Positions 1 to 64,000 of a stretch of DNA of 64,000 nt are shown here, piece by piece. The notes under the pieces were generated by a model. It was not told where the DNA came from. It saw only the letters and a program-made list of their open reading frames with translations, and made no database searches. Both the position numbers and the translations under genes were made by a program. The stretch comes from Candidatus Cloacimonetes bacterium HGW-Cloacimonetes-3 (GTDB taxonomy: Bacteria; Cloacimonadota; Cloacimonadia; Cloacimonadales; Cloacimonadaceae): assembly GCA_002840645.1 (NCBI GenBank), contig PHBO01000011.1, forward strand, positions 62,001-126,000, written 5' to 3'. Each line of letters starts with the position of its first letter. Within the stretch, counting starts at the first letter, position 1.

Positions 1-188
1 TGATACCACTTAGCAGCTTCGATATAGTTTATCTCGGTACCTTCTCCCCTTTCAAAGCATAATCCCAAATCAAACTGTGCTTCAGCATATCCACTCTGTG
101 CTGCCTTAACAAGTGGTTCTGAATAAATGACTTCTTTAGAAACTACTACCAATATCGATGCTATGACGAGAACCCATAATATGACCAT
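1..188 (-). CDS. Sel1-like repeat protein, 3' part cut by window edge
   Basis: The reverse strand from the ATG at 188 is open to the window edge (62 codons). It begins with a short hydrophobic segment (MVILWVLVIASILVVVSK), a signal peptide or membrane anchor. A typical Sel1/SLR helix pair follows, with the pattern AAQSGYAEAQFDLGLCFERG and then EAAKWY. An in-frame TAA lies immediately upstream of the ATG, so the start is well fixed, and AGGA sits upstream. Sel1 repeats are protein-protein interaction modules. A second gene of this type lies at 30184-30849. The rest of the protein is outside the window, so only the family can be given. Confidence 0.75.
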   Translation of the reverse strand, partial: MVILWVLVIASILVVVSKEVIYSEPLVKAAQSGYAEAQFDLGLCFERGEGTEINYIEAAKWY

Positions 189-319
189 TTAGTACATCCT
201 GTGACTGTAAGAGTTCTTCATTAATAATGCCTACCTTGCTTTATTGTTTCAAATATGCAGGATTTCACTTAGTGTTTTACTGTCAATAAAAATAACGATT
301 GATTAGTTTGTTGTAGGGA

Positions 320-347
320 CTGGATTCCATTCTGCAATGGAATGACG
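320..347. repeat. TGGATTCC-N8-GGAATGACG palindromic repeat, copy 1
   Basis: An imperfect palindrome (TGGATTCC, short spacer, GGAATGACG) in a gene-free stretch. It is followed directly by a run of 12 G at 349-360. A close relative lies at 2670-2697, and longer inverted pairs of the same style lie at 58904-58983. It resembles the short genomic palindromes of REP type. Confidence 0.6.
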
Positions 348-464
348 AGGGGGGGGGGGGCCGCAGGTTAGACGAGGGATGGTTTGGTAAGAGTGTGGGT
401 AGAATCTGTTGCATAAAAAAGCCGGAATTCAGTCAGTTTGCAGAGCCCGGAGGGCGAAATATAA

Positions 465-645
465 TAGCGAGGGTGTGCAGCGATAGCGGAACCCCTTGAA
501 GATTGTCGTGATCTTTGTTAAGCCCCTTACGGGCGACATAACATGTAGGGAAACAAACAGCAAGCCCATAGTGTCGCCCATAAAGGGCTTTTTTCTTTTA
601 CCGTTATGTAACGAGGGGTTCCGCTTCGCTGCACACCCTCGCTAT
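465..645. repeat. Nested inverted-repeat element (REP/BIME-like)
   Basis: The outer arms are 465-497 and 613-645. They are inverted copies of about 33 nt (core AGCGAGGGTGTGCAGCG) differing by one indel and an end base. Nested inside, 520-538 and 572-590 form a second hairpin (AAGCCCCTTACGGGCGACA against its near complement), followed by T-rich sequence. The 363-nt open frame across it has no homology I recognise and is the kind of spurious frame palindromes create. The rest of 189-1072 holds no convincing gene. Confidence 0.7.
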
Positions 646-724
646 GTTATGTCGCACTTTCAGTGCTTAAATGATGGCTTGGGAACTTACAGGATTGCAG
701 CAGCTTGCAAAGCTATGCTACGGT

Positions 725-1042
725 CTCCTCTGCCTTTCTCGGCTTTTCTCTGTTTTTACTCTGTGTTGAAAAAGAAATCCATACCTTTTTTCTCCAGTTT
801 TGAAAATAAACCGCAAATCTGTCCCAATATTCCAATTCTGTCCCCCACACCATTATGAAGGCACATTTATTTAAAGCCTTTTTTATTGACATAAACTCCC
901 CCTTTGTTGGGATGAACTAAACTAACCGGAAGCAATAAACATCGAGGTGTTATGCGCAAGAAATGGAAAATAATCATAGGGATCCTGTACTGCTTGTGGT
1001 AATAAGCTAGTGGTGAAAAGCTTGCGGCAAAGAAATAACCGG
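725..1042 (+). repeat. Decayed copy of the adaptor-gene promoter and 5' end
   Basis: This stretch aligns with about 3700-3990, the upstream region and first codons of the HlyD/MacA-type adaptor gene. The best core is 862-1000, including TTGACATAAACTCCCCC, the GAGGTG ribosome binding site and the codons MRKKWKIIIG. Copy 1 carries an extra 'ctgtccc'-type duplication upstream. It loses similarity after about 1042, just before the secreted-protein gene. Confidence 0.85.
951..1042 (+). pseudogene. Truncated 5' remnant of the HlyD/MacA-type adaptor gene
   Basis: It starts with ATG at 951 behind a good GAGGTG site and reads MRKKWKIIIGILYCLW before a TAA stop at 999-1001. The intact gene at 3899 reads MRKKWKIIIGVLLLLVV at the same place. 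Substitutions and a single-base deletion break the frame, but nucleotide similarity continues to about 1042. This is a fragment of a tandem duplication, not a functional gene. Confidence 0.8.
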
Positions 1043-1072
1043 CAAAGCCGTAATGATAAAGTAAGAAACCCA

Positions 1073-2602
1073 ATGCGCTGGATATTCGTAATAATACTAT
1101 CAGTTATTAGCACATTAGGTGTGGGCAACAATATCGTAAATGGTGCTTACCCAGGCGAGTTCTATACTAATAGCTTTGAATGGGTAACGGGTATTGAAAC
1201 CATGATGTATGGAATGGCGTATTCTCCGGATGGTGGCAGAACTTTGGATATTACCGTTACCAGCGATTTACGCTTATTATATGGTGATCTGTTGCCGCTA
1301 GCAGCTCCAGGCTTGTGTTATTTGCACCATTATAATCAGAATGGTAATGAATTGCTCATTATGCAGAACTGGGGGCGTTACTTTTCCACCATTGCTTTGT
1401 CTTTCGGCTTCTTTGAGATCGTACAATCCGGATTTGTCCAGAATCAGATTTTTATAATTGATTACGATCAGGATACTCAATCAAGTACCTTGTATAGAAG
1501 TGATCAGGCAGGTAATGAGGCATACGTAATCTGCGATTTTGACAGTACAAAGGTTACCGCAATCAATATGGGTGTGAATACAGGAGAGATATTCCTGACT
1601 GCCTATGATTATCGTGACAATCTCGTGCACATTCTCTATAGTTCAAATATGGGTAGCAGTTTTACGGATTATCCTTTTCCTGAAGAAATCATGATTCCAT
1701 TTCCGGTAGACATCGGAGCGTATAAGATATATCCACAAAGCAATGGGAGGCTATACATTAGTAGATATACAAATACATCTCCAAGAGTATTTAAGCTATA
1801 CAGATGTGAAAATATCAATCAGGAATTCTCTCTTGTGTGGGAACGAAATTTACTCACTAATGAATGGATATATTTGGTTCCTGTATTCGACAATGATATT
1901 GATTTTATAGTACAAAAGCGATATCACTGGATGAGTTATAATGAACTGGCGTTCTTCACCTCAAACGATGAAGGAATAACTTTAGTTCCGACCGGATCGT
2001 ATCAATTGGATGGGACATACGTAACCCCTGCCTATCTGGTACCTGTTTCAGACGACAATCCTATTTCTGCCACTGCGACCAGTTCGATTGTACATGTTCG
2101 CACTAATGGCGAATGGAGTGTTACTATTGAATCAGACTGGATACATAATATCAATCAAATCAGTGGAGCAGGTCATGCAGATATCACTCTATCATTCAAT
2201 AGTAATCTTACTGGTGCTGACAGGTTCGCATCTTTGAATTTCCATAGTAATACCGCTCAAGACACAATCTTTGTGATTACCCAATCCGGATCTGTCTCGT
2301 GCAGTGATGATATAAACATTGTGAATCCAGCTTCAAGTCTCTCTTGCTATCCCAATCCATCAAGATACGAGACAACGATCAAGTATCATCTGGCCAATAA
2401 GTGCAATACAAGATTAGATGTTTATAACGTTAAAGGCCAATTAGTCAAAAGGCTCGCAGATCACACCAAAGTACCCGGAAATTATACTGTCGTCTGGGAT
2501 GGCAAGGATGAATGCGGCCAGCCAGTATCCTCGGGAGTATATATCTATAGGCTGACAACCCCTCAGGGAAGCTGGTCGTCCAAATTGTTAATGCTAAAGT
2601 GA
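1073..2602 (+). CDS. Secreted protein with BACON-like domain and FlgD-Ig/T9SS-type C-terminus
   Basis: 509 residues. The frame is open from a GTG at 1010, but that part lies in the duplicated adaptor remnant. ATG 1073 gives a clean signal peptide (MRWIFVIILSVISTLGVG, cleavage near ...VNGA), so I chose it. The middle resembles a beta-propeller or repeated beta-sheet region of unknown function. Residues about 325-415 look like a BACON domain (GEWSVTIESDWI ... ITLSFNSN ... DTIFVITQSG), which in other proteins binds glycans or spaces modules. The last 85 residues (CYPNPSR ... GQLVKRL ... SGVYIYRL) form a FlgD-like Ig/T9SS type-A sorting domain, pointing to export and surface attachment. The ligand is unknown. 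It lies inside the 3-kb segment between the two adaptor copies. Confidence 0.75.
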   Translation: MRWIFVIILSVISTLGVGNNIVNGAYPGEFYTNSFEWVTGIETMMYGMAYSPDGGRTLDITVTSDLRLLYGDLLPLAAPGLCYLHHYNQNGNELLIMQNWGRYFSTIALSFGFFEIVQSGFVQNQIFIIDYDQDTQSSTLYRSDQAGNEAYVICDFDSTKVTAINMGVNTGEIFLTAYDYRDNLVHILYSSNMGSSFTDYPFPEEIMIPFPVDIGAYKIYPQSNGRLYISRYTNTSPRVFKLYRCENINQEFSLVWERNLLTNEWIYLVPVFDNDIDFIVQKRYHWMSYNELAFFTSNDEGITLVPTGSYQLDGTYVTPAYLVPVSDDNPISATATSSIVHVRTNGEWSVTIESDWIHNINQISGAGHADITLSFNSNLTGADRFASLNFHSNTAQDTIFVITQSGSVSCSDDINIVNPASSLSCYPNPSRYETTIKYHLANKCNTRLDVYNVKGQLVKRLADHTKVPGNYTVVWDGKDECGQPVSSGVYIYRLTTPQGSWSSKLLMLK

Positions 2603-2669
2603 GCAGGAATTAAATCCTGAGAGGGTGGATTTGTCTGATAATAGTAGCTATCTGTTGAGTAACAAAGAA

Positions 2670-2697
2670 CTGGATTCCAGCCTGCGCTGGAATGACG
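2670..2697. repeat. TGGATTCC-N8-GGAATGACG palindromic repeat, copy 2
   Basis: CTGGATTCCAGCCTGCGCTG followed by GAATGACG. It has the same arms as 320-347 with a different centre, so the hairpin is conserved more than the loop. It lies in the gap after the secreted-protein gene. Confidence 0.6.
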
Positions 2698-2818
2698 TGG
2701 TTAGAGCAATTCTACTGCTTTAACCTTGTATAGCCCAGTTTTCAGAGAACCCGCCAAGATTTTACTTGACTTAATATCTCAAACTAAAGGTATAGTGAAG
2801 AAAAAAAGGCAGGTGGTT

Positions 2819-3217
2819 ATGGAAGCAGATATCAGGTGGCAACAACGCTTTGAGAACTATAAAAAAGCGCTAAATCAGTTGGATAGCGCATTGCAGATTA
2901 CCAGCCCTTCGATTGTGGAAAGGGCAGGTATAATCCAGATGTTTGAGTTTACTGCTGAACTTGCCTGGAACACCTTGAAAGACCTGCTGGAATACCAGGG
3001 TGAGAATAACATAGTTGGTAGCAGAGAAGCGATAAATCTGGCATTTAAGGCAGGCATTATCACCGATGGGGTGGCATGGATAAACATGCTGAAAAGCAGA
3101 AACCTAAGTTCCCACATCTATAATGAGCCTATTGCTGATGAGATTCTGGCGGATATTGTAAACACGTATCATCAGCTGTTTAAACAATTGCAGACCACTT
3201 TAACAGCCAAACTGTAA
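2819..3217 (+). CDS. HI0074-type HEPN nucleotidyltransferase-substrate-binding protein (HEPN/MNT pair)
   Basis: 132 residues from ATG 2819, which follows an AGGCAGG-type ribosome binding site. An in-frame start 31 codons upstream has no such site and gives an atypical N-terminus. The helical protein matches the HI0074 family. Near its C-terminus it carries R94-NLSS-H99, the R-X4-H motif expected of HEPN RNases, followed by IYNE. The partner nucleotidyltransferase begins 9 nt downstream. In related pairs the HEPN protein is a toxin RNase that the MNT enzyme silences by nucleotidylation; that function is inferred here from the family. The pair sits in the accessory insert between the two adaptor copies, which fits a mobile toxin-antitoxin or defence module. 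Confidence 0.85.
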   Translation: MEADIRWQQRFENYKKALNQLDSALQITSPSIVERAGIIQMFEFTAELAWNTLKDLLEYQGENNIVGSREAINLAFKAGIITDGVAWINMLKSRNLSSHIYNEPIADEILADIVNTYHQLFKQLQTTLTAKL

Positions 3218-3226
3218 CTAACATAC

Positions 3227-3526
3227 ATGGATAAATTCGGCATTCCTAATGAGTATTGGGAGAGCATTATCTCTACCATAAAAGCATGCAAGCATGTTAA
3301 ACAAATAAATCTCTTCGGTTCCAGAGCAAAAGGCAACTACAAAACAGGTTCTGATATCGATTTGGCACTTATGGGTGAGGATATTTCAGCCAAGGATATT
3401 CTGTCGCTATATGTAGCACTGGACACGCTGGACTTACCCTGGAAGATTGACCTGATAAATTACCACAGCATCACGGAGATTGCATTGATAGAGCATATTG
3501 TGCGTTGCGGAATTGTGGTGGGATAG
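3227..3526 (+). CDS. Minimal nucleotidyltransferase (MNT), partner of HEPN protein
   Basis: 99 residues. The pol-beta fold motif is clear: LFGSRAKGNYKTGSDIDLAL, with G31-S32 and the metal-binding D43 and D45. A third acidic residue is likely D75 in KIDLINY. The length is normal for HI0073/MntA-type proteins. It starts 9 nt after the HEPN gene, so the two are co-expressed. The expected role is antitoxin by transferring nucleotides to the HEPN partner, but a general nucleotidyltransferase role cannot be excluded from sequence alone. Confidence 0.88.
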   Translation: MDKFGIPNEYWESIISTIKACKHVKQINLFGSRAKGNYKTGSDIDLALMGEDISAKDILSLYVALDTLDLPWKIDLINYHSITEIALIEHIVRCGIVVG

Positions 3527-3549
3527 GCATTACCGGAAGCTTTGGGCAG

Positions 3550-3659
3550 ATTACGCAAAACTGCGTTACGCATGTTTGCGTAATTTCACATTGAGGGATT
3601 AACTCTACAAGACCTTTTTTTTTTGCCAGTATCAAAGTGTGGGCGAACGCCATTCGCCC
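3550..3659. repeat. Two short palindromes downstream of the HEPN/MNT pair
   Basis: 3550-3559 (ATTACGCAAA) pairs with 3575-3584 (TTTGCGTAAT). 3641-3647 (GGGCGAA) pairs with 3653-3659 (TTCGCCC). A T-run (TTTTTTTTTT) lies between them at about 3614-3624. The second hairpin belongs to the common 'gggcgaa...ttcgccc' class of intergenic repeats. No gene is seen in 3527-3898. Confidence 0.55.
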
Positions 3660-3699
3660 CTACAGTATCTCTTTCTCTCTTTTTCTCTTTTTTTAAACT

Positions 3700-3990
3700 G
3701 CACCCTCTGCTCTTCTCTGCTTTTCCTCTGTGTTAGATAAGAAATCTTCACTTTTCTCACACATTTTAAAGAAAAAACCCAAATCTGTCCCCCACACCAC
3801 TATGAAGGCATAATTTTTGAAAGCCTTTTTTATTGACATAAACTCCCCCTTTATTGGGATGGACTAAACTAACTGTAAGCAATAAACATCGAGGTGTTAT
3901 GCGCAAGAAATGGAAAATAATCATAGGGGTTCTTCTACTACTCGTGGTGATAAGCGTAGTGGTGAAAAGCTGTGGCAAAAAGAAAGCAGC
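3700..3990 (+). repeat. Intact copy of the duplicated adaptor promoter/5' region
   Basis: Direct repeat of 725-1042, about 3 kb away. It contains a TTGACA (3833-3838) that could be a -35 element, though I see no convincing -10 at normal spacing. It also contains the GAGGTG site and the start of the functional adaptor gene. Confidence 0.8.
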
Positions 3991-5080
3991 AGCTCCGGCA
4001 ACCGACCTATCTTCCGAAACCGTTACCGTTACCAGGGGGGAAATTCTCTCCCGCACAGAGATAACCGGGGAGGTACAGCCTCAGACCGTGGTGTCTTTAA
4101 AATCCAAGGTTAGCGGTAAGATCGTGAAGTTTTATGCCGGAGAGAATGACTATGTGAAATCCGGACAGATAATAGCAGATATTGAGCCGGATTACAATCA
4201 GGCAAATACACTGTTTAACACCAAAGCGCAGTTACAGCGCGCCGAAATGCAGCTTGCCAATGCCAGAAAGGACTTAGCCGACAGCGATGTGCTGCTTAAG
4301 GGCAAGTTCATCTCTGCCGAGGAACACAAAAAAGCCGCAGATGCCCTGCAAACCGCCCAGATAGAGTATGCCCAGGCAAGCAGTCAGTACGAGATGATCC
4401 GCGATCTGGACGTCCCCGGCAAGGTTACGCATGTGTATGCCACTTCCAGCGGAGTGGTGATAGAACGCAACATAAACGAGGGCGAGATGGTGCAATCCAG
4501 CATCAGCAGCTATGGCGAAGGCACTGTGGTGATGAAGATTGCCGATCTTGGCGATATGATTGTGAAGAGCAACATAAACGAGGTGGATATCTCCAAATTC
4601 AGCACCGGACAGGTGGCGGAGATAAGCCTGGATGCCCTGCCTTATCAACAGTTCACTGGCAAGATAATCAAGATTGCACCTCAGGCGATTACTGTGAATA
4701 ATGCCAAGGTGTTCCCTGTGCAGATTAGCATCAATGCCGTGGGTCAGACAGCCAAGCCGGGCATGACCGCCAACGTTACCATAATTGGCGAATCCCGCAA
4801 GAACGTGCTGGTTATTCCCATCCGGGCGGTATTCAGCAACGATAAGAACCAGGATATAGTGTATTTAGTATCGGAAACCAAGGCGGATTCCACCCAAACT
4901 AAAACCAATGCCAAGGGCAAGACTGTTGTGAAAGCCGCTCCCATGGGAATTGCCACCCCCGTGAAGCTTGGTGCGAACGACCTGCAGACTGTGGAAGTGA
5001 TTGAAGGATTAAAAGAAAACGACAAGATTTTACTGAACGAACCGGGTACTAAGCCGAATAACTTCGGCATGATGATGTAA
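3899..5080 (+). CDS. HlyD/MacA-type periplasmic adaptor subunit (RND/ABC membrane-fusion protein)
   Basis: 393 residues. ATG 3899 follows GAGGTG at good spacing; an in-frame ATG 45 nt upstream has no site. An N-terminal membrane anchor (IIIGVLLLLVVISVVV) is followed by a charged linker. A split biotinyl-lipoyl domain comes next (TGEVQPQTVVSLKSKVSGKI ... residues about 55-80 and 165-200), with a helical hairpin between the halves. Beta-barrel and membrane-proximal domains follow. This is the MacA/TIGR01730 arrangement, which links an inner-membrane pump to an outer-membrane channel. It lies 10 nt upstream of a Gld-type ABC ATPase. No TolC-like gene is in the window. A decayed copy of its 5' end is at 951. 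Confidence 0.88.
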   Translation: MRKKWKIIIGVLLLLVVISVVVKSCGKKKAAAPATDLSSETVTVTRGEILSRTEITGEVQPQTVVSLKSKVSGKIVKFYAGENDYVKSGQIIADIEPDYNQANTLFNTKAQLQRAEMQLANARKDLADSDVLLKGKFISAEEHKKAADALQTAQIEYAQASSQYEMIRDLDVPGKVTHVYATSSGVVIERNINEGEMVQSSISSYGEGTVVMKIADLGDMIVKSNINEVDISKFSTGQVAEISLDALPYQQFTGKIIKIAPQAITVNNAKVFPVQISINAVGQTAKPGMTANVTIIGESRKNVLVIPIRAVFSNDKNQDIVYLVSETKADSTQTKTNAKGKTVVKAAPMGIATPVKLGANDLQTVEVIEGLKENDKILLNEPGTKPNNFGMMM

Positions 5081-5090
5081 GAAGAGGAAT

Positions 5091-6077
5091 ATGATAAACA
5101 TTAACAACCTAAGCCGCAGCTTCGGAACACTAAAGGCGGTGGACAAAATAAGTTTCAGCATTAAAGACAGTGAAATCCTGGGCTTTTTGGGACCTAACGG
5201 TGCCGGGAAAACCACTACCCTGCGGATGCTGGTGGGCTATTTGCAGCCCAGTTCCGGTAGTATAGAGCTGGATGGAAAAAGCATCTTTGCCGATCCCATT
5301 GCCACCAGCCGCCAGATTGGTTACCTGCCGGAGCAGAACCCTTTGTATGACGATATGACCGTTTCAGAAGCACTGGCATATCTTGCAAGCTTACGGGGAA
5401 TGAAAGAAGCTCTGTTCAGGGAAAGACGTGAGTTCGTGGTGCAGAATTGCGGACTGGCAGATGTGCTGCATCAGCGTATCGGGACGCTTTCCAAGGGTTA
5501 CCGCCAACGTACCGGTTTTGCCCAGGCGATATTGCACGACCCGCGCATCCTGATTCTGGATGAACCGACCTCCGGGCTGGATCCCAACCAGATAATGGAG
5601 ATCAGAGACCTCATCCGCACCCTCGGCAAGGAGAAGATGGTAATCCTCTCCAGCCATATCATGCAGGAAGTGCAGGCACTGTGCGATCGCGTGGTGATTA
5701 TCAACAAGGGCAGGATAATCGTGGACGACCTTAAGGATAACCTCGGCAACTACATGGATAAAAGCGCAATGCTGTATCTGGAAGTGGAAGGAGAGGGCAT
5801 AGACTTTAGTGAGTTTATAGTTAAGCACCCGCAAATGGAGATAGCTGTTAATGCCACGGATGACACCCACTGCAAGCTTAGCCTGAACCTGCCCGCTGAT
5901 AGTGATGTCAGGCAGGAACTGGCACGCTTCGTGAACGAAAAAGGCTGGCTGATTTTGGAAATGCGCACCGAAAAACAAAGCCTGGAGCAAATCTTCCACC
6001 AACTTACGGGAGATAGTGTACTCACTTTGGACGAGGAAGACCCTATACAAGAGACACTGATTGAGGAGCAACCATGA
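5091..6077 (+). CDS. ABC transporter ATP-binding protein, GldA/ABC-2 type
   Basis: 328 residues. Walker A is GPNGAGKTT (34-42). The signature region is LSKGYRQR (133-140), Walker B and the following motif are ILILDEPTSGLDP (153-165), and the switch His is in LSSHI. After the nucleotide-binding domain there is a C-terminal extension of about 100 residues, as in GldA-like and other ABC-2 ATPases. GAGG precedes the ATG. The stop overlaps the permease start by 4 nt, so the two are translationally coupled. It energises the permease and GldG-like subunits that follow. The substrate is unknown; in flavobacteria the Gld complex supports gliding and envelope functions. Confidence 0.92.
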   Translation: MININNLSRSFGTLKAVDKISFSIKDSEILGFLGPNGAGKTTTLRMLVGYLQPSSGSIELDGKSIFADPIATSRQIGYLPEQNPLYDDMTVSEALAYLASLRGMKEALFRERREFVVQNCGLADVLHQRIGTLSKGYRQRTGFAQAILHDPRILILDEPTSGLDPNQIMEIRDLIRTLGKEKMVILSSHIMQEVQALCDRVVIINKGRIIVDDLKDNLGNYMDKSAMLYLEVEGEGIDFSEFIVKHPQMEIAVNATDDTHCKLSLNLPADSDVRQELARFVNEKGWLILEMRTEKQSLEQIFHQLTGDSVLTLDEEDPIQETLIEEQP

Positions 6078-6796
6078 AAGCCATCTGGATTATAGCTAAG
6101 AAGGAATACCAACTTGCCATGCGCTCCGTTGCAACGTATATAGTGCTTACCTTGTTTCTGGTGATAACCGGATTGTTCTTCTCCAATGTAGTGTTCAAAA
6201 TAGGCTTGGCAGAACTGCGAACCCTATTCGGAATCATGCACGTGATCTTTATATTTTATATTCCGGCAATCACCATGGGTAGCATCGCCAGAGAACGGCA
6301 AAGCGGGACGTTGGAACTACTTTCCACCTTGCCGATTAAGCTATCGTCCATAGTCTGGGGAAAGATATTGGCTTGCCTGATGCAGCTTAAGACCCTTATC
6401 TTCTTTACACTGGTGTTTTTAGCCATAATAGCCATCTTTGGCGAAGGGATAGATTACGGTGCCGTGATATGCGGCTATCTGGGCTTGATCCTTGCCGGAA
6501 CTGCTTATATCTCCATCGGCGTGTTTGCCAGCAGCATCCCCAGTAACCAAATCCTGGCGTTTGTTTTAGCGCTGGTAATATCTGCATTCTTCTATGTGTG
6601 GAAGTTCGTCCTTGCTTTCGTCCCGATGGGCTTGATGAGACAGGTGCAATACCTGAGCTTTGACTCCCACCTGGAAAGTTTTCTTAAGGGAGTAGTGGAC
6701 ACGCGGGATATCCTGTTCTTCCTTGCGGTAACCGTGGTTTTTGCCCTCTTGGCGGAGTTTAACCTCCAATCCCGTAATATGATGCAGGAGCGCTAA
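6074..6796 (+). CDS. ABC-2 type permease (GldF-like)
   Basis: 240 residues with about six hydrophobic segments. The N-terminal MKAIWIIAKKEYQLAMRS pattern is typical of ABC-2/GldF permeases (a KEY motif before the first membrane helix). The conserved TMGSIARERQSGTLELL segment in the cytoplasmic loop matches the family. It overlaps the ATPase gene by 4 nt and is followed 3 nt later by the GldG-like gene. It is the membrane channel of the Gld-type transporter; the substrate is not predictable. Confidence 0.9.
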   Translation: MKAIWIIAKKEYQLAMRSVATYIVLTLFLVITGLFFSNVVFKIGLAELRTLFGIMHVIFIFYIPAITMGSIARERQSGTLELLSTLPIKLSSIVWGKILACLMQLKTLIFFTLVFLAIIAIFGEGIDYGAVICGYLGLILAGTAYISIGVFASSIPSNQILAFVLALVISAFFYVWKFVLAFVPMGLMRQVQYLSFDSHLESFLKGVVDTRDILFFLAVTVVFALLAEFNLQSRNMMQER

Positions 6797-6799
6797 AAG

Positions 6800-8377
6800 A
6801 TGAAAAAGAACGGAAAACAAACCAATTCCATCCTAAGTGCTTTGGTGATTAAGCTGGCGATAATACTGATGATCCTGATGGTGGCTGCATACCTGAAGCT
6901 GCGAATGGACTTCTCTGCTAACAGGGCATATTCGCTAAGCACTGTTAGCAAACAGGCAGTACGCAGCCTGAAAGACAATATGGTTGTGAAGGTATTTGCC
7001 AGCGAAGAGCTGCCATCGGAGATGAGCACTTTAGACCGCTACCTGAAGGACATTTTATCCGAATATAAGATGGCAAGCAAGGGTAAATTCCACTATGAGT
7101 ATATCCGCGGAAAAAGCATGGAAGAACTGCGTGCCCAAGCTCAGGAAAACGGCTTGAACAGCATGTATTTCCGCATCTATGAAAACGATAAAACTACCAG
7201 CAAAGAGGTAATCTTCGGTGTTGTATTCGAATACCAGGGCAAGTTCGATTCCATGAACTTGTTACCTCAGATGGAACCAAAGCTGGAATATGAGCTTACC
7301 CTGAAAGTGCAAAAGCTGTCTAAAACCACTCTGCCGGAGATATGTGTGTTTCGCGATTCCCTCTTTACCATGATGCCCTCAAAAGTCTTCGATGAAGCTC
7401 TGGCAGCTAATTATCAGGTGGTGGACACGAACTTGCTTACTACCCCCAAACAAACAAAGGCAATGATCTTTGCCGGCACCATGGACAGCCTTAGCACGCA
7501 GCAACTATACTATCTTGATCAATACATCATGAAGGGTGGAAGCCTGGTGGTGTTGCAAGATAAGGTTGCCACGGACGGAAGCAGTATATTCGGGATTAAC
7601 TCCAATATCTTCCCATTTTTGGAAAACTATGGCGTGAAATTGGACACAAACATAGCCATGGATGTCTTTTGTGATATCCGCGGAGTGGGTGTTGATACAA
7701 CGATGCCCTTCCCGATTTATCCGGTATTGCGTGGTTCACAGCACCTCATCACGCGCAATATATCGAATATTGTAATGTATCTGGCAAACGGGATAAGCTT
7801 CACCAATACGCCGGGCATGAAGTTTGCCCCTATTCTGCAAAGCTCTTCCAGCAGTGGCTATCTGATGGCACCGGATTACCGTTTGGATCCGTCAGTGTTC
7901 CAAAACCCGGACGAAAGCTTGTTCAGCCTCCCGCCCATCACCTTGGGAGCAATTGTGGAAGGGAAAGCCGAAAGCTATTTTAAAGACAAACAAGAAGCTA
8001 AAAGCCCTGGTTTTGTCGCTAAAAACGATGATTACTGCATGGTGATATTTGGCGATAGAGAGCTTAGTATAGATTCCGACAAGGACATCTATGCAGACAG
8101 GAACTACATAGTTATGAATGCTGTGGATTGGCTTTTGAAGCGCGATTCCATGATATCCATGCGTTCCCGGCACATGCAGCGCAGTATTCTGGATATTCCT
8201 TATTACATGCAAAAGAAAGACATGGTTTGGGGGGATTCCGTGAAGCTGGAAAAGAGGATAAAAACCGGCATCAAGCTTGTTAGCACCGTGCTGCCATCCT
8301 TGCTTCTGATAGGTATTGGAGCTTTCTTGGCTTTGCGCCGCAAACAAATGAAAGGTATGATAGATGAAAAGAAATAG
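6800..8377 (+). CDS. GldG-like ABC transporter auxiliary protein
   Basis: 525 residues. One membrane helix near the N-terminus (about 12-32) is followed by a large extracytoplasmic region (SANRAYSLSTVSKQAVRSL, the usual GldG opening). A C-terminal membrane helix follows (about 490-512), then a basic tail. This is the architecture of ABC_transp_aux/GldG proteins. It sits between the permease and a DUF4340 gene that overlaps its end by 14 nt, the usual gene order for this transporter class. It probably holds or presents substrate in the periplasm. Confidence 0.87.
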   Translation: MKKNGKQTNSILSALVIKLAIILMILMVAAYLKLRMDFSANRAYSLSTVSKQAVRSLKDNMVVKVFASEELPSEMSTLDRYLKDILSEYKMASKGKFHYEYIRGKSMEELRAQAQENGLNSMYFRIYENDKTTSKEVIFGVVFEYQGKFDSMNLLPQMEPKLEYELTLKVQKLSKTTLPEICVFRDSLFTMMPSKVFDEALAANYQVVDTNLLTTPKQTKAMIFAGTMDSLSTQQLYYLDQYIMKGGSLVVLQDKVATDGSSIFGINSNIFPFLENYGVKLDTNIAMDVFCDIRGVGVDTTMPFPIYPVLRGSQHLITRNISNIVMYLANGISFTNTPGMKFAPILQSSSSSGYLMAPDYRLDPSVFQNPDESLFSLPPITLGAIVEGKAESYFKDKQEAKSPGFVAKNDDYCMVIFGDRELSIDSDKDIYADRNYIVMNAVDWLLKRDSMISMRSRHMQRSILDIPYYMQKKDMVWGDSVKLEKRIKTGIKLVSTVLPSLLLIGIGAFLALRRKQMKGMIDEKK

Positions 8378-9290
8378 AAAAGTACTCCTCATCCTTTTGC
8401 TAATCCTTGTAGCAGCATACTTCCTGCTGCGGCTGAACAAGCCCGAGGAAAAGCAAAGCCACATCTATGATCTGGATTCGCTATCAATCGGCACCATAGA
8501 AGTATTCGACCAGAAGAACACGCTGAAGTTCAAAAAGACCGGAGACGTGTGGAACCTCACATTTCCAGTTGCATGGGCAGCTGATACACTGCGAATTCAG
8601 GCACTGTTCATGAATGTGCTAACCGCCAAATTCCCCAAAACCACCATGGGTGAGGGCGAGGAAGCAATAAAGAACTTTAAGCTTCAGGATAACCAGGCTC
8701 TGCATATCGTTGTAGGCGACGCCAGGGGCAAGAAGCGCATCCACACCATGTTCAGTAATATGGGTAATCCATACGACTATTTCCGCTATGCGGGCAGTGA
8801 CAAGATTTACCAGATAAAAAGCAAGGTTGCCAATGCCTTCACTACGGAGCTGTCCAACTGGCGTTCTCCGCATGTGGTTCACCATGAGGAAGGCGAACTG
8901 AACAGCATCGATGTTACTCACCCCAAAGGCAGCTTCACCCTCACCCGCAAGAAATACGACTGGTTCTACAAGGACGCAAAAGAGGAATTCCCCATCCCAA
9001 CCACTAATCTGGGTATCCTGAAAGTAGTAAACATCCTCGCAAACCTGGATGCCTACGTTTTTGTTGATGGTGAAGCAGAGGACTACACTGCAAAGTTCGC
9101 CAAGCCCGAGTGCGAAGTAACCCTTCACTTAACCAACAACAAGACTCAAACGCTTGACTTTATCAAGAATGATGATGAGAGCTATTTACTGATGGTGGAT
9201 AAAGACTCATCTGTGCTCTTTATGGTTACTTTCGACACCGTCTTTCGTTTCATACGGCATGCTGATGTTTTCCGTAGCAGGGCATACTAA
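8364..9290 (+). CDS. DUF4340 domain protein of the Gld-type ABC operon
   Basis: 308 residues. An N-terminal anchor (KVLLILLLILVAAYFLL) is followed by periplasmic repeats of the DUF4340 type, with the recurrent pattern IYDLDSLSIGTIEV ... VWNLTFP. It overlaps the GldG-like gene by 14 nt. DUF4340 proteins regularly accompany GldA/F/G-type transporters, sometimes fused to GldG, and their biochemical role is unknown. AAGG precedes the start. Confidence 0.85.
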   Translation: MKRNRKVLLILLLILVAAYFLLRLNKPEEKQSHIYDLDSLSIGTIEVFDQKNTLKFKKTGDVWNLTFPVAWAADTLRIQALFMNVLTAKFPKTTMGEGEEAIKNFKLQDNQALHIVVGDARGKKRIHTMFSNMGNPYDYFRYAGSDKIYQIKSKVANAFTTELSNWRSPHVVHHEEGELNSIDVTHPKGSFTLTRKKYDWFYKDAKEEFPIPTTNLGILKVVNILANLDAYVFVDGEAEDYTAKFAKPECEVTLHLTNNKTQTLDFIKNDDESYLLMVDKDSSVLFMVTFDTVFRFIRHADVFRSRAY

Positions 9291-9296
9291 TTAGCA

Positions 9297-9734
9297 ATGA
9301 CCAGCATTCACCGCATCACAGAGCTAATCCCAAGCTTTTATGTAGAATTAATTAAGCTATGGGACGAAGCAGGCATTAGCAATCCTGCCCGCAGCGACAG
9401 CTTTGAGGTTATCAGCAACAGTCTGAGCCACGGTGGGGTAATCCTTACCGCATACAGGGATAATAGCTTGCTGGGCAGTGCCTGGCTAACTCATGATTTC
9501 CGCAGGGTGTATATCCACCACATGGCAGTTCTTCCCAGGGTACAAAATACCGGCATTGGTGCGCTAATACTTAAAGAAGCATTGTCCATTGCCGGCGATT
9601 TAGGCTATCAGGCAAAGCTGGAAGTGCATACTGATAACCAATCCGCCCGCCATCTATATGCCAAGTATGGTTTTACCGAGCTAAACGGTTATTTAACCAT
9701 GATAAAGAGAGACATTTTAACATCCGGATGGTAG
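9297..9734 (+). CDS. GNAT-family N-acetyltransferase
   Basis: 145 residues. The GNAT core is visible: IHHMAVLPRVQNTGIGALIL (motif A, residues about 78-97, with the acetyl-CoA loop VQNTGIG) and motif B NQSARHLYAKYGFTEL (about 116-131). The gene starts 6 nt after the DUF4340 stop with little ribosome binding site, so it may be translated by coupling. The acceptor substrate is unknown. A role related to the transporter operon is possible but unsupported. Confidence 0.88.
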   Translation: MTSIHRITELIPSFYVELIKLWDEAGISNPARSDSFEVISNSLSHGGVILTAYRDNSLLGSAWLTHDFRRVYIHHMAVLPRVQNTGIGALILKEALSIAGDLGYQAKLEVHTDNQSARHLYAKYGFTELNGYLTMIKRDILTSGW

Positions 9735-9780
9735 GCATCCCGCCTGCTATCTAAGCAAGAACCAAAGACCGGGAGGTTTT

Positions 9781-10878
9781 ATGAAGAAAAGAGTACTGGT
9801 TGCAACCGGTGGCGGAGATTGCCCCGGACTAAACGCTGTTATAAGGGCAATCGTAAAAAGAGCTTCCCGAGAGCATAATTGGGAAATACTGGGTAGTATC
9901 GATGCTTTCGATGGACTGCTCCGCGATCCCATGCACTTAGTGGAGCTTACCCCCGAAAAGGTTGCCGGCATTCATGTGCAGGGCGGAACCATTATCGGCA
10001 CCACCAACAAGGGCGGACCCTTTGCATGGCCTGTGAAGAACACCGATGGAAGCTGGAGCACCGTTGATAGAAGCCAGGACTTCATGGATCGCCTCCGTTA
10101 TCAGAATATCGATGCCGTTATCAATATCGGTGGCGACGGCTCGCAACGCATCTCCCAAAGTCTGTACGAAATGGGTTGTCCCATCATCGGAGTTCCCAAA
10201 ACCATAGATAATGACCTCTCGCATACTGATTTCACTTTCGGATTCCAAACAGCGGTAGATACTGCCACTGATGCCGTCGATAAATTGGTTACCACCGCTG
10301 CCAGCCATCATCGTGTCCTCATCCTTGAAGTAATGGGACGCTATGCAGGCTGGATCGCACTACATGCTTCTATCGCCGGTGGTGCGGAAGTTTGTCTGAT
10401 CCCTGAAGTGCCCTATGACATTAACAAAGTTATGCAAGCTTTGGAGCAGCGCATCGATAACGGTAAAGGCTTCGCCAATATCGTTATTGCTGAAGGTGCC
10501 GTACCCATCGCAGGCAGCATGTCCTATAGCGAGAATGATACCCCCGGAGCTATGAAAATACGCCTTGGCGGTGCCGGAATGCGTTTGTCTCAAGAGCTAA
10601 AGGATGCGGGATGCACCATTGAGATCAGGGAAACCATTCTGGGGCATTTGCAACGTGGCGGCAGACCCAATGCTTTTGATCGTATTCTGGCTTCCCAATT
10701 CGGGGTAAAAGCCTTTGAGATGGTGCTGGAGCAGAAGTGGGGACACATGGTTGCATACAATCACCCTAACATAGTTGCTGTGCCCATTATTGATGCCATT
10801 CAGGAATATAATCTGGTAGATACTTCTTCAGATCTGGTTAACACCGCCCGTGGAATGGGTATTTCTTTCGGGGATTAA
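9781..10878 (+). CDS. pfkA: 6-phosphofructokinase, mixed-substrate (group III-like) type
   Basis: 365 residues. It phosphorylates fructose 6-phosphate in glycolysis. The sequence shows the N-terminal GGGDCPGLNAVIR loop, INIGGDGS (phosphoryl-donor loop, G120) and PKTIDND (K140, catalytic D143). It also has the MGRYAGWIAL substrate motif and GHLQRGGRPNAFDR near residue 285. Gly in the GGDG position is the ATP-type residue, whereas Lys in PKTIDND is the residue usual in PPi enzymes. The sequence alone does not decide between ATP and PPi. It is preceded by GGGAGG and followed by a clear terminator, so it is monocistronic or the end of a unit. Confidence 0.93.
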   Translation: MKKRVLVATGGGDCPGLNAVIRAIVKRASREHNWEILGSIDAFDGLLRDPMHLVELTPEKVAGIHVQGGTIIGTTNKGGPFAWPVKNTDGSWSTVDRSQDFMDRLRYQNIDAVINIGGDGSQRISQSLYEMGCPIIGVPKTIDNDLSHTDFTFGFQTAVDTATDAVDKLVTTAASHHRVLILEVMGRYAGWIALHASIAGGAEVCLIPEVPYDINKVMQALEQRIDNGKGFANIVIAEGAVPIAGSMSYSENDTPGAMKIRLGGAGMRLSQELKDAGCTIEIRETILGHLQRGGRPNAFDRILASQFGVKAFEMVLEQKWGHMVAYNHPNIVAVPIIDAIQEYNLVDTSSDLVNTARGMGISFGD

Positions 10879-10918
10879 TAGCCCATTTCAATCCTAAAGG
10901 TAAATACTTATCATACAT

Positions 10919-10950
10919 TAGCCCTTCAATGCGAAGGGCTATTTTTTTTG
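10919..10950 (+). terminator. Intrinsic terminator after pfkA
   Basis: AGCCCTTC and GAAGGGCT form a perfect 8-bp stem (10920-10927 with 10933-10940) around a 5-nt loop. A run of T follows (ATTTTTTTT), 40 nt after the pfkA stop. Confidence 0.92.
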
Positions 10951-11075
10951 GTTCTCTTTCTAATATAGTAGGTAATGATACTATACTCCTACTGGATTAT
11001 GCATCCAGCCCGGTATTCAGGATAAAGCTTGGTGACATATTGCTTACATTTAGCCTATAGCCAGCGGGTATCCCA

Positions 11076-11114
11076 CCCGTAACCCTCCCGTATCGGATAT
11101 GGGAGGGTTACGGG
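11076..11114. repeat. 14-bp perfect inverted repeat between convergent genes
   Basis: CCCGTAACCCTCCC (11076-11089) and its exact complement (11101-11114) enclose an 11-nt loop. There is no T-run on either side. It lies 37 nt after the minus-strand permease gene and may act as a processing or termination hairpin, or be a REP-like element. Confidence 0.7.
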
Positions 11115-11150
11115 AAACATATAAGCCGAAATAAGGGAAGAAGCAAGGAG

Positions 11151-12422
11151 CTATTCGTGATAATAGATGGCTTGAATGGGATCGATGCGGGCAGCTTTCA
11201 AGGCTGGATAGACGCCTGAGGCAAAGCCGATGAGGAGCGAAAATCCCATGCCGATTACCACGCCCTGGATGGGCAGATACAGCGGGAAATGGATGGCTTT
11301 GGCGATTATTGTGATCAAGAGCCAGGCAAAAAACACACCCGATACCGCTCCCCAGAATGCCAATGCCAAAGCTTCGAAAATGAAGTAAAAAAAGATGTCG
11401 GTTTCGGTTGCGCCGATGCTCTTGCGGATACCGATCTCGCTCATGCGCTCCTGAATGGAGATCAACAGCGTGCTAAACAAGCCAATACCGCCCACAATAA
11501 GCGATATGGAAGCGATGGCGATAAGGGTTATATTCCATTTCTTCATGAACTTATCTATCTCATTGGTGATGGATAGCAGGAAATCGCCTACATCCATGAA
11601 GCTAAAATTGGGATACATATTGTGGCGGGACAGCAGTAGTTGGCGGGCTTCCTTTTTCAGGCTGGCATAAGCATCTTCGGAAGCAGCCTGCATATACACC
11701 TGATGCACTGTTCCACCTGTACCAAGGTAGCGCGCACCATACTTCAGCGGCACATAAACCGCCTTCAGGTCTTCCTTGCGCTCCCAGGTGTTAAAGTTCA
11801 TTCCGTTCCCGCTGGCAAGGACATCGGCAGCCAGCACTCCCACTATTCTAAAGCGGTGCGAGCCAAGCTGAAGATACTCTCCCACGGGCTTTTTGCCGGG
11901 AAAATACTCTTGGGCAAAGTGATAGCCCAACACCGCTACAGCCATGCTGTTTTCATTCTCATAGTCGTTAAAATAGCGTCCCTGACCGATCTTGTAGGTT
12001 TTATTACGGAAATACTCGGTATTAGTGGCGCGCAAACGCACATTGCGGGTTTTATTGCCAATGCGGAAGAGGCTGCTGGATTCGATCATCCCGTAAATAC
12101 TCTTCAGCACCAGATTGTCGCGCAGTGCCTCATAATCATCATAGTTCAGGCTGGGAATGCTTTGCTTTGCACGGCGGATACTGCTGCGGGCGTTTGTGTT
12201 ATTGTTATCGGGGGTGTCCGAACCGGGAGTAACAATAAGGGAAAAGTTCCAGCCCATGTTCTCCATGTTGTTCTTGATCAGAGCTTTAAGAGCATACACA
12301 CTGCTGAACATGGTTACCACCGCCAGCACCCCGATAACGATGCCGGTGAGGGTTAGCAGAGACCGCATTTTGTGGCTTAAGATGCTTTGGAAGGCGCTGT
12401 GAACGCCATCGCGAAAGTGCAT
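11151..12422 (-). CDS. MacB/FtsX-family ABC permease
   Basis: 423 residues. The N-terminal helix (MRSLLTLTGIVIGVLAVVTMFSSV) precedes a large periplasmic MacB-PCD-like domain. Three C-terminal helices form the FtsX core with the conserved ERMSEIGIRKSIGAT loop between the first two. This is the permease half of a MacB or LolCE-type system. No LolD/MacB ATPase is adjacent. The upstream gene is topA, 3 nt away, so it is read from the secA-topA unit. A working link with the MacA-type adaptor at 3899 is possible but only inferred. Confidence 0.9.
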   Translation of the reverse strand: MHFRDGVHSAFQSILSHKMRSLLTLTGIVIGVLAVVTMFSSVYALKALIKNNMENMGWNFSLIVTPGSDTPDNNNTNARSSIRRAKQSIPSLNYDDYEALRDNLVLKSIYGMIESSSLFRIGNKTRNVRLRATNTEYFRNKTYKIGQGRYFNDYENENSMAVAVLGYHFAQEYFPGKKPVGEYLQLGSHRFRIVGVLAADVLASGNGMNFNTWERKEDLKAVYVPLKYGARYLGTGGTVHQVYMQAASEDAYASLKKEARQLLLSRHNMYPNFSFMDVGDFLLSITNEIDKFMKKWNITLIAIASISLIVGGIGLFSTLLISIQERMSEIGIRKSIGATETDIFFYFIFEALALAFWGAVSGVFFAWLLITIIAKAIHFPLYLPIQGVVIGMGFSLLIGFASGVYPALKAARIDPIQAIYYHE

Positions 12423-12425
12423 CTG

Positions 12426-14645
12426 CTATTCCATTTGGGTATTACATTTCGGACACTGCTTATAGGTGCCTTTGTCGCGGCTGTATTTCTCTACTATGTA
12501 AGGATTACCGCAATTGGGGCAGGGAATTGGCAGTGGTTTGTCGTTCGTGATGTATTTGCATTCCGGATAGCGGTTGCAGGAGTAGAAAGCGCGTCCTGTT
12601 TTGCTTTTGCGGGAAGTAAGCTCGCCTATGCCACACTCGGGACAGGCAACTCCCAAGGTCTTGGGGCGGGCGAATTTACACTTGGGATAGGTGGAGCAGG
12701 CGATGAATTCGCCAAACTTGCCGGTACGCATGATGAGGGGATTGCCGCACTGGGGGCAGTTCTCATCCAGAGTGGTGGGAACAAGGATCACTACATTGCC
12801 GGCTTCGTCACGCTTGAAGCTTTTACTGTTCTTGCATTCGGGATAACGGCTGCAGGAAAGGAATTCGCCGCCTTTGCTGCGTTTGATAACCATGGTGCCG
12901 GTTTTGCATACTTCGCAGGTGAGACCGCTATCCTGGATAAAGCTGCTCTTCTCTTTCTTTACATCTACCTTGGTGATAAGCACTTGCAGTTGGTCGTAAT
13001 AGGTACGCACCAGGTCTGTCCATCCGATGTGGCTGTATTCCACTTCATCCAGTTTATCTTCCATTTCGGCGGTGAATTTCACGTTGAAGATGCTGTCGAA
13101 GTTATCCACCAGAAAGCGGTTTACATCCGTTCCCAAAGGAGATGGCAGGAAGCTTTTCTTTTCCATGGTAACGTATTTGCGGTTGCGGATGGTGCTGATG
13201 ATGCTGGCGTAGGTGGAGGGACGTCCGATGCCTTTAGCTTCCAGCTCTTTGATCAGCGATGCTTCGTTGAAACGGGATGGAGGACTGGTGAAATGCTGGG
13301 TGGAAAGCAGTTCGCTGTGTTCCAGCACGTTGGTATTGGCATAATCGGGATGTATCTTTTCGCCCAAGGGGATGTTCACATGCGGGTAGGCTTTCAGGAA
13401 TCCTTCTTCGGTGATCTGGTTACCGCTGGCGGAGAATTGAGCTTTGCCGATGTTAATTTTGGCGGAGGTAACCAGCACCTTCACAGGCTTCATCTGGGTG
13501 GCGATAAAACGCTGCCAGATAAGCGTGTATAGCTTTAGCTGTTCTTTGCTGAGCGTGCCTTCCAGGCTTTCCGGAGTGCGGAAAGGATCGGTGGGACGGA
13601 TGGCTTCATGTGCGTCCTGGGCACTTTGTTTGTTCTTGAAAACGCGGGTGGAACTGTGGAGCATCGAAGCTCCGAAACGCTCTTTGATAAGGGCTTGACA
13701 GCTTGCCACGGCTTCTTCGGCGATGCGGGTGGAATCCGTTCTCATATAGGTGATAAGTCCCGTGCTTTCTCCGCCCACTTCGGTGCCTTCATAAAGCTCC
13801 TGAGCTATACTCATGGTACGTTGCGCCTGATACCCAAGAATCTTGGAGGCTTCCTGTTGCAGGGTGCTGGTGATGAAGGGAGAAGGTGGTTCCACGTTGC
13901 GGCTGTTGCGCTTGATTTCGGCAAGGATGGCGGTTTCGTTTTTGATGGTTTCCACCAGCGACAAAGCAGTCTTTTCGTCGGCTAATTCCAGCTTCTTGCC
14001 GTCAAACTTCTCCAAAGAAGCACTGAACTTGGGCAGTTTGTCACGCCAGAAATCGGCTTGTACTTTCCAGAATTCTTTGGGGACAAATGCCTGTATCTCC
14101 GCTTCACGCTCGCAGATAAGCCTTAGGGCAACGGATTGCACGCGTCCAGCAGACAGGTCTTTGGCGATTACTTTCCACAGCAATGGACTGATGCTGTAGC
14201 CCACAATGCGGTCCAGGATACGGCGGGCTTGTTGGGCATCCACCTTGGGGATATCTATGCTGCCGGGGCTTTCTATGGCGGAGTTTATCGCTTTTGAGGT
14301 GATCTCGTTAAACACGATTCGGTACACGGGCTTGCCCTTTATTTCTTTGATCAAAGCTTCCTTCAGGTGCCAGGCAATAGCTTCCCCTTCGCGGTCATGA
14401 TCACTGGCAAGATAAATGGCATCAGCACCCTTGGCAGCTTCACGCAGCTCGCTGATTATTTTGCTTTTCTTTTTATCTATAACGTATGTGGGCTTGAAGT
14501 CTTTGGCAACATCCACACCAAGCTCGTGCTGAGGCAGATCACGGATGTGTCCCATGGATGCCTTCACACTAAACTGGTTCTTCAGGAACTTGCTGATGGT
14601 GCCCGCTTTGGCAGGCGATTCGACGATAATTAGTCCTTTTGCCAT
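12426..14645 (-). CDS. topA: DNA topoisomerase I
   Basis: 739 residues. It relaxes negative supercoils by single-strand breakage. The Toprim domain starts with LIIVESPAKA and contains SDHDREGEAIAWHL (DxDxE, about 82-94). The catalytic tyrosine is Y300 in GLITYMRTDST. The C-terminus carries four Cys4 zinc-ribbon modules (CEVC...CSRYPEC, CPQC...CSTYPKC, CPEC...CNRYPEC, CPNC...CPKC), which help bind single-stranded DNA. An AAGGAT site precedes ATG 14645. secA ends 9 nt upstream, so the two are co-transcribed. Confidence 0.97.
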   Translation of the reverse strand: MAKGLIIVESPAKAGTISKFLKNQFSVKASMGHIRDLPQHELGVDVAKDFKPTYVIDKKKSKIISELREAAKGADAIYLASDHDREGEAIAWHLKEALIKEIKGKPVYRIVFNEITSKAINSAIESPGSIDIPKVDAQQARRILDRIVGYSISPLLWKVIAKDLSAGRVQSVALRLICEREAEIQAFVPKEFWKVQADFWRDKLPKFSASLEKFDGKKLELADEKTALSLVETIKNETAILAEIKRNSRNVEPPSPFITSTLQQEASKILGYQAQRTMSIAQELYEGTEVGGESTGLITYMRTDSTRIAEEAVASCQALIKERFGASMLHSSTRVFKNKQSAQDAHEAIRPTDPFRTPESLEGTLSKEQLKLYTLIWQRFIATQMKPVKVLVTSAKINIGKAQFSASGNQITEEGFLKAYPHVNIPLGEKIHPDYANTNVLEHSELLSTQHFTSPPSRFNEASLIKELEAKGIGRPSTYASIISTIRNRKYVTMEKKSFLPSPLGTDVNRFLVDNFDSIFNVKFTAEMEDKLDEVEYSHIGWTDLVRTYYDQLQVLITKVDVKKEKSSFIQDSGLTCEVCKTGTMVIKRSKGGEFLSCSRYPECKNSKSFKRDEAGNVVILVPTTLDENCPQCGNPLIMRTGKFGEFIACSTYPKCKFARPKTLGVACPECGIGELTSRKSKTGRAFYSCNRYPECKYITNDKPLPIPCPNCGNPYIVEKYSRDKGTYKQCPKCNTQME

Positions 14646-14654
14646 GTTTTATCC

Positions 14655-17600
14655 TTAATCTTCACTTTCTTCATGCTGACCGCAGCATTTCTTGTACTTC
14701 TTTCCGCTCCCGCAGGGGCAGGGATCGTTGCGTCCCACTTTGGCAGCCACACGCACGGGGCGGAGCTTTTCTTCGGGGGCATTGTTAAACTGGGGCGGAG
14801 CACTCATATTTTGATTTAATTGTTGTCCTTTAGCCTGTTCCTGAGCATGCAGGAAGGCACTCATGTCCTCGTGGCTCATGTTGGCATTCTTAAGCATATC
14901 CTCCATCTGCGCCTGAGACAGAATGTAGGTGGTAAACACCTTGCGGGTAACGTTTTCCTGGATTCTACCGATGAGGTTCTGGAACAGTTCAAAGCTTTCT
15001 TTTTTATACTCTATCAGGGGATCTTTATTAGCATAAGAACGCAGGTGCACGCCGTCTTTCAGCAAGTCCATCTCGTGCAGGTGATCGCGCCATTCGTCAT
15101 CCACCACTTCCAGCAACGCACGGCGTTCTATATTGCGGAGCTGGTCGGCACCGAGCTGGTTTTCCTTATGTTCATAAGCCTGCATGGCGAACTCTGTTAA
15201 GGTATTCAGCAGCAGGTCTTTGTTCATGTGATCGCTTTCCAAATCGCGGGGTTCAATGCCCAGATTAAGGCTTTGTTTGAACCACAGGCAGATGCGCTCC
15301 AGATTCCAGTCCTCAGGATAGCTGTCGGAAGGGATGATGCCGTCCACGATATTCTCTATCGTTTCGATTATCATATCCAGAATCTCCGGCTTCAAGTCAT
15401 AACCTTTCAGCACGCTACGCCGGTAGGAATAGATAACTTCGCGTTGCTGGTTCATCACTTCGTCATATTTTATCAGGCTTTTGCGTATCTCAAAGTTATG
15501 CTCTTCCACGCGTTTCTGTGCCTTTTCCACGGCTTTGGTCATCCAGGGGTGGCGGATGGCATCACCTGGCTTAAGGCCTATTTTCATCATCATGGGAGCT
15601 ATGCGGTCGCTACCGAACAAGCGCATCAGGTCATCTTCCAAGGAAAGGAAGAAACGTGATGTACCGGGATCGCCCTGACGTCCTGCCCGCCCACGTAACT
15701 GACGGTCAATACGCCGGCTTTCGTGGCGTTCACTGCCTATCACGTGCAGCCCGTCCAGTGGTAAGCCCCAGGGGAATTCGTCGGTAAGCGCATTGGAGAG
15801 GTTGCGGTAGCTTTCGGAGCTGCCCTGTACTACGCCGCTTCCGAGCTTGATGTCTGTTCCACGCCCCGCCATGTTGGTGGCGATGGTGACAGCTCCGGGC
15901 TGTCCTGCACCGGTTATGATCTCAGCTTCACGCTGGTGTTGGCGGGCATTCAGCACGTTGTGGGTAATGCCTTTACGTTTCAGCAGGCGGGAAATAATCT
16001 CGCTAACTTCCACGCTAACCGTACCAACCAGCACAGGTTTCTTACGCTCGTGCCAATAGGTTATCTCTTCTATAATTGCCTGATATTTATCGTTTTTACT
16101 TAGGTAAATCATGTCATCGTGATCTATGCGGGTAACGGGCACATTGGTAGGGATCGCCATCACCGGAAGCTTGTATATCTCCATGAACTCCGATTCTTCG
16201 GTGAGCGCGGTACCTGTCATACCTGCCAGTTTCTCAAACATACGGAAGTAGTTTTGCAGGGTGATAGTGGCAAAGGTTTGGGTGCCAGCTTCGATCTCCA
16301 CATTCTCTTTGGCTTCCAAAGCCTGATGTAAGCCGTCCGAGAAGCGCCTTCCCGGCATTTGTCTGCCGGTGAATTCGTCCACGATAATCACCTTGTTGTC
16401 TATCACAACATATTCCTGATCATTCTCGAAGAGGGTGAAGGCGCGCAGTAACTGGTTTATGTTGTGCAGCTTTTCGCTTTTATCCATGAATTTGTTCGTT
16501 AAGGCTTCCTTGCGTTTCAGCTTCTCCGCATCGGAAATGGTCTCATTCTGATCAACATCAGCCAGCACTTCATCCAGGCTTTGCACCACAAACAGGTCGC
16601 TCTCACGCTTGGAGAGCAGATCGCGCCCTTTCTCGCAGAGGTCAACGCTGTTGTGGCGTTCTTCCACCACGAAGAAGAGGTTTTCGTCCAGCTCGTGCAT
16701 ATTCTTATCGCGCAGGTACATACCTTCTACATCGTTCACCATCTTTTTCAGCTCACCATCCTGCATCAGCTTCTGGAAAGCCTTGTTATGCGGAGCAGCT
16801 CTCTTAACCAGCAGCAGGTTTTTTGCCAGGCGTTGATTGTCGGATTTGGGGTTATCATCTCTCAAATCTTCCTTAATCTCCGTTAAAAACCTTTGGGCAA
16901 GGGCATTCTGACTCTGCACCAACTGGGCGATAAAGGGGCGCAGTTCGGGATAGAAGTTCTTGTCCTGAGCAATGGGACCACTAATTATCAGCGGAGTACG
17001 GGCTTCATCCACCAGGATGCTATCCACTTCATCCACAATAGCAAAGTAGAAGTCACGCTGCACAAGCTGCTCGCGGGATACAGCCATATTATCACGCAGG
17101 TAGTCGAATCCAAACTCGCTGTTCATACCGTAGGTAACATCGCATTCATAAGCTGCTTTACGGCTGGCAAAATTCATACCGGTGGTGATACATCCCACCT
17201 GCATACCGTGGAAATTAAAGATAGGGCTCATCCATTCCGCATCACGGCTGGCGAGGTAATCGTTCACGGTAACCAGGTGAGCACCGCGTCCTACCAGGGC
17301 ATTCAGGAACAAAGGCAAAGTAGCGACCAGGGTTTTACCTTCACCGGTAGCCATTTCTGCAATCTTGCCATCATTTAATGCCATGCCACCAACAAGCTGT
17401 ACATCGAAGGGAACCATGTTCCATTCCTGCATGTGCTCGCGTACCATGAAGCTTTGTCCCATCATTCTGCGGCAGGTATCCTTAACTATGGCATACACTT
17501 CCGGCAGAAAAGAATCCAGAGTATCCTTTGTTAATTGCTTCAATTCCTTGCGGGTCTGATCTATGCGGTTGTCCAGGCGGCTGCGTTCAGTATCTTCTTT

Positions 17601-17825
17601 TTCTTCGCGGTAGCTTGTTTGCAATTCTTCAAGTTCTGCACGCAAAGGGCTAAGCTTGGCAGCAATTTCTTCTTTTATTTCGGTAATTCTATCCCGTATT
17701 TGGTCGTCCGAGTACTTTGCCAAACCTTCATATATCTGGGTGATTTCCCGCACCACGGGATCGTATAGTTTAAGCTCTTGGCTGGATTTATCACCAAACA
17801 GCTTTTTTAATAGTCTTTCTAACAT
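14655..17825 (-). CDS. secA: Preprotein translocase ATPase SecA
   Basis: 1056 residues, longer than E. coli SecA (901). Residues about 55-105 form a charged, probably coiled-coil insert, as often seen in Bacteroidetes-type SecA. Visible parts are MATGEGKTLVATLP (Walker A, about 158-171), DEVDSILVDEARTPLIISGP (Walker B and following), the helicase motif AGRGTDIKLG, and GSERHESRRIDRQLRGRAGR. The C-terminal SEC-C zinc motif CPCGSGKKYKKCC binds Zn and SecB or ribosomes. It drives export of the many signal-peptide proteins in this window. It is first in the secA-topA-permease unit. Confidence 0.97.
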   Translation of the reverse strand: MLERLLKKLFGDKSSQELKLYDPVVREITQIYEGLAKYSDDQIRDRITEIKEEIAAKLSPLRAELEELQTSYREEKEDTERSRLDNRIDQTRKELKQLTKDTLDSFLPEVYAIVKDTCRRMMGQSFMVREHMQEWNMVPFDVQLVGGMALNDGKIAEMATGEGKTLVATLPLFLNALVGRGAHLVTVNDYLASRDAEWMSPIFNFHGMQVGCITTGMNFASRKAAYECDVTYGMNSEFGFDYLRDNMAVSREQLVQRDFYFAIVDEVDSILVDEARTPLIISGPIAQDKNFYPELRPFIAQLVQSQNALAQRFLTEIKEDLRDDNPKSDNQRLAKNLLLVKRAAPHNKAFQKLMQDGELKKMVNDVEGMYLRDKNMHELDENLFFVVEERHNSVDLCEKGRDLLSKRESDLFVVQSLDEVLADVDQNETISDAEKLKRKEALTNKFMDKSEKLHNINQLLRAFTLFENDQEYVVIDNKVIIVDEFTGRQMPGRRFSDGLHQALEAKENVEIEAGTQTFATITLQNYFRMFEKLAGMTGTALTEESEFMEIYKLPVMAIPTNVPVTRIDHDDMIYLSKNDKYQAIIEEITYWHERKKPVLVGTVSVEVSEIISRLLKRKGITHNVLNARQHQREAEIITGAGQPGAVTIATNMAGRGTDIKLGSGVVQGSSESYRNLSNALTDEFPWGLPLDGLHVIGSERHESRRIDRQLRGRAGRQGDPGTSRFFLSLEDDLMRLFGSDRIAPMMMKIGLKPGDAIRHPWMTKAVEKAQKRVEEHNFEIRKSLIKYDEVMNQQREVIYSYRRSVLKGYDLKPEILDMIIETIENIVDGIIPSDSYPEDWNLERICLWFKQSLNLGIEPRDLESDHMNKDLLLNTLTEFAMQAYEHKENQLGADQLRNIERRALLEVVDDEWRDHLHEMDLLKDGVHLRSYANKDPLIEYKKESFELFQNLIGRIQENVTRKVFTTYILSQAQMEDMLKNANMSHEDMSAFLHAQEQAKGQQLNQNMSAPPQFNNAPEEKLRPVRVAAKVGRNDPCPCGSGKKYKKCCGQHEESED

Positions 17826-17997
17826 GCTGAATCCTTATGATTAGCCTCATTGAGTATCTGAGAGGCTGTTTTAGGGCTACAAAACGCCCATTTCTGCCAT
17901 AGAATTGAAAGGGGGGAATTGTGTCAAACAAAAAAGGGTTACTGCTACTTCAGCGAACATAGATGCACAGTAAAAAGAGCATATTACGTGAAATAAC

Positions 17998-18030
17998 TTG
18001 ACAACTATCACAGTTACAACGGATTATAAT
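17998..18030 (+). promoter_or_regulatory. Possible sigma70-type promoter for the lipoprotein gene
   Basis: TTGACA (17998-18003) and TATAAT (18025-18030) are both perfect hexamers, but the 21-nt spacer is longer than usual. The overlapping GATTAT gives an 18-nt spacer. It lies 80 nt before the gene at 18111 in the divergent gap from secA. The rest of 17826-18110 shows no gene. Confidence 0.45.
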
Positions 18031-18110
18031 TCTGTGCCGGATGCGTAAACAGAACGTATCCCCTAAGCATGCAGTTAACTTACTATTTTTCATGCCCATA
18101 AGGAGGAATC

Positions 18111-20093
18111 ATGAAGAAATGGAATTGCAGTTTCATAAGCATTAGCTTGTTCCTTTTGTTAGTATTGATGGGTATCGGTGCCTGTAGCAAAGACAGCCCC
18201 ACCACACCCCCTTCCGCTCCCACCGGCTATGTTACCGGAACCGTTTATGCCCAGGGCAAGGCTGCCCTATCGGATGTAACCGTAAAAGTCGGTACTATAA
18301 CAGCAACCACCGATGCATACGGTATGTATATGCTAAGTGGAGTCCCCACGGGTGCCAATGTTCAAGTCGTATTTGAAAAAGCAGGTCTTATAACCCTGCA
18401 AAAGACTGCTAACGTAGAAAACGGTAAAACATCTAACATCAGCTGCACAATGTTTGCAGCCGTGGTTGCGAATATTCCCGGTGTTGCCGGAGGTACCATA
18501 TACGAAGGTTCAGCTCAGGTGACTCTTCCAGCCAATGCCTTTGTGGATGAGAACAATACTCCTTTTACCGGAACGGTTAAAACCGAGATGAAGTATTTCG
18601 ATCCTACAGACCCCGAATGCCTGGAAGCATTCCCGGGAAGTTTTACGGGGACACTCGATGGAGTTAGCACTGATTTTGAATCTTACGGCTTTATCTCTGC
18701 CAGTTTCTCTGATGCAGCCAAAGTTGACAGCGGACTGAATCTTGCCCCCGGCAAAACTGCTGCGTTAAAAGTTCCCATTCCTACAGCATTACAAGGGAAT
18801 CCACCTGCCACTATGCCCCTGTGGTATTACGACGAAGCCGCCGGAACCTGGATAGCTGATGGAACCGCCACGAAAGTTGGAAACTTTTACGAAGGTAGCG
18901 TAACGCATTTCACCTACTGGAATTTTGACCACCCCATCGTTATCAGCGACCAATCTACTCTTACAGGAAAGGTTGTAATGAATGATGCTGACAGCACTCC
19001 CGTAAGTGGCGCACAAGTGGTAGCCACAGGTGTGAATTATGCCGGATACACCAGAGTTTACTCTGACGCACAAGGCAATTTCTCTATTAGCGTAAAAGCC
19101 AGTTCTACGGTAAAAGTACGGGCTTTCATGGGGCAAAATAGCTCTCCTGCTAATTCTGCTACCATCACAACTCCTGCCGGCGGAACCACACAGGCAATTG
19201 CCAATGTTGTGATAACCGATGAAAGCTACCTTATTACGGGAAAACTGGTGGGCGCAGATAGCCAGCCGATTACAAACAGTCAGGGTAGTATATTGAACGC
19301 CACAACCAACGCATATATTGCCTCGTTAATGACGGATGCCAGCGGTAATTTCCGGTCTCAGATATATCCTGACAAAGGCATGGTAACCGTAAAGTTTACC
19401 GTGAATTATGGCAATGCTCAGCTTTCCTCAATCGGGATACCCTATAACGAACCTCTGGTGGGGCAGATATACAATATCAGCACCCCCATTGTGATGATCG
19501 ATAGGAGCTACACCCTTACCGGTACTATTATGGGTGCCGATTCCTTGCCCTTGGCTAATGAATATGGAAGTATCATCCTTACCGGGTCGGGGGTGAATTA
19601 CGGGGGATTTCAAACCGACGCAAACGGTGCATTTAATACCAGAATTAACAACCCCAATGGCGATGCCCAAGTCTCCATTATGTTCAAAACTGGCTATAAC
19701 GAATCAGCACTTTATTCTCCAGCTCTGCAATACACTCAACCGCAGCCCGGAGGAACCTACAACTTCCCCAATAACATTGTTATGGGAGCCGGAGGAACGA
19801 TAACCGGAATTGCAAAAGATGGCAACGGTAATGTATTCACCGGCGGAGAGTTCATGTTCAGGGGTACAGGAACAGGCGAAACTGAAGGCTTGTGGGCATT
19901 CCTGGACAATAATGGCAGGTTTAGCATCAGCAACGCACCCAATGCGGTATTTACCGGAATGCGTGCCGAACTATTTGGTGATAACAGTTTCTATCAATCT
20001 AATGTGTTAACGCTTACCTTCCCGGGAGCGGGTGCTACTACTGATATAGGAGTTCTCACGTTAATCTTGCAACCTACCAAAGGTAAAAAGTAA
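18111..20093 (+). CDS. Lipoprotein with carboxypeptidase-regulatory-like (CarboxypepD_reg) repeats
   Basis: 660 residues. The signal peptide ends in the lipobox GIGAC, so it is probably lipid-anchored. A Thr/Pro linker follows. There are then several beta-sandwich repeats of the CarboxypepD_reg/transthyretin-like type, such as GYVTGTVYAQGKAALSDVTV at about 38 and related repeats near 285, 375, 465 and 565 (LTGTIMGADSLPLANEYG). These domains are structural or binding modules of surface proteins; no enzyme site is visible. AAGGAGG precedes the ATG, and a strong terminator follows, so it is probably a single-gene unit. The ligand is unknown. Confidence 0.8.
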   Translation: MKKWNCSFISISLFLLLVLMGIGACSKDSPTTPPSAPTGYVTGTVYAQGKAALSDVTVKVGTITATTDAYGMYMLSGVPTGANVQVVFEKAGLITLQKTANVENGKTSNISCTMFAAVVANIPGVAGGTIYEGSAQVTLPANAFVDENNTPFTGTVKTEMKYFDPTDPECLEAFPGSFTGTLDGVSTDFESYGFISASFSDAAKVDSGLNLAPGKTAALKVPIPTALQGNPPATMPLWYYDEAAGTWIADGTATKVGNFYEGSVTHFTYWNFDHPIVISDQSTLTGKVVMNDADSTPVSGAQVVATGVNYAGYTRVYSDAQGNFSISVKASSTVKVRAFMGQNSSPANSATITTPAGGTTQAIANVVITDESYLITGKLVGADSQPITNSQGSILNATTNAYIASLMTDASGNFRSQIYPDKGMVTVKFTVNYGNAQLSSIGIPYNEPLVGQIYNISTPIVMIDRSYTLTGTIMGADSLPLANEYGSIILTGSGVNYGGFQTDANGAFNTRINNPNGDAQVSIMFKTGYNESALYSPALQYTQPQPGGTYNFPNNIVMGAGGTITGIAKDGNGNVFTGGEFMFRGTGTGETEGLWAFLDNNGRFSISNAPNAVFTGMRAELFGDNSFYQSNVLTLTFPGAGATTDIGVLTLILQPTKGKK

Positions 20094-20110
20094 AACTTCT
20101 AAACTTATAT

Positions 20111-20154
20111 CCGGGAGCGGGATGTGTATCCTGCTCCCGGTTTTGTTTATTTTT
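20111..20154 (+). terminator. Intrinsic terminator after the lipoprotein gene
   Basis: CCGGGAGCGGGAT (20111-20123) pairs with ATCCTGCTCCCGG (20128-20140) with one mismatch and a 4-nt loop. TTTTGTTTATTTTT follows. It lies 17 nt after the stop. Confidence 0.9.
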
Positions 20155-20173
20155 GCCGTAGCTTAGCCGGTGG

Positions 20174-20286
20174 ACAGGAAGTCCGATCTCCTGATCGGAC
20201 AGGTGGGTCTTGCTCCTGCAAGACCGTGGCTTGGTGCCGACTGTGACGTTTGCACACCTTTCCGGCGAGGACACCGGAATTCCTGT
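20174..20286. repeat. Multi-hairpin REP-like element with TCCT loops
   Basis: The outer arms ACAGGAA (20174-20180) and TTCCTGT (20280-20286) enclose three stem-loops. The first is GTCCGATC-TCCT-GATCGGAC (20181-20200). The second is GGTCTTGC-TCCT-GCAAGACC (20206-20225). The third is TTCCGG-N8-CCGGAA (20260-20279), whose loop carries AGGA, that is TCCT on the other strand. The first two have perfect 8-bp stems and identical loops. The whole could fold like a cloverleaf. No protein is encoded here. Confidence 0.75.
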
Positions 20287-20338
20287 GCTTTTCTTGATTG
20301 CATGTAACTGTATGGAAACCTGCAGCAATAGCGGAAGC

Positions 20339-20392
20339 ATTGCCCACCCATTGCCCTCTTTGTGGGGAATGAGTGGGCAATGATAGGGCAAT
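20339..20392. repeat. ATTGCCCAC inverted repeat, copy 1
   Basis: The arms 20339-20352 and 20368-20381 are inverted copies with one mismatch in 14 nt, around a 15-nt loop (CCCTCTTTGTGGGG). GATAGGGCAAT follows. The 29 nt at 20364-20392 recur at 51095-51123 with one difference. Confidence 0.75.
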
Positions 20393-20420
20393 TCCAGCAA
20401 GGAAAAGCTATTGAGTAATT

Positions 20421-20460
20421 TGGCGCATTTTTTGCATTAAAACACCTTTACCGATATAAT
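20421..20460 (+). promoter_or_regulatory. Overlapping sigma54-like and sigma70-like promoters of the PqqD/ATP-grasp operon
   Basis: TGGCGCATTTTTTGCA (20421-20436) matches the -24/-12 pattern: GG and GC are 10 nt apart and TTGCA is perfect. TTGCAT (20432-20437) with TATAAT (20455-20460) and a 17-nt spacer is a good sigma70 promoter using part of the same bases. Predicted starts are near 20447 and 20467. A TTAGA-N4-TCTAA palindrome (20464-20477) covers the second start. A sigma54-type activator is encoded at 41614-43863, though whether it acts here is unknown. Confidence 0.6.
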
Positions 20461-20466
20461 ATGTTA

Positions 20467-20651
20467 GAACGATCTAAGCCCCTTGCCGGTGTGTGCCAAC
20501 ATAGAATTCCCGGAGCTTTAACAATTGCTATATGATGGCTTTAGTTTATGCTTTGAACATGGGATACCAGCGGCAAGGTAAAAATATTATGCGGTATATG
20601 GGATAGAAGCTTGTATAACTAATGCCTTCGGTTTTACCGAAGCGATATTTT
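20467..20651 (+). ncRNA. Structured leader RNA (candidate riboswitch/attenuator or small RNA), unassigned
   Basis: About 185 nt lie between the sigma70-like start and an intrinsic terminator, with no plausible coding frame. A long-range stem pairs CCTTGCCGGTG (20481-20491) with CAGCGGCAAGG (20568-20578), 10 of 11 bases. About 75 nt of internal sequence include AGCTTTAACAATTGC. The terminator stem and T-run follow, then the ribosome binding site of the first gene only about 5 nt later. This is the layout of a transcription-attenuating leader. The length also fits a 6S-like RNA. I do not recognise a known riboswitch class. Confidence 0.5.
20622..20651 (+). terminator. Terminator/attenuator immediately before the PqqD-like gene
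   Basis: CTTCGGT and ACCGAAG (20626-20642) form a 7-bp stem with a 3-nt loop, followed by CGATATTTTT. It lies 15-45 nt before the ATG at 20667, so it would stop transcription before the operon unless overridden. Confidence 0.65.
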
Positions 20652-20666
20652 TAGAAAGAGGTAGAT

Positions 20667-20915
20667 ATGAACACGGATCAGTTGATGACCCTTGCCGTGA
20701 ACAAGAACGGCTTTATCTTTGATCCCGAAAATGGGATTAGTTACACCGTGAATGACACGGGGTTGTTCATTTTGCGGCATCTGCAAAAAGGGGTGGAGCA
20801 GGAAGAACTGCTAAACCTGCTGACGGAAGAGTATGAAGTTAGCAAGGAGCACGTAAGAAGCGACATGGAACACTATATGGCGATGCTGAAAGCACTGCAT
20901 CTGGTGGAAGACTGA
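20667..20915 (+). CDS. PqqD-family protein (RRE/peptide chaperone-like)
   Basis: 82 residues, normal for PqqD. It shows the family pattern GFIFDPENGISYTVNDTGLFIL followed by a helical region with the acidic LLTEEYEVSKEHVRSDMEHYMAML. PqqD proteins bind peptide substrates and deliver them to a modifying enzyme (for example PqqA to PqqE). Here there is no radical SAM gene; the next gene, overlapping by one base (TGATG), is an ATP-grasp enzyme. Carrying or presenting a peptide or amino-acid substrate to that ligase is therefore an inference. A GAAAGAGG ribosome binding site precedes it. It is the first gene of a seven-gene operon. Confidence 0.8.
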   Translation: MNTDQLMTLAVNKNGFIFDPENGISYTVNDTGLFILRHLQKGVEQEELLNLLTEEYEVSKEHVRSDMEHYMAMLKALHLVED

Positions 20916-21988
20916 TGCCAAATCTCAGCCATCTGAACATCACAGTAGCCGTATCGGGCTTAAAAACCGGAGACAACCCCCAGCCCGGTGTTCCCGTAAT
21001 CCGCAGTATCCGCGCCGCCGGCTTCACAGGCAAGATTATTGGGCTGGTTTATGACTCCATGGAATCCGGTATCTATCTGGAAGGCATTGCCGACGAAGTT
21101 TATCAGATGCCATACCCCTCCACAGGTGCAGATTCTTTTTTAGCACGCCTGGATTACATCCTCAGCAACAGCAAGATTGACGTTATCATCCCTACGCTGG
21201 ATTCCGAGATCCCTATTTACATCCGGTTGGAGAAGGAGTTACAGAAACGTGGTATTCATACTTTCCTGCCCACCGAAGAACAGTTTAACCTGCGCGATAA
21301 GATAAAGTTATCCCAATTCTTCCCGCCCAAAGGTATAGATATCCCCAAAACTCACCTGCTGAATTCTGCCGATCAGATTGTGAAGCTACAGAATGAAGTT
21401 AGCTTCCCGGTGATAATCAAAGGCAGGCTGTACGAGGCTTACAAAGCTAATAATGTGTTTGAAGCGCAGAAGTATTTCTACGAGCTACAGGCAAAATGGG
21501 GCTTGCCAATCATTATGCAGGAGATTATCGACGGTGACGAGTTCAATGTGGTGATAGTGGGCGATGGAAAAGGCGGCTGTCTGGGCATGGTGCCACAGCG
21601 CAAACTGGTGATAACCGATAAGGGCAAAGGCTTTGGCGGCGTGGTGGTGAAGAACCCCGGTCTGCAAAGCTATGCCTACAAGGTTATCGAAGCTCTCTCC
21701 TGGCGTGGACCCTGCGAGCTGGAGATAATGAAAGATGAAGAAGGCGTGTTTTACCTGATAGAGATAAACCCCCGTTTCCCCGCCTGGGTACGCCTGGCAG
21801 AAGGCAGTGGGCAAAACCAGCCTGCGGCAACCGTGCTATTGGCAATGGGAGAAGAACAAGTGCAGCTACCTCCCTTTAGACCGGGGACGCTGTTTATCCG
21901 CCATGCGGAAGACATTATCAGCGATATCAGCCTGCTGGGCGAAATCTCCGTGAATGGAGAACTAATCAGAACAAAGGTGGAGAAATGA
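20915..21988 (+). CDS. ATP-grasp ligase, carbamoyl-phosphate-synthase/biotin-carboxylase-like
   Basis: 357 residues. The N-terminal Rossmann-like pre-ATP-grasp domain (ITVAVSGLKTGDNPQPGVPVIRSIR) carries DVIIPTLDSE. The ATP-grasp fold follows with FPVIIKGRLYEA (nucleotide-binding Lys, about 165), GLPIIMQEIIDGDEFNVVIV, and the metal-binding CELEIMKDEEGVFYLIEINPRFPAWVRLAEGSG (E and N near 285-287). Such enzymes join a carboxylate to an amine or thiol through an acyl phosphate. It overlaps the PqqD-like gene by 1 nt and the decarboxylase gene by 4 nt. The substrates are unknown; an amino acid or peptide is likely from the neighbours. Confidence 0.85.
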   Translation: MPNLSHLNITVAVSGLKTGDNPQPGVPVIRSIRAAGFTGKIIGLVYDSMESGIYLEGIADEVYQMPYPSTGADSFLARLDYILSNSKIDVIIPTLDSEIPIYIRLEKELQKRGIHTFLPTEEQFNLRDKIKLSQFFPPKGIDIPKTHLLNSADQIVKLQNEVSFPVIIKGRLYEAYKANNVFEAQKYFYELQAKWGLPIIMQEIIDGDEFNVVIVGDGKGGCLGMVPQRKLVITDKGKGFGGVVVKNPGLQSYAYKVIEALSWRGPCELEIMKDEEGVFYLIEINPRFPAWVRLAEGSGQNQPAATVLLAMGEEQVQLPPFRPGTLFIRHAEDIISDISLLGEISVNGELIRTKVEK

Positions 21989-23334
21989 AGAAGAATTACA
22001 CAGCCCCATACATAGAACGCAACAGTGCCGGAAACCTGAATAAATATGCTCATACCACCGTGGTACGGCATCAGGATAGTATAGATAACGTACTGATTAA
22101 GGATTTGATAGCCGAGCACGGCAGCCCTTTGTTTGTATTCTCTGAGAAGCAGATACGCAGAGCATATCGCCGTTTGCAGGATACCATCCGTATCCACTAT
22201 CCTTTAGCCGATATCACCTGGAGCTACAAAACTAACTACCTATCCGCCATTTGCAATATCTTCCATCAGGAAGGTGCCCCCGCGGAGGTAGTATCAGGCA
22301 TGGAATACGAACTGGCAAGGCATAACGGCATCCCCGGCGACAACATATATTTCAACGGACCCAGCAAGCGCAGAAGTGACCTAAGCAGAGCCATCAGCGA
22401 AGGTGCGTTCATCCATATAGACCATTTGGAAGAGCTGTACATGATCGAGAAACTTGCTGATGAACTTGGCATTACTCCCAGAGTGGCAATCCGCATGAAT
22501 ATGGATACGGGCATCAGCCCTCTGTGGACACGCTTCGGCTTTAATTACGAGAATGGCGAAGCCTATCGTACGGTGCAACGTCTGGTTTCCGGCGGTAAGA
22601 TGAAGCTAACCGGTTTGCACACCCATATCGGTACTTTTATTCTGGATCCCAATGCCTATTATTGGGCTGCCCAAAAGATGCTCGTCTTTGCCCAAACCAT
22701 CAAGGATAGCTTTAATATTGTAGTAGATTATATCGATCTTGGCGGCGGTTTTGCCTCCCAGAACACCCTGATAGATCAGTACACTCCCGGCGAGCTTTCC
22801 TCTCCATCGTTTGAGCAATATGCCGAAGCGATTGGCACCGCATTTAATGCCTCCACCTTTGTAAAAGAGCATCATCCGCGCTTGATTCTGGAAACCGGCA
22901 GGGTGCTTATCGACGAAGCAGGATATTTGATTGCCAGCGTGCTTGGCAAAAAGAACTTGCCCACCGGCGAACGTGCCGTTATCCTGGATGCAGGCGTGAA
23001 CGTGAATATCACAGCCTGGTGGTATAAACAGCGGGTGGTGCCTACCAAACCTTTCCCCGGCAGCTACCAGAATACAGTGTTCTACGGTCCCCTGTGCATG
23101 AATATAGATGTTATCCGCTCTGCCATGCCCTTCCCTGATCTATATTACGGTGATACAGTGCTTATTTCACCTGTGGGAGCTTACAACGTTACCCAATGGA
23201 TGCAGTTTATAGAATACCGTCCCAATGTGTGTCTTATCTCGGAAACCGGTAAAGTGGATATCATCCGCGAGAAAGAAGATATGAGCGACATGATCGCCAG
23301 AGAGTTTATCCCGGAGCACCTGAGACGGGTATAA
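21985..23334 (+). CDS. PLP-dependent decarboxylase, LysA/ornithine-arginine decarboxylase fold III family
   Basis: 449 residues. A TIM-barrel/beta-sandwich decarboxylase of the group that includes diaminopimelate and carboxynorspermidine decarboxylases. The PLP lysine is K82 in WSYKTNY. HTHIGTFI and DLGGGFA (phosphate-binding glycines) are present, as are ETGRVLIDEAGYLI and a conserved Cys in FYGPLCMNIDVI near residue 371. It differs clearly from ordinary LysA (the usual CESxD reads CMNID), so its substrate may not be diaminopimelate. It overlaps the ATP-grasp gene by 4 nt. An amine product for ligation, or decarboxylation of a ligated product, is inference. Confidence 0.85.
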   Translation: MKKNYTAPYIERNSAGNLNKYAHTTVVRHQDSIDNVLIKDLIAEHGSPLFVFSEKQIRRAYRRLQDTIRIHYPLADITWSYKTNYLSAICNIFHQEGAPAEVVSGMEYELARHNGIPGDNIYFNGPSKRRSDLSRAISEGAFIHIDHLEELYMIEKLADELGITPRVAIRMNMDTGISPLWTRFGFNYENGEAYRTVQRLVSGGKMKLTGLHTHIGTFILDPNAYYWAAQKMLVFAQTIKDSFNIVVDYIDLGGGFASQNTLIDQYTPGELSSPSFEQYAEAIGTAFNASTFVKEHHPRLILETGRVLIDEAGYLIASVLGKKNLPTGERAVILDAGVNVNITAWWYKQRVVPTKPFPGSYQNTVFYGPLCMNIDVIRSAMPFPDLYYGDTVLISPVGAYNVTQWMQFIEYRPNVCLISETGKVDIIREKEDMSDMIAREFIPEHLRRV

Positions 23335-23339
23335 AGTAA

Positions 23340-25541
23340 ATGAAGCTGTTTGACCGCATGATGCCCCTATTCCGGGCAGTTGGAGGCGTGGTACTTGCCA
23401 TTCCGCACAGTTATGCTTCCATCTTGTTCTCGGATTCCATATTGCTTGGCTTGATGCTTTTACTGGTAACCCTGCTGTCTCCAATAGTGGGGCTGTCGGG
23501 ATTGGTATCCCTGGTAGTGGCAATCTTAGTATCCCGCAGCATGGGCTTTGAAAGCTGGGAATCCAGAAGTGGTATAGCGGCATTCAATAGCCTGATAATA
23601 GGTATGGCGGTGGGTTATTACTACCCCATGCAGATGATCTCGAATGCGCCTGCCTTCTATTTCGGCTTTTTGGCGATGATATCCATTGTTACTCTGCTTC
23701 TCTATCTGCTGCTTAGCTACATCTCCAATACCTTCTTCCGCCTGCCTGCCATGAGCCTGCCTTTCTCTATTGTGGCACTGGTGTTGTGGTACTATTTCGC
23801 CAGGTTGGGCTTTCTTTCCAATTACCCTTTCGATAAGCTGCTGCTATTCTCCAATCCACCCGTATTGCCGGAGTTCTGGCGCTTGTTCTTTGTAAGCCTT
23901 GGCTCTATCTTCTTTACCCCGGAAGTAGTTGCGGGAATGTTGGTAGCAGTGGCGTTACTTATCATCACGCGCATCGGTTTTGTATTGGCTCTTTTGGGCT
24001 GGGCGATAAGCTTTTTCCTGATGCACTTGATGGGCGGAGTTGCCGGAAACGGAATGTTCTACCCGGGTTTCAATGGTATCCTGATCATGCTGGCAATAGG
24101 CGGGATATATCTGCTACCGGGCAAGACATCCTGGCTGGTAGCTGCTTTCTCTACTGCTATCGGGTTCACTTTTATCATGTTGATGAACATGACATATTAC
24201 CACTACAATAGCTTCACGGGATTGTACAGCCCCTTAGGCGTGCCGGTATTTGCCTTTCCGCTGAATATCGTGGTGCTGTTGGTGATCTTTACTTTGCGCT
24301 TGCGGATAGTGGTTACCAAGCCGGTAATGAACGACTTTGGCGTGTTTAATCCGGAACAAGCCCTGCAAACGTATCAGGAAAGGCACAAACGTTTCGGTAG
24401 CCTGGGTATTCCCCAGTTTGCCTTACCCTTGCAAGGAGAGTGGATTATTACGCAGGGGCACAGCGATGATATAACGCACAAGCTGGATTGGGCTTACGCC
24501 TGGGATTTTGAGATGCACGATAAGCAAAATCAGCCTTATGCTGCCGAGGAACATAGTGCCGCCGATTATTATGCTTTTGGCAAGCCGGTGTTTGCCTCCG
24601 CTGCCGGAACAGTGGTAAAAGTAATGGATGGCATCGTGGATAACCCTGTGGGACAGATAAACGCCCGTGAGAACTGGGGAAATTACATTTGCATCTCGCA
24701 TGGATACGGCTTATACAGCTTTTATGCCCACCTGAAACGTGGCAGTCTGCAAACCAAGCCAGGTGCTTATCTTAAGCAAGGTGATAAACTGGGCGCAGTT
24801 GGTAATTCCGGACGCTCTGCCGTTCCCCATCTGCATTTCCAGATACAGCTTGGTCCCGAGGCAGGTAGCCGCACAAGGTTGTCTCACTTGGTGAACTATA
24901 AACTGCATAAGGCAGATGGAACTGAGTTCATCGGCAGTGGCATCCCCAAAAAGGGTGAACTGCTATCTGCATTGGTGCCGGAAGAGCACTTGCAGAGTAT
25001 GCTTGGCATGCAAAATAAAACAGAACTGAACCTGCAAGTGGTGCGGGGAAACAAACGAAGCCAAGAAACATGGAAGGTGGAACTGGATTTCTGGGGTAGA
25101 TTTAAGCTGCTCAGTAGTAAGCGCAGTGAACTGGAATTCAGCGTTTATGGTGGCATCTACAATGCCTTGTCCCTCAAGGGAAACCGCAACAGCGCACTGG
25201 CTGCCTTTGCACTGCTGGTTTCGCGTCTGCCATATAGCGAGAAGCACGAAATCAGCAGCAGTGACGAGCCCGCCCTTTCTGTTATCCTAAACCCGGCATT
25301 CCGACACCTGATTCTGCTGTTCACACCGCTGTTCCCGTTGCTGTATGCATGCACCAAATCCAGTGTGAAAAGTACACGTGAACAAGTTATTATCCACAGT
25401 GAAATAGCATACTATATTCTGGGAATCAGGTTCAGCGGTTTTAATGGAACTGTGAAGATAGATAAATACCAGGGAATAAATGAGCTATTGCTATACAAAG
25501 GTAAACGCCTGATTCTGGAAGCCAAAGGCGAAGAGGCGTAA
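23340..25541 (+). CDS. Urea-transporter-like membrane domain fused to M23 metallopeptidase
   Basis: 733 residues. Residues about 1-325 are strongly hydrophobic. They contain the two pseudo-symmetric halves of a urea-transporter fold (AAFNSLIIGMAVGYYY near 80, LPFSIVALVLWYY near 143; GFNGILIMLAIGGIY near 246, FAFPLNIVVLLV near 305). A peptidase M23/LytM-like domain follows at about 370-515. It has HKLDWAYAWDF (H380), GTVVKVMDGIVDN, YGLYSFYAHL and the HLHF zinc motif (about 497-500). A further soluble domain of about 200 residues ends the protein. M23 enzymes cut peptidoglycan crosslinks. It starts 6 nt after the decarboxylase stop. Confidence 0.85.
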   Translation: MKLFDRMMPLFRAVGGVVLAIPHSYASILFSDSILLGLMLLLVTLLSPIVGLSGLVSLVVAILVSRSMGFESWESRSGIAAFNSLIIGMAVGYYYPMQMISNAPAFYFGFLAMISIVTLLLYLLLSYISNTFFRLPAMSLPFSIVALVLWYYFARLGFLSNYPFDKLLLFSNPPVLPEFWRLFFVSLGSIFFTPEVVAGMLVAVALLIITRIGFVLALLGWAISFFLMHLMGGVAGNGMFYPGFNGILIMLAIGGIYLLPGKTSWLVAAFSTAIGFTFIMLMNMTYYHYNSFTGLYSPLGVPVFAFPLNIVVLLVIFTLRLRIVVTKPVMNDFGVFNPEQALQTYQERHKRFGSLGIPQFALPLQGEWIITQGHSDDITHKLDWAYAWDFEMHDKQNQPYAAEEHSAADYYAFGKPVFASAAGTVVKVMDGIVDNPVGQINARENWGNYICISHGYGLYSFYAHLKRGSLQTKPGAYLKQGDKLGAVGNSGRSAVPHLHFQIQLGPEAGSRTRLSHLVNYKLHKADGTEFIGSGIPKKGELLSALVPEEHLQSMLGMQNKTELNLQVVRGNKRSQETWKVELDFWGRFKLLSSKRSELEFSVYGGIYNALSLKGNRNSALAAFALLVSRLPYSEKHEISSSDEPALSVILNPAFRHLILLFTPLFPLLYACTKSSVKSTREQVIIHSEIAYYILGIRFSGFNGTVKIDKYQGINELLLYKGKRLILEAKGEEA

Positions 25542-25572
25542 GCCCCATTTGCATACAAAGAGGAGATAAACA

Positions 25573-26175
25573 ATGAAAAGCAAGTTTTTAGTCCTGATTA
25601 TATGCCTTATTGCCGGCGTATTGCTGGCGCAAGGTAAATCCACGATTACAGATTCCTATAACGCAGAAACTGCCAAGAATTATACCCGTGCTCTGGAGAT
25701 TGTGCAGGAGATTGCCAAAGCAGATGCTAATGATGAATTCTACCAGCTTCGCATCGGTTGGCTGCAATATCTGTTGGGGCGTTATGACGAGGCAATAAAA
25801 AGCTATGGCAAATCAAACACCATAAGCCACAGTCTGGATGCCCAAACCGGGATTGTTAACTGTCAGCTTGCCCTGGGTAAATGGGACGAGGCACGGGCTT
25901 TGTCCGACCAGATATTAAAGAGCTACCCCCAAAGCACCACGATCCTTGCAAAGGCTGCTTATGCAGCTTATATGAGGCAAGATTATGCCGGTGCTGCGGG
26001 CTATTATGCGCAAATTATCAAAATCAGCCCCTGGGATATGGAGATTCGCGGCTATCTGGTAAATAACCTCTATCTTTCCAAAGATGTGGAAAATGCCCGC
26101 AAGCACTATCAGAAGCTGAAGAAGTACTACCCCGATTCACCTATAGTTAAGGAATACGCCAAAACCCTCGGCTAA
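25573..26175 (+). CDS. Secreted TPR protein
   Basis: 200 residues. A signal peptide (MKSKFLVLIICLIAGVLLAQG) precedes about four tetratricopeptide repeats (YTRALEIVQEIAKADANDEF, YDEAIKSYGKSNTISHSLDA, KWDEARALSDQILKSYPQS, DYAGAAGYYAQIIKISPWDM). A strong AGAGGAG site lies upstream. It is a periplasmic protein-interaction scaffold in the operon, between the UT-M23 fusion and a TPR-barrel protein. No enzymatic motif is present. Confidence 0.85.
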   Translation: MKSKFLVLIICLIAGVLLAQGKSTITDSYNAETAKNYTRALEIVQEIAKADANDEFYQLRIGWLQYLLGRYDEAIKSYGKSNTISHSLDAQTGIVNCQLALGKWDEARALSDQILKSYPQSTTILAKAAYAAYMRQDYAGAAGYYAQIIKISPWDMEIRGYLVNNLYLSKDVENARKHYQKLKKYYPDSPIVKEYAKTLG

Positions 26176-26178
26176 GGC

Positions 26179-27420
26179 ATGCGTTTACTGGTATTTATGG
26201 CAGTTCTGCTGCCGGTGATTCTGTTTGCTCAAAGTGCTCCGCCACTGCCACAATCGGCTGCCGGAGGTGGTGGAGCGGTACCCTCCAAGCCTGATTTGCT
26301 GAACCTTGCTTACGAGAACATGATGGCTGGGAATTATGCCAAAGCTGAGGAGCAATACCGCAGCCTGAAGGAAGCGGAGCCGGAAAATCTATCTGCACAC
26401 GAGGGATATCTGTGGGCACTTAATGCGCAGAAGAAGTTTAGTGTTAGCCTGAAGGAATCGGGCAAACTGCTTAAGCAATACCCCGCTAATTCGCAATTCT
26501 ACAATTACCGTGCTTATCCACTTCTGGAAAAGAAGCGTTTGCCTGAAGCACGCTATTTTTATCTGAAAGCAGCCCAAAACCAAGCTGCCAATCCTATTGG
26601 AAATCAGATATCGCAAGAAGGGCTTGCCTATACTTACGATGCTCTGGGGGATTATCTGCGCTATGACAGGCACCTGCAAGCCAACGCTGCTCTTACTCAC
26701 ATCCCTGCACGGAAGCCAAAACCGGAGTTCAGCAGTACCGTAGCTTTCGCACTTCCCGGTAAGGACAAATCTTCCCTAAACTTCGCTCAGGGAGTGGGCT
26801 ACAAAACCTGGCACCTCAGTCTGGGCTATAATGATTTTAGCGTGAACCAAAAGCACTTCCGCTCCCTTACATCTGCTGCTGTAGTTAAGCAATTTATCCC
26901 CTTTGATCTAAAAGCCGGGGCGATACTGATGGATGGCATCGATGAGAGAGTTTACCCCGCCAAGCAAGCAGATATAAGGCTTACCCCGAAGTTATATGCA
27001 GGATCTCTGGTACTGCGACCCGCGGTGATGGCATCTTTCAGCAGTTACTCCCGCTTCGATGTACAGCAGATAAGCTTCCTGCCGGAGTTATTATGGCGGG
27101 ATCTAACTATCAGCTATGCTGCCCATTACAGCTACATGGATAACAAAACTGTAGATGCAGACAGCACTCGCTTTGCCCAGCAAGTACTGATAGCTAAGAG
27201 CATGCCCTGGAATACTACTCTGGGCTTACATTATGGCAGTGGCGACAATTGCTGGATGGTGGATAGCAGCGGCTCTGTAATGGATACATTTGAGCAGCAA
27301 AGCGCCTATTACGGCGTGTCTCTGCTTGTGCCTTTCCTGAACCGCTATTCTATCTATGCCTATCATAACGTACAGGACAACCGTCAATTGTGGTATGCGT
27401 CCTTAACGGTGAGGTATTGA
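26179..27420 (+). CDS. TPR protein with C-terminal outer-membrane beta-barrel (YaiO-like)
   Basis: 413 residues. A signal peptide (MRLLVFMAVLLPVILFAQS) and a Gly-rich linker precede TPR-like helices over about 35-165. Alternating amphipathic strands follow to the end and terminate in ...WYASLTVRY, an aromatic C-terminal residue as in BAM-inserted barrels. TPR-plus-barrel is also the plan of exopolysaccharide or polymer export porins such as PgaA, and of YaiO-type proteins. It starts 3 nt after the previous gene and its stop overlaps the next start by 1 nt. The outer-membrane location is a good inference; the exported or bound substrate is unknown. Confidence 0.75.
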   Translation: MRLLVFMAVLLPVILFAQSAPPLPQSAAGGGGAVPSKPDLLNLAYENMMAGNYAKAEEQYRSLKEAEPENLSAHEGYLWALNAQKKFSVSLKESGKLLKQYPANSQFYNYRAYPLLEKKRLPEARYFYLKAAQNQAANPIGNQISQEGLAYTYDALGDYLRYDRHLQANAALTHIPARKPKPEFSSTVAFALPGKDKSSLNFAQGVGYKTWHLSLGYNDFSVNQKHFRSLTSAAVVKQFIPFDLKAGAILMDGIDERVYPAKQADIRLTPKLYAGSLVLRPAVMASFSSYSRFDVQQISFLPELLWRDLTISYAAHYSYMDNKTVDADSTRFAQQVLIAKSMPWNTTLGLHYGSGDNCWMVDSSGSVMDTFEQQSAYYGVSLLVPFLNRYSIYAYHNVQDNRQLWYASLTVRY

Positions 27421-30161
27421 TGAAGGCTATATATATGTTGAGGCTTAGTACATGCATGCTGTTATGCCTGTTGTTGATAAGTGCCTGCAATAACAGAGAG
27501 GACATCCTGCTACCCCCGAACCTGTCTGCTGCGGAATATCTGGAAGGTAACAAGATAGAAAGCTATGCCAATTACTTAGTGAAATCCGCCAATGACGACA
27601 GCTATTTCTTGCTGGATAAACTGGCAATTGCCGATTCCCTGCTAAACTATGGCGATGTGATAGACTTTCGCAGAGTGCAGAGCCTAAGTGCAAGAGACAG
27701 CCTGGCTGTACAGGATAACGCCGTTGCCAGAAGTAAAACTTACCATCTCAGAATTAGCAGAAACGGACAGCAATTGAACCTGATTGGCAGAATCCCTTTA
27801 GGGCAGGTATATACAGAGCTAACTACCTGCGAGGCACCGTATATTGTAAACTTTGCCTACTACCTGCAAGCAACGGAAGTGCAGCTTACCTATTATGGTA
27901 GTAACCGCGCCTATTTCCCTCTTTTTTCCACAGGTGAATTTGGCGTGTATGATATTCCTGCCACGGAAAACGCAAGCATTACCTTTAACACAAACACTGC
28001 TGTGCATGCCATGCTGATCGGGACTAACGGCAAGCGGCTTGCCGTGAACTTCCCCGCGAGCTATACAGGCGCAGCCGGGCAGATTACGTTAAGCATGGGC
28101 GGAAGCTTAAGCCTTGCAGAGCAAAATACGCTGCAAGGCTTCTTTCCCGATGCAGCCATTAGCACATCTGTAATTAGTATGCAAACAGCCACATCGGTGG
28201 GGACGGCAATTGCTGAGCTATGGTACAAAGACGGTAGTAAAAGCTTTTTTAGCGAGCAATGGGTGTGCCTTGCTCCTCCAGTAGCATATTCGTGGCAATC
28301 TACTAATGATGACACACAAGCTAACAACTGGTGGCAGGACAGCACAGGATTGTACAGCTTTGTGGCAGGGAGCGGGAAGTACTTTCTGCTTAATCCTCTG
28401 GATGCCCAGAGTGATATAGAAATCCCCCTTGACGGCACTTACAATCAGGTATTCTTACAGCAGCTGTGGTTCGATCTGCAAGAGATTAACCTTCCCAATA
28501 CCGTGATGAAAGTTATCCCCAATCCCTATACCTTTGGCACCATAGCAAGCTATTTCAGCGGAAAGCCCTTCATAACTCACGCTGGGAGAAAGGACTTTAA
28601 TATCCAATTCTACGAAGCGGGTAACCCTATCAGGGAATTGCCCAACGATGCCTGGCTGGAATTTGGCTTCCGCGCATCACTACCTCTGGCAGGCACAGAA
28701 AGATTGTTCAGCTGTATTCGAGAAGCAGACGAAGACATCATAACCTACAAAACCCCCTCAGATACGTATGACGCACAACATTTCAGCAGAACAGGCTCAT
28801 ACATATACACGGGCATAAACAGCTCTGCAACATATATCTATGGTGGTTTTAGCGAAGACCAGAACGAGCAGATATTTCCCTATCTGAAAAGCAAGCAATA
28901 CATCCAAACTTCTAAAGCAACCGTAGGCTGGAGCAGCTCTGTAAAAAGTGATTATGAAGAACTAAGGGTAAAGCTCACACCAACCCTGCCTTCGCATCCC
29001 TGGCTGAACGGAGAACCCTTGCAGCTTACTGATAAACAGGCTGTGGCAGAGTGCTATTTCTACAATGCTAATGTGGTGCAAAGCACCTTGCCGGCGGGCT
29101 TTAACCTAAGTATTCCCTATAGCGGAACCGCAGATAAGCTGTTGTTATATAACAATCTCAGCTATCCGCGCCTGAAGCTGTACCACGAATCCACGGCATA
29201 CGAGGGTGATACTTTCCTGTTAACCGACGGCAGTTTAAGCATCTATCCCGAATACCCCGGAACATTGATCGGTGCTTCTGTCACCTATCCTAACCCAATG
29301 TCCCTGCGCACATACCCCACCATGACCTTTGTGCTGGATGAATTGCGGCTCTACACGTATGGAAATGCGGCTGCGGGAACGAGTGCCGTGTTTAGTATAA
29401 ACAAGACCGCAGCTCCGGCAGATCCCTTCAATATTCTCACCAGTCAATACACACTTAGCCAGACTTCTCCGGCATACACGGTTACCACAGCAGAGGAAGC
29501 TGATTATGACACTTTCCAGCCCATGCTGTTTTTCAAACGCAGCCGCAGCCGAAACCTTCTGTTCTACGAGCGAACCGGCACACCCTACCGCTTGTATTCT
29601 TATACTGAGAGCAGCAGCTACAGTCCCTGGAACTTCATGATAGATGGAGCTTACAACGGCATCTCCCTAAGCTATAATGGCACTTATGCTTCCTACTCGG
29701 AAGCTGCTGTCCACAGCAATGTTACCCACACAGTGAAAGGCTTTGGGCAGGATATTTACCTATCTCTTTATCAGGCGCAGTTCGTGCTGCCAAGCTATTT
29801 CATGGAGGGAGCGGTACCACAGAATACGGTATTGGAGCTAAAGAAGTTAAGCTCCCTGCCTGGCACAACAGATTTGCTGTCCGCCTATCAATTGCAATTT
29901 ACCCAGCCCAATGGAATGCCCATATACCCGGATTTCTATAATGTTATTGGCGCGCCGCAAGAGCCTTACATCTACCTACCCATCAGCGATGTAAGTGCCA
30001 TTTCCAGCGCAAGATTGTTTTACCGGAATCAGTTTGGTCAGATAACGGAACTAAACCGCGTGCAGAGCTTTGGTGATAATTATGCAGAAGAATACACAGT
30101 GTTTGGCAACTGTTTTATCTGCACTGTCCCCAATACGGGGATATTTTACATCACAAGGTAG
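27420..30161 (+). CDS. Large lipoprotein of unknown function, last gene of the operon
   Basis: 913 residues from ATG 27420, which overlaps the upstream stop (TGATG). An earlier in-frame start lies inside the upstream gene. The signal peptide ends in the lipobox LLISACNN. The rest is rich in Thr, Ser, Tyr and Asn with beta-type patterns and no motif I recognise, so probably a multi-domain surface or periplasmic beta protein. Close coupling with the TPR-barrel gene suggests the two act together at the outer membrane. It converges on a minus-strand Sel1 gene 22 nt away. Confidence 0.75.
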   Translation: MKAIYMLRLSTCMLLCLLLISACNNREDILLPPNLSAAEYLEGNKIESYANYLVKSANDDSYFLLDKLAIADSLLNYGDVIDFRRVQSLSARDSLAVQDNAVARSKTYHLRISRNGQQLNLIGRIPLGQVYTELTTCEAPYIVNFAYYLQATEVQLTYYGSNRAYFPLFSTGEFGVYDIPATENASITFNTNTAVHAMLIGTNGKRLAVNFPASYTGAAGQITLSMGGSLSLAEQNTLQGFFPDAAISTSVISMQTATSVGTAIAELWYKDGSKSFFSEQWVCLAPPVAYSWQSTNDDTQANNWWQDSTGLYSFVAGSGKYFLLNPLDAQSDIEIPLDGTYNQVFLQQLWFDLQEINLPNTVMKVIPNPYTFGTIASYFSGKPFITHAGRKDFNIQFYEAGNPIRELPNDAWLEFGFRASLPLAGTERLFSCIREADEDIITYKTPSDTYDAQHFSRTGSYIYTGINSSATYIYGGFSEDQNEQIFPYLKSKQYIQTSKATVGWSSSVKSDYEELRVKLTPTLPSHPWLNGEPLQLTDKQAVAECYFYNANVVQSTLPAGFNLSIPYSGTADKLLLYNNLSYPRLKLYHESTAYEGDTFLLTDGSLSIYPEYPGTLIGASVTYPNPMSLRTYPTMTFVLDELRLYTYGNAAAGTSAVFSINKTAAPADPFNILTSQYTLSQTSPAYTVTTAEEADYDTFQPMLFFKRSRSRNLLFYERTGTPYRLYSYTESSSYSPWNFMIDGAYNGISLSYNGTYASYSEAAVHSNVTHTVKGFGQDIYLSLYQAQFVLPSYFMEGAVPQNTVLELKKLSSLPGTTDLLSAYQLQFTQPNGMPIYPDFYNVIGAPQEPYIYLPISDVSAISSARLFYRNQFGQITELNRVQSFGDNYAEEYTVFGNCFICTVPNTGIFYITR

Positions 30162-30183
30162 CTATACCGCTTCTCAGGATTGT

Positions 30184-30849
30184 TTAGCGTTCCTCTCTGT
30201 GTGCATCCATCCATTTCATAGCGCGGGCTTTCACCTTTTTAATCGCAGCCGGTTTCAGCTGCCTGGCGATAACCTCGATACTATCGTAAGATTCATCCCA
30301 GGAATCCGGGAAGCACAGCAGTATCCAGAAATAGGCTTCTTTGACATTCTTTTTAACGCCCTTGCCTTCCAGATAGCATGAACTTAAAGCGAATTTGGCA
30401 TCGCTAACGTTTTGGTCTGCTGCCAATTGATACCAATAAACCGCTGTCTTCATGTCTTGTGGCACCCCTGAACCCTGTTCGTAGCATTGACCAAGGCTAA
30501 ACTGTGCATTGGGATCGCCCTGTCGTGCAGCTTTGTTCCACCAAGCCACGGCTTTCGCCATTTCTGCCTCGGAATAAATATCTGCACTAAAATCTCCCAT
30601 CCAGTTTTGGGCTGCGGGAAAGCCTTTCTCGGCAGCTTCACTAATCATGCTGTAACCCTGAGATAAGTCCATCTTAACGCCTCTGCCCAGGATATAATAA
30701 ACACCAGCATAATAAATTGCTTCTATATCGCCTTTTTCTGCTTCGATACGGTACTTCTCGAATTCTGCGGTTTCATCCGTATCCCATTCACTTGCTATCA
30801 AATTGCCTAAAATGCAGCAAACGATAACAAACATCCATAGCTTCTTCAT
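30184..30849 (-). CDS. Secreted Sel1-like repeat protein
   Basis: 221 residues from ATG 30849, preceded by AGGGAG; an earlier ATG adds 12 residues before the signal peptide (MKKLWMFVIVCCILGNLIAS). Four to five Sel1 repeats follow, with pattern units AEKGDIEAIYYAGVYYILGRG, AAEKGFPAAQNWMGDF, AARQGDPNAQFSLGQCYEQG and AADQNVSDAKFALSSCYLEG. It is a periplasmic interaction protein related to the truncated gene at 1-188. No role can be assigned. Confidence 0.88.
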   Translation of the reverse strand: MKKLWMFVIVCCILGNLIASEWDTDETAEFEKYRIEAEKGDIEAIYYAGVYYILGRGVKMDLSQGYSMISEAAEKGFPAAQNWMGDFSADIYSEAEMAKAVAWWNKAARQGDPNAQFSLGQCYEQGSGVPQDMKTAVYWYQLAADQNVSDAKFALSSCYLEGKGVKKNVKEAYFWILLCFPDSWDESYDSIEVIARQLKPAAIKKVKARAMKWMDAHREER

Positions 30850-30939
30850 GGATAACTCCCTATAGCAATCATTGTTGTTGCACATTTTTTAGCTGTAAAC
30901 GAAATAGTCAAGCAAAACTTCCTTGCTTGAATTACTTAT

Positions 30940-30986
30940 GCATTACGCATGAATTACGGATGCGATGCGTATTTCATGCGTAATGC
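30940..30986. repeat. 14-bp perfect inverted repeat upstream of the Sel1 gene
   Basis: GCATTACGCATGAA (30940-30953) and its exact complement (30973-30986) flank a 19-nt centre that itself contains GATGCGATGCG. The ATTACGCA core is shared with the inverted repeat at 3550-3584. Confidence 0.7.
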
Positions 30987-31025
30987 TACCCTAATTGCAG
31001 CAAGCGCCAGCTTGTAAAACTTTTA

Positions 31026-31457
31026 TTAGCCGCTGCTTAGGCTTTCAAGCCGCTCCACAATCCTGGCATGTATATCATCTCTGCAAGCACGAAAAGAGCT
31101 AACTACCTCTTCCTCGGGGGCTTTGCCGTATAGAACGGGATCGGCTATGCTGATGTGCACCATCTTTACCGGTTTTGGGAAGATAGGGCAGTTACGCTTT
31201 GCATGGTCGCAAACACTTATCACCAAGTCCAGATCGTCCATGTACAAAAACTCCGTGATACCCTTGGATTTCAAGTAGCCTGTTTCTATCCCCAGTTCCT
31301 GTAATACCTGTATAGACCGGGGATGCACGTGAGAGGGATGTGTCCCCGCAGAAAACGCCTGCCAGGTATCCCCGAAATAGTGGTTTATCAAAGCTTCTGC
31401 CATAACGCTGCGGCAGGAATTGCCGGTGCAAAGAATCAGCACTTTCTTCTGTGTCAC
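31026..31457 (-). CDS. arsC: Arsenate reductase, thioredoxin-coupled low-molecular-weight phosphatase type
   Basis: 143 residues. It reduces arsenate to arsenite. The P-loop is C10-TGNSC-R16 (CTGNSCRS) and the redox pair is C83 and C90 in SVCDHAKRNCP, the spacing known from S. aureus pI258 ArsC (C10, C82, C89). DPVLYG carries the conserved catalytic Asp region. It is the last gene of the minus-strand operon led by an ArsR-type regulator, and the neighbouring thioredoxin-like genes could supply electrons. The family also contains tyrosine phosphatases, but the Cys triad argues for the reductase. Confidence 0.93.
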   Translation of the reverse strand: MTQKKVLILCTGNSCRSVMAEALINHYFGDTWQAFSAGTHPSHVHPRSIQVLQELGIETGYLKSKGITEFLYMDDLDLVISVCDHAKRNCPIFPKPVKMVHISIADPVLYGKAPEEEVVSSFRACRDDIHARIVERLESLSSG

Positions 31458-31459
31458 AT

Positions 31460-31855
31460 TTATTCCTTTTTCGCAGGTTTTCGCTTTATCCCCATATGCG
31501 TATCCAGCATCTTGATCATCTCATCTTTGGGGTAGAATCCTTCATGGCGGCTAAATTCCTTGCCGTCCTTATCCAGAAACACCTGGGTGGGGATAACACG
31601 CACTTTATACTTTGTGGACATAGCCTTGTTTTCCGGCTTCCAGACATCGTAGAAGATCACTTCTATCTTATCGCCATACACCGCTTCCACTTCCTTCATC
31701 ACAGGCTGCATCATCTTGCAGGGAATGCAGTTAACAGAGCCAAGCTCAATGAAGGTAACCAGTGGCTTGGGTGGTTTTACCTTGGCACTTAACTCTGTGC
31801 AGCAAAGAAAAAGCACTAAGCTAAGGAGGAGGATTGCATGCCATAATCTATTCAT
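31460..31855 (-). CDS. Secreted thioredoxin-fold protein of the ArsR operon
   Basis: 131 residues from ATG 31855, behind AAAGGAC; a start 14 codons upstream lies before the signal sequence and lacks a site. The signal peptide (MNRLWHAILLLSLVLFLCC) precedes a thioredoxin fold with the active site C43-IPC (VNCIPCKMMQPVM) and the cis-Pro VRVIPTQVFLDKDG. It is likely periplasmic and kept reduced by the CcdA-like membrane protein of the same operon. It starts 2 nt upstream of the DGC gene's end. Confidence 0.88.
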   Translation of the reverse strand: MNRLWHAILLLSLVLFLCCTELSAKVKPPKPLVTFIELGSVNCIPCKMMQPVMKEVEAVYGDKIEVIFYDVWKPENKAMSTKYKVRVIPTQVFLDKDGKEFSRHEGFYPKDEMIKMLDTHMGIKRKPAKKE

Positions 31856-31856
31856 T

Positions 31857-32276
31857 CTATAGTCCTTTGTCTGATACTTTTTGCACAAGTATATCAATTA
31901 GAGCGGGATCAAAGCTAAATGTGCCTTCTTTCTTGATGCCCAACTGCGTAATGATTACATGTTTATAGTTTGTTTTACCCTGCTTATCAAACATTTTCTT
32001 CAGGCAAGCTACTGCACAGCCATCGATCAGCAGGTCTTTGGGCGTATCGGGAGCAGTAACACTTCCACAGGCACAATCCCCCGCGCCTACGCAAACAGCG
32101 CAGCCCATCTTATACTTGCCTGCAAGGTGCAAAGCCTTGGTTAGCTCCAGAGTTATAATCCCTACATTGCTGGCTCCCGTGCATGCATAAACGCTTGCCG
32201 GAGCATCATTGGTAACGCAGCCGGTGTCACAGCTGATATTGCTGCTGCTGCCACAATCGCATTTACATTCAGCCAC
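31857..32276 (-). CDS. DGC-domain putative zinc-binding protein
   Basis: 139 residues, Cys-rich. The N-terminus starts with a metal-binding-looking CKCDCGSSSNISCDTGC. Other motifs are VYACTGASNVG, MGCAVCVGAGDCAC and LLIDGCAVACLKKMF, which gives the DGC family its name. The biochemical role is unknown; members are often found beside ArsR, permease and thioredoxin-like genes, as here. Metal or arsenite handling is plausible but unproven. Confidence 0.82.
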   Translation of the reverse strand: MAECKCDCGSSSNISCDTGCVTNDAPASVYACTGASNVGIITLELTKALHLAGKYKMGCAVCVGAGDCACGSVTAPDTPKDLLIDGCAVACLKKMFDKQGKTNYKHVIITQLGIKKEGTFSFDPALIDILVQKVSDKGL

Positions 32277-32279
32277 GGG

Positions 32280-32519
32280 TTACATTCCTTTATTGATGAA
32301 AGCTTTCACATCTGAGGGAGACAACAGCTTACCGCTGGAGACCACCTTCTCATCTATCACCAGTGCGGGGGTCGTCATCACGCCATAAGCCATGATGGCA
32401 GTTAGATCGGTAACCTTTTCCACGGTAGCGGCAACACCGCTTTCGGCGATTGCTTTGTTCACGTTTTCTTCCAGCTTCTTGCATTTGCTGCAGCCGCTGC
32501 CAAGTACTTTAATGATCAT
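32280..32519 (-). CDS. Small redox-active disulfide protein (thioredoxin_3/TM0996-MTH895 type)
   Basis: 79 residues. MIIKVLGSGCSKCKKLEENV carries the C10-SK-C13 active site, and VMTTPALVIDEKVV has the cis-Pro loop. It is cytoplasmic, without a signal peptide. It lies between the DGC and CcdA-like genes with gaps of 3 and 11 nt. It probably passes electrons from cytoplasmic thioredoxin to the membrane protein or to ArsC. Confidence 0.93.
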   Translation of the reverse strand: MIIKVLGSGCSKCKKLEENVNKAIAESGVAATVEKVTDLTAIMAYGVMTTPALVIDEKVVSSGKLLSPSDVKAFINKGM

Positions 32520-32530
32520 GATAAACTCCT

Positions 32531-33226
32531 TTATTTGAAGATAAGATATACTCCGGCAGCGATTACCAGCACTGCACAGAGACGTTTTAAGATTATTAAG
32601 CCGCGTGACCCTTCATTCCAGTTCAGCACTTTTTGCACCATGCCAAGCGAAGTTCCGGCAAATACTATCACCATGCAATGTCCCACTCCATACACCAGCA
32701 TAATGATAATCGCCATGGGCATATTGGTAGCTCCCAGGCTGAATGCCAGCGTCAAAACAGGTGCCATAAAGGCAAAAGCACAAGGTCCCAGTGCCAAACC
32801 GAACAACAAGCCTACGATGAATACCACCAAAGGCTTGGTGCCATCAGGCTTCAACTTTGAGATAAATGAGATGCTGCCGATAGGAATGATATCCAGCAGC
32901 AGGATCCCACCCAGACACAAAGCTATGCCAAAGATTAAGTTTGCATGGCTGCCCAGATCACCCAGCATCCTGCCTAAAAGAGCAGTGATAACCCCGATCA
33001 GGGCGATACTTAGCAATACTCCCACGGAAAACAGCAGGCTTAAGCGAAAGGTCTGTTTTATGCTTAGCGTTCGTTTCCCCATCAGCATTGCCACTACCAG
33101 GGGGATGCTGGAAAGATGGCAGGGGCTTAGCAGCACACTCGCAATACCCCACAAAAAGCTTGCCAGCGCAGCTATGGCAAGATTGCCGTAAAGGGCAGTG
33201 TACAGGGAGTTGAAGATGCCTTCCAT
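32531..33226 (-). CDS. CcdA/DsbD-type membrane electron-transfer protein
   Basis: 231 residues with six hydrophobic segments. It matches the cytochrome c biogenesis/DsbD transmembrane family: LLSPCHLSSIPLVVAML near residue 31-47 contains the first conserved Cys-Pro, and LALGPCAFAFMAPVL near 144-158 the second. These two Cys carry reducing power across the membrane to periplasmic thioredoxins such as the 31460 protein. It starts directly after the permease stop (0-nt gap). Confidence 0.9.
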   Translation of the reverse strand: MEGIFNSLYTALYGNLAIAALASFLWGIASVLLSPCHLSSIPLVVAMLMGKRTLSIKQTFRLSLLFSVGVLLSIALIGVITALLGRMLGDLGSHANLIFGIALCLGGILLLDIIPIGSISFISKLKPDGTKPLVVFIVGLLFGLALGPCAFAFMAPVLTLAFSLGATNMPMAIIIMLVYGVGHCMVIVFAGTSLGMVQKVLNWNEGSRGLIILKRLCAVLVIAAGVYLIFK

Positions 33227-34195
33227 TTACATTATCCAGTTGAACAAATAGCCAGTGAACACTATTCCCGATCCCACGATGGCGATGAAGATCATCAATA
33301 ATCTTGGTTTCAACACTCTGCGCAGCAGAATCATCTCCGGCAAGCTGAGGGCTGTTACCGCCATCATGAACGCCAGTGAGGTGCCCATTGCCACTCCGGC
33401 ACGGGTAAGCTCGCTAACCAAGGGAATCACACCTGCCGCATTGGCGTACAACGGAATCCCTACCAGCACCGCGACCAGCACCGCAAAGGGATTACCTTTG
33501 CCTGCCAGATGAGCTAATGCATTTGCCGGCACCCAACCATGCATGATGCCGCCAATTCCTATGCCGATAACCACATATATCCATATTTTCTTTAGCAGTT
33601 CCCAGGTGAAGCTCCAGGCATCCTGCAATCTTTCTTTTTGGGAAGGCGTTGCCATTTCCGTAGCGGCACCAACCTTCATTTGCCAAACCTTGTCTTCCAC
33701 ATAGCGTTCCAGCTTCAGTCTGCCGATGATCATCCCGCTAATGATGGCGATAAGCTCTCCGGAGATCACATAGATCAGGGCTATCTTCCAGCCGAATAAC
33801 ACATAAAGCAAGCCTAATGCCACTTCATTAACCATCGGTGCGGCAATTAGATAACTAAAGGTTACTCCCAGAGGGATGCCTGCTTCCACAAAACCAATGA
33901 ACAGCGGTACGGCGGAGCAGCTGCAAAAAGGAGTTACTATTCCCAACAGCGCTGCCATAATGTGCCCGACAAAGGTGCTGCCTTTCCGCTTTGCCAGAAT
34001 CGCCTTGGTGCGCTCCGGCGGGAAGTAGCTGCGGATGTAAGTTATTACTACAATAATGACCGATAGCAAGATGAATATCTTGATCGTATCAAACAAAAAG
34101 AATTGCAGAGCCGAAGCCCAGTGATTTGCCTCATCCATCCCAAACAGGCTATATACCATCCACTTTGTGATAGCATCCCACCATCCAAACATCAT
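33227..34195 (-). CDS. Permease of the DUF318/ArsP_1 family
   Basis: 322 residues with about eight membrane helices. The conserved core GIVTPFCSCSAVPLFIGFVEAGIPLG carries the CSC motif characteristic of ArsP_1/PF03773 proteins. GIPLYANAAGVIPLV is the second repeat. Members export organoarsenicals or other metalloid compounds, but many are uncharacterised. It lies 4 nt after the arsR-like gene, so it is its direct target. The exact substrate cannot be read from sequence. Confidence 0.9.
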   Translation of the reverse strand: MMFGWWDAITKWMVYSLFGMDEANHWASALQFFLFDTIKIFILLSVIIVVITYIRSYFPPERTKAILAKRKGSTFVGHIMAALLGIVTPFCSCSAVPLFIGFVEAGIPLGVTFSYLIAAPMVNEVALGLLYVLFGWKIALIYVISGELIAIISGMIIGRLKLERYVEDKVWQMKVGAATEMATPSQKERLQDAWSFTWELLKKIWIYVVIGIGIGGIMHGWVPANALAHLAGKGNPFAVLVAVLVGIPLYANAAGVIPLVSELTRAGVAMGTSLAFMMAVTALSLPEMILLRRVLKPRLLMIFIAIVGSGIVFTGYLFNWIM

Positions 34196-34199
34196 CGCC

Positions 34200-34478
34200 T
34201 CACTTCATCTTTCTCATACAGGAATAAAAGTCCAATACGCAAGGACACAGCAAGCTGTAAAACACTTGGTTATTATGCTTGCGGCTGGAGATAATCCCTG
34301 CTTGTTTTAGTACAGACAGGTGTTTGGATACAGTGGACATGTCTAATCCTATATGTGCCTGTAGTTCGCATACACATTGCTCTTTTTCCTTTAACATATC
34401 CAGAATGAACAAGCGGGTGGGGTTTGCCATCGCTTTCATTATCACAGTCATCTGTACGTATTTGCTATCATTTCTCAT
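34200..34478 (-). CDS. ArsR-family metalloregulator
   Basis: 92 residues from ATG 34478, which follows CGAGGAA at good spacing; the frame is open further but without a site. The winged helix is clear: AMANPTRLFILDMLKEKEQCVCEL with LDMSTVSKHLSVLKQAGII as recognition helix. Cysteines that may bind As(III) or another soft metal are C35 and C37 in the ELCVC-type alpha3 motif, and C78, C80 and C87 near the C-terminus (CPCVLDFYSC). It heads the operon ending in arsC and should repress it until metalloid binds. The divergent neighbour is nadC. Confidence 0.92.
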   Translation of the reverse strand: MRNDSKYVQMTVIMKAMANPTRLFILDMLKEKEQCVCELQAHIGLDMSTVSKHLSVLKQAGIISSRKHNNQVFYSLLCPCVLDFYSCMRKMK

Positions 34479-34728
34479 TGGTTCCTCGTTTATGTTTAAA
34501 CCGTATTTTGCCACTTTGCCAAATAGCCAAGATTGGTCAAGCTTTTTTTCTTGCTTCTTATCGACATCTGACACTAAGCCCACCATGATAAGACCTTTGA
34601 ATAATCGGAACGTTGAATTTATTCGGCTGGACAGCAAGATTTATCTGGTGAGAAGCATTCGCACATTTGTGCTTGACATATATGGCATTACGAAATAATC
34701 GGTTCTTTCCAAAGAGGATAGATTATAT

Positions 34729-34839
34729 ATGTGTTATGAAAACAAAAAGTTATGCGAACAAAGTGTTAAACAAATAGAAGCAAAGCATTTGCCGTCGGCA
34801 GATGCTTTTTTTTTGCTTTGGAGGCAGCATGTTTCTTGA
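34729..34839 (+). other. Possible 36-codon upstream ORF overlapping the nadC start
   Basis: ATG 34729, with AGAGGA 10 nt before, opens a frame of 36 codons (MCYENKKLCEQSV...). It runs through the terminator hairpin and ends at TGA 34837-34839, 11 nt past the start of nadC's coding sequence. It could be a leader peptide controlling the attenuator, or chance. No clear run of a regulatory codon is visible. Confidence 0.25.
34782..34814 (+). terminator. Strong intrinsic terminator just upstream of nadC
   Basis: AAAGCATTTGCC and GGCAGATGCTTT pair over 12 positions (one G-U) around GTC, followed by a run ending at 34814 that includes nine T. It lies 15 nt before ATG 34829 and 5 nt before the GGAGG site, with no plus-strand gene upstream. 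It therefore ends a short leader or small RNA. A TTGACA at 34673-34678 may belong to its promoter, but a good -10 at standard spacing was not found. Confidence 0.85.
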
Positions 34840-35650
34840 CGAATTAATCCGTAAAAGTTTGGAAGAAGATATCGGCACCGGGGATATTACTACAAAATAT
34901 CTGGATTTAGAGCCTATAAACAGCACCGCCTTCATAGTTGCCAAAGCTGATGGTGTGCTTGCCGGAGCGGAAGTAGCCCGATCGGTGTTTAAGATGGTAG
35001 ATCCTGAGCTTAAGATAACCCTTTACCGCAAGGATGGCGACAAGCTTCGCCCCAAGGACGAAATCATGCGCCTTGAGGGGCGTCCGGGCTCTATTCTGCA
35101 AGGCGAAAGAACTGCCTTAAATTTCATGCAGCGGATGTCCGGAATCGCTACCAAGACAGCCCAATTGGTTGCTTTAATCGGTAAAACAGATACCAAGCTG
35201 CTGGATACTCGCAAGACCACTCCCATGCTAAGGACACTGGAAAAGTACTCAGTGCGCATTGGCGGGGGATTTAACCATCGCTTCGGATTGTTCGATATGG
35301 TGCTGATAAAAGAGAATCATATCCGTGCCTGCGGTTCTATCACATCGGCAGTGCAACGCATTCGTAACCACAACACTACCTATAAAATAGAAGTGGAAGT
35401 CACCAATATGGCCGAGCTTGATGAAGCCTTTAATGCCGGTGTGGATAGGGTTATGCTGGATAATATGAAGCCTGCCGAGATAAAAGCAGCGGTTAAGAAA
35501 TATAAAAAGCGCATGGAATTTGAAGTTTCGGGCGGTATAACAGAGGAGAACATACTGGCTTATGCCAAAACAGGCGTTCAGTATATTTCCTCAGGTGCCC
35601 TTACGCATTCCTATAAATCACTGGATATCAGCCTTTTATTTAAGGAGTAA
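34829..35650 (+). CDS. nadC: Nicotinate-nucleotide pyrophosphorylase (carboxylating)
   Basis: 273 residues from ATG 34829 (GGAGG at 34819-34823). It converts quinolinate and PRPP to nicotinate mononucleotide, CO2 and PPi in NAD synthesis. Typical segments are EEDIGTGDITTKYL, ERTALNFMQRMSGIAT, LDTRKTTPMLRTLEKYSVRIGGGFNHRFGLFD, VLIKENHI and EVEVTNMAELDEA, plus FEVSGGITEENI. The length fits the family. nadA and nadB are not in the window. It is followed 2 nt later by the zinc-ribbon gene. Control by the upstream terminator is likely. Confidence 0.96.
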   Translation: MFLDELIRKSLEEDIGTGDITTKYLDLEPINSTAFIVAKADGVLAGAEVARSVFKMVDPELKITLYRKDGDKLRPKDEIMRLEGRPGSILQGERTALNFMQRMSGIATKTAQLVALIGKTDTKLLDTRKTTPMLRTLEKYSVRIGGGFNHRFGLFDMVLIKENHIRACGSITSAVQRIRNHNTTYKIEVEVTNMAELDEAFNAGVDRVMLDNMKPAEIKAAVKKYKKRMEFEVSGGITEENILAYAKTGVQYISSGALTHSYKSLDISLLFKE

Positions 35651-35652
35651 GA

Positions 35653-36387
35653 ATGGAAGATCAACTGCGGACTTTAGCCAAAATGCAAGCTTTAGATAGC
35701 GAGATCGGTAGATACAAGGTATTGCAGCAAGAATTACCCAAGCAGCTTAATGAGATTATAGAAAGCGTGGAGCAGGCTACCATAAACATGCTTGCCTGCG
35801 AAACCGTGCGTTCCGAGATTGCCAAGAAACAACGCAGTCTGGAAGCAGACATCAAAACACATCAGGAACAAAGTAAGAAATACGCCACGCAGCTATCCGA
35901 GATTAAGAATAACAAAGAATACAAGGCATTGAACAGCGAGATTAGCTACTTGAAGAACAAGATTTCCGAGATTGAATCTCAGCTTCTGGAACTGATGGAA
36001 GAAGAAAATGCTGCCAGGGAAACCGTTGTTGCTGCCAAAGCAGAGCTGGAAAAAGCAGAGCAGAGCAAACGGGATAAAGAGGGCGACCTGCGTCATCAGA
36101 TAGAAGGTTTGGAAACCAAGATCGAAGAAGTGCGGGCGCAGCGTAACGACCTGGCGCGTACCCTGCCCGTTCCAGTGGTGAAGCACTACGGCAACATGAT
36201 AAAAAACAAAAGCAATCAGGCGGTGGCTTTCACCCGTGATGGTTCGTGCGGGGCATGTGGCTTTGTTATCCGCCAGCAGACGCGTATCGAGCTGCAACTG
36301 ATGCGCAAGCTTATCTTCTGCGAGAACTGCGGTAGGATACTGATGAACCGCTTTGTAGCTGTAGAACCAGAAAACACTGAAGTATAG
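35653..36387 (+). CDS. C4-type zinc-ribbon coiled-coil protein (DUF164/COG1579)
   Basis: 244 residues. An N-terminal long coiled coil (about 1-180, heptad-rich with KNKISEIESQLLELMEEENAA) is followed by the C4 zinc ribbon: CGACGFVIRQQ and, about 20 residues on, CENCGRIL. Homologues include CdsZ/HP0958-like proteins that bind RNA or flagellar factors, but the general function is not settled. It sits 2 nt after nadC and directly before rnpB, so rnpB may be partly read from this unit. Confidence 0.92.
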   Translation: MEDQLRTLAKMQALDSEIGRYKVLQQELPKQLNEIIESVEQATINMLACETVRSEIAKKQRSLEADIKTHQEQSKKYATQLSEIKNNKEYKALNSEISYLKNKISEIESQLLELMEEENAARETVVAAKAELEKAEQSKRDKEGDLRHQIEGLETKIEEVRAQRNDLARTLPVPVVKHYGNMIKNKSNQAVAFTRDGSCGACGFVIRQQTRIELQLMRKLIFCENCGRILMNRFVAVEPENTEV

Positions 36388-36393
36388 ATAATT

Positions 36394-36763
36394 ACAGGGA
36401 AGAACAGATGTTCGCTGCGCAATTTAGCGCAGAGGAAAGTCCGGACACCACAGGGCGGGATACTTCCTAACGGGAAGCTGCAGCAATGCAGAGCCAGCTC
36501 CACAGAAACAGAAACAAACCGCCTTTCGCCTTTATGGTGATTGGCAAGGGTGAAATGGTAGTGTAAGAGACTACCGGTATCTTTGGTGACAAGGATAGCC
36601 AGGAAAGCCTTATCCGGTGCAATGCCAAATAGGAAAGCTATGATGCTGCCCGCATCGCTTTCGGGTAGGCAGCTTGAGCTTGCTCGTGAGGGCAAGCCCA
36701 GATGGATGAACATCACCTTCGGGAAACCGGGGGCACAGAATCCGGCTTACGGTCTTCCCTGTT
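36394..36763 (+). ncRNA. rnpB: RNase P RNA, bacterial class A
   Basis: It contains the universal elements: GAGGAAAGTCCGGAC (36432-36446) near the 5' end and ACAGAATCCGGCTTAC (36735-36750) near the 3' end, which together form P4. The ends ACAGGGAAGA (36394-36403) and TCTTCCCTGT (36753-36762) pair as P1. Length is about 370 nt. It is the catalytic RNA that matures tRNA 5' ends. Confidence 0.96.
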
Positions 36764-36806
36764 TAATATAAAAAGGATGCTCATGAACCACTCAAAAGGA
36801 GCAAGA

Positions 36807-37655
36807 ATGATCAAGAAAGCTATGCTGCTGTTAATCGTACTTAGCATTATAGGCTATGTTGCATTATCTGCCAGAGCACCCAAAGAATACATCTTGCAAA
36901 CCAGCATCATTGATGAAGCTTCCGGTATTGCTCGGGGAATTGTTAACGATGGCATCCTTTGGACGCATAACGACTCCGGCGGGAAGCCGCACGTATATGC
37001 CATTGATAGCAAGGAGAACCTGCGCGCTACATTAGTATTAGACGGAGTTAAAAACAGGGATTGGGAAGATATTGCATCTGCCACTGATCCACGGACAGGT
37101 AAAGTGTACCTATATGTAGGGGAGATCGGCGATAATGGAGCCAGATACCCTTCCGTAACAGTATATAAAGTGGAAGAGCCTCGCATTAATAACACAGATA
37201 GCACATACACAGCCACTGCAATTGATAAATTCGAAATAAACTACGAAGACGGTGCCCGTGATGCGGAAGCACTGTTTATTGATCCCTCCAGCCAGGATAT
37301 ATACATCATCTCCAAGAGGGAAGAGCAGGTGGGGTTATACCGCATTGCCAAACCTTCCACCCGGGAAACCAACATTGCTAAAAGGATAAGCACCTTCCCC
37401 TTTGGTTGGGTTACCGCCGCAGATATCTCTGGAAATGGAAAGAAGCTACTGGTTAAGACCTACACCGGCGTATGGCAGTATAAACTGAGCAAGAATAAAA
37501 GCGGGGAGTTTGTCCTGAATAAAAAGCCGAAATCCATGCCCTATATGCTTGAACCTCAAGGCGAAGCGATATGTTATGACAGCAAAGGCAAAGCATACTT
37601 CACGCTAAGCGAAGCAGGAAAAGAAGGCTCACAGATTCTGTATTATTATAAGTGA
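36807..37655 (+). CDS. Secreted beta-propeller-like protein of unknown function
   Basis: 282 residues from ATG 36807, with AAAAGGAG upstream; longer frames run back into rnpB. A signal peptide or anchor (MIKKAMLLLIVLSIIGYVALS) precedes a beta-rich protein: EASGIARGIVNDGILWTHND, NRDWEDIASATDPRTGKVYLYVGEIGDN, DAEALFIDPSSQDIYIISKR and EGEAICYDSKGKAYFTLSEAG. This matches a recurrent family of extracellular propeller-like proteins resembling phytase or SdiA-regulated proteins. No catalytic residues are evident. A terminator follows. Confidence 0.75.
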   Translation: MIKKAMLLLIVLSIIGYVALSARAPKEYILQTSIIDEASGIARGIVNDGILWTHNDSGGKPHVYAIDSKENLRATLVLDGVKNRDWEDIASATDPRTGKVYLYVGEIGDNGARYPSVTVYKVEEPRINNTDSTYTATAIDKFEINYEDGARDAEALFIDPSSQDIYIISKREEQVGLYRIAKPSTRETNIAKRISTFPFGWVTAADISGNGKKLLVKTYTGVWQYKLSKNKSGEFVLNKKPKSMPYMLEPQGEAICYDSKGKAYFTLSEAGKEGSQILYYYK

Positions 37656-37715
37656 GAGTGATGAAGCACAAGTGAGTATTTCATAGTGAGAGTGCTGTGC
37701 ACAGGCGATTAACTC
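37640..37715. repeat. GTGAGAGTGCTG-type repeat cluster, copy 1
   Basis: Degenerate units AAGTGAGAGTGATGAAGCAC, AAGTGAGTATTTCAT and AGTGAGAGTGCTGTGCAC run in tandem after the propeller gene. Similar units occur at 44042-44130, mostly in the other orientation. The first unit overlaps the gene's last codons. Confidence 0.55.
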
Positions 37716-37726
37716 ATTTCAAATAG

Positions 37727-37753
37727 AAAGCCCCGGAGATTAACCGGGGCTTT
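37727..37753. terminator. Bidirectional terminator between convergent genes
   Basis: AAAGCCCCGG and CCGGGGCTTT (37727-37736 with 37744-37753) form a perfect 10-bp stem with a 7-nt loop, with T-rich flanks on both strands. It serves the propeller gene (+) and the lectin gene (-), which ends 32 nt away. Confidence 0.9.
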
Positions 37754-37784
37754 CTTACCTAAGGCTTTACTTAGTTTATGTACT

Positions 37785-40700
37785 TTAGTTCACAATAACA
37801 AGTTTCTTTGTTACGTTACAAGAAGGTGTACTTAGCTTGTAGAAATACATACCGCTTCCGCAAGCATTGCCTTTGCTATCATGACCATTCCATGTGAAGG
37901 TCACTGGCAAGGAGGTTTCCCTTACGGGGAAAGTCTTAACGACCTGACCAACAATGTTGTAGATCGTAATAGTACCTGTTTCTCCGGCTTTAACTTCATA
38001 AGTGATGTTGGTGCCGGTATTGTTTTTGAATGGGTTGGGGTAGGCATTGCTAATGGCAGTGATGGAGCTGGGAACAATGTCTTCCGGGGTAGTAACATAA
38101 ACGGTGTTCGGACCATAGAAAGTAGCGGTTCCGTTCAATTCAACAGCTTCAAGCCAGTAACAATAAGTTGTTTCTGGGAAAACAGTTTTATCTATGTGGG
38201 TGTATGTGTGGCTTTGGCTGGAGTTGGTTGGTTCAAGTAAACCGCTTACATCAATAGCTGCTGACACATCACCTGTTAGGCTGCGATATACCCGATAGCC
38301 TGAAAGACCAGTTTCTGTCTGGCTAACCCAGGTTAGTTTAACGAAGCTTTGTGCAGTTAGTGTTGCGGAGAAGCTACTAAGCTCCACAGGTAGGGTTTGG
38401 TCTCCTAAAGCAATTGGAACCTCTGGAATTCCTTTTCCCCCAATAGGAATCTCGAATACGATTGTTCCCCCAACATTATGGACAATTGTCCAGGAATGAG
38501 TGGTGTAACTATACCAAATGCCAACGGGTGCCGTAGTAGTATATGTTATTGTCCAGGGTCCGGCACCAACCATTTGGAGAGTTGCAGTATAAAAAGGTAC
38601 TGCCATGGGATTAGGGTAGGGGTCAGGAGTGCCAACAGGAGCAAGAACATTGTTTGCATCACCTCCAATTATGGCAATTGAGATATCCGGGGCAACCACT
38701 ACAACATCGTTTTCAGGGAAGTCATAAGCTGTGAAAGCCCATGTGTTGCCGGTTACGGTCTCATTAGAGGTTACAGTATCCAACTTCCAGTAATAAGTGG
38801 CGGGAAGCACTGCACCTGCATAGGTGTAATTGCTGGTGGGGCAGAAGATGTTTACGATGTTCCAGTTACCCGGGCTGGTTCCCAGATAGAAGTTGTATCC
38901 GTTTGCACCGGAGACATGATCCCAATCAAAGCTCTTGTTAGCTGTACTGATAGTAGCTCCACTGGCAGGGATGGGATTCACGGCTTTACCATCTGTGGTA
39001 GTAAAGCTCCAACGCTGAGTGTCGTTTGCCATTCCTTGATTATTACTTCCCACCGCAGACCAGTAATAGGTGGTATTGAAGCGCAGCAGAGCAGGAGTAT
39101 AGCTGGCAGAAGTTATCCTGGTTCCGTTTGCAATATTGGGTGCTACTTCCACTGCGAATTTATAAAGTGTATTAGCATTATCATCATCCCACTGATTGCC
39201 TGAGACACGGTTCTTGGTAATATAATACTGAATATCGGCGAAGTTATTTGGTTCTCCTGTGATCCAGTTCTTATATGACCATGGATCACCGTTGGCATAC
39301 TTGAAGGTATTGGCTATAACTCTATCGGAAGCACCTAACCATAACGCGTCGGTACTATTGAAGATGGCATCTTCGGTAGCTGAACCAATTGAGGCAAGGT
39401 ATCCGCCATCCTTCTGCACCTGAGCATTTGCCGCAGCCCAATGCCAGGTGTAGCCATGGTTGGATTTGTAATAGCGATGCCCGTTATAAATACCCAGGTC
39501 GGTATAGTTACCGGCATTGGTAATGGAGTTGCCCGTTCCCAGATAGCTATAATACTCCGTGGGGCTACCGGAAGGGGTGACCCAGGAAAGGCTTGTATTT
39601 ATCGGGACATTGATGGCTGTATTTGCCGGAGAAATGGTTGCAGCAGCGATTGTGCCAGGAACAGAACCACCGTCATTATTGGTCATAAAAGACCATTGGG
39701 TACTTGCAAAAGGACGACCGTATTCATTGTAAGGAACTGCAGTCCAACGGTAGAGCGTATTGGCTGGCAGTTTTGTGTCCTTGAAAGAAAAGGATGTACC
39801 ATTTACCACTACACCATCCAGGATGTCTGCAGGATACTCATACAAAGATCTGTAAGTGTTGGTACCCGGAGCGTCATACCACTTCCCGCTGGTTCCCTGG
39901 ATCACAAAGTTTTCACTGGTCTGACCATTGGGTTCTGGCGGTGTGTAGTTTAGATCCCAGTTTGTAAAGGCATTGGTTTCACCCACATTCCAGATGAACC
40001 AGCCTTCGCCACTTAAAACATCCCCGGAAACATCGTTTAGACCAATCCAATAGTTATAGTCAGTTGGCAAGATAGCCTGTTCAGCGGCATCATTGATAGC
40101 CACCAGATATCCGCCATTGGCTTCTACTGCTGCTTTGGAATCAGCATAGTTTAGGGCTGTAGTGGTTTTCTGATATACATGACCGTTGTAAATAGCATAT
40201 TGCGTACCAAGTCTATCACCTCTGGATCTATACACATAAAGCTTGTAATAGGTAGCATTGGCTACAGGTGCCCAACTAAGGGTAGGATTAAGCGGTGCGG
40301 TTGCTACTGCACTATCCGGAGAACCCCAGGCAGGGAAACTTGAAGGTGCAATTCCATCTGCACCGGTAGTGAAGCTCCAGTTGGCAGTAGGTCCATATCC
40401 GTTTGAATTTCTGGTATAGATACTCCAATTGTATTGAGTATTGGGTTCCAGTTTGCAATTCAGATCATAGTAGTTATTGCCGGTTGTTTGAGTGTGCGAA
40501 ACCCAGCTATCCACCTCAATCCAGTAGCGGTGAGCGTAACCATTACAGTCATTCCAAGTTCCGTTATCAAACATTTCTACATAGTTTTCACCCGTACCTC
40601 CATTGGGTTCGCCGGAAGCCCAGTTAGTATAACTAAAAGCTCTTCCATCTTCCCACCTATATGAACTTTCCGTAACCCAATCTGAAAGACCGATTAGGGT

Positions 40701-41102
40701 GCTCACACCATCGTCATTTGATGCCATATTGTTGTTAATAACAGAGTTATGAGCACTTCCGATGCGCCACTTGTTGTTATTACAAATGGTCTTAGCATTC
40801 TGCCAGGTTTCAGCGCTGCTGGAAAGATAATAATGAGTGCCCACCCAAGTGAATTTGTAGGTATAGCCAGGAATTGTTTTTGGCGATGCCCACATGTAAA
40901 GTGAGTATTGATAAGGTTGGTTGGGTGCAGCACTCGTCTGCGACCATTGCAACCGTAAATCCTGCAACTGAACTCCGGTTGCCCCATTGGCAGGATATGG
41001 GCTTTCTGGTGCATTTGCAAGATCTGCAAACAACTGTGAATAAAAACCGATACTTAAGATCAGCATCACACTAAGTTGAAACAGAATTCGATTTGGTTTC
41101 AT
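37785..41102 (-). CDS. Secreted multi-domain adhesin with three C-type-lectin-like domains and FlgD-Ig C-terminus
   Basis: 1105 residues from ATG 41102, behind AAAGGAG; a signal peptide follows (MKPNRILFQLSVMLILSIGF). Three C-type-lectin-like domains lie at about 85-225, 300-445 and 540-660. Each has the IGLSDW / WIGLND / WLGASD strand and a GEPN-type loop (GEPNGG, PEPNGQ, GEPNNF), followed by WND or a related W-x-D segment. EPN loops in known lectins favour mannose-type sugars. Fibronectin/Ig-like spacers separate them. The C-terminal 85 residues (YPNPFKNNTG ... GQVVKTF ... GSGMYFYKL) form a FlgD-Ig/T9SS-type domain. The likely role is glycan binding at the cell surface. The upstream sigma54-type regulator may control it. 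Confidence 0.88.
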   Translation of the reverse strand: MKPNRILFQLSVMLILSIGFYSQLFADLANAPESPYPANGATGVQLQDLRLQWSQTSAAPNQPYQYSLYMWASPKTIPGYTYKFTWVGTHYYLSSSAETWQNAKTICNNNKWRIGSAHNSVINNNMASNDDGVSTLIGLSDWVTESSYRWEDGRAFSYTNWASGEPNGGTGENYVEMFDNGTWNDCNGYAHRYWIEVDSWVSHTQTTGNNYYDLNCKLEPNTQYNWSIYTRNSNGYGPTANWSFTTGADGIAPSSFPAWGSPDSAVATAPLNPTLSWAPVANATYYKLYVYRSRGDRLGTQYAIYNGHVYQKTTTALNYADSKAAVEANGGYLVAINDAAEQAILPTDYNYWIGLNDVSGDVLSGEGWFIWNVGETNAFTNWDLNYTPPEPNGQTSENFVIQGTSGKWYDAPGTNTYRSLYEYPADILDGVVVNGTSFSFKDTKLPANTLYRWTAVPYNEYGRPFASTQWSFMTNNDGGSVPGTIAAATISPANTAINVPINTSLSWVTPSGSPTEYYSYLGTGNSITNAGNYTDLGIYNGHRYYKSNHGYTWHWAAANAQVQKDGGYLASIGSATEDAIFNSTDALWLGASDRVIANTFKYANGDPWSYKNWITGEPNNFADIQYYITKNRVSGNQWDDDNANTLYKFAVEVAPNIANGTRITSASYTPALLRFNTTYYWSAVGSNNQGMANDTQRWSFTTTDGKAVNPIPASGATISTANKSFDWDHVSGANGYNFYLGTSPGNWNIVNIFCPTSNYTYAGAVLPATYYWKLDTVTSNETVTGNTWAFTAYDFPENDVVVVAPDISIAIIGGDANNVLAPVGTPDPYPNPMAVPFYTATLQMVGAGPWTITYTTTAPVGIWYSYTTHSWTIVHNVGGTIVFEIPIGGKGIPEVPIALGDQTLPVELSSFSATLTAQSFVKLTWVSQTETGLSGYRVYRSLTGDVSAAIDVSGLLEPTNSSQSHTYTHIDKTVFPETTYCYWLEAVELNGTATFYGPNTVYVTTPEDIVPSSITAISNAYPNPFKNNTGTNITYEVKAGETGTITIYNIVGQVVKTFPVRETSLPVTFTWNGHDSKGNACGSGMYFYKLSTPSCNVTKKLVIVN

Positions 41103-41216
41103 TGTTTTCTCCTTTGTTAGTACTTTCAATGTAGTTTTAGTCAACCCGCCTAAGCAGATTATCATCCCATATTTTTGCAACTCTATGGTTGTTTTTCCAC
41201 ACAGATGACGTTGGTT

Positions 41217-41435
41217 TCAGCAGAGGTAACGGGCTATCATCTTCTGATGTAAAGTTCTTATCTTTTTCAAAACATTGTCGTAATCATCCTTCACATAATC
41301 CATCACCTTGTTTTGCATACTGCCATCGGGGAAGGTTATCACAAAACCAAGCATACCTTTCCCGTTTCCAGTATCCGGTTTGGTGTCGATTACTTTGCTT
41401 ATTTTCACCTGAGACTTGGCATTAGTATTTTTCAT
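41217..41435 (-). CDS. Small hypothetical protein
   Basis: 72 residues, basic, with a mixed pattern: KVIDTKPDTGNGKGMLGFVITFPDGSMQNKVMDYVKDDY. It resembles a small domain rather than random translation, but the ribosome binding site is poor (AGGG only 2 nt before the ATG). It lies between the sigma54-type regulator and the lectin gene on the same strand. Function unknown; it could be spurious. Confidence 0.45.
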   Translation of the reverse strand: MKNTNAKSQVKISKVIDTKPDTGNGKGMLGFVITFPDGSMQNKVMDYVKDDYDNVLKKIRTLHQKMIARYLC

Positions 41436-41512
41436 GCCCTGTATAACGCAAGGATTGTGCCAATAGAAAATAGCCTATTGTTTCTAAGCATATCTGATTG
41501 ATAATAATGAGG

Positions 41513-41543
41513 TTATAAAAGTATGCCCGCAACTTGCGGGCAT
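41513..41543 (-). terminator. Terminator after the sigma54-type regulator gene
   Basis: ATGCCCGCA and TGCGGGCAT (41523-41543) form a 9-bp stem with a 3-nt loop. On the minus strand it is followed by ACTTTTATAA. It lies 70 nt past the stop. No gene is visible in the rest of 41436-41613. Confidence 0.7.
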
Positions 41544-41613
41544 AAAAGAGAGGGCTTTTTGGGGTGGAATCCCACTATTGGAATTCCAGAAATGGAATTA
41601 ACTTTGCGTCATA

Positions 41614-43863
41614 TTACTTGCGAATTCCCAAGGTCTTTATCTTTCTGCTTAGGGTGCTTTCGGGCATGTTAAGCATTTGTGCAGTGTCCTTTTGTTTCCA
41701 TCCGCATTTTTCCAGGGCGGAAGCAATCATCTGAAACTCCGCCTGTTTCAGGTTACCCTGCATGTTTGTCCCCGGGAAGCCCGCTCTTTCGGTATCGCTA
41801 AGGAATCCATCCAACTGTTCAGCATTCCAAACAGGCTTTGGCTTTAGGATAAATATACGTTCTACGATGTTCATCAGTTCACGTATATTCCCCGGGAAGC
41901 TGTAGCTTTCCAACTTTCTCCAAAATTCTTCTGTAATCTGGGGCAAAGGTACCCGGAAAGTATCGGAAAAGTGTTTCACGAAGTGCATGGTAAGCAATTG
42001 CAGGTCTGATAACCTGTCCCGTAGCGGAGGAAGATGTATTTCCACTTTATTCAATCTGTGGTACAAATCCAGACGGAACTTGCTCTTATGAATAAGTGCT
42101 TTAATATCGCAGTTAGTAGTACTTACTATCCTGCAACTAACCGCTATTTCTTTATCGCTACCCACAGGTTGGATGCTATGTGTTTCTATCGCCCGCAGCA
42201 GCTTAACTTGGGCATCAATAGGCATATCGGCAATCTCATCCAGCAACAAAGTTCCTTTATCTGCCATTAGGAACTTCCCCTTTCTATCCTCGGAAGCACC
42301 GGTGTAAGAGCCTTTTTTATGCCCAAATAACTCGCTTTCAATCAAATTGGGGGATATAGCAGAAGCATTAACCGCCACCAAAGGCTTTCCGGTGTTGCTT
42401 TCATTGTGGATTATTCTGGCGATAACTTCCTTTCCTGTTCCCGATTCACCGGTTATAAGCACATTTGCGTAAGGGTATTTTGCCGCCATAAAGGCATCTT
42501 TTACTGCTTTCTTTATGGATGGATGTTCGCCGATAAGTTCAGCATTCAAGCATAGCTTATTAAGTTCCTTAGATTCTGAATACTGCCTTTTAAGCTGCAT
42601 GTATTCGCTGCGTAGTTTCTCTATCCTGGCATTATATTTCGCCGATTGTTTGAAGAAGTTCTCGTTAAAATACTGTCTGCTTGCATTATCCAACATTTCC
42701 AGTGCATCAAATGCTTCCTGATAACATTCTCTTGCTTCATACATCCTTGCCTTGCAACGGTATGCAATGGTTAGATACAAGAGGCTTTTTTCACTGCCAA
42801 AGTAATCTATCGCCTCCGACAAAAGTTGTTCTGCTTCAGGGTTGCTTTCTGTCTCTATTAGTATATTGGCAAGGTTAACTTTAAGGATGTTTTCCCTTAG
42901 TCTGTTTTTGGTTTTCAAGCTGTTTGCCAGTGAATCCCTCATTAATGCTATGGATTCGTCTAACCTCTCCAATCTGCTAAGTGCCCATGCCATATTATCC
43001 AGAGACTTATATGCATTCACAGAATTTGCCAATCCACAGTCTTTCAATAGCTGATAGCACTCTTGGTATTTTGCTATAGACTGCGGCAATCTCCCGCTGT
43101 TAACATAATTTATCCCCAAATTTAGTAGCAATGAAGCCAATTGCGGTCTATAGCCTTTCAATTCAGCGATGCCAATCCCCAGTCCTAAGAATTCTTCAGA
43201 TTCGGGATATTCTTTCAACATCATCAGAATAATTCCCAGATAGAAGGTTATATGCGTGTAAAGGTAGGGATTTTGTTCCTTGTCCACCATATCCAGCAAC
43301 AACTGCAATTCACGATTGGCTCTATCCGGCAGATTGTTGGCAATATACAGTGGGCAGTATGCCAGATATACTTCCAGCTTCAGATCCAGGATATCGGCAT
43401 CGTTGGCAGCCTGCATCGCTTCCTGAAGTAAATCTTCTTTATCTTCCAGACTCATATCATTATCAGCTTTCTGAACCTGCAGCAGGTTCCATTCGCACTG
43501 AAGTGCCTTGCTACCGCTCTGTGCTACATACTTACCGGCAGCTTGGTAGTATTCGCCTGTTCCTTGCAAATTATCCCCATCCACATATGCGGCGATATTG
43601 TAAAAGATCAAATTATACTTAGCAAGGGTGAAGGCGTCTCTGGTATTGGTTATTTCACGGCGCAGTTCTTTCAGAATTACCATTGCTTCGTCCACGTTGC
43701 CGGAAATAGCCAAAGCACGGGATAAAAACATCCTGCGGAGATAGAGGGGATAGGATTTGTATTTGGAGGAGGAGCTTTTCACATCAGCGATGAACTTAAG
43801 CGGTTCATTAACGGCTGCGTGTTGAAGCTGATAAACCTGTTGCTCTGTATGCTGCGTATCCAT
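41614..43863 (-). CDS. Sigma54-dependent transcription activator with N-terminal TPR sensor
   Basis: 749 residues from ATG 43863 (AGGA site); an upstream TTG start is less likely. Residues 1-430 are TPR-like helices plus a coiled coil. The AAA+ domain follows: Walker A GESGTGKE (472-479), GSYTGA (518-523, the sigma54-contacting GAFTGA loop with conservative changes), Walker B LLLDEI (539-544), and the R-finger region RLDLYHRL. The C-terminal Fis-type helix-turn-helix (QKDTAQMLNMPESTLSRKIKTLG) binds DNA. There is no receiver domain, so it is probably regulated by protein or ligand binding to the TPR part. Targets may be the lectin gene and the sigma54-like promoter at 20421, both inferred. Confidence 0.93.
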   Translation of the reverse strand: MDTQHTEQQVYQLQHAAVNEPLKFIADVKSSSSKYKSYPLYLRRMFLSRALAISGNVDEAMVILKELRREITNTRDAFTLAKYNLIFYNIAAYVDGDNLQGTGEYYQAAGKYVAQSGSKALQCEWNLLQVQKADNDMSLEDKEDLLQEAMQAANDADILDLKLEVYLAYCPLYIANNLPDRANRELQLLLDMVDKEQNPYLYTHITFYLGIILMMLKEYPESEEFLGLGIGIAELKGYRPQLASLLLNLGINYVNSGRLPQSIAKYQECYQLLKDCGLANSVNAYKSLDNMAWALSRLERLDESIALMRDSLANSLKTKNRLRENILKVNLANILIETESNPEAEQLLSEAIDYFGSEKSLLYLTIAYRCKARMYEARECYQEAFDALEMLDNASRQYFNENFFKQSAKYNARIEKLRSEYMQLKRQYSESKELNKLCLNAELIGEHPSIKKAVKDAFMAAKYPYANVLITGESGTGKEVIARIIHNESNTGKPLVAVNASAISPNLIESELFGHKKGSYTGASEDRKGKFLMADKGTLLLDEIADMPIDAQVKLLRAIETHSIQPVGSDKEIAVSCRIVSTTNCDIKALIHKSKFRLDLYHRLNKVEIHLPPLRDRLSDLQLLTMHFVKHFSDTFRVPLPQITEEFWRKLESYSFPGNIRELMNIVERIFILKPKPVWNAEQLDGFLSDTERAGFPGTNMQGNLKQAEFQMIASALEKCGWKQKDTAQMLNMPESTLSRKIKTLGIRK

Positions 43864-44041
43864 AATACGTCCTATTAACAATTACTTAACTTGTTTTGAC
43901 GATTTTGTATAAGTCATTATCTATAAATCAACAAGTGGACAGGTTAGCCACAGCCTATTGGGAGTCAAGCTATTTCTTAGGCTGCAAGCCGATTCAGACG
44001 TCAATTGTGATTGTTGTTCACTACTGCTGCTATGTTACTAT

Positions 44042-44130
44042 AAGTGAGGGTGCTGCGCACAGGTGAGTAGCTCACTTGCCACAGCTCTCACTTGCGGTGC
44101 TCTCACGTACGAAGTATCTCACTTACCCCA
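44042..44130. repeat. GTGAG/CTCAC repeat cluster, copy 2
   Basis: It begins with GTGAGGGTGCTGCGCACAGG (like 37690-37710) and continues with CTCACTTGCCACAGCTCTC and further CTCAC units spaced about 15-20 nt apart. It lies in the 272-nt gap between copA and the regulator; I see no gene in that gap. Confidence 0.55.
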
Positions 44131-44135
44131 GCTCT

Positions 44136-46301
44136 TTAAATCTTCACTTTCTTCAGCAGATTTGCATTCGTTACCACGGTTATAGAGCTGCTCGCCATGG
44201 CTATTTCTGCCATCACTGGGTGCAGCATGCCAAGAGCTGCCAGGGGAATGGCAATCAGGTTGTAAAAGAATGCCCAGAACAGGTTTTGCCGTATCTTACG
44301 GAATGTTTCTATGGATAAGTTTATTGCCGTGGGTATCAGCTTCAGATCACTCCGCAGCAGTGTGATATCGGCAGCTTCAATGGCTATATCCGTCCCCAGT
44401 CCCATGGCAAAGCCAATATCTGCTTGCTTGAGGGCGGGAGCATCGTTGATGCCGTCGCCTACCATCGCCACAACCATGCCTTGCGTCTGTAGTTCCTTTA
44501 TCTTGTTTGCCTTATCGGCAGGCATAACCCTTGCCATCACATTCTGAATGCCGCACAGTTTGGCTATTGCGTTCGCCGTGCCTTCGTTATCTCCGCTCAT
44601 CAAATAGGTTTTAATCCCCCGTGCTTTCAGGTCGCTAAGCACTTCTGCCGCATCATCTTTGATCGTATCCGCCACATAAAACACGGCTATCTGTTTCCCC
44701 TCACCTGCCAGCATCACGGGTGTGGCATGCATAAGGGCTGCATCGGTAAGCAGCTCTATTTCAAAGCCTTGCTCCAGCAAATAGGCAGCACTGCCAAGGC
44801 TATATTCTTTCCCGCCGATAGTTCCCGATATCCCCTTGCCCGCCACAGAGCTAAAGTGTTCCCGTGCAGGTATATCAAGCTCTTGTGCCGCCGCATGGTT
44901 TACAATCGCCCTGGCAATAGGATGCTCCGAGGCGGATTCCAGGGCAGCGGCGATGCGCAGGTTTTCCTGCTCGCTTCCCATCAGGCTGTTTATCTTCAGC
45001 ACTACCGGCTTTCCGTGGGTAAGCGTTCCGGTTTTATCGAACACGATGGCGTTCACATCCCGCATACGTTGCAAAGCCTCACCATTGCGGATCAGGATAC
45101 CTTTATTAGCCCCAATCCCGCTGCCCACCATCAGGGCAGTAGGAGTAGCCAAACCCAGCGCACAGGGACAAGCGATCACCAGCGTGGCTATCGCAGCCAT
45201 CAAAGCCTTTGCCAGCGAAGAACCGGCAATCGGTAAAAACATCCAGCCACTAAACACCGCCACTGCCAACACCAAGATAATCGGGACAAATACAGCGGTT
45301 ATCTTATCCGCCAGCAGCTGAATCGGTACTTTGGAATGCTGTGCTTCGCTAACCATGCGGATCACTTGTGCCAGGAAGGTATCTGAGCCCACTTGCGTGG
45401 CTTCCACCTCCAGATAGCCGTCTAAGTTCATAGTAGCTCCCAACACGGTATCGCCCACTTTGTGTGTAACCGGCATGGATTCTCCTGTCGCCATGGATTC
45501 ATCCACGCTGGATGCGCCTGTTACTATCACGCCGTCTGTGGGAATCTTGGCACCAGGCTTCACAATGAACACATCGCCAATACTCAGCTTACGGATAGGG
45601 ATTTCGGTCTCAATTCCCTCAATGCGCACCAGTGCCGTCTTGGCACCCAGATTCAGCAGTTTACGTATAGCTTCGGAGGCTTTTCCCCTGGCACTGTGCT
45701 CCAGAAAGCGTCCGGTTAGGTGAAAAGCTATAATCATTGCCGCAATGCCGGCAAAGCTATGCGCCGAGATGCCTTTTATGAATAGCGATAGTGGCGCAAC
45801 TGCCAGAGATGCGATTGTCCCCATGGCGATCAGTACATCCATATTTGCCCCACCGCTACGCACGGATTTCCAGGCGGAAATATAAACGCTGCGGGCGGGA
45901 TAGAGCATGGCAAGCAGGCTTAAGGAAAACATCACCCAGGCATCAGCTAAAGAACCGAAGATATGCCTGCCGAGTGCCATATGGGGGATCATCAGAATGG
46001 TTACCAAAGCGGTTAACACCCATGAAACCGTCATCATTCTACGTGCAATGTGCAGGGCATCAAGCTGTGCATCATCGCCCAGGATCAAATCCTCCCGCAC
46101 GCTAAAGCCAAGCTTGCCAATGGTATCTGCGAAATCCTGTAGCTTAAGCTTGCGGTCGTCATACACAAGGGCTGCTTCTTCCAAAGCGAGGTTCACATTC
46201 ACCGCGATAACCCCCGGCATCCCAGACAAAGCTTTTTCCGTGCGGGCACTGCATGCGGCGCAGTGCATACCGTCTATTCCAATGCTTAGTTTCTGTTGCA
46301 T
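44136..46301 (-). CDS. copA: Cu(+)-exporting P1B-type ATPase (CopA-like)
   Basis: 721 residues. An N-terminal heavy-metal-associated domain has GMHCAAC (C14, C17). The transmembrane metal site is CPC (378-380) in [15 protein letters not shown]. Other P-type signatures are TGES (272-275), [11 protein letters not shown] (D422 phosphorylated), an HP motif (SEHPIARA) and [13 protein letters not shown]. The TM7/TM8 motifs ([15 protein letters not shown]) are the Cu(I) type (P1B-1). It exports excess copper. AAAAGGACG precedes the ATG. No CueR- or CsoR-type regulator is adjacent. Confidence 0.94.
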
Positions 46302-46448
46302 AATGGACGTCCTTTTCTATATTCTACTTAATAGATATGATATCTTGCTTTCAATCCCTGGCAAGCTAAATCTACCTTAATTGAAAGGGGCTTCTGCCAT
46401 AACTATTGTTTGCCTTCCTGATCCTTCCTGTGTTCCCTTGTACGCTGT

Positions 46449-46503
46449 TAATAATTCCCTAACAATTCCCTAACGGCGTTAGGGAATTGTTAGGGAATTA
46501 TTA
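46449..46503. repeat. Perfect 26-bp palindrome upstream of copA
   Basis: TAATAATTCCCTAACAATTC and onward (46449-46474) is exactly complementary to 46478-46503 around GGC. Each arm contains two copies of TTCCCTAAC. A further partial unit, ATTAGGGAAAC, lies at 46511. It sits about 150 nt upstream of copA, between genes on the same strand. The rest of 46302-46643 has only CCCTT-rich sequence and a terminator. Confidence 0.85.
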
Positions 46504-46582
46504 TGGAATCATTAGGGAAACAAGCAGGGACAAAGAAGGGATCACTAAGGACGAAGCAAGGATGATGCTTGGGGGAAGAAAC

Positions 46583-46621
46583 CTAAACAAAAGGGACTGA
46601 CAGCATTACACTATCAGTCCC
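46583..46621 (-). terminator. Intrinsic terminator after the M16 peptidase gene
   Basis: On the minus strand GGGACTGA and TCAGTCCC (46614-46621 with 46593-46600) form an 8-bp stem with a 13-nt loop, followed by TTTTGTTTAGG. It lies 22 nt past the stop. Confidence 0.88.
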
Positions 46622-46643
46622 AGATCACGGAATATGTAATTGC

Positions 46644-49457
46644 TTATTCTTGGGGTACTTCCGGCAGCATAATAACCTTAAGCAGGTCTTTATCGAAGCT
46701 TAGATACTTCTTAGCTGCTTTTGTTACTGTCTTCTTGTCCATTTTGGCATATATTGCGGGGTAATCCACGAATATGTCGATAGGTTGCCCCACCCACAGA
46801 TTGCGCTCCATGCTTGCAATCCAATATCTGTTACTCTTGATGCTTTCTTCATAGCGTTTCAGCATCGTGGTCTTGGCGGATTCCACGTATTTTGCTTCGA
46901 AAAGCCCTTGTTTCAGGCTGTCCAGAGTGGCGAAAGTGGCGTCATTCAGCATGTCCACTTTTGCGGGATCACAGCTCATCCAGGTTTGCACAGTGTAGAA
47001 GGGCTTGGGATAGCGTTCCATTGTGCTCCAGTTCTGGATTGCGTACACTCCGCTGAGGTCTTCGCGCACGTTCTCGCGCAGTTTTTCGAAGGCTACCATC
47101 ATCAGGGTATTCATCGCTATATTGTTGGCAGCAGTGTATTTGTATTTACCTTTGGTTACATTTGTGGCAAAGGTGAGGTCGCTTTCGCCTTTATGGAAGC
47201 GGATTTCTTTTTTCCCACTGAAGGGCTTGATGCCGATGTTGCGGATTTTATCCTTGCGCTTCATCGTGGGCAGGTTGGCAAGATAGGTGGTGCAATAGGT
47301 ACGTAGCTGTTCTTCATCGAAGGCACCAACCACGTAGAAGGTGAAATCAGAGAAATCACCGAAACGATCGCGGTAAACCCTTTCCAACTGCTGCAAAGTA
47401 ATCTTATCCAAATCAGCAGGGCGCATGCCGCGCTTGTAAGGATGATTGTCGTAGATAAGCGTTTCCAGCGTATCGAAGAAGGCGTTTTCGGGGCTTAGCA
47501 GGCTGTTTTGGAGGAAAGACCGTATCTGCGCTACAGAAGAGGAAAAAGTAGCCTGATTGAAGCGCGGGACAGTGGCTTTCTGATACAGCATCTGGAACAT
47601 CAGTTCCAAATCCTTGGGTGAGCAAGTGCCGGAGAAACCTTCACTGTAGATATCCATTTTGGGGTAGGCATCAGCAACTTTACCTGCCATTGCCTTTTGC
47701 AAAGCAGGACCGTCGAAATTGCCAAAGCCGGAATTGTGGCTGTAATGGGAGATTATCTCGGAGATTCTGGCATCATCGGAGTTTAACAGCGCAGTTCCAC
47801 CGGGGCTTTGGGAGGAAAGCAGCACTTCGTCTGCCTTAAAATCTGTCTGTTTGCTATACACGGTAACGCCATTGGAAAGCACCCATTTCTTGATGCCGGA
47901 TTTGGGGAAGGTTGTGGATTTGGTGATCCTGCCGGGGATGGGAATGTTTTCTATGATCGGCTCGTCCACGGTGGTGTCCTCATAATCTTCCAGATCTGTA
48001 TTCTTGATCTCGCTATACATCGCCAACAGCCTTTGTTCATTGGGATACACAGCACCTTCCTTGGCTGTTCCGGTAACACTTAAGGTAAGATTGTCGGTGC
48101 TGATCAGGTCGTCCACAATGTCATTCACTTCATCCAGCCCTATTTCGTGGATAATGCTGCTAACCATATCAAACTTCTGTTCGGCACTAATAATGTTATC
48201 ACCGCTCATGATGGGCATCAGCAGTTCCCATGTGGCTTCGTCGGATTCACGGGTGGCTTTCTCGGAAACGGCTGTTTCTGCTGCACGGATCAATTCCAGC
48301 TTGGCACGCTCGAACTCTCCCGGCTTGAAACCATGCTGGCGGATACGTACCGCTTCGGTAAGCATAGTGTGCATGGCATCTTCACTGCGTCCCTCGGTAC
48401 TTACCGCCATCAGGGTGGAGGAATTAAATCCTTCCAGCATGGACATGGATAAGCCATAGGCATAAGAGAAGGGGGGATCTGGCTGCATGGATATCTCTTG
48501 CATGCGGTTGTTAAACATGGTGTAGAAAATATCTCTCTTCAATTCGTCGTAGTAGGTGCCAAGATCAACCACAGGCACTGCGGGCTTTTTCCAAGTAGCC
48601 TGAACCACAGAATAAGGGAGTTCCTTGTCCAGAACCACTACAGCTCTTGGTTCGGCATTATCCGGCACCGAGTATTTCTCTTTCTTGCGTGGGTTTTCCC
48701 GAGCAGGGATAACACCAAAATACTCTTCCACCATGGCTTTAAGTGCTTCCGGGGGGTAATCGCCAATAATAATCACATGCTGCAAATCGGGGCGGTACCA
48801 ATCGTTGTAATAACGCTTTAAGCTGTCATGTTTGAATGTTTTAAGGTTTTCAATAGTGCCTATGGGGTTCCGCAGTGCATAGCGGGAACCGGCATAACGG
48901 ACGTTGTTTACCTTGTCCTGCACTCTGCGCTGTGCTTCCTGACCCATGCGCCATTCTTCCTGAATGATGCCGCGTTCGCGCTCTATCTCGCTGGGGTCGA
49001 AGCTAAGCTGCCAGGCTATATCCGAAAGGATGGATATGCCTTTGCGCAAGGTGGCTTCGTTATCTGTGGGAAGCTTAAATTGGTAAACCGTGAAATCATA
49101 GGATGTTCCGCCATTCAAGCCATTATGAAAGCCCATACCAATGGAAGTTAAATACTCCACCATCTGGGTGCGGGCAAAGTTCTTGCTTCCGTTGAATGCC
49201 ATGTGTTCCACAAAGTGCGCCAGCCCAAGCTGGTCTTCATCTTCCTGAACGCTGCCGGCATTTACTAATAGCCTAAGCTCTACACGTTTTTCCGGTTTGG
49301 CATTAGGCAGAATGTAATAAGTTAGCCCATTGGCAAGCTTGCCGGTGATCAAATCAGGATCGGTCGGCAAAGGCATGGGGGCGTATTCCGGGGGGATGAT
49401 TGCACCAAGTGTGATGGCACAAAGCAGGATTATTATGCTAAGCCATTTCCCTTTCAT
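46644..49457 (-). CDS. M16 (insulinase/pitrilysin) zinc metallopeptidase, two-repeat secreted form
   Basis: 937 residues. After a signal peptide (MKGKWLSIIILLCAITLGA), the first M16 repeat has the inverted zinc motif HFVEHMAFNGS (HxxEH) near residue 80 and the distal Glu in ERERGIIQEEWRM near 160. The second, inactive-type repeat starts at about 520 (KKWVLSNGVTVYSKQ). Peptidases of this shape (PqqL, pitrilysin-like) degrade peptides in the periplasm. It lies 24 nt downstream of a lipoprotein gene and ends in a strong terminator. Confidence 0.94.
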   Translation of the reverse strand: MKGKWLSIIILLCAITLGAIIPPEYAPMPLPTDPDLITGKLANGLTYYILPNAKPEKRVELRLLVNAGSVQEDEDQLGLAHFVEHMAFNGSKNFARTQMVEYLTSIGMGFHNGLNGGTSYDFTVYQFKLPTDNEATLRKGISILSDIAWQLSFDPSEIERERGIIQEEWRMGQEAQRRVQDKVNNVRYAGSRYALRNPIGTIENLKTFKHDSLKRYYNDWYRPDLQHVIIIGDYPPEALKAMVEEYFGVIPARENPRKKEKYSVPDNAEPRAVVVLDKELPYSVVQATWKKPAVPVVDLGTYYDELKRDIFYTMFNNRMQEISMQPDPPFSYAYGLSMSMLEGFNSSTLMAVSTEGRSEDAMHTMLTEAVRIRQHGFKPGEFERAKLELIRAAETAVSEKATRESDEATWELLMPIMSGDNIISAEQKFDMVSSIIHEIGLDEVNDIVDDLISTDNLTLSVTGTAKEGAVYPNEQRLLAMYSEIKNTDLEDYEDTTVDEPIIENIPIPGRITKSTTFPKSGIKKWVLSNGVTVYSKQTDFKADEVLLSSQSPGGTALLNSDDARISEIISHYSHNSGFGNFDGPALQKAMAGKVADAYPKMDIYSEGFSGTCSPKDLELMFQMLYQKATVPRFNQATFSSSVAQIRSFLQNSLLSPENAFFDTLETLIYDNHPYKRGMRPADLDKITLQQLERVYRDRFGDFSDFTFYVVGAFDEEQLRTYCTTYLANLPTMKRKDKIRNIGIKPFSGKKEIRFHKGESDLTFATNVTKGKYKYTAANNIAMNTLMMVAFEKLRENVREDLSGVYAIQNWSTMERYPKPFYTVQTWMSCDPAKVDMLNDATFATLDSLKQGLFEAKYVESAKTTMLKRYEESIKSNRYWIASMERNLWVGQPIDIFVDYPAIYAKMDKKTVTKAAKKYLSFDKDLLKVIMLPEVPQE

Positions 49458-49481
49458 CAGGTCTCCTTCTGTTTTGCTATA

Positions 49482-50111
49482 TTATTTTACGGGATCGGTA
49501 AATACAATCGGGTACTGTTCATCTTTCAGCAGCATTGTGGTGCTGGCATCGCCATAGTTATAGGTGTTGCCATCCTCGGTTTTAAGCTCTATTTGATAGA
49601 AAAACTGGTTACTGGTAGTATAATAGTCCACCCGCTGAAACTTGCTTTCGCCGGGCAAGATGTTCGTGATCACGGCAAAAGGAGTAGGGATCACCCCGGC
49701 GTTCTTATATATTGTAGCTTCGGTTATCGTTTGCGAGCTGTTATTGGTTACTTTTATACAGGCACGGTTAGGGTTCACGTATGCTTGCAATACCTCTCCG
49801 GCGTAGATGATAATGGTGGTATTGTCTGTCCACAAGTTCTCGTGGTAAGCATCTTCCATGCTATAAGTCTCACCCTTTAAAAACACAGGGACTGTACGCT
49901 TAACTTCTCCTGAGAAGAGGCTTTGTGTTTTGGTGTCGATCTCGAAACTGTGCATTCCACCCGCAGGAATGGTTACCTGTGGTCCCGAATCCACTGCCGT
50001 ATATACCGGATATGAGCTATTGTTAAACACAATAAACTTGCCACCGGATTCGCAGGCTGAAAGCAGCAGAAGCACTACTGCTAAGAGAGCATAGCTCCAT
50101 ATAGTTCTCAT
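49482..50111 (-). CDS. Lipoprotein of unknown function upstream of the M16 peptidase
   Basis: 209 residues from ATG 50111 (AGAGGTG site); a longer frame lies outside the signal peptide. The signal peptide ends in lipobox LLLLSACESGG. The mature part is a beta-rich protein: KFIVFNNSSYPVYTAVDSG, ACIKVTNNSSQTITEATIYKN and STTMLLKDEQYPIVFTD. No motif I recognise. Its co-orientation and the 24-nt gap suggest co-transcription with the peptidase. Confidence 0.75.
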   Translation of the reverse strand: MRTIWSYALLAVVLLLLSACESGGKFIVFNNSSYPVYTAVDSGPQVTIPAGGMHSFEIDTKTQSLFSGEVKRTVPVFLKGETYSMEDAYHENLWTDNTTIIIYAGEVLQAYVNPNRACIKVTNNSSQTITEATIYKNAGVIPTPFAVITNILPGESKFQRVDYYTTSNQFFYQIELKTEDGNTYNYGDASTTMLLKDEQYPIVFTDPVK

Positions 50112-50208
50112 GATATCACCTCTTACTACCTGCCACACTTTGCATAATGCCACAGATGTCAAGCAGAAAGTGCATTACTAATGGAGAATTGAGAATGGAG
50201 AATTCCCA

Positions 50209-50976
50209 TCAGGGGTATATGATATTGGGGCGACCGGAATTGGGATTGAGGGCTGTTTTTAGCCTGATGCCAAAGAGTTGCTGCAAGATATCCGTCTGCA
50301 TCAGGGTTTCAGGCTTGCCTTCCGCCAGCAGCTCACCTGCCTTCAGGAAGATCAGTCTGTCTGCATAGTTAGCGGCAAGATTCAGGTTGTGGGATACTAT
50401 CAGCACGGTTTTGCCATGTTTACTATGGATATCTTTCAGCAGGGACATAATCTCCAATTGATGGTTTATATCAAGCTGAGAAAGGCTTTCATCCAGAAGA
50501 ATGTATGGCGTATTCTGCACCAGGGCACGGGCAATATACACCCGCTGTTTTTCCCCGCCGCTGAGCTCGGAAAGCCAGCGGTCTTTCAAGTCCTCCAGCT
50601 TCAATTGCTCCAGCACTTCATCCACAGCGTGGCGGTCTTCTGCGCTGTGCGCCTGCCATAAGCCAAGATAGGGGTATCGCCCCATCAACACAGTTTCGCT
50701 TACCTTGTGGTCAAACTCCTGCACGCTTTCCTGGGGGACAAAGGCAAGCTGCCGTGCCAGGTAGTTTTTCTTAATGTGGGCGATGTCCTTGCCAAAAATG
50801 CTTACCTCACCCCTATCTGCCTTCAGATAACCCATCAGCGCATATAACAAAGTGGATTTCCCAGCTCCGTTAGGACCCAAAAGAGCACAAAACTCACCGG
50901 GCGCAATCTGCAGGGAGACGCCTTTCAAAATAGGCTCTCCTGTATAACCGCAGCTAAGGTTCTTGGTTTCTATCAT
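50209..50976 (-). CDS. ABC transporter ATP-binding protein, iron-siderophore/cobalamin (FepC/BtuD) type
   Basis: 255 residues. Walker A is GPNGAGKST (about 34-42), the Q-loop FVPQES, the signature LSGGEKQRVYIARAL (about 139-153), a degenerate Walker B ILLDESLSQLD and the switch H in LIVSHNLNLAANYADR. The short form with DKVLxxxTDILQQLFG-like ending is typical of metal-chelate importers. The permease and binding protein usually encoded beside it are absent. In Walker B the common DEPT reads DESL, still acidic. It converges on no partner; an MFS gene lies upstream. Confidence 0.88.
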   Translation of the reverse strand: MIETKNLSCGYTGEPILKGVSLQIAPGEFCALLGPNGAGKSTLLYALMGYLKADRGEVSIFGKDIAHIKKNYLARQLAFVPQESVQEFDHKVSETVLMGRYPYLGLWQAHSAEDRHAVDEVLEQLKLEDLKDRWLSELSGGEKQRVYIARALVQNTPYILLDESLSQLDINHQLEIMSLLKDIHSKHGKTVLIVSHNLNLAANYADRLIFLKAGELLAEGKPETLMQTDILQQLFGIRLKTALNPNSGRPNIIYP

Positions 50977-51073
50977 CTTTGTACACGTCTCTTTACTGAT
51001 TTCATATAAGCAGATACAGGCTTTTAGCAGGGTAGTATTCTGTCAATCTCTTGCTTCCTCTCCCCCATCAAAC

Positions 51074-51123
51074 CCCACTCATAGCCCACAAAGAGGGGAA
51101 TGGGTGGGCAATGATAGGGCAAT
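51074..51123. repeat. ATTGCCCAC-type repeat, copy 2
   Basis: The last 29 nt (51095-51123) match 20364-20392 with one difference. The centre CCCACAAAGAGGGG is close to the reverse complement of the loop CCCTCTTTGTGGGG in copy 1, so the spacer is inverted between copies. It lies between the ABC ATPase and MFS genes. Confidence 0.7.
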
Positions 51124-51129
51124 GCTTGC

Positions 51130-52542
51130 TTACATGCGCTTAAAACGAATCGGCCAATACCCGCTAACTCTTCCTATTACAAACAATAGCGATGCAGCTA
51201 ATGCCTTGCGCAGCGGGATGCCACGCTTTTCCACCACAAAGAATAGGGGGATGATTGCCAGCCAGCGCATGATGCCACCGATGCCGAAAACTACCTGTTC
51301 CGGCTCCAGAATACGCAAGCCAATATCCATCTTACCGGGATAAAAAACCCCCGAAGCCAGGGTGGATATCATCATAGCTGATCCGGTAAGGGCGGCATAG
51401 AGTCCGGAGTACACCTGCTCCTTGCCCTTGGCAGCGATGCTGAGGATAAAGTTTGTGGTTATTATCCCCGTTCCTGCCCACATGAAGCCGGAAAGCAAGC
51501 CCTCAAACCAAAGGATGTTATAGTTACCTGCACTCGTGAAAAGCCAAAACATGGGATTAAGCCCACCCAGCGCCACACATATCTTCATGGCACTCTTGTT
51601 GCCAAATCTGTCGATAAACTTTCCCCAAAACTGAAACGATAACAGCGAGGCTACCATATGGATAGTGCCATACATCTGCATCTCGAACAGGCTCATGGAG
51701 AGCTTTTTCAGCATATATGGTCCCCAGAAGGGACTGCCCACTCCGATAGCCAGCATCCACCAGATGCCAAAGCCCAACAGCAGGCGAAAATTCTTGTCGT
51801 GAAAAGGCTCGGAATAGCGGGATCGCAGCCGCTGCGGGGCAACATTGCGCATGGGACGTTCGGGTTGGCGTCCCAATACAAAAAGCCCCCCCAGCCCGAT
51901 AAGAGTGGCAAAGACAAAGATACCGGCAAGGAACCAAGCTTGATTTTGGGGGCTAAAAAAGCCTTCTGCATGCAGGAAGCCAATATAAAGTTGCTTCAGC
52001 CCGCCCTTAGCCGGCTCAAACAAATCCACATGAAAGCTGAGAATATAGCTAAGCACCAAACCCACACTGATGAGAATCTGATTACGACGCGAGAAGAACC
52101 GCCCCCGTATGGACAGCGGGATGAGATCGCTGATCCAGGCTATCCAGATATTGGCACCCATAGATTGCAATCCCGCACTTATCGCCAGTAAAATCAAGAT
52201 GAACCAGATACCGTGTTCACGCAAGGGGAACAGCAGAGCCAAGCCCAAAAACAAGGTTAAGATGCGCCCCGCAGCCGTGATCCAGATGCAAGCCATTTTG
52301 CGTTGCTTCAGCTTGTGGGTTAATGCCACCCCCAGCGGCTGCCAGATAGCGGAAGCCTGTCCCAAAGCGCTCAGCAGGCTGTAATGCATCGGTGTTGCCC
52401 CCATGATCACCATAAGTTTGGTGATGAAAGATGAGCCAATCTGCGCAAGGTTGCCATACACCTGGGCAAATATCCCCTCAAGGATGGAGATGCGGTATCC
52501 TTGGTGGATAATACTGTTCTTTCTGCTGGCTGTTTTCTTCAT
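51130..52542 (-). CDS. MFS transporter
   Basis: 470 residues with about twelve hydrophobic segments. The N-terminal half contains LGVALTHKLKQRKMACIWITA, where the cytoplasmic loop between TM2 and TM3 carries the basic MFS motif. The second half begins near LLGFGIWWMLAIGVGSPFWG. It resembles the uncharacterised MFS group found in Bacteroidetes and Cloacimonetes; the substrate is unknown. It lies upstream of the ABC ATPase on the same strand, separated by the repeat at 51074. AAAGG precedes the ATG. Confidence 0.85.
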   Translation of the reverse strand: MKKTASRKNSIIHQGYRISILEGIFAQVYGNLAQIGSSFITKLMVIMGATPMHYSLLSALGQASAIWQPLGVALTHKLKQRKMACIWITAAGRILTLFLGLALLFPLREHGIWFILILLAISAGLQSMGANIWIAWISDLIPLSIRGRFFSRRNQILISVGLVLSYILSFHVDLFEPAKGGLKQLYIGFLHAEGFFSPQNQAWFLAGIFVFATLIGLGGLFVLGRQPERPMRNVAPQRLRSRYSEPFHDKNFRLLLGFGIWWMLAIGVGSPFWGPYMLKKLSMSLFEMQMYGTIHMVASLLSFQFWGKFIDRFGNKSAMKICVALGGLNPMFWLFTSAGNYNILWFEGLLSGFMWAGTGIITTNFILSIAAKGKEQVYSGLYAALTGSAMMISTLASGVFYPGKMDIGLRILEPEQVVFGIGGIMRWLAIIPLFFVVEKRGIPLRKALAASLLFVIGRVSGYWPIRFKRM

Positions 52543-52827
52543 AGGGCGGGATAACCTTTGTAGTAGTTATTTATACACGGAAGTGAACTACATCCCCAAT
52601 AGGCAAGCTTCTGTCCAGTGTTATTTTCTGCGATAGTAAACCAATGGATGCTAATCTACCCATCGCAGCTTATAACATTAATCAAACCAAATTGGCAGGA
52701 AGTTGTTGCTTGGGAAAGAAAACGGCTTATCATGTCTTACATTGAATATGTGTGTGTTGAGGCGATACAGCTAAACAACAGATATGCATGCCGGTAAGTG
52801 CAGCAGATACCTATCAATAGGACGGTT

Positions 52828-55410
52828 ATGGACGAAACGCAAACGAACCGCGATACCATAGACCTTGGTTCTTCGAATAATCGCAGAAAGAGATTCAGGA
52901 CACCTCTGCTCGCATTCGTTATGCTGGTTATCTCCGTTTGCATCATAGGTATCGTCTATATCATATTTGAATCAGAACAAATGAAAGTCTCCATCCGAGA
53001 GGATTTATCAACTATAGCAGACTTGAAAGCAACTCAAATAGCCAATTGGAAAGCTGAACGCAGCGAGGATGCAAAGCAAATGCATGAAAGCCCCTTGTTT
53101 CAGCATATAGCGGCTCAATACCTTGAAAACAGGCAAGATACTAATAGCCGTCAATTGCTAACCCAATGGATGAACGTCTTTTACCAGCAAAATGACTATT
53201 GCCGCATAGCGTTGTTGGGTACCGAGGGTGAGCTTGTGCTCTCGATACCGGACAAGCAGGGAAATCCTGCACCTTCTCATAAAGATTATCTCGATGAAGC
53301 AGTAGAAACAGGCAAGATTGTTATGATAGATTTGCACAGCGTAACAGACAGTGATAGCATAGAAGGCTCAAGAATATTCATGTGCTATATGATACCGGTG
53401 ATAGACCCTACAGAAGCAAGCAAAGAAACCGTTGGCGTGTGGTTTGTTCAGTTAGACCCCAGCAAGTATTTATACCCCATAGTGCACACCTGGCAGGGTA
53501 AAAGCAGAACTGCTGAGACCCTTTTAGTTCGCAGAGAGGGAAATGAAGTAGTTTACCTTAATGAGCTTAGGCACAAAAAAAATACCGCCCTAAAACTGCG
53601 GTTTAAGCTGTCTGATACTCCAAACCTGCCTGCTACTAAAGCTGTTCTTGGGTTAGAAGGTATATTTGAAGGGAGGGATTACCGTGGCATTAAGGTAGTT
53701 TCTGCCATCCGTAAAGTGTATGGCACATCCTGGAGCATGGTGGCGAAGATTGACAAGAAAGAGCTGTACCTCCCACTAAGAAAAAGGATTTGGGTAATAT
53801 CATTTGTATCGCTAATCCTGCTGCTGGCTTTGGCACAAGCGGTGGGAGTGGTGGACAGACGCCGCGATGAGGAGTGGCTGCGTAAACAGCTAATTCTGGA
53901 GCAGGAAAAAGCTAAGCTGCGGGACGACTATCGCAAAATAGCCCAGGAATGGCAAGAAACCTTTGATAGCATCAGCGATGCTATCTGGCTGATGGATAGC
54001 GACAATAAGATTATCCGTGCAAACAGTGCAACCACCAACACCCTTGGACTCAATTCCGAGCAAATGATTGGCAAACACTGCGGAACTCTGCTTCATGGTG
54101 CCGGCGAAACCCCGGATGATTGCCCTTACCCAAGAATGCTAAGCACGAAAGCCAGAGCTGCTACGGAAATAAAATTGGATAACAGATGGATGAGTGTTTC
54201 GGTGGATCCCATTCTGGATGATAACAATGAACTGATCGGAGCTGTGCATATTATGCGGGATATCAGCTACCAGAAACAAGCCGAACAGGCATTACGGGAA
54301 AGCGAATCTATCTTCCGGGAGCTTTTTGAACACATGGGCAGCGGAGTGTCAATTTATAAACCTGTGGAGAACGGAAGTAATTTTATCATTAAGGATATTA
54401 ATGACGCCGGAGAAATCATTACCAATTCCGAACATGATAAGATAATCGGCAGGTTTGTTACAGATGTGTTTCCTCAGGTGAGGGAGAAGAGGCTTCTCCA
54501 TTTCTTATCCGAAGTAAATAAAACTGGGGTAGCGGCTCATTTTGACACCTATAACTACATTGGAGATGAACTTGAGTATTGGTTGGGAAACTATGTGCTG
54601 AAGCTGGAATCCGGTGAGATTATAGCCATCTACAACGATCTGACTGATAGAGTAAAAGCTGAGGAGAACATAAAAAAACTTAATGAAGAACTGGAGCAAC
54701 GGGTGGAAGAACGGACAGCACAACTGGAGATAGCCAACCAGGAACTGGAGGCTTTCTCTTATTCTGTGTCACATGACCTGCGCTCTCCTTTGCGGGGAAT
54801 ATCCGGGTGGACTCAGGCTCTGTACGAGGATTATGCCGATAAACTGGATGAACAAGCAAAAGGATATCTGAACCGGGTGGTGTCTGAAACTCAGCGCATG
54901 AGTCAGTTAATCGAGGGCTTGCTAAAATTATCCCAGATTAGTAAGTCCGCACTCACTCCTGAAGATGTAGATTTGTCCCAAACGGCTTTGGAAGTGCTTG
55001 AACGGCTTAAAGAAGAGCACCCGAATCGCGAAGTGCAAATTAAGATACAGCCGGACTTACACACATTGGGAGATAAGAACCTGCTGGAGATATTGTTAAC
55101 AAACCTGTTTGCCAATGCCTGGAAGTTTACCGGTAAACAAGAACAGCCAATTATAGAATTCGGTACAACTACGATTGAGGATAAACCGGCTTACTTCGTT
55201 CGTGATAATGGAGCCGGATTCGATATGATGCATGCAACAAAGCTCTTCGGGGCATTTCAGCGGATGCACAAAGCGGTTGACTATCCCGGAACAGGGGTGG
55301 GGCTTGCTACTGTGCAAAGAATTGTAATTCGTCACGGGGGTAGGATATGGGCAGAAGCCAAACCGAATGAAGGTGCTACCTTTTTCTTTACCCTTCAGGA
55401 GCTATCATGA
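52828..55410 (+). CDS. Membrane-bound PAS sensor histidine kinase
   Basis: 860 residues from ATG 52828 (TAGGACGG site); the upstream in-frame GTG has none. TM helix 1 is about 25-48 and TM2 about 320-342, enclosing a roughly 270-residue extracytoplasmic sensor region of Cache-like character. Two PAS domains follow (about 380-490 and 495-610), then a coiled coil. The dimerisation domain has FSYSVSHDLRSPL (H649 phosphorylated), and the ATPase domain contains NLFANAWKF (N box), DNGAGFD and GTGVGLATV. The response regulator overlaps its end by 4 nt, so they form a two-component pair. The signal is unknown. Confidence 0.92.
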   Translation: MDETQTNRDTIDLGSSNNRRKRFRTPLLAFVMLVISVCIIGIVYIIFESEQMKVSIREDLSTIADLKATQIANWKAERSEDAKQMHESPLFQHIAAQYLENRQDTNSRQLLTQWMNVFYQQNDYCRIALLGTEGELVLSIPDKQGNPAPSHKDYLDEAVETGKIVMIDLHSVTDSDSIEGSRIFMCYMIPVIDPTEASKETVGVWFVQLDPSKYLYPIVHTWQGKSRTAETLLVRREGNEVVYLNELRHKKNTALKLRFKLSDTPNLPATKAVLGLEGIFEGRDYRGIKVVSAIRKVYGTSWSMVAKIDKKELYLPLRKRIWVISFVSLILLLALAQAVGVVDRRRDEEWLRKQLILEQEKAKLRDDYRKIAQEWQETFDSISDAIWLMDSDNKIIRANSATTNTLGLNSEQMIGKHCGTLLHGAGETPDDCPYPRMLSTKARAATEIKLDNRWMSVSVDPILDDNNELIGAVHIMRDISYQKQAEQALRESESIFRELFEHMGSGVSIYKPVENGSNFIIKDINDAGEIITNSEHDKIIGRFVTDVFPQVREKRLLHFLSEVNKTGVAAHFDTYNYIGDELEYWLGNYVLKLESGEIIAIYNDLTDRVKAEENIKKLNEELEQRVEERTAQLEIANQELEAFSYSVSHDLRSPLRGISGWTQALYEDYADKLDEQAKGYLNRVVSETQRMSQLIEGLLKLSQISKSALTPEDVDLSQTALEVLERLKEEHPNREVQIKIQPDLHTLGDKNLLEILLTNLFANAWKFTGKQEQPIIEFGTTTIEDKPAYFVRDNGAGFDMMHATKLFGAFQRMHKAVDYPGTGVGLATVQRIVIRHGGRIWAEAKPNEGATFFFTLQELS

Positions 55411-55835
55411 GTCGTAAAACCATTCTGCTGGTGGAAGATAACGCCAGCGATATCGAGCTAACGAAACGCGCCCTCTCAAAAAGCCATATAGCCAATACTA
55501 TAATTGTGAAGGAAGATGGGCAAGAAGCGCTTGATTATTTGTTCAACGAATGTAGCCAAAACAGAGGGACATTTCCCACAATTATTATGCTGGATATAAA
55601 GCTCCCTAAGATAGATGGATTGGAAGTGTTAAGGCGTATCCGTGCAGATGAGCGAACGAGAAGAATACCTGTGATAATCCTAACTTCATCGGGGGAGAAA
55701 GAGGATATCGGCAATAGCTATAACCTGGGGGCAAACAGCTATATCCGTAAGCCTGTGGACTTCAACCAATTTGTTGAGGCAGTAAAAGGTTTGGGTTTAT
55801 ACTGGCTTGTTATAAACGAGGCTTCCCCATTTTAA
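55407..55835 (+). CDS. Single-domain response regulator (Rcp1-like)
   Basis: 142 residues, a receiver domain only. The acid pocket is VEDNASD, the phospho-acceptor is in IIMLDIKLPKIDGLEVL (about D58), and the Thr and Lys are in VIILTSSGEKEDI and SYIRKPVDFNQF. The longer loop before the phosphorylated Asp, with insertion EDGQEALDYLFNECSQN, is the Rcp1/CheY-of-phytochrome type. It is co-translated with the sensor kinase. There is no output domain, so it acts through protein contacts. Confidence 0.94.
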   Translation: MSRKTILLVEDNASDIELTKRALSKSHIANTIIVKEDGQEALDYLFNECSQNRGTFPTIIMLDIKLPKIDGLEVLRRIRADERTRRIPVIILTSSGEKEDIGNSYNLGANSYIRKPVDFNQFVEAVKGLGLYWLVINEASPF

Positions 55836-55848
55836 CAAGCACTTAGTA

Positions 55849-58224
55849 TTATCCGCCAGATAACAGCCCTTCTATATATATCAGGATCGGCTCGTTGTCG
55901 AAAGATTTCTCCACGGTTTTTATTACCCCTAAAGGTTTAAGTGCTTCACTGTCCTCAGCGCGGATGGCACCGGTAAACACTATTGCGGGTGTGTTGATCC
56001 CTGCTTCTCTGATTGATTTAAGAGCCTGAACCCCATTCATCCCAACCAAATGCATATCTATCATCATTACATCAAACTGCTTTTCAGCAAGGGCTAATAA
56101 CGCATCAGACAGCAATTCTACCCCCGTGAAGTTGTGTCCACGCTTGAGGCAAGAACGTTCAAACAGCTTTCTTATCCCTTCTTCATCATCCAGCATTAGG
56201 ATGTTTGCACTTCTTTTTGAGGCTTTTCCATCGTTTAACAGGCTTCTAATCTGCACTGTGATGTCCTTGGAATTGAAAGGCTTCTGAATATAGGGCATTC
56301 CCTTTTCAAACACTTCGTGCTGAACGATAGCGTCATTAGTAAAACCGGACATAAACAGCACTTTCTGTCCCGGGATAAGCTCCAGTACCTTGTCGGCAAG
56401 TTGCTTGCCGTTCATCACCGGCATGATCACGTCTGTAATCATCAAATCCGGTCTCAGCCCATTTCGGATGAGGTCGAGAGCTTCCCTGCTATCCGAACAG
56501 GAGCTTACCTTGTACCCAAGATTCTTTATCAGTTTGGCAAAATACGAAAGCAGTGCTTTTTCATCTTCCACAATCAGGATATGCTCGCCTTTGCCCAGGA
56601 AACACAGCTCGTGGCTTTGCGGGGAAGTACGCCCCACCGCTTCGTAGGAAGCGGGAAGCAGGATTGAAATGCTTGTACCCTTACCCAGCTCGCTTTCCAC
56701 CAGAATACAGCCATCAGCCTGATTTACAATTCCATAAACAGTGGATAGTCCTAAGCCAATTCCGGTTCCGATTCCTTTTGTGGTGAAGAAGGGGTCGAAC
56801 ATTTTGCTTGTTACAAGCTCGTCCATTCCGCAGCCGGTATCGCTGAGGCAGATTTTCACATATTGCCCCGGTTTGATATCGGGACGGCTTGGCAGGAGGT
56901 CTTTACCAACTTCCAGAGCAGTAGTGTCTATGCTTAACACACCGCCTTGGGGCATTGCTTCCTGTGCGTTTACGGCAAGATTTACGATGATCAGTTCTAT
57001 CTGAGAAGGATCAATTTTTACGGGAGGCAGGGATTCATCCAGAGTCAATTTAATCTCTATCGTATTACCCATCAGTCTGTGCAACAGCTTCTCTATGTTG
57101 CCAAGCAGTTCATTTACATCCAGAACACGGGGTTTTGTAATCTGCATGCGGCTGAAGGATAGCAATTGCCGAGTAAGACCGGAAGCGCGTTCACCAGCTT
57201 TAAGCACTTCTGCTATGCTAACACGCAGGGGGCTGTCTTGGGGCAATCCATCATTTAGTTCTTCGCTGTAGCCCAGAATAATGGTAAGCAGATTGTTGAA
57301 GTCGTGGGCAATACCTCCGGCAAGCTTTCCGATAATTTCCAATTTTTGGCTGGCAACAAGCTTTTCTCGTAATGCCTTACTTTCGGTAATATCTGTGATA
57401 ATCCCTACCGAACCTATCACAATGCCATCTTCATCCCGAAGCGGAGCACCACTAATCCTCAGCCAGATATTCTCGCCGTTCATCTTCTGACCCTTGATTT
57501 CATACTCATCGGAAACACCCTGTGTGCGGGCAATATTCTTTTCAATTAACAGGTGTCGGTCTTCTTCAGCGATAATAAACTCATTACCCGGCTTGCCGAT
57601 TATATCCTCGGCAGTAAAACCAAACAAGTCGCAACAGCTTTTGTTCACTAACTGGACGATATCATCATTATCTACGATAGCCACGCCTTCCCGCATGGTA
57701 TCAAACAGCAGACCTAACTTTGCGCTGCTGCCTTTTAGCATAAGTTCGGTTTCTACAAAATCTGTGATGTCCCAGGCGACGGTTAGTACTTGAATAACTG
57801 CACCATTTCTGTCAAACACAGGAGCTGAATTTGCTGACATCCACTTCCAAGAGCCGTCTTTGTGGCGAAGACGATACTTGAGACCGGTTTGGTTACTGCC
57901 GGTAGTGAAAGTTTTCTCTAAAAATAACCGGCAAGACTCGAAATCATCAGGATGCACAGCTTCTGCAAAAATGAATTTGCTGTTGGGATCATCTACATCA
58001 TAGCCAAGCGATTTCAGCCAGTTGGAGGCGTGGTAGGTAAAGGTGCCATCAAGTGCAGCAGTAACAATATAGCCGTTAACAATCTCAAAATATGTGCGAA
58101 ACTGGCGCACTTGTGCCGACAGAACTTCTTTCTCGCATTTCAGTTCCTGCAGCTCTGCATTAAGAATCTCAACCTGCTTAGTAAGCAGTTTATTTTGCTG
58201 TACGAGATCGTCCTCAATCTGCAT
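55849..58224 (-). CDS. Soluble hybrid histidine kinase with PAS and two receiver domains
   Basis: 791 residues and no membrane helix. An N-terminal coiled coil (1-45) is followed by PAS domains (about 46-165 and 165-285). The dimerisation domain carries GGIAHDFNNLLT (about H306), and the ATPase domain IELIIVNLAVNAQEAMP and GIGLGLSTV. A receiver domain at about 545-660 has HILIVEDEK and LMITDVIMPVMNGKQL, and a second at about 670-790 has NILMLDDEEG and MMIDMHLVGMNG. It converges on the response regulator at 55407 with 13 nt between, so the two loci may cross-talk. The final receiver may be the output. Confidence 0.92.
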   Translation of the reverse strand: MQIEDDLVQQNKLLTKQVEILNAELQELKCEKEVLSAQVRQFRTYFEIVNGYIVTAALDGTFTYHASNWLKSLGYDVDDPNSKFIFAEAVHPDDFESCRLFLEKTFTTGSNQTGLKYRLRHKDGSWKWMSANSAPVFDRNGAVIQVLTVAWDITDFVETELMLKGSSAKLGLLFDTMREGVAIVDNDDIVQLVNKSCCDLFGFTAEDIIGKPGNEFIIAEEDRHLLIEKNIARTQGVSDEYEIKGQKMNGENIWLRISGAPLRDEDGIVIGSVGIITDITESKALREKLVASQKLEIIGKLAGGIAHDFNNLLTIILGYSEELNDGLPQDSPLRVSIAEVLKAGERASGLTRQLLSFSRMQITKPRVLDVNELLGNIEKLLHRLMGNTIEIKLTLDESLPPVKIDPSQIELIIVNLAVNAQEAMPQGGVLSIDTTALEVGKDLLPSRPDIKPGQYVKICLSDTGCGMDELVTSKMFDPFFTTKGIGTGIGLGLSTVYGIVNQADGCILVESELGKGTSISILLPASYEAVGRTSPQSHELCFLGKGEHILIVEDEKALLSYFAKLIKNLGYKVSSCSDSREALDLIRNGLRPDLMITDVIMPVMNGKQLADKVLELIPGQKVLFMSGFTNDAIVQHEVFEKGMPYIQKPFNSKDITVQIRSLLNDGKASKRSANILMLDDEEGIRKLFERSCLKRGHNFTGVELLSDALLALAEKQFDVMMIDMHLVGMNGVQALKSIREAGINTPAIVFTGAIRAEDSEALKPLGVIKTVEKSFDNEPILIYIEGLLSGG

Positions 58225-58485
58225 CTTATCCGCCTCCTTACATGTTTTGTAATCCTGTATTCTGAGCAGACTTTGCTATACCACATTGCCCTCTGTTTAC
58301 AAATTATACAGAAAAATCAGAATGGCGAGAGCGAATAATCTGTCAATAAAATTCTTCAGCTCTTGCAAGCATTAACGCTTACCGCCCGAAACGTTAAACT
58401 TCCCAGCCATTTAGCCTGAACGGTAAAGCTCTATTGGTACCCTGTTGGATAGCTTGCCGGAAATCTCCGAATCTTCCCCATCGCT

Positions 58486-58634
58486 CTTTAAGCTCCCTCT
58501 CTCTTAGCTCCAAATAATCCAAGGCGACACAGCCGAGACCCTGCCACGAATCCGCCGCATTGTGGCAGAATCGCGGCAGGGTTGTAGCATAGTTATATAA
58601 GAATTTTTAGAGCTAAGAGAGATGGAGCTTAAAG
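58486..58634. repeat. 149-bp inverted-repeat element with inner palindromes (MITE-like)
   Basis: The arms CTTTAAGCTCCCTCTCTCTT to 58510 and 58610-58634 are inverted copies with one mismatch in 25 nt. Inside, ACCCTGCC (58538) pairs with GGCAGGGT (58575-58582), and CTGCCAC (58541-58547) pairs with GTGGCAG (58562-58568). No open frame. It lies in the 898-nt gap between kinase and Rrf2 gene, where I see no gene. Confidence 0.85.
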
Positions 58635-58903
58635 GAAAAATTAGGAAAATTGGTGGAAATCCAGTGGAAATTAGGTGGTAGGATAAGCGGTTTCTCTTTT
58701 AATATGCCGCTATGATAACTCCTTTTGTGACTTAGGCTTAAACGCTGCATTTGAAGAGTTGAACAACAGAAGATCACACATAGGAAAGCAAACCTATTTT
58801 TGCTAACAGGTTATCGTTTTACTCTCTATTGAAGCTGCGAAAGATACTGTAAACTAATGCTAAACTAATGCTATGTCAAGATGCTGATGTCGCAAACCTT
58901 CTT

Positions 58904-58983
58904 GTCTTTCCCGCGGAGGCGGGAATCCAGACCTGTAAAAGGGAACAATAAATGGGCTGGGTTCCCGCCTCCGCGGGAAAGAC
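58904..58983. repeat. Inverted pair of GTCTTTCCCGCGGAGGCGGG repeats (REPIN-like)
   Basis: 58904-58930 and 58957-58983 are 27-nt inverted copies with a single mismatch, 26 nt apart. Each copy is itself palindromic (TTCCCGCGGAGGCGGGAA). Two tandem copies of TAAACTAATGC lie just before, at about 58853-58876. The arms end in GGAATCCAG, linking them to the TGGATTCC family at 320 and 2670. Confidence 0.85.
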
Positions 58984-59063
58984 AACCAATACTAACAAGG
59001 TACTAAGAAGAAAACAATGGCTTCCGCTGAAAGTAAAACCAAGCTGTGAGCAGAAGATTTTCG

Positions 59064-59094
59064 TTGACAGAATAGCATATCAAATTAGTATGTA
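59064..59094 (+). promoter_or_regulatory. Possible promoter of the Fe-S operon
   Basis: TTGACA (59064-59069) with TATGTA (59089-59094) at a 19-nt spacing lies about 30 nt before the Rrf2-family gene. The spacing is slightly long. No clear IscR-type operator was recognised. Confidence 0.35.
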
Positions 59095-59122
59095 TTAAGA
59101 AGCCTAAACATAAGGAGCTAAA

Positions 59123-59539
59123 ATGGCAGTTAATACACGTACAGAATACGCATTAAGAGCATTATTAGAAATTGCGGACAGCCCCAAGGAAGCAGTTAGT
59201 GCCCAAAAGATATGCGAGAACCAGGATTTACCCAAGAAATATATAGAGCGTTTGTTAAGCAACCTGAAAACAGCAGGTTTAATCAGCAGTAGTGCCGGTT
59301 CTCACGGGGGTTACACACTTGCCAAAAAGGCGAAGGATATCACTTTGAACCATGTGTTGGATGCCGTGGCAGATGATTCGCTTGACCCCACCTGCAATGC
59401 TTCAGCCCAGCGGTTTTGTCCCAGTGGAAGCTGCCCCTTAAGCGGGTTTTTTGCAGATTTGGGCAGCAAGGTAAGCGAACTACTTTCCACCTACACCCTG
59501 GATATCATATATAAAACCTGGAAAGGAGGTAAACGATGA
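59123..59539 (+). CDS. Rrf2-family regulator (IscR-like)
   Basis: 138 residues. The winged-helix N-terminus (TEYALRALLEIA, LPKKYIERLLSNLKTAGLISSSAGSHGGYTLAK) is typical. Three cysteines in TCNASAQRFCPSGSCPL (C-X7-C-X4-C) could hold an Fe-S cluster; IscR itself has C-X5-C-X5-C, so the spacing differs. AAGGAG precedes the ATG. Its stop overlaps the start of the cysteine-desulfurase-like gene by 4 nt. It probably senses Fe-S status and controls this three-gene operon. Confidence 0.92.
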   Translation: MAVNTRTEYALRALLEIADSPKEAVSAQKICENQDLPKKYIERLLSNLKTAGLISSSAGSHGGYTLAKKAKDITLNHVLDAVADDSLDPTCNASAQRFCPSGSCPLSGFFADLGSKVSELLSTYTLDIIYKTWKGGKR

Positions 59540-60726
59540 ACCCGGGAAGAATATATTTGGATAATTGCATAACGACCCGTCCCGACCCGGAAGTATTACA
59601 GGCAATGCAGCCTTATTTTGGGGAAAAGTTCTGGTATCCCGGCAGCTTTATCTCCACCGGTGAGGCTATAAACGATGATTTAAAGCGCTTTAGCGGGATA
59701 GTAGCCGATAGCATCGGCGCATCAGAAGCGGAATTACACTTTTGCAGCGGCGGCACACTTGCCAACAATATGGCGATAAAGGGTTTAGCTGCTGCTTATG
59801 GCAAAGAGAGCAAGCACATAATTGTATCTGTGGTGGATTACCCTGATCTGTTGACCAATGCCGCATATCTGGAAAAACAAGGCTTTGAAGTAAGCTATTT
59901 AAGTGCGAATGAGGAAGGTTTTGTTAACCTACAAGAGCTTCAAAGCGCTATCCGTAGCGACACGATTATGTTTATGACCACCGCTGTAAACCATGTGGTG
60001 GGGACTGTTCAGCCTTTGGCAGAGATAAAAGCTATTCTAAACACTGCGGATCACAAGATCTACTTCCATGTGGATGCGGGACAGGCATATGGCAAGATAG
60101 CACTGAATGTGGATGAACTTGGCGTGGATACCATGGCTATAAGCGCACACAAGATACATGGACCGCAAGGTGTCGGAGCACTGTACCAAAGAAGCGATGT
60201 GAAGCTGGGGCAGATAATCCACGGCGTGAAGCGGGTTGATAACTTGCAAACAGGCGGCTTGAACATTGCTCTTATTGCCGGTTTTGCCAAGGCTGTGCAG
60301 CTTACGTTTGCCGATCTGAACGGCACTATCAGTAATTTACGAGCAATGTCTAACTATTTACTGAGCACCCTGGAAGCAAATATCCCGGAGATTGAACTGA
60401 ACGGACCGCGGGGAGATAAACGCGCACCGCATAATATAAACGTTTCTATCTCTTACATAGAAGGCGAAGCCATTACCATGATGCTGGATGCTTCAGGAAT
60501 CACGGTTGCCACCGGTAGTGCATGCGCTTCCCAGGGATTGAAGGCAAACTACGTGCTGATGGCAATGGGTAAAAACCACGTGCAGTCACACGGCTCGATG
60601 AAATTTACCTTAAGCAAATATACTACGAAGGCAGAAATAGATGAAACCGTAGCGGCTCTTGCCAATATAACCACTGAACTGCGGAAACGTAGCCCGCTTT
60701 ACAACGCAACTCACAAGGAGAAATAG
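59536..60726 (+). CDS. Divergent cysteine desulfurase-like PLP enzyme (NifS/IscS family)
   Basis: 396 residues. The fold and key residues are present: YLDN near the N-terminus, HVDAGQAYGKIAL, PLP lysine K206 in SAHKIHGPQGVGAL, and catalytic Cys C330 in TGSACASQGL. Normally strict positions have changed. The PLP-stacking His of the TEH motif is Tyr (Y102 in VVDYPDLL), GATES/N reads GGTLANN, NNEIG reads NHVVG, and AATT reads CITT. The start follows AAGGAGG. It would supply sulfur to the IscU-like scaffold 0 nt downstream. Whether activity is intact or redirected (for example to selenocysteine) is unknown. Confidence 0.88.
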   Translation: MNPGRIYLDNCITTRPDPEVLQAMQPYFGEKFWYPGSFISTGEAINDDLKRFSGIVADSIGASEAELHFCSGGTLANNMAIKGLAAAYGKESKHIIVSVVDYPDLLTNAAYLEKQGFEVSYLSANEEGFVNLQELQSAIRSDTIMFMTTAVNHVVGTVQPLAEIKAILNTADHKIYFHVDAGQAYGKIALNVDELGVDTMAISAHKIHGPQGVGALYQRSDVKLGQIIHGVKRVDNLQTGGLNIALIAGFAKAVQLTFADLNGTISNLRAMSNYLLSTLEANIPEIELNGPRGDKRAPHNINVSISYIEGEAITMMLDASGITVATGSACASQGLKANYVLMAMGKNHVQSHGSMKFTLSKYTTKAEIDETVAALANITTELRKRSPLYNATHKEK

Positions 60727-61350
60727 ATGCAATACTCACAAAAGGTTTTAGACCACTTTATGCACCCGCACAATGTTGGGAAAATGGAAAACCCTGATGC
60801 TGTAGCCACCGAGGGCAGCCCCGCCTGCGGAGATCAGGTAACGGTATATTTGAAGGTGGATGAAGAAACTAAGGTAATCGAAGATATCAGCTTCCTCTCC
60901 TATGGTTGCGCTTCGAACATAGCGACTGCTTCCATAATTACAGACCTGGCTAAAGGTAAGAACCTGGATGAAGCAAAACAAATAACCTGGCGCGATGCCA
61001 TGGAAGCTTTGGATGGTTTGCCACCCGTGAAGGTGCATTGCAGCGTGTTGGCTGCGGATACCTTGCTTACCGCCATCTCTAATTATGAGATTGCGCATGG
61101 GCTGAAGGAAGTGCCGAATTTTAGCAAAGACACCATTCTGGAAGAGCTGAAGAAGATAATCTATCCCAAGGTAGGCGAGGATATCGTAAGCCTTAAAATG
61201 GTAAAATACGTGGGTTTAACCGATGGTGAGGTGCTGATAGATCTCAATATCATGAGCTTCGATCAGTGGCGCGATAATATAGCTGAGGAAATTCGTGAAC
61301 ATCTGGAGAAATATCCCGAAGTGAAGCATATTCAGATAAACTTCCCTTGA
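60727..61350 (+). CDS. IscU-like Fe-S scaffold fused to a DUF59/MIP18 domain
   Basis: 207 residues against about 128 for IscU. Residues 1-125 form the scaffold, with C34 in PACGDQ (D36 conserved), C61 in YGCASNIATAS and C105 in VHCSVLA. Residues about 133-207 (ILEELKKIIYPKVGEDIVSLKMVKYVGLTDGEVLIDLNI) look like a DUF59/SufT-MIP18 domain, normally a separate Fe-S carrier or assembly factor. The fusion suggests assembly and delivery in one chain. The start follows directly after the desulfurase stop, with AAGGAG before it. No IscA, HscA/B or ferredoxin genes are adjacent. Confidence 0.9.
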   Translation: MQYSQKVLDHFMHPHNVGKMENPDAVATEGSPACGDQVTVYLKVDEETKVIEDISFLSYGCASNIATASIITDLAKGKNLDEAKQITWRDAMEALDGLPPVKVHCSVLAADTLLTAISNYEIAHGLKEVPNFSKDTILEELKKIIYPKVGEDIVSLKMVKYVGLTDGEVLIDLNIMSFDQWRDNIAEEIREHLEKYPEVKHIQINFP

Positions 61351-61439
61351 CCAAAGTGAGGATAAAAGCCCCAATATTTCCATTGACAGAATAAGACCTG
61401 CAAGATATCCATGCGCTTTAATACCAAAGGGAGCAGTAA

Positions 61440-62711
<1,272 letters not shown>

Positions 62712-62716
62712 AAGTG

Positions 62717-63892
62717 ATGCGCCGTTTAACTCTGCTCCTGCTATTTACCGTGTATTTGGCTGCTTTACTATGCCAGAATGCGCCAAGTATAAACCTTCCG
62801 CTTCCTCAGTTTATAAATCCTTTTTATGATAGCTTTTCCAAAAACTATTTGGGGGCAACGGCTTTGGGCAGAGGTCATACCGGCGCAGCATACTTGGGCG
62901 ACGTATCCGGCGTGAACCTGAACCCTGCCTCTTTGCTGCCGGATTCCACTTCCATAAGCTTGGAACTGGATATAAAACCCCCGGTGGAAGCAAGCGGTTA
63001 CCCCAGCTATGCCAATTATTCTACCCGGGTACCCTTCGGAATGGCAGCACTAAGTGGCAAACTAAGCGATAACATGAACGCAGCCATTATTTACAGCGTA
63101 CCAAAGTCCATCTATCTGGACGACTTCTCTATTATTATCAATCAGGGTAACGGCATAGTGCAGCGTTTCCCCAGTTATTATCAGTTTCAGTTCACAGCTA
63201 ATGCGGCATATCATAAAGCGCCGTGGCATCTGGGCTTGAACCTGCATAATCAGCTGCACTATATTGACGACCCCATCTTTCTGCATACATTCGAGAGAAT
63301 CAGAGATTACCGTTATGCCCTGAGAGTGCAGCCCGGGGTTATCTACTCCGGAAATAAGCTCAGTATAGGCATTAGCGCTATGCCACCGCAGAAGTTCGGC
63401 TGGGATCTTAAGTTTGCAGAGTACGATGTGCTTCAGCCCTTGTGGTTGAATGGCGGCATCAGCATTAATAAAGATGAAAACCGCTATTTGTTTGATGCGG
63501 AGTTTGAACAGTTCAGCAAAATTAGCGATAACTTTGAAGACCGTCTGATGCTGAAAGCAGGCTATGAAAAAGACATGGGCAGGATAGTGTACCGGCTTGG
63601 CTACCTGTATTCGCCGGAAGTGTACAGCGGTGGTATCCTTTTGCCCTTGAACCCGGATGCAAGCACTTCATCCAGCTTCTGGTGGGGGGATGTTTCCCGC
63701 ACCCTTACTATTGCTCCCAACGAGCAGCACTTTATCACAGGCGGATTAAGCTATTTTCATAAGTATGGAGCGGTTAATCTTGCCCTCATGCAGGTTGTTG
63801 CGGGTGAGGCTACACAGTTTCAGTTTGAACTTTCCCTCAGTTTTTATATCAGCAGCTTGCGTCGCAAAGGACTATTAGACTTCGATGATTAA
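62717..63892 (+). CDS. Outer-membrane beta-barrel protein, PorV/FadL-like
   Basis: 391 residues from ATG 62717 (a GTG three bases earlier is also possible). After a signal peptide (MRRLTLLLLFTVYLAALL), GATALGRGHTGAAYLGDVSGVNLNPASLLP is the PorV/OMPP1-type opening. Amphipathic beta strands run to the end. PorV proteins are part of T9SS surface attachment in Bacteroidetes, and related barrels transport hydrophobics. A link to the FlgD-Ig/T9SS-type secreted proteins in this window is plausible. AGGAGG is upstream; it overlaps the next start by 8 nt. Confidence 0.75.
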   Translation: MRRLTLLLLFTVYLAALLCQNAPSINLPLPQFINPFYDSFSKNYLGATALGRGHTGAAYLGDVSGVNLNPASLLPDSTSISLELDIKPPVEASGYPSYANYSTRVPFGMAALSGKLSDNMNAAIIYSVPKSIYLDDFSIIINQGNGIVQRFPSYYQFQFTANAAYHKAPWHLGLNLHNQLHYIDDPIFLHTFERIRDYRYALRVQPGVIYSGNKLSIGISAMPPQKFGWDLKFAEYDVLQPLWLNGGISINKDENRYLFDAEFEQFSKISDNFEDRLMLKAGYEKDMGRIVYRLGYLYSPEVYSGGILLPLNPDASTSSSFWWGDVSRTLTIAPNEQHFITGGLSYFHKYGAVNLALMQVVAGEATQFQFELSLSFYISSLRRKGLLDFDD

Positions 63893-64000
63893 TCCCGCTG
63901 TTCAAATCCGCCGCATAGAAAGCTATGATCTTCCCGCCGTGGAAGAGGCTGTCCGCAGTTTTTTTAAATATGCCAAAAGCGGTAAATTAAACCGCTGTAA
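63885..64000 (+). CDS. DUF362-like protein, 3' part cut by window edge
   Basis: ATG 63885 overlaps the previous stop by 8 nt, and the frame is open to the edge (38 codons). The start VQIRRIESYDLPAVEEAVRS resembles the N-terminus of DUF362 proteins, a family of proteins often carrying Fe-S clusters. The identification rests on few residues. Confidence 0.5.
   Translation, partial: MINPAVQIRRIESYDLPAVEEAVRSFFKYAKSGKLNRC

Follow-up and report, generated by a model that had tools for sequence, protein, structure and literature searches.

We found a block of seven plus-strand genes (20667-30161) in a 64,000-nt stretch of Candidatus Cloacimonetes bacterium HGW-Cloacimonetes-3 DNA (the window). Its gene order is conserved far beyond chance. 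We tentatively read the block as a dedicated pathway that may make and export a small amine-bearing conjugate, possibly for metal handling. Every enzyme in it falls in a known superfamily; what is new, as judged by an open-access literature check, is the whole system. The preliminary description of this DNA knew of no pathway with this set. This agrees with the open-access full-text search, in which no paper was found on the combined PqqD, urea transporter (UT), ATP-grasp, decarboxylase, M23, and RiPP set.

Layout and conservation of the gene block

Neighboring genes share 1- and 4-nt overlaps or are separated by short gaps (Table 1), and the ORF coordinates bear out the coupling reported in the preliminary description. 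The block start given there (20421) is not a gene start; the first gene (PqqD) begins at 20667. Position 20421 adjoins the promoter-like TTTGCA-18-TATAAT, a type of consensus match that is no more common than in shuffled sequence, and lies downstream of the strong terminator of the previous gene. An Rfam search with the leader RNA of the operon gave no match. The lipoprotein ORF has a GTG at 27390 as an upstream in-frame alternative to ATG 27420. The earlier family assignments hold in Pfam and NCBIfam profile searches, with the barrel backed by an AF2 model; the lipoprotein has no Pfam or NCBIfam family over cut-off.

Table 1. Positions of the operon genes and upstream elements in the window.
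Feature	Position	Strand	Spacing to next gene	Evidence
Terminator-like hairpin at the end of the preceding lipoprotein gene; bounds the unit upstream	20111..20140	+		13 pairs then TTTTGTTTAT
Promoter-like TTTGCA-18-TATAAT ahead of the operon	20431..20460	+		consensus match alone
PqqD-like small protein, 82 aa	20667..20915	+	1-nt overlap	PF05402 E 9e-14
ATP-grasp ligase, 357 aa	20915..21988	+	4-nt overlap	PF15632 and PF02655 over cut-off
Alanine-racemase-fold PLP decarboxylase, 449 aa	21985..23334	+	5-nt gap	PF02784/PF00278
UT channel + M23 metallopeptidase + C-terminal beta domain, 733 aa	23340..25541	+	31-nt gap	PF03253 E 2e-40, PF01551 E 2e-18
TPR protein, N-terminal signal-like segment	25573..26175	+	3-nt gap	TPR Pfam families
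Four TPR repeats + 14-stranded outer-membrane beta-barrel, 413 aa	26179..27420	+	1-nt overlap (lipoprotein from ATG 27420)	AF2 model
Large lipoprotein, 913 aa from ATG 27420	27420..30161	+		lipobox LLISAC

The preliminary description suggested a search for the seven families as neighbors in other genomes, and the block proved to be conserved. All seven genes are syntenic in 22 of the 33 Cloacimonadota loci fetched. The five-gene core (PqqD, ATP-grasp, PLP decarboxylase, UT-M23, and TPR) recurs in about a dozen phyla, with a barrel-like gene adjoining it in most cases, and this recurrence ruled out a local or lineage-specific cluster. The identical gene order in dozens of genomes counts in favor of conjugate export. 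A homolog of the TPR protein is present in 64 of 80 genome-collection loci, while lipoprotein homologs (26 loci) were recognized in Cloacimonadota only. Downstream of the operon there is no conserved partner among the loci compared. Cultured carriers include Rhodonellum psychrophilum and Thermodesulfatator autotrophicus. Plasmid-borne spread was rejected, as the plasmid matches were haloarchaeal LysA only for the decarboxylase and zero for UT-M23. With its active sites unchanged across about a dozen phyla, the five-gene core would mean that many bacteria make a still nameless product.

PqqD-like protein, ligase, and decarboxylase

The PqqD-like protein carries Gly23 in 78/78 and Asn29 in 76/78 aligned sequences and is probably a docking or recognition module. 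It reached no NCBIfam equivalog cut-off; the best similarity, below cut-off, is to lasso-peptide PqqD. Its C-terminus is not conserved, which excludes a role as covalent amino-acid carrier through the C-terminal residue, as in LysW, and counts against conjugate export as regards the ligase substrate. The ATP-grasp residues E268, E270, E283, N285, and R287 are each found in 86/86 sequences. There is no acyl-carrier protein in the block and no conserved small ORF in the 2 kb upstream, where the precursor search gave only matches antisense or out-of-frame to real genes. That no conserved precursor peptide or carrier gene adjoins the operon also counts against conjugate export.

The same result bears on a RiPP-like pathway with its precursor encoded elsewhere, in which PqqD would recognize the peptide, ATP-grasp would form amide or ester side-chain links, the decarboxylase would alter the peptide, M23 would serve as leader peptidase, and UT as exporter. 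The PqqD family with its lasso-peptide similarity and the peptidase-transporter fusion are consistent with such a pathway. We consider it quite unlikely: a small ORF is neither conserved upstream nor fits between the genes, a peptide would be a tight fit for the UT channel, and alanine-racemase (AR)-fold decarboxylases have a terminal alpha-amino acid group as their target.

The decarboxylase has the features of AR-fold PLP enzymes: the PLP lysine K82, the glycine loop G253-255, E303 to the pyridine nitrogen, and the catalytic C371. These residues (GGG in the loop) and R306 are found in 89/89 sequences. Its nearest solved relative is the N-citrylornithine decarboxylase 7kh2 (E 4e-81), with BtrK structures also ranking among the closest hits of known structure. 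The arginine of diaminopimelate decarboxylase (DapDC) is replaced by T343 in 88/89 and the acid adjoining the catalytic cysteine by M372 in 89/89 (sites numbered via a sequence alignment and PMC7857480). FigC carries the corresponding replacements T327/M355 and docks citrate by H357 and R387 (PMC7857480). The latter pair is replaced by I374 and Q404, each in 89/89 operon decarboxylases, and therefore the distal group is probably different and neutral. The nearest chemistry would be that of enzymes decarboxylating an amino acid already conjugated (FigC, BtrK, and MccE).

The preliminary description had named lysine biosynthesis as a known pathway to which these enzymes might map. The decarboxylase scores 206.9 bits against TIGR01048 (LysA, cut-off 297.9) and 224.5 bits against NF041039 (FslC/FigC, cut-off 500). 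The operon decarboxylases of seven other genomes score 212-246 bits against TIGR01048, again below cut-off, and six of these seven carriers have a separate true LysA. Lysine biosynthesis was ruled out by the low LysA score, the separate LysA, and the replaced DapDC residues (88-89/89). Routine lysine or polyamine metabolism beside chance neighbors would draw on the LysA-type family match and on the window's genome, in which none of the other genes exceeds the LysA cut-off. It is hardly credible in view of these same three findings and the strict linkage to six further genes.

UT-M23 fusion and outer-membrane parts

The AF2 model of UT-M23 (pLDDT 91) matches UT-B/dvUT and LytM/M23 in fold search, with a TM-score for UT of up to 0.84 by target. 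The M23 zinc ligands and catalytic histidine are complete (H380, D389, H464, H497, and H499, all 85/85). At the sites corresponding to the dvUT filter residues Q24 and E187, the first has Gln in 48/85; the second has A in 55, S in 16, V in 5, L in 5, and N in 2 of 85, with Glu not among the residues counted. The earlier label of urea transporter thus stands for the fold (PF03253 and fold search) and falls for urea transport, as the filter Glu is absent. Solutes that normally pass a UT pore are about the size of urea, which counts against conjugate export.

Characterized UT proteins have both ends in the cytoplasm. Loop charges weakly favor the same arrangement here (7.9 K+R inside vs 6.2 outside) and there is no signal peptide ahead of the M23 domain. 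The M23 domain has 1.63 cysteines per 100 aa, against 0.10 for 20 ordinary M23 domains from the phylum; the contrast is drawn from related sequences and due largely to two conserved positions. UT topology and cysteine content suggest that M23 faces the cytoplasm. Since it follows a channel with cytoplasmic ends and carries these cysteines, an orientation toward the cell wall is unlikely. A natural UT/M23 split at one locus was left out as topology evidence because seven consecutive T mark the breakpoint, which may be a frameshift.

The barrel model (mean pLDDT 90.1) comprises four TPR repeats and 14 strands, and its best PDB matches are BcsC (9b8a) and OmpG. No linkage to a polysaccharide synthase, cellulose or PNAG synthase included, was found in the block. 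In two Cloacimonadota genomes the operon includes two extra genes, one for an MBOAT acyltransferase and one SGNH-like; the acyltransferase points to an envelope step instead of conjugate export. In envelope decoration, an amine group from the cytoplasmic trio would be linked to peptidoglycan or to a polymer of the outer membrane. The UT would be inverted relative to urea transporters, a periplasmic M23 would open or edit peptidoglycan, and the TPR/barrel proteins would build or export the decorated material. UT halves are inverted repeats, so the orientation is easily doubted, and the MBOAT and SGNH-like genes fit this scheme. The export-or-wall-attachment idea of the preliminary description resembles it. 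Envelope decoration gains from the complete M23 set and the BcsC-like barrel and loses by the cytoplasmic ends of known UT proteins and the M23 cysteines. Envelope decoration is unlikely, as in addition M23 lacks a preceding signal peptide and the block has no conserved polymer synthase or glycosyltransferase.

Metal-linked neighbors, proposed mechanism, and known systems

An AraC regulator with a CopZ-like domain lies upstream of the operon in 14 of 79 loci having enough upstream sequence. It occurs in 1-4 copies per genome (12 genomes) and is confined to Bacteroidota-type loci, where it is often ahead of the operon; it is not found in Cloacimonadota, and this restriction counts against the proposed reading. 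Beside its paralogs lie three Cu ATPases scoring above the TIGR01511 cut-off and one SO_0444 Cu/Zn exporter. This adjacency in Bacteroidota, an association only, suggests a role in handling copper or another thiophilic metal. A ferritin-like DUF2202 gene, single-copy in 9/9 genomes, also adjoins the operon (the open-access full-text search on DUF2202 likewise gave no paper on the gene set), and CusB-like genes are among the neighbors. These three neighbors would also suit a metallophore cycle or metal import and storage, with the conjugate as ligand for copper or another metal and the channel and barrel for uptake, not export. That is very unlikely, since no TonB-dependent receptor or ABC importer is conserved with the block and the regulator paralogs adjoin efflux genes.

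For conjugate export, the PqqD-like protein would, by its family, present the ligase with its acceptor, a peptide or another molecule. The ATP-grasp enzyme, assigned this chemistry because its active-site residues are invariant, would couple an amino acid via its side chain to the acceptor, leaving the alpha-amino and alpha-carboxyl groups free; the side-chain linkage is proposed because of the decarboxylation that would follow. The PLP enzyme, placed in its class by its residues, would strip the alpha-carboxylate from the presumed conjugate, like FigC, BtrK, and MccE. M23, on the cytoplasmic side of the UT channel, may trim the conjugate and feed the product into the channel. The M23 residues and UT fold are observed; we infer the membrane side and the coupling, by analogy to peptidase domains on peptide-exporting ABC transporters. 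The TPR protein and the outer-membrane barrel, by their folds, may move the product onward or out. The conjugate proposed earlier stands to this extent: the active sites of the trio are intact, an amino-acid or peptide conjugate fits best, and a barrel is present, while UT topology and M23 cysteines argue against cell-wall attachment. The complete scheme, a widespread metal-responsive pathway that joins an amino acid to an acceptor, decarboxylates it there, frees it by a cytoplasmic M23, and exports it via the fused UT, is doubtful. If true, its peptidase-channel exporter would be the first of its kind to be described, and the amine conjugates exported would form a new class.

Known systems resemble parts of the block. 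Peptidase-containing ABC exporters have a C39 domain fused to the transporter; the peptidase-exporter fusion is an analogy only, and the folds are unlike those of UT-M23 throughout. UT-M23 shares its fold with dvUT and UT-B but lacks the filter Glu and adds the C-terminal M23 and beta domains. The export porins BcsC and PgaA also have TPR repeats followed by a barrel, whereas the operon protein is short (413 aa) and 14-stranded, and the block encodes neither a cellulose nor a PNAG synthase. In butirosin biosynthesis, BtrI-BtrJ-BtrK are ACP, ATP-grasp ligase, and Glu-ACP decarboxylase. The block has the same pair of ATP-grasp ligase and AR-fold PLP decarboxylase, with PqqD and no ACP, and nothing in the butirosin set corresponds to UT-M23 or the outer-membrane parts. 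LysA shares the fold and PLP residues of the operon decarboxylase and differs in specificity residues, in the score below cut-off, and in its separate presence in most carriers tested. FigC/FslC of rhizoferrin biosynthesis differ by the score below cut-off, by the citrate-docking His and Arg that are replaced in the operon enzyme, and by an NIS synthetase, which is absent from the block; they are the closest solved relative, and both enzymes have Thr and Met in place of the DapDC/ODC specificity residues.

Conservation and surroundings of the seven-gene unit

The seven genes are a unit. In the window, from a 2.68-Mb Cloacimonadota genome (97.5% complete), neighbours overlap by 1 and 4 nt or are spaced by 3 to 31 nt, and a strong terminator and a promoter-like site bound the operon start. 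The seven coupled plus-strand genes of the preliminary description stand; its start at 20421 falls in the promoter region, where there is no gene. An arsenic-resistance-like cluster converges on the operon. Its ArsE-family thioredoxin scores above its family cut-off and the ArsC-like protein below its own, and a search with three of the cluster genes (31026-32276) found no homologues at other Cloacimonadota loci.

About 37 of 125 Cloacimonadota genomes have relatives covering most of UT-M23 (a urea-transporter-type channel fused to an M23 metallopeptidase), genes broken by contig ends included. All seven genes keep order and strand in 22 of 33 fetched Cloacimonadota regions and the core occurs in many phyla, which bears out the set as a conserved block; the other 11 regions are truncated where a contig stops, or their last genes have diverged. 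Scanning species genomes once with the alignment of the decarboxylase gave at least 584 relatives. At the 80 best loci, many on short contigs, the decarboxylase is accompanied by ATP-grasp (76), UT-M23 (72), PqqD (67) and TPR (64). By their record labels, a few of which may be mis-binned, these loci belong to Bacteroidota, Chlorobiota, Ignavibacteriota, Cloacimonadota, Aquificota, Thermodesulfobacteriota, Deferribacterota, Myxococcota, Nitrospirota, Pseudomonadota, Thermotogota, candidate WOR-3, Melainabacteria and Riflebacteria. In the tree, phyla make up clusters, with some mixing, and all Cloacimonadota fall into a single clade. UT-M23 occurs in 27 of 296 genomes sampled evenly from Bacteroidota, and the order PqqD-ATP-grasp-decarboxylase-UT-M23 is present in 20/20 fetched loci. 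A search of open-access papers found none on this gene set.

Coordinates of the operon, its surroundings and related loci (L, fetched loci with local coordinates)
Feature	Location	Position	Strand
Terminator of preceding gene	window	20111-20140	
Promoter-like site	window	20431-20460	
PqqD-like, ATP-grasp, alanine-racemase-fold (AR-fold) PLP decarboxylase, UT-M23 fusion, TPR, TPR-barrel, lipoprotein	window	20667-30161	+
Arsenic-resistance-like cluster: ArsR-like, permease, CcdA/DsbD-like, ArsE-family thioredoxin, Cys-rich protein, thioredoxin, ArsC-like	window	31026-34637	-
MBOAT acyltransferase (PF03062 above cut-off) and 315-aa SGNH/DUF1574-like gene	L056	6229-8577	-
Same pair	L071	7399-9746	
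T9SS-sorted secreted protein	L089	1738-2517	
Same	L095	7700-8479	
Same	L129	9200-9982	
IF-2B family gene	L075	11358-12305	
Same	L077	7538-8368	
Same	L111	11437-12270	
UT and M23 in two frames	L157	5944-8198	
Second AR-fold decarboxylase	L146 (window's genome, G000 C24)	1486-2874	

Upstream and inserted genes

Upstream sequence of 1.5 kb or more was available for 79 loci, which are not independent since loci were selected by similarity. Close upstream, 14 of them have an AraC-type regulator whose N-terminal domain is CopZ/HMA-like, 8 a DUF2202 protein and 4 a DUF4405 protein (at least one of the three in 20). The regulator has one to four copies per genome (12 tested). DUF2202 is single-copy in 9/9 genomes, always as the operon-adjacent copy. 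Regulator paralogues in the same genomes adjoin copper P-type ATPases above family cut-off (L198, L201, L203) and an SO_0444 Cu/Zn exporter (L199); further paralogues, without the first cysteine, adjoin histidine kinases. At Aquificota loci a ZraS/ZraR-like two-component pair and DUF2202 precede the operon. By association, these upstream genes and the paralogues beside Cu exporters point to copper-type metal control in the lineages that have them. A search for a conserved small ORF upstream of the operon found none.

In three Bacteroidota, a T9SS-sorted secreted protein of about 260 aa is encoded between the ATP-grasp and decarboxylase genes, and its relatives adjoin the operon in three further loci. 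Three loci have an IF-2B family gene, possibly a relative of sugar-phosphate or methylthioribose isomerase, that separates the decarboxylase gene from UT-M23; PF01008 confirms the assignment for L075 and L077, and for L111 it is based on similarity of sequence.

Envelope proteins, ligase and a proposed route

In a fold search UT-M23 matches urea transporters and LytM domains. All M23 ligands are kept (85/85). The dvUT filter-Gln site has Gln in 48/85, and the filter-Glu position has Ala or Ser in 71/85, Glu not being among the residues counted. In characterised UT proteins both termini are cytoplasmic, which would place M23 inside. In the UT loops, K+R is 7.9 where predicted inside and 6.2 where predicted outside, a weak indication in the same direction. 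The M23 domain of UT-M23 has 1.63 cysteines per 100 aa, with at least one in 21/21 Cloacimonadota sequences, compared with 0.10 (present in 2/20) for ordinary Cloacimonadota M23 domains. The domain is probably on the cytoplasmic side. At L157, UT and M23 are encoded in two frames that overlap, with the break at seven consecutive T, either a frameshift or a real split.

The 413-aa TPR-barrel protein is predicted (pLDDT 90) to have eight TPR helices and 14 main strands; BcsC is the top PDB match and OmpG the next. The large lipoprotein is recognised in Cloacimonadota only. Other lineages have a different barrel-like gene adjoining TPR, putatively assigned by sequence ends: a TPR-barrel relative in Bacteroidota, and in Aquificota and Ignavibacteriota a short protein with a signal peptide.

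ATP-grasp residues E268, E270, E283, N285 and R287 are present in 86/86 sequences, and the closest models are PRK12767-type proteins without firm function. The PqqD-like protein meets the Pfam family cut-off and no equivalog cut-off. Its C-terminus varies among homologues, which speaks against covalent carriage in the manner of LysW.

On the most parsimonious mechanism, the ATP-grasp enzyme would make a side-chain conjugate, the PLP enzyme would decarboxylate it on the conjugate, and M23 would trim it; the product would then pass the UT channel and exit via the TPR/barrel part. Enzyme residues and precedent underlie the first three of these steps; for the last two the basis is domain architecture. 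The strongest hint against this reading is the MBOAT and SGNH/DUF1574-like pair, which in two Cloacimonadota genomes lies within the operon, after UT-M23 and before TPR; genes of this kind there would suit a role in envelope modification.

Comparison of the decarboxylase with known enzymes

All 89 decarboxylase sequences share the PLP Lys, the Gly loop, the Glu and the catalytic Cys. The nearest solved relative is N-citrylornithine decarboxylase (FigC; 7kh2, 3.7e-81), followed by diaminopimelate decarboxylase (DapDC) and BtrK. A role in lysine biosynthesis was rejected: DapDC specificity residues are replaced, the operon enzyme scores below the LysA cut-off (212-246 bits in the carrier genomes), and a separate true LysA (402-548 bits) is found in 6/7 other carrier genomes tested. 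The window's genome has no LysA above cut-off and only one other family member, which has a CDSMD motif and adjoins a dehydrogenase-like gene.

In DapDC, R343 binds the DAP carboxylate, and in ODC, ADC and DapDC an acidic residue adjoins the Cys; FigC has T327 and M355 at these sites (PMC7857480). By the printed alignment, the operon enzyme has T343 (88/89) and M372 (89/89) there. Unlike FigC, whose citrate contacts are H357 and R387, the operon family has invariant I374 and Q404. With these four residues replacing specificity residues, neither DAP nor a basic amino acid nor a citryl amide is a likely substrate. The specificity helix bears W346 and Y347. The motif TxxWY...GPLCMNID...YNxTQWMQF is near-invariant, which suggests that the family has a single conserved substrate whose distal part is bulky and neutral. 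FigC is grouped with SbnH, AcsE, MccE and BtrK, whose substrates are amino-acid groups already joined to something (PMC7857480).
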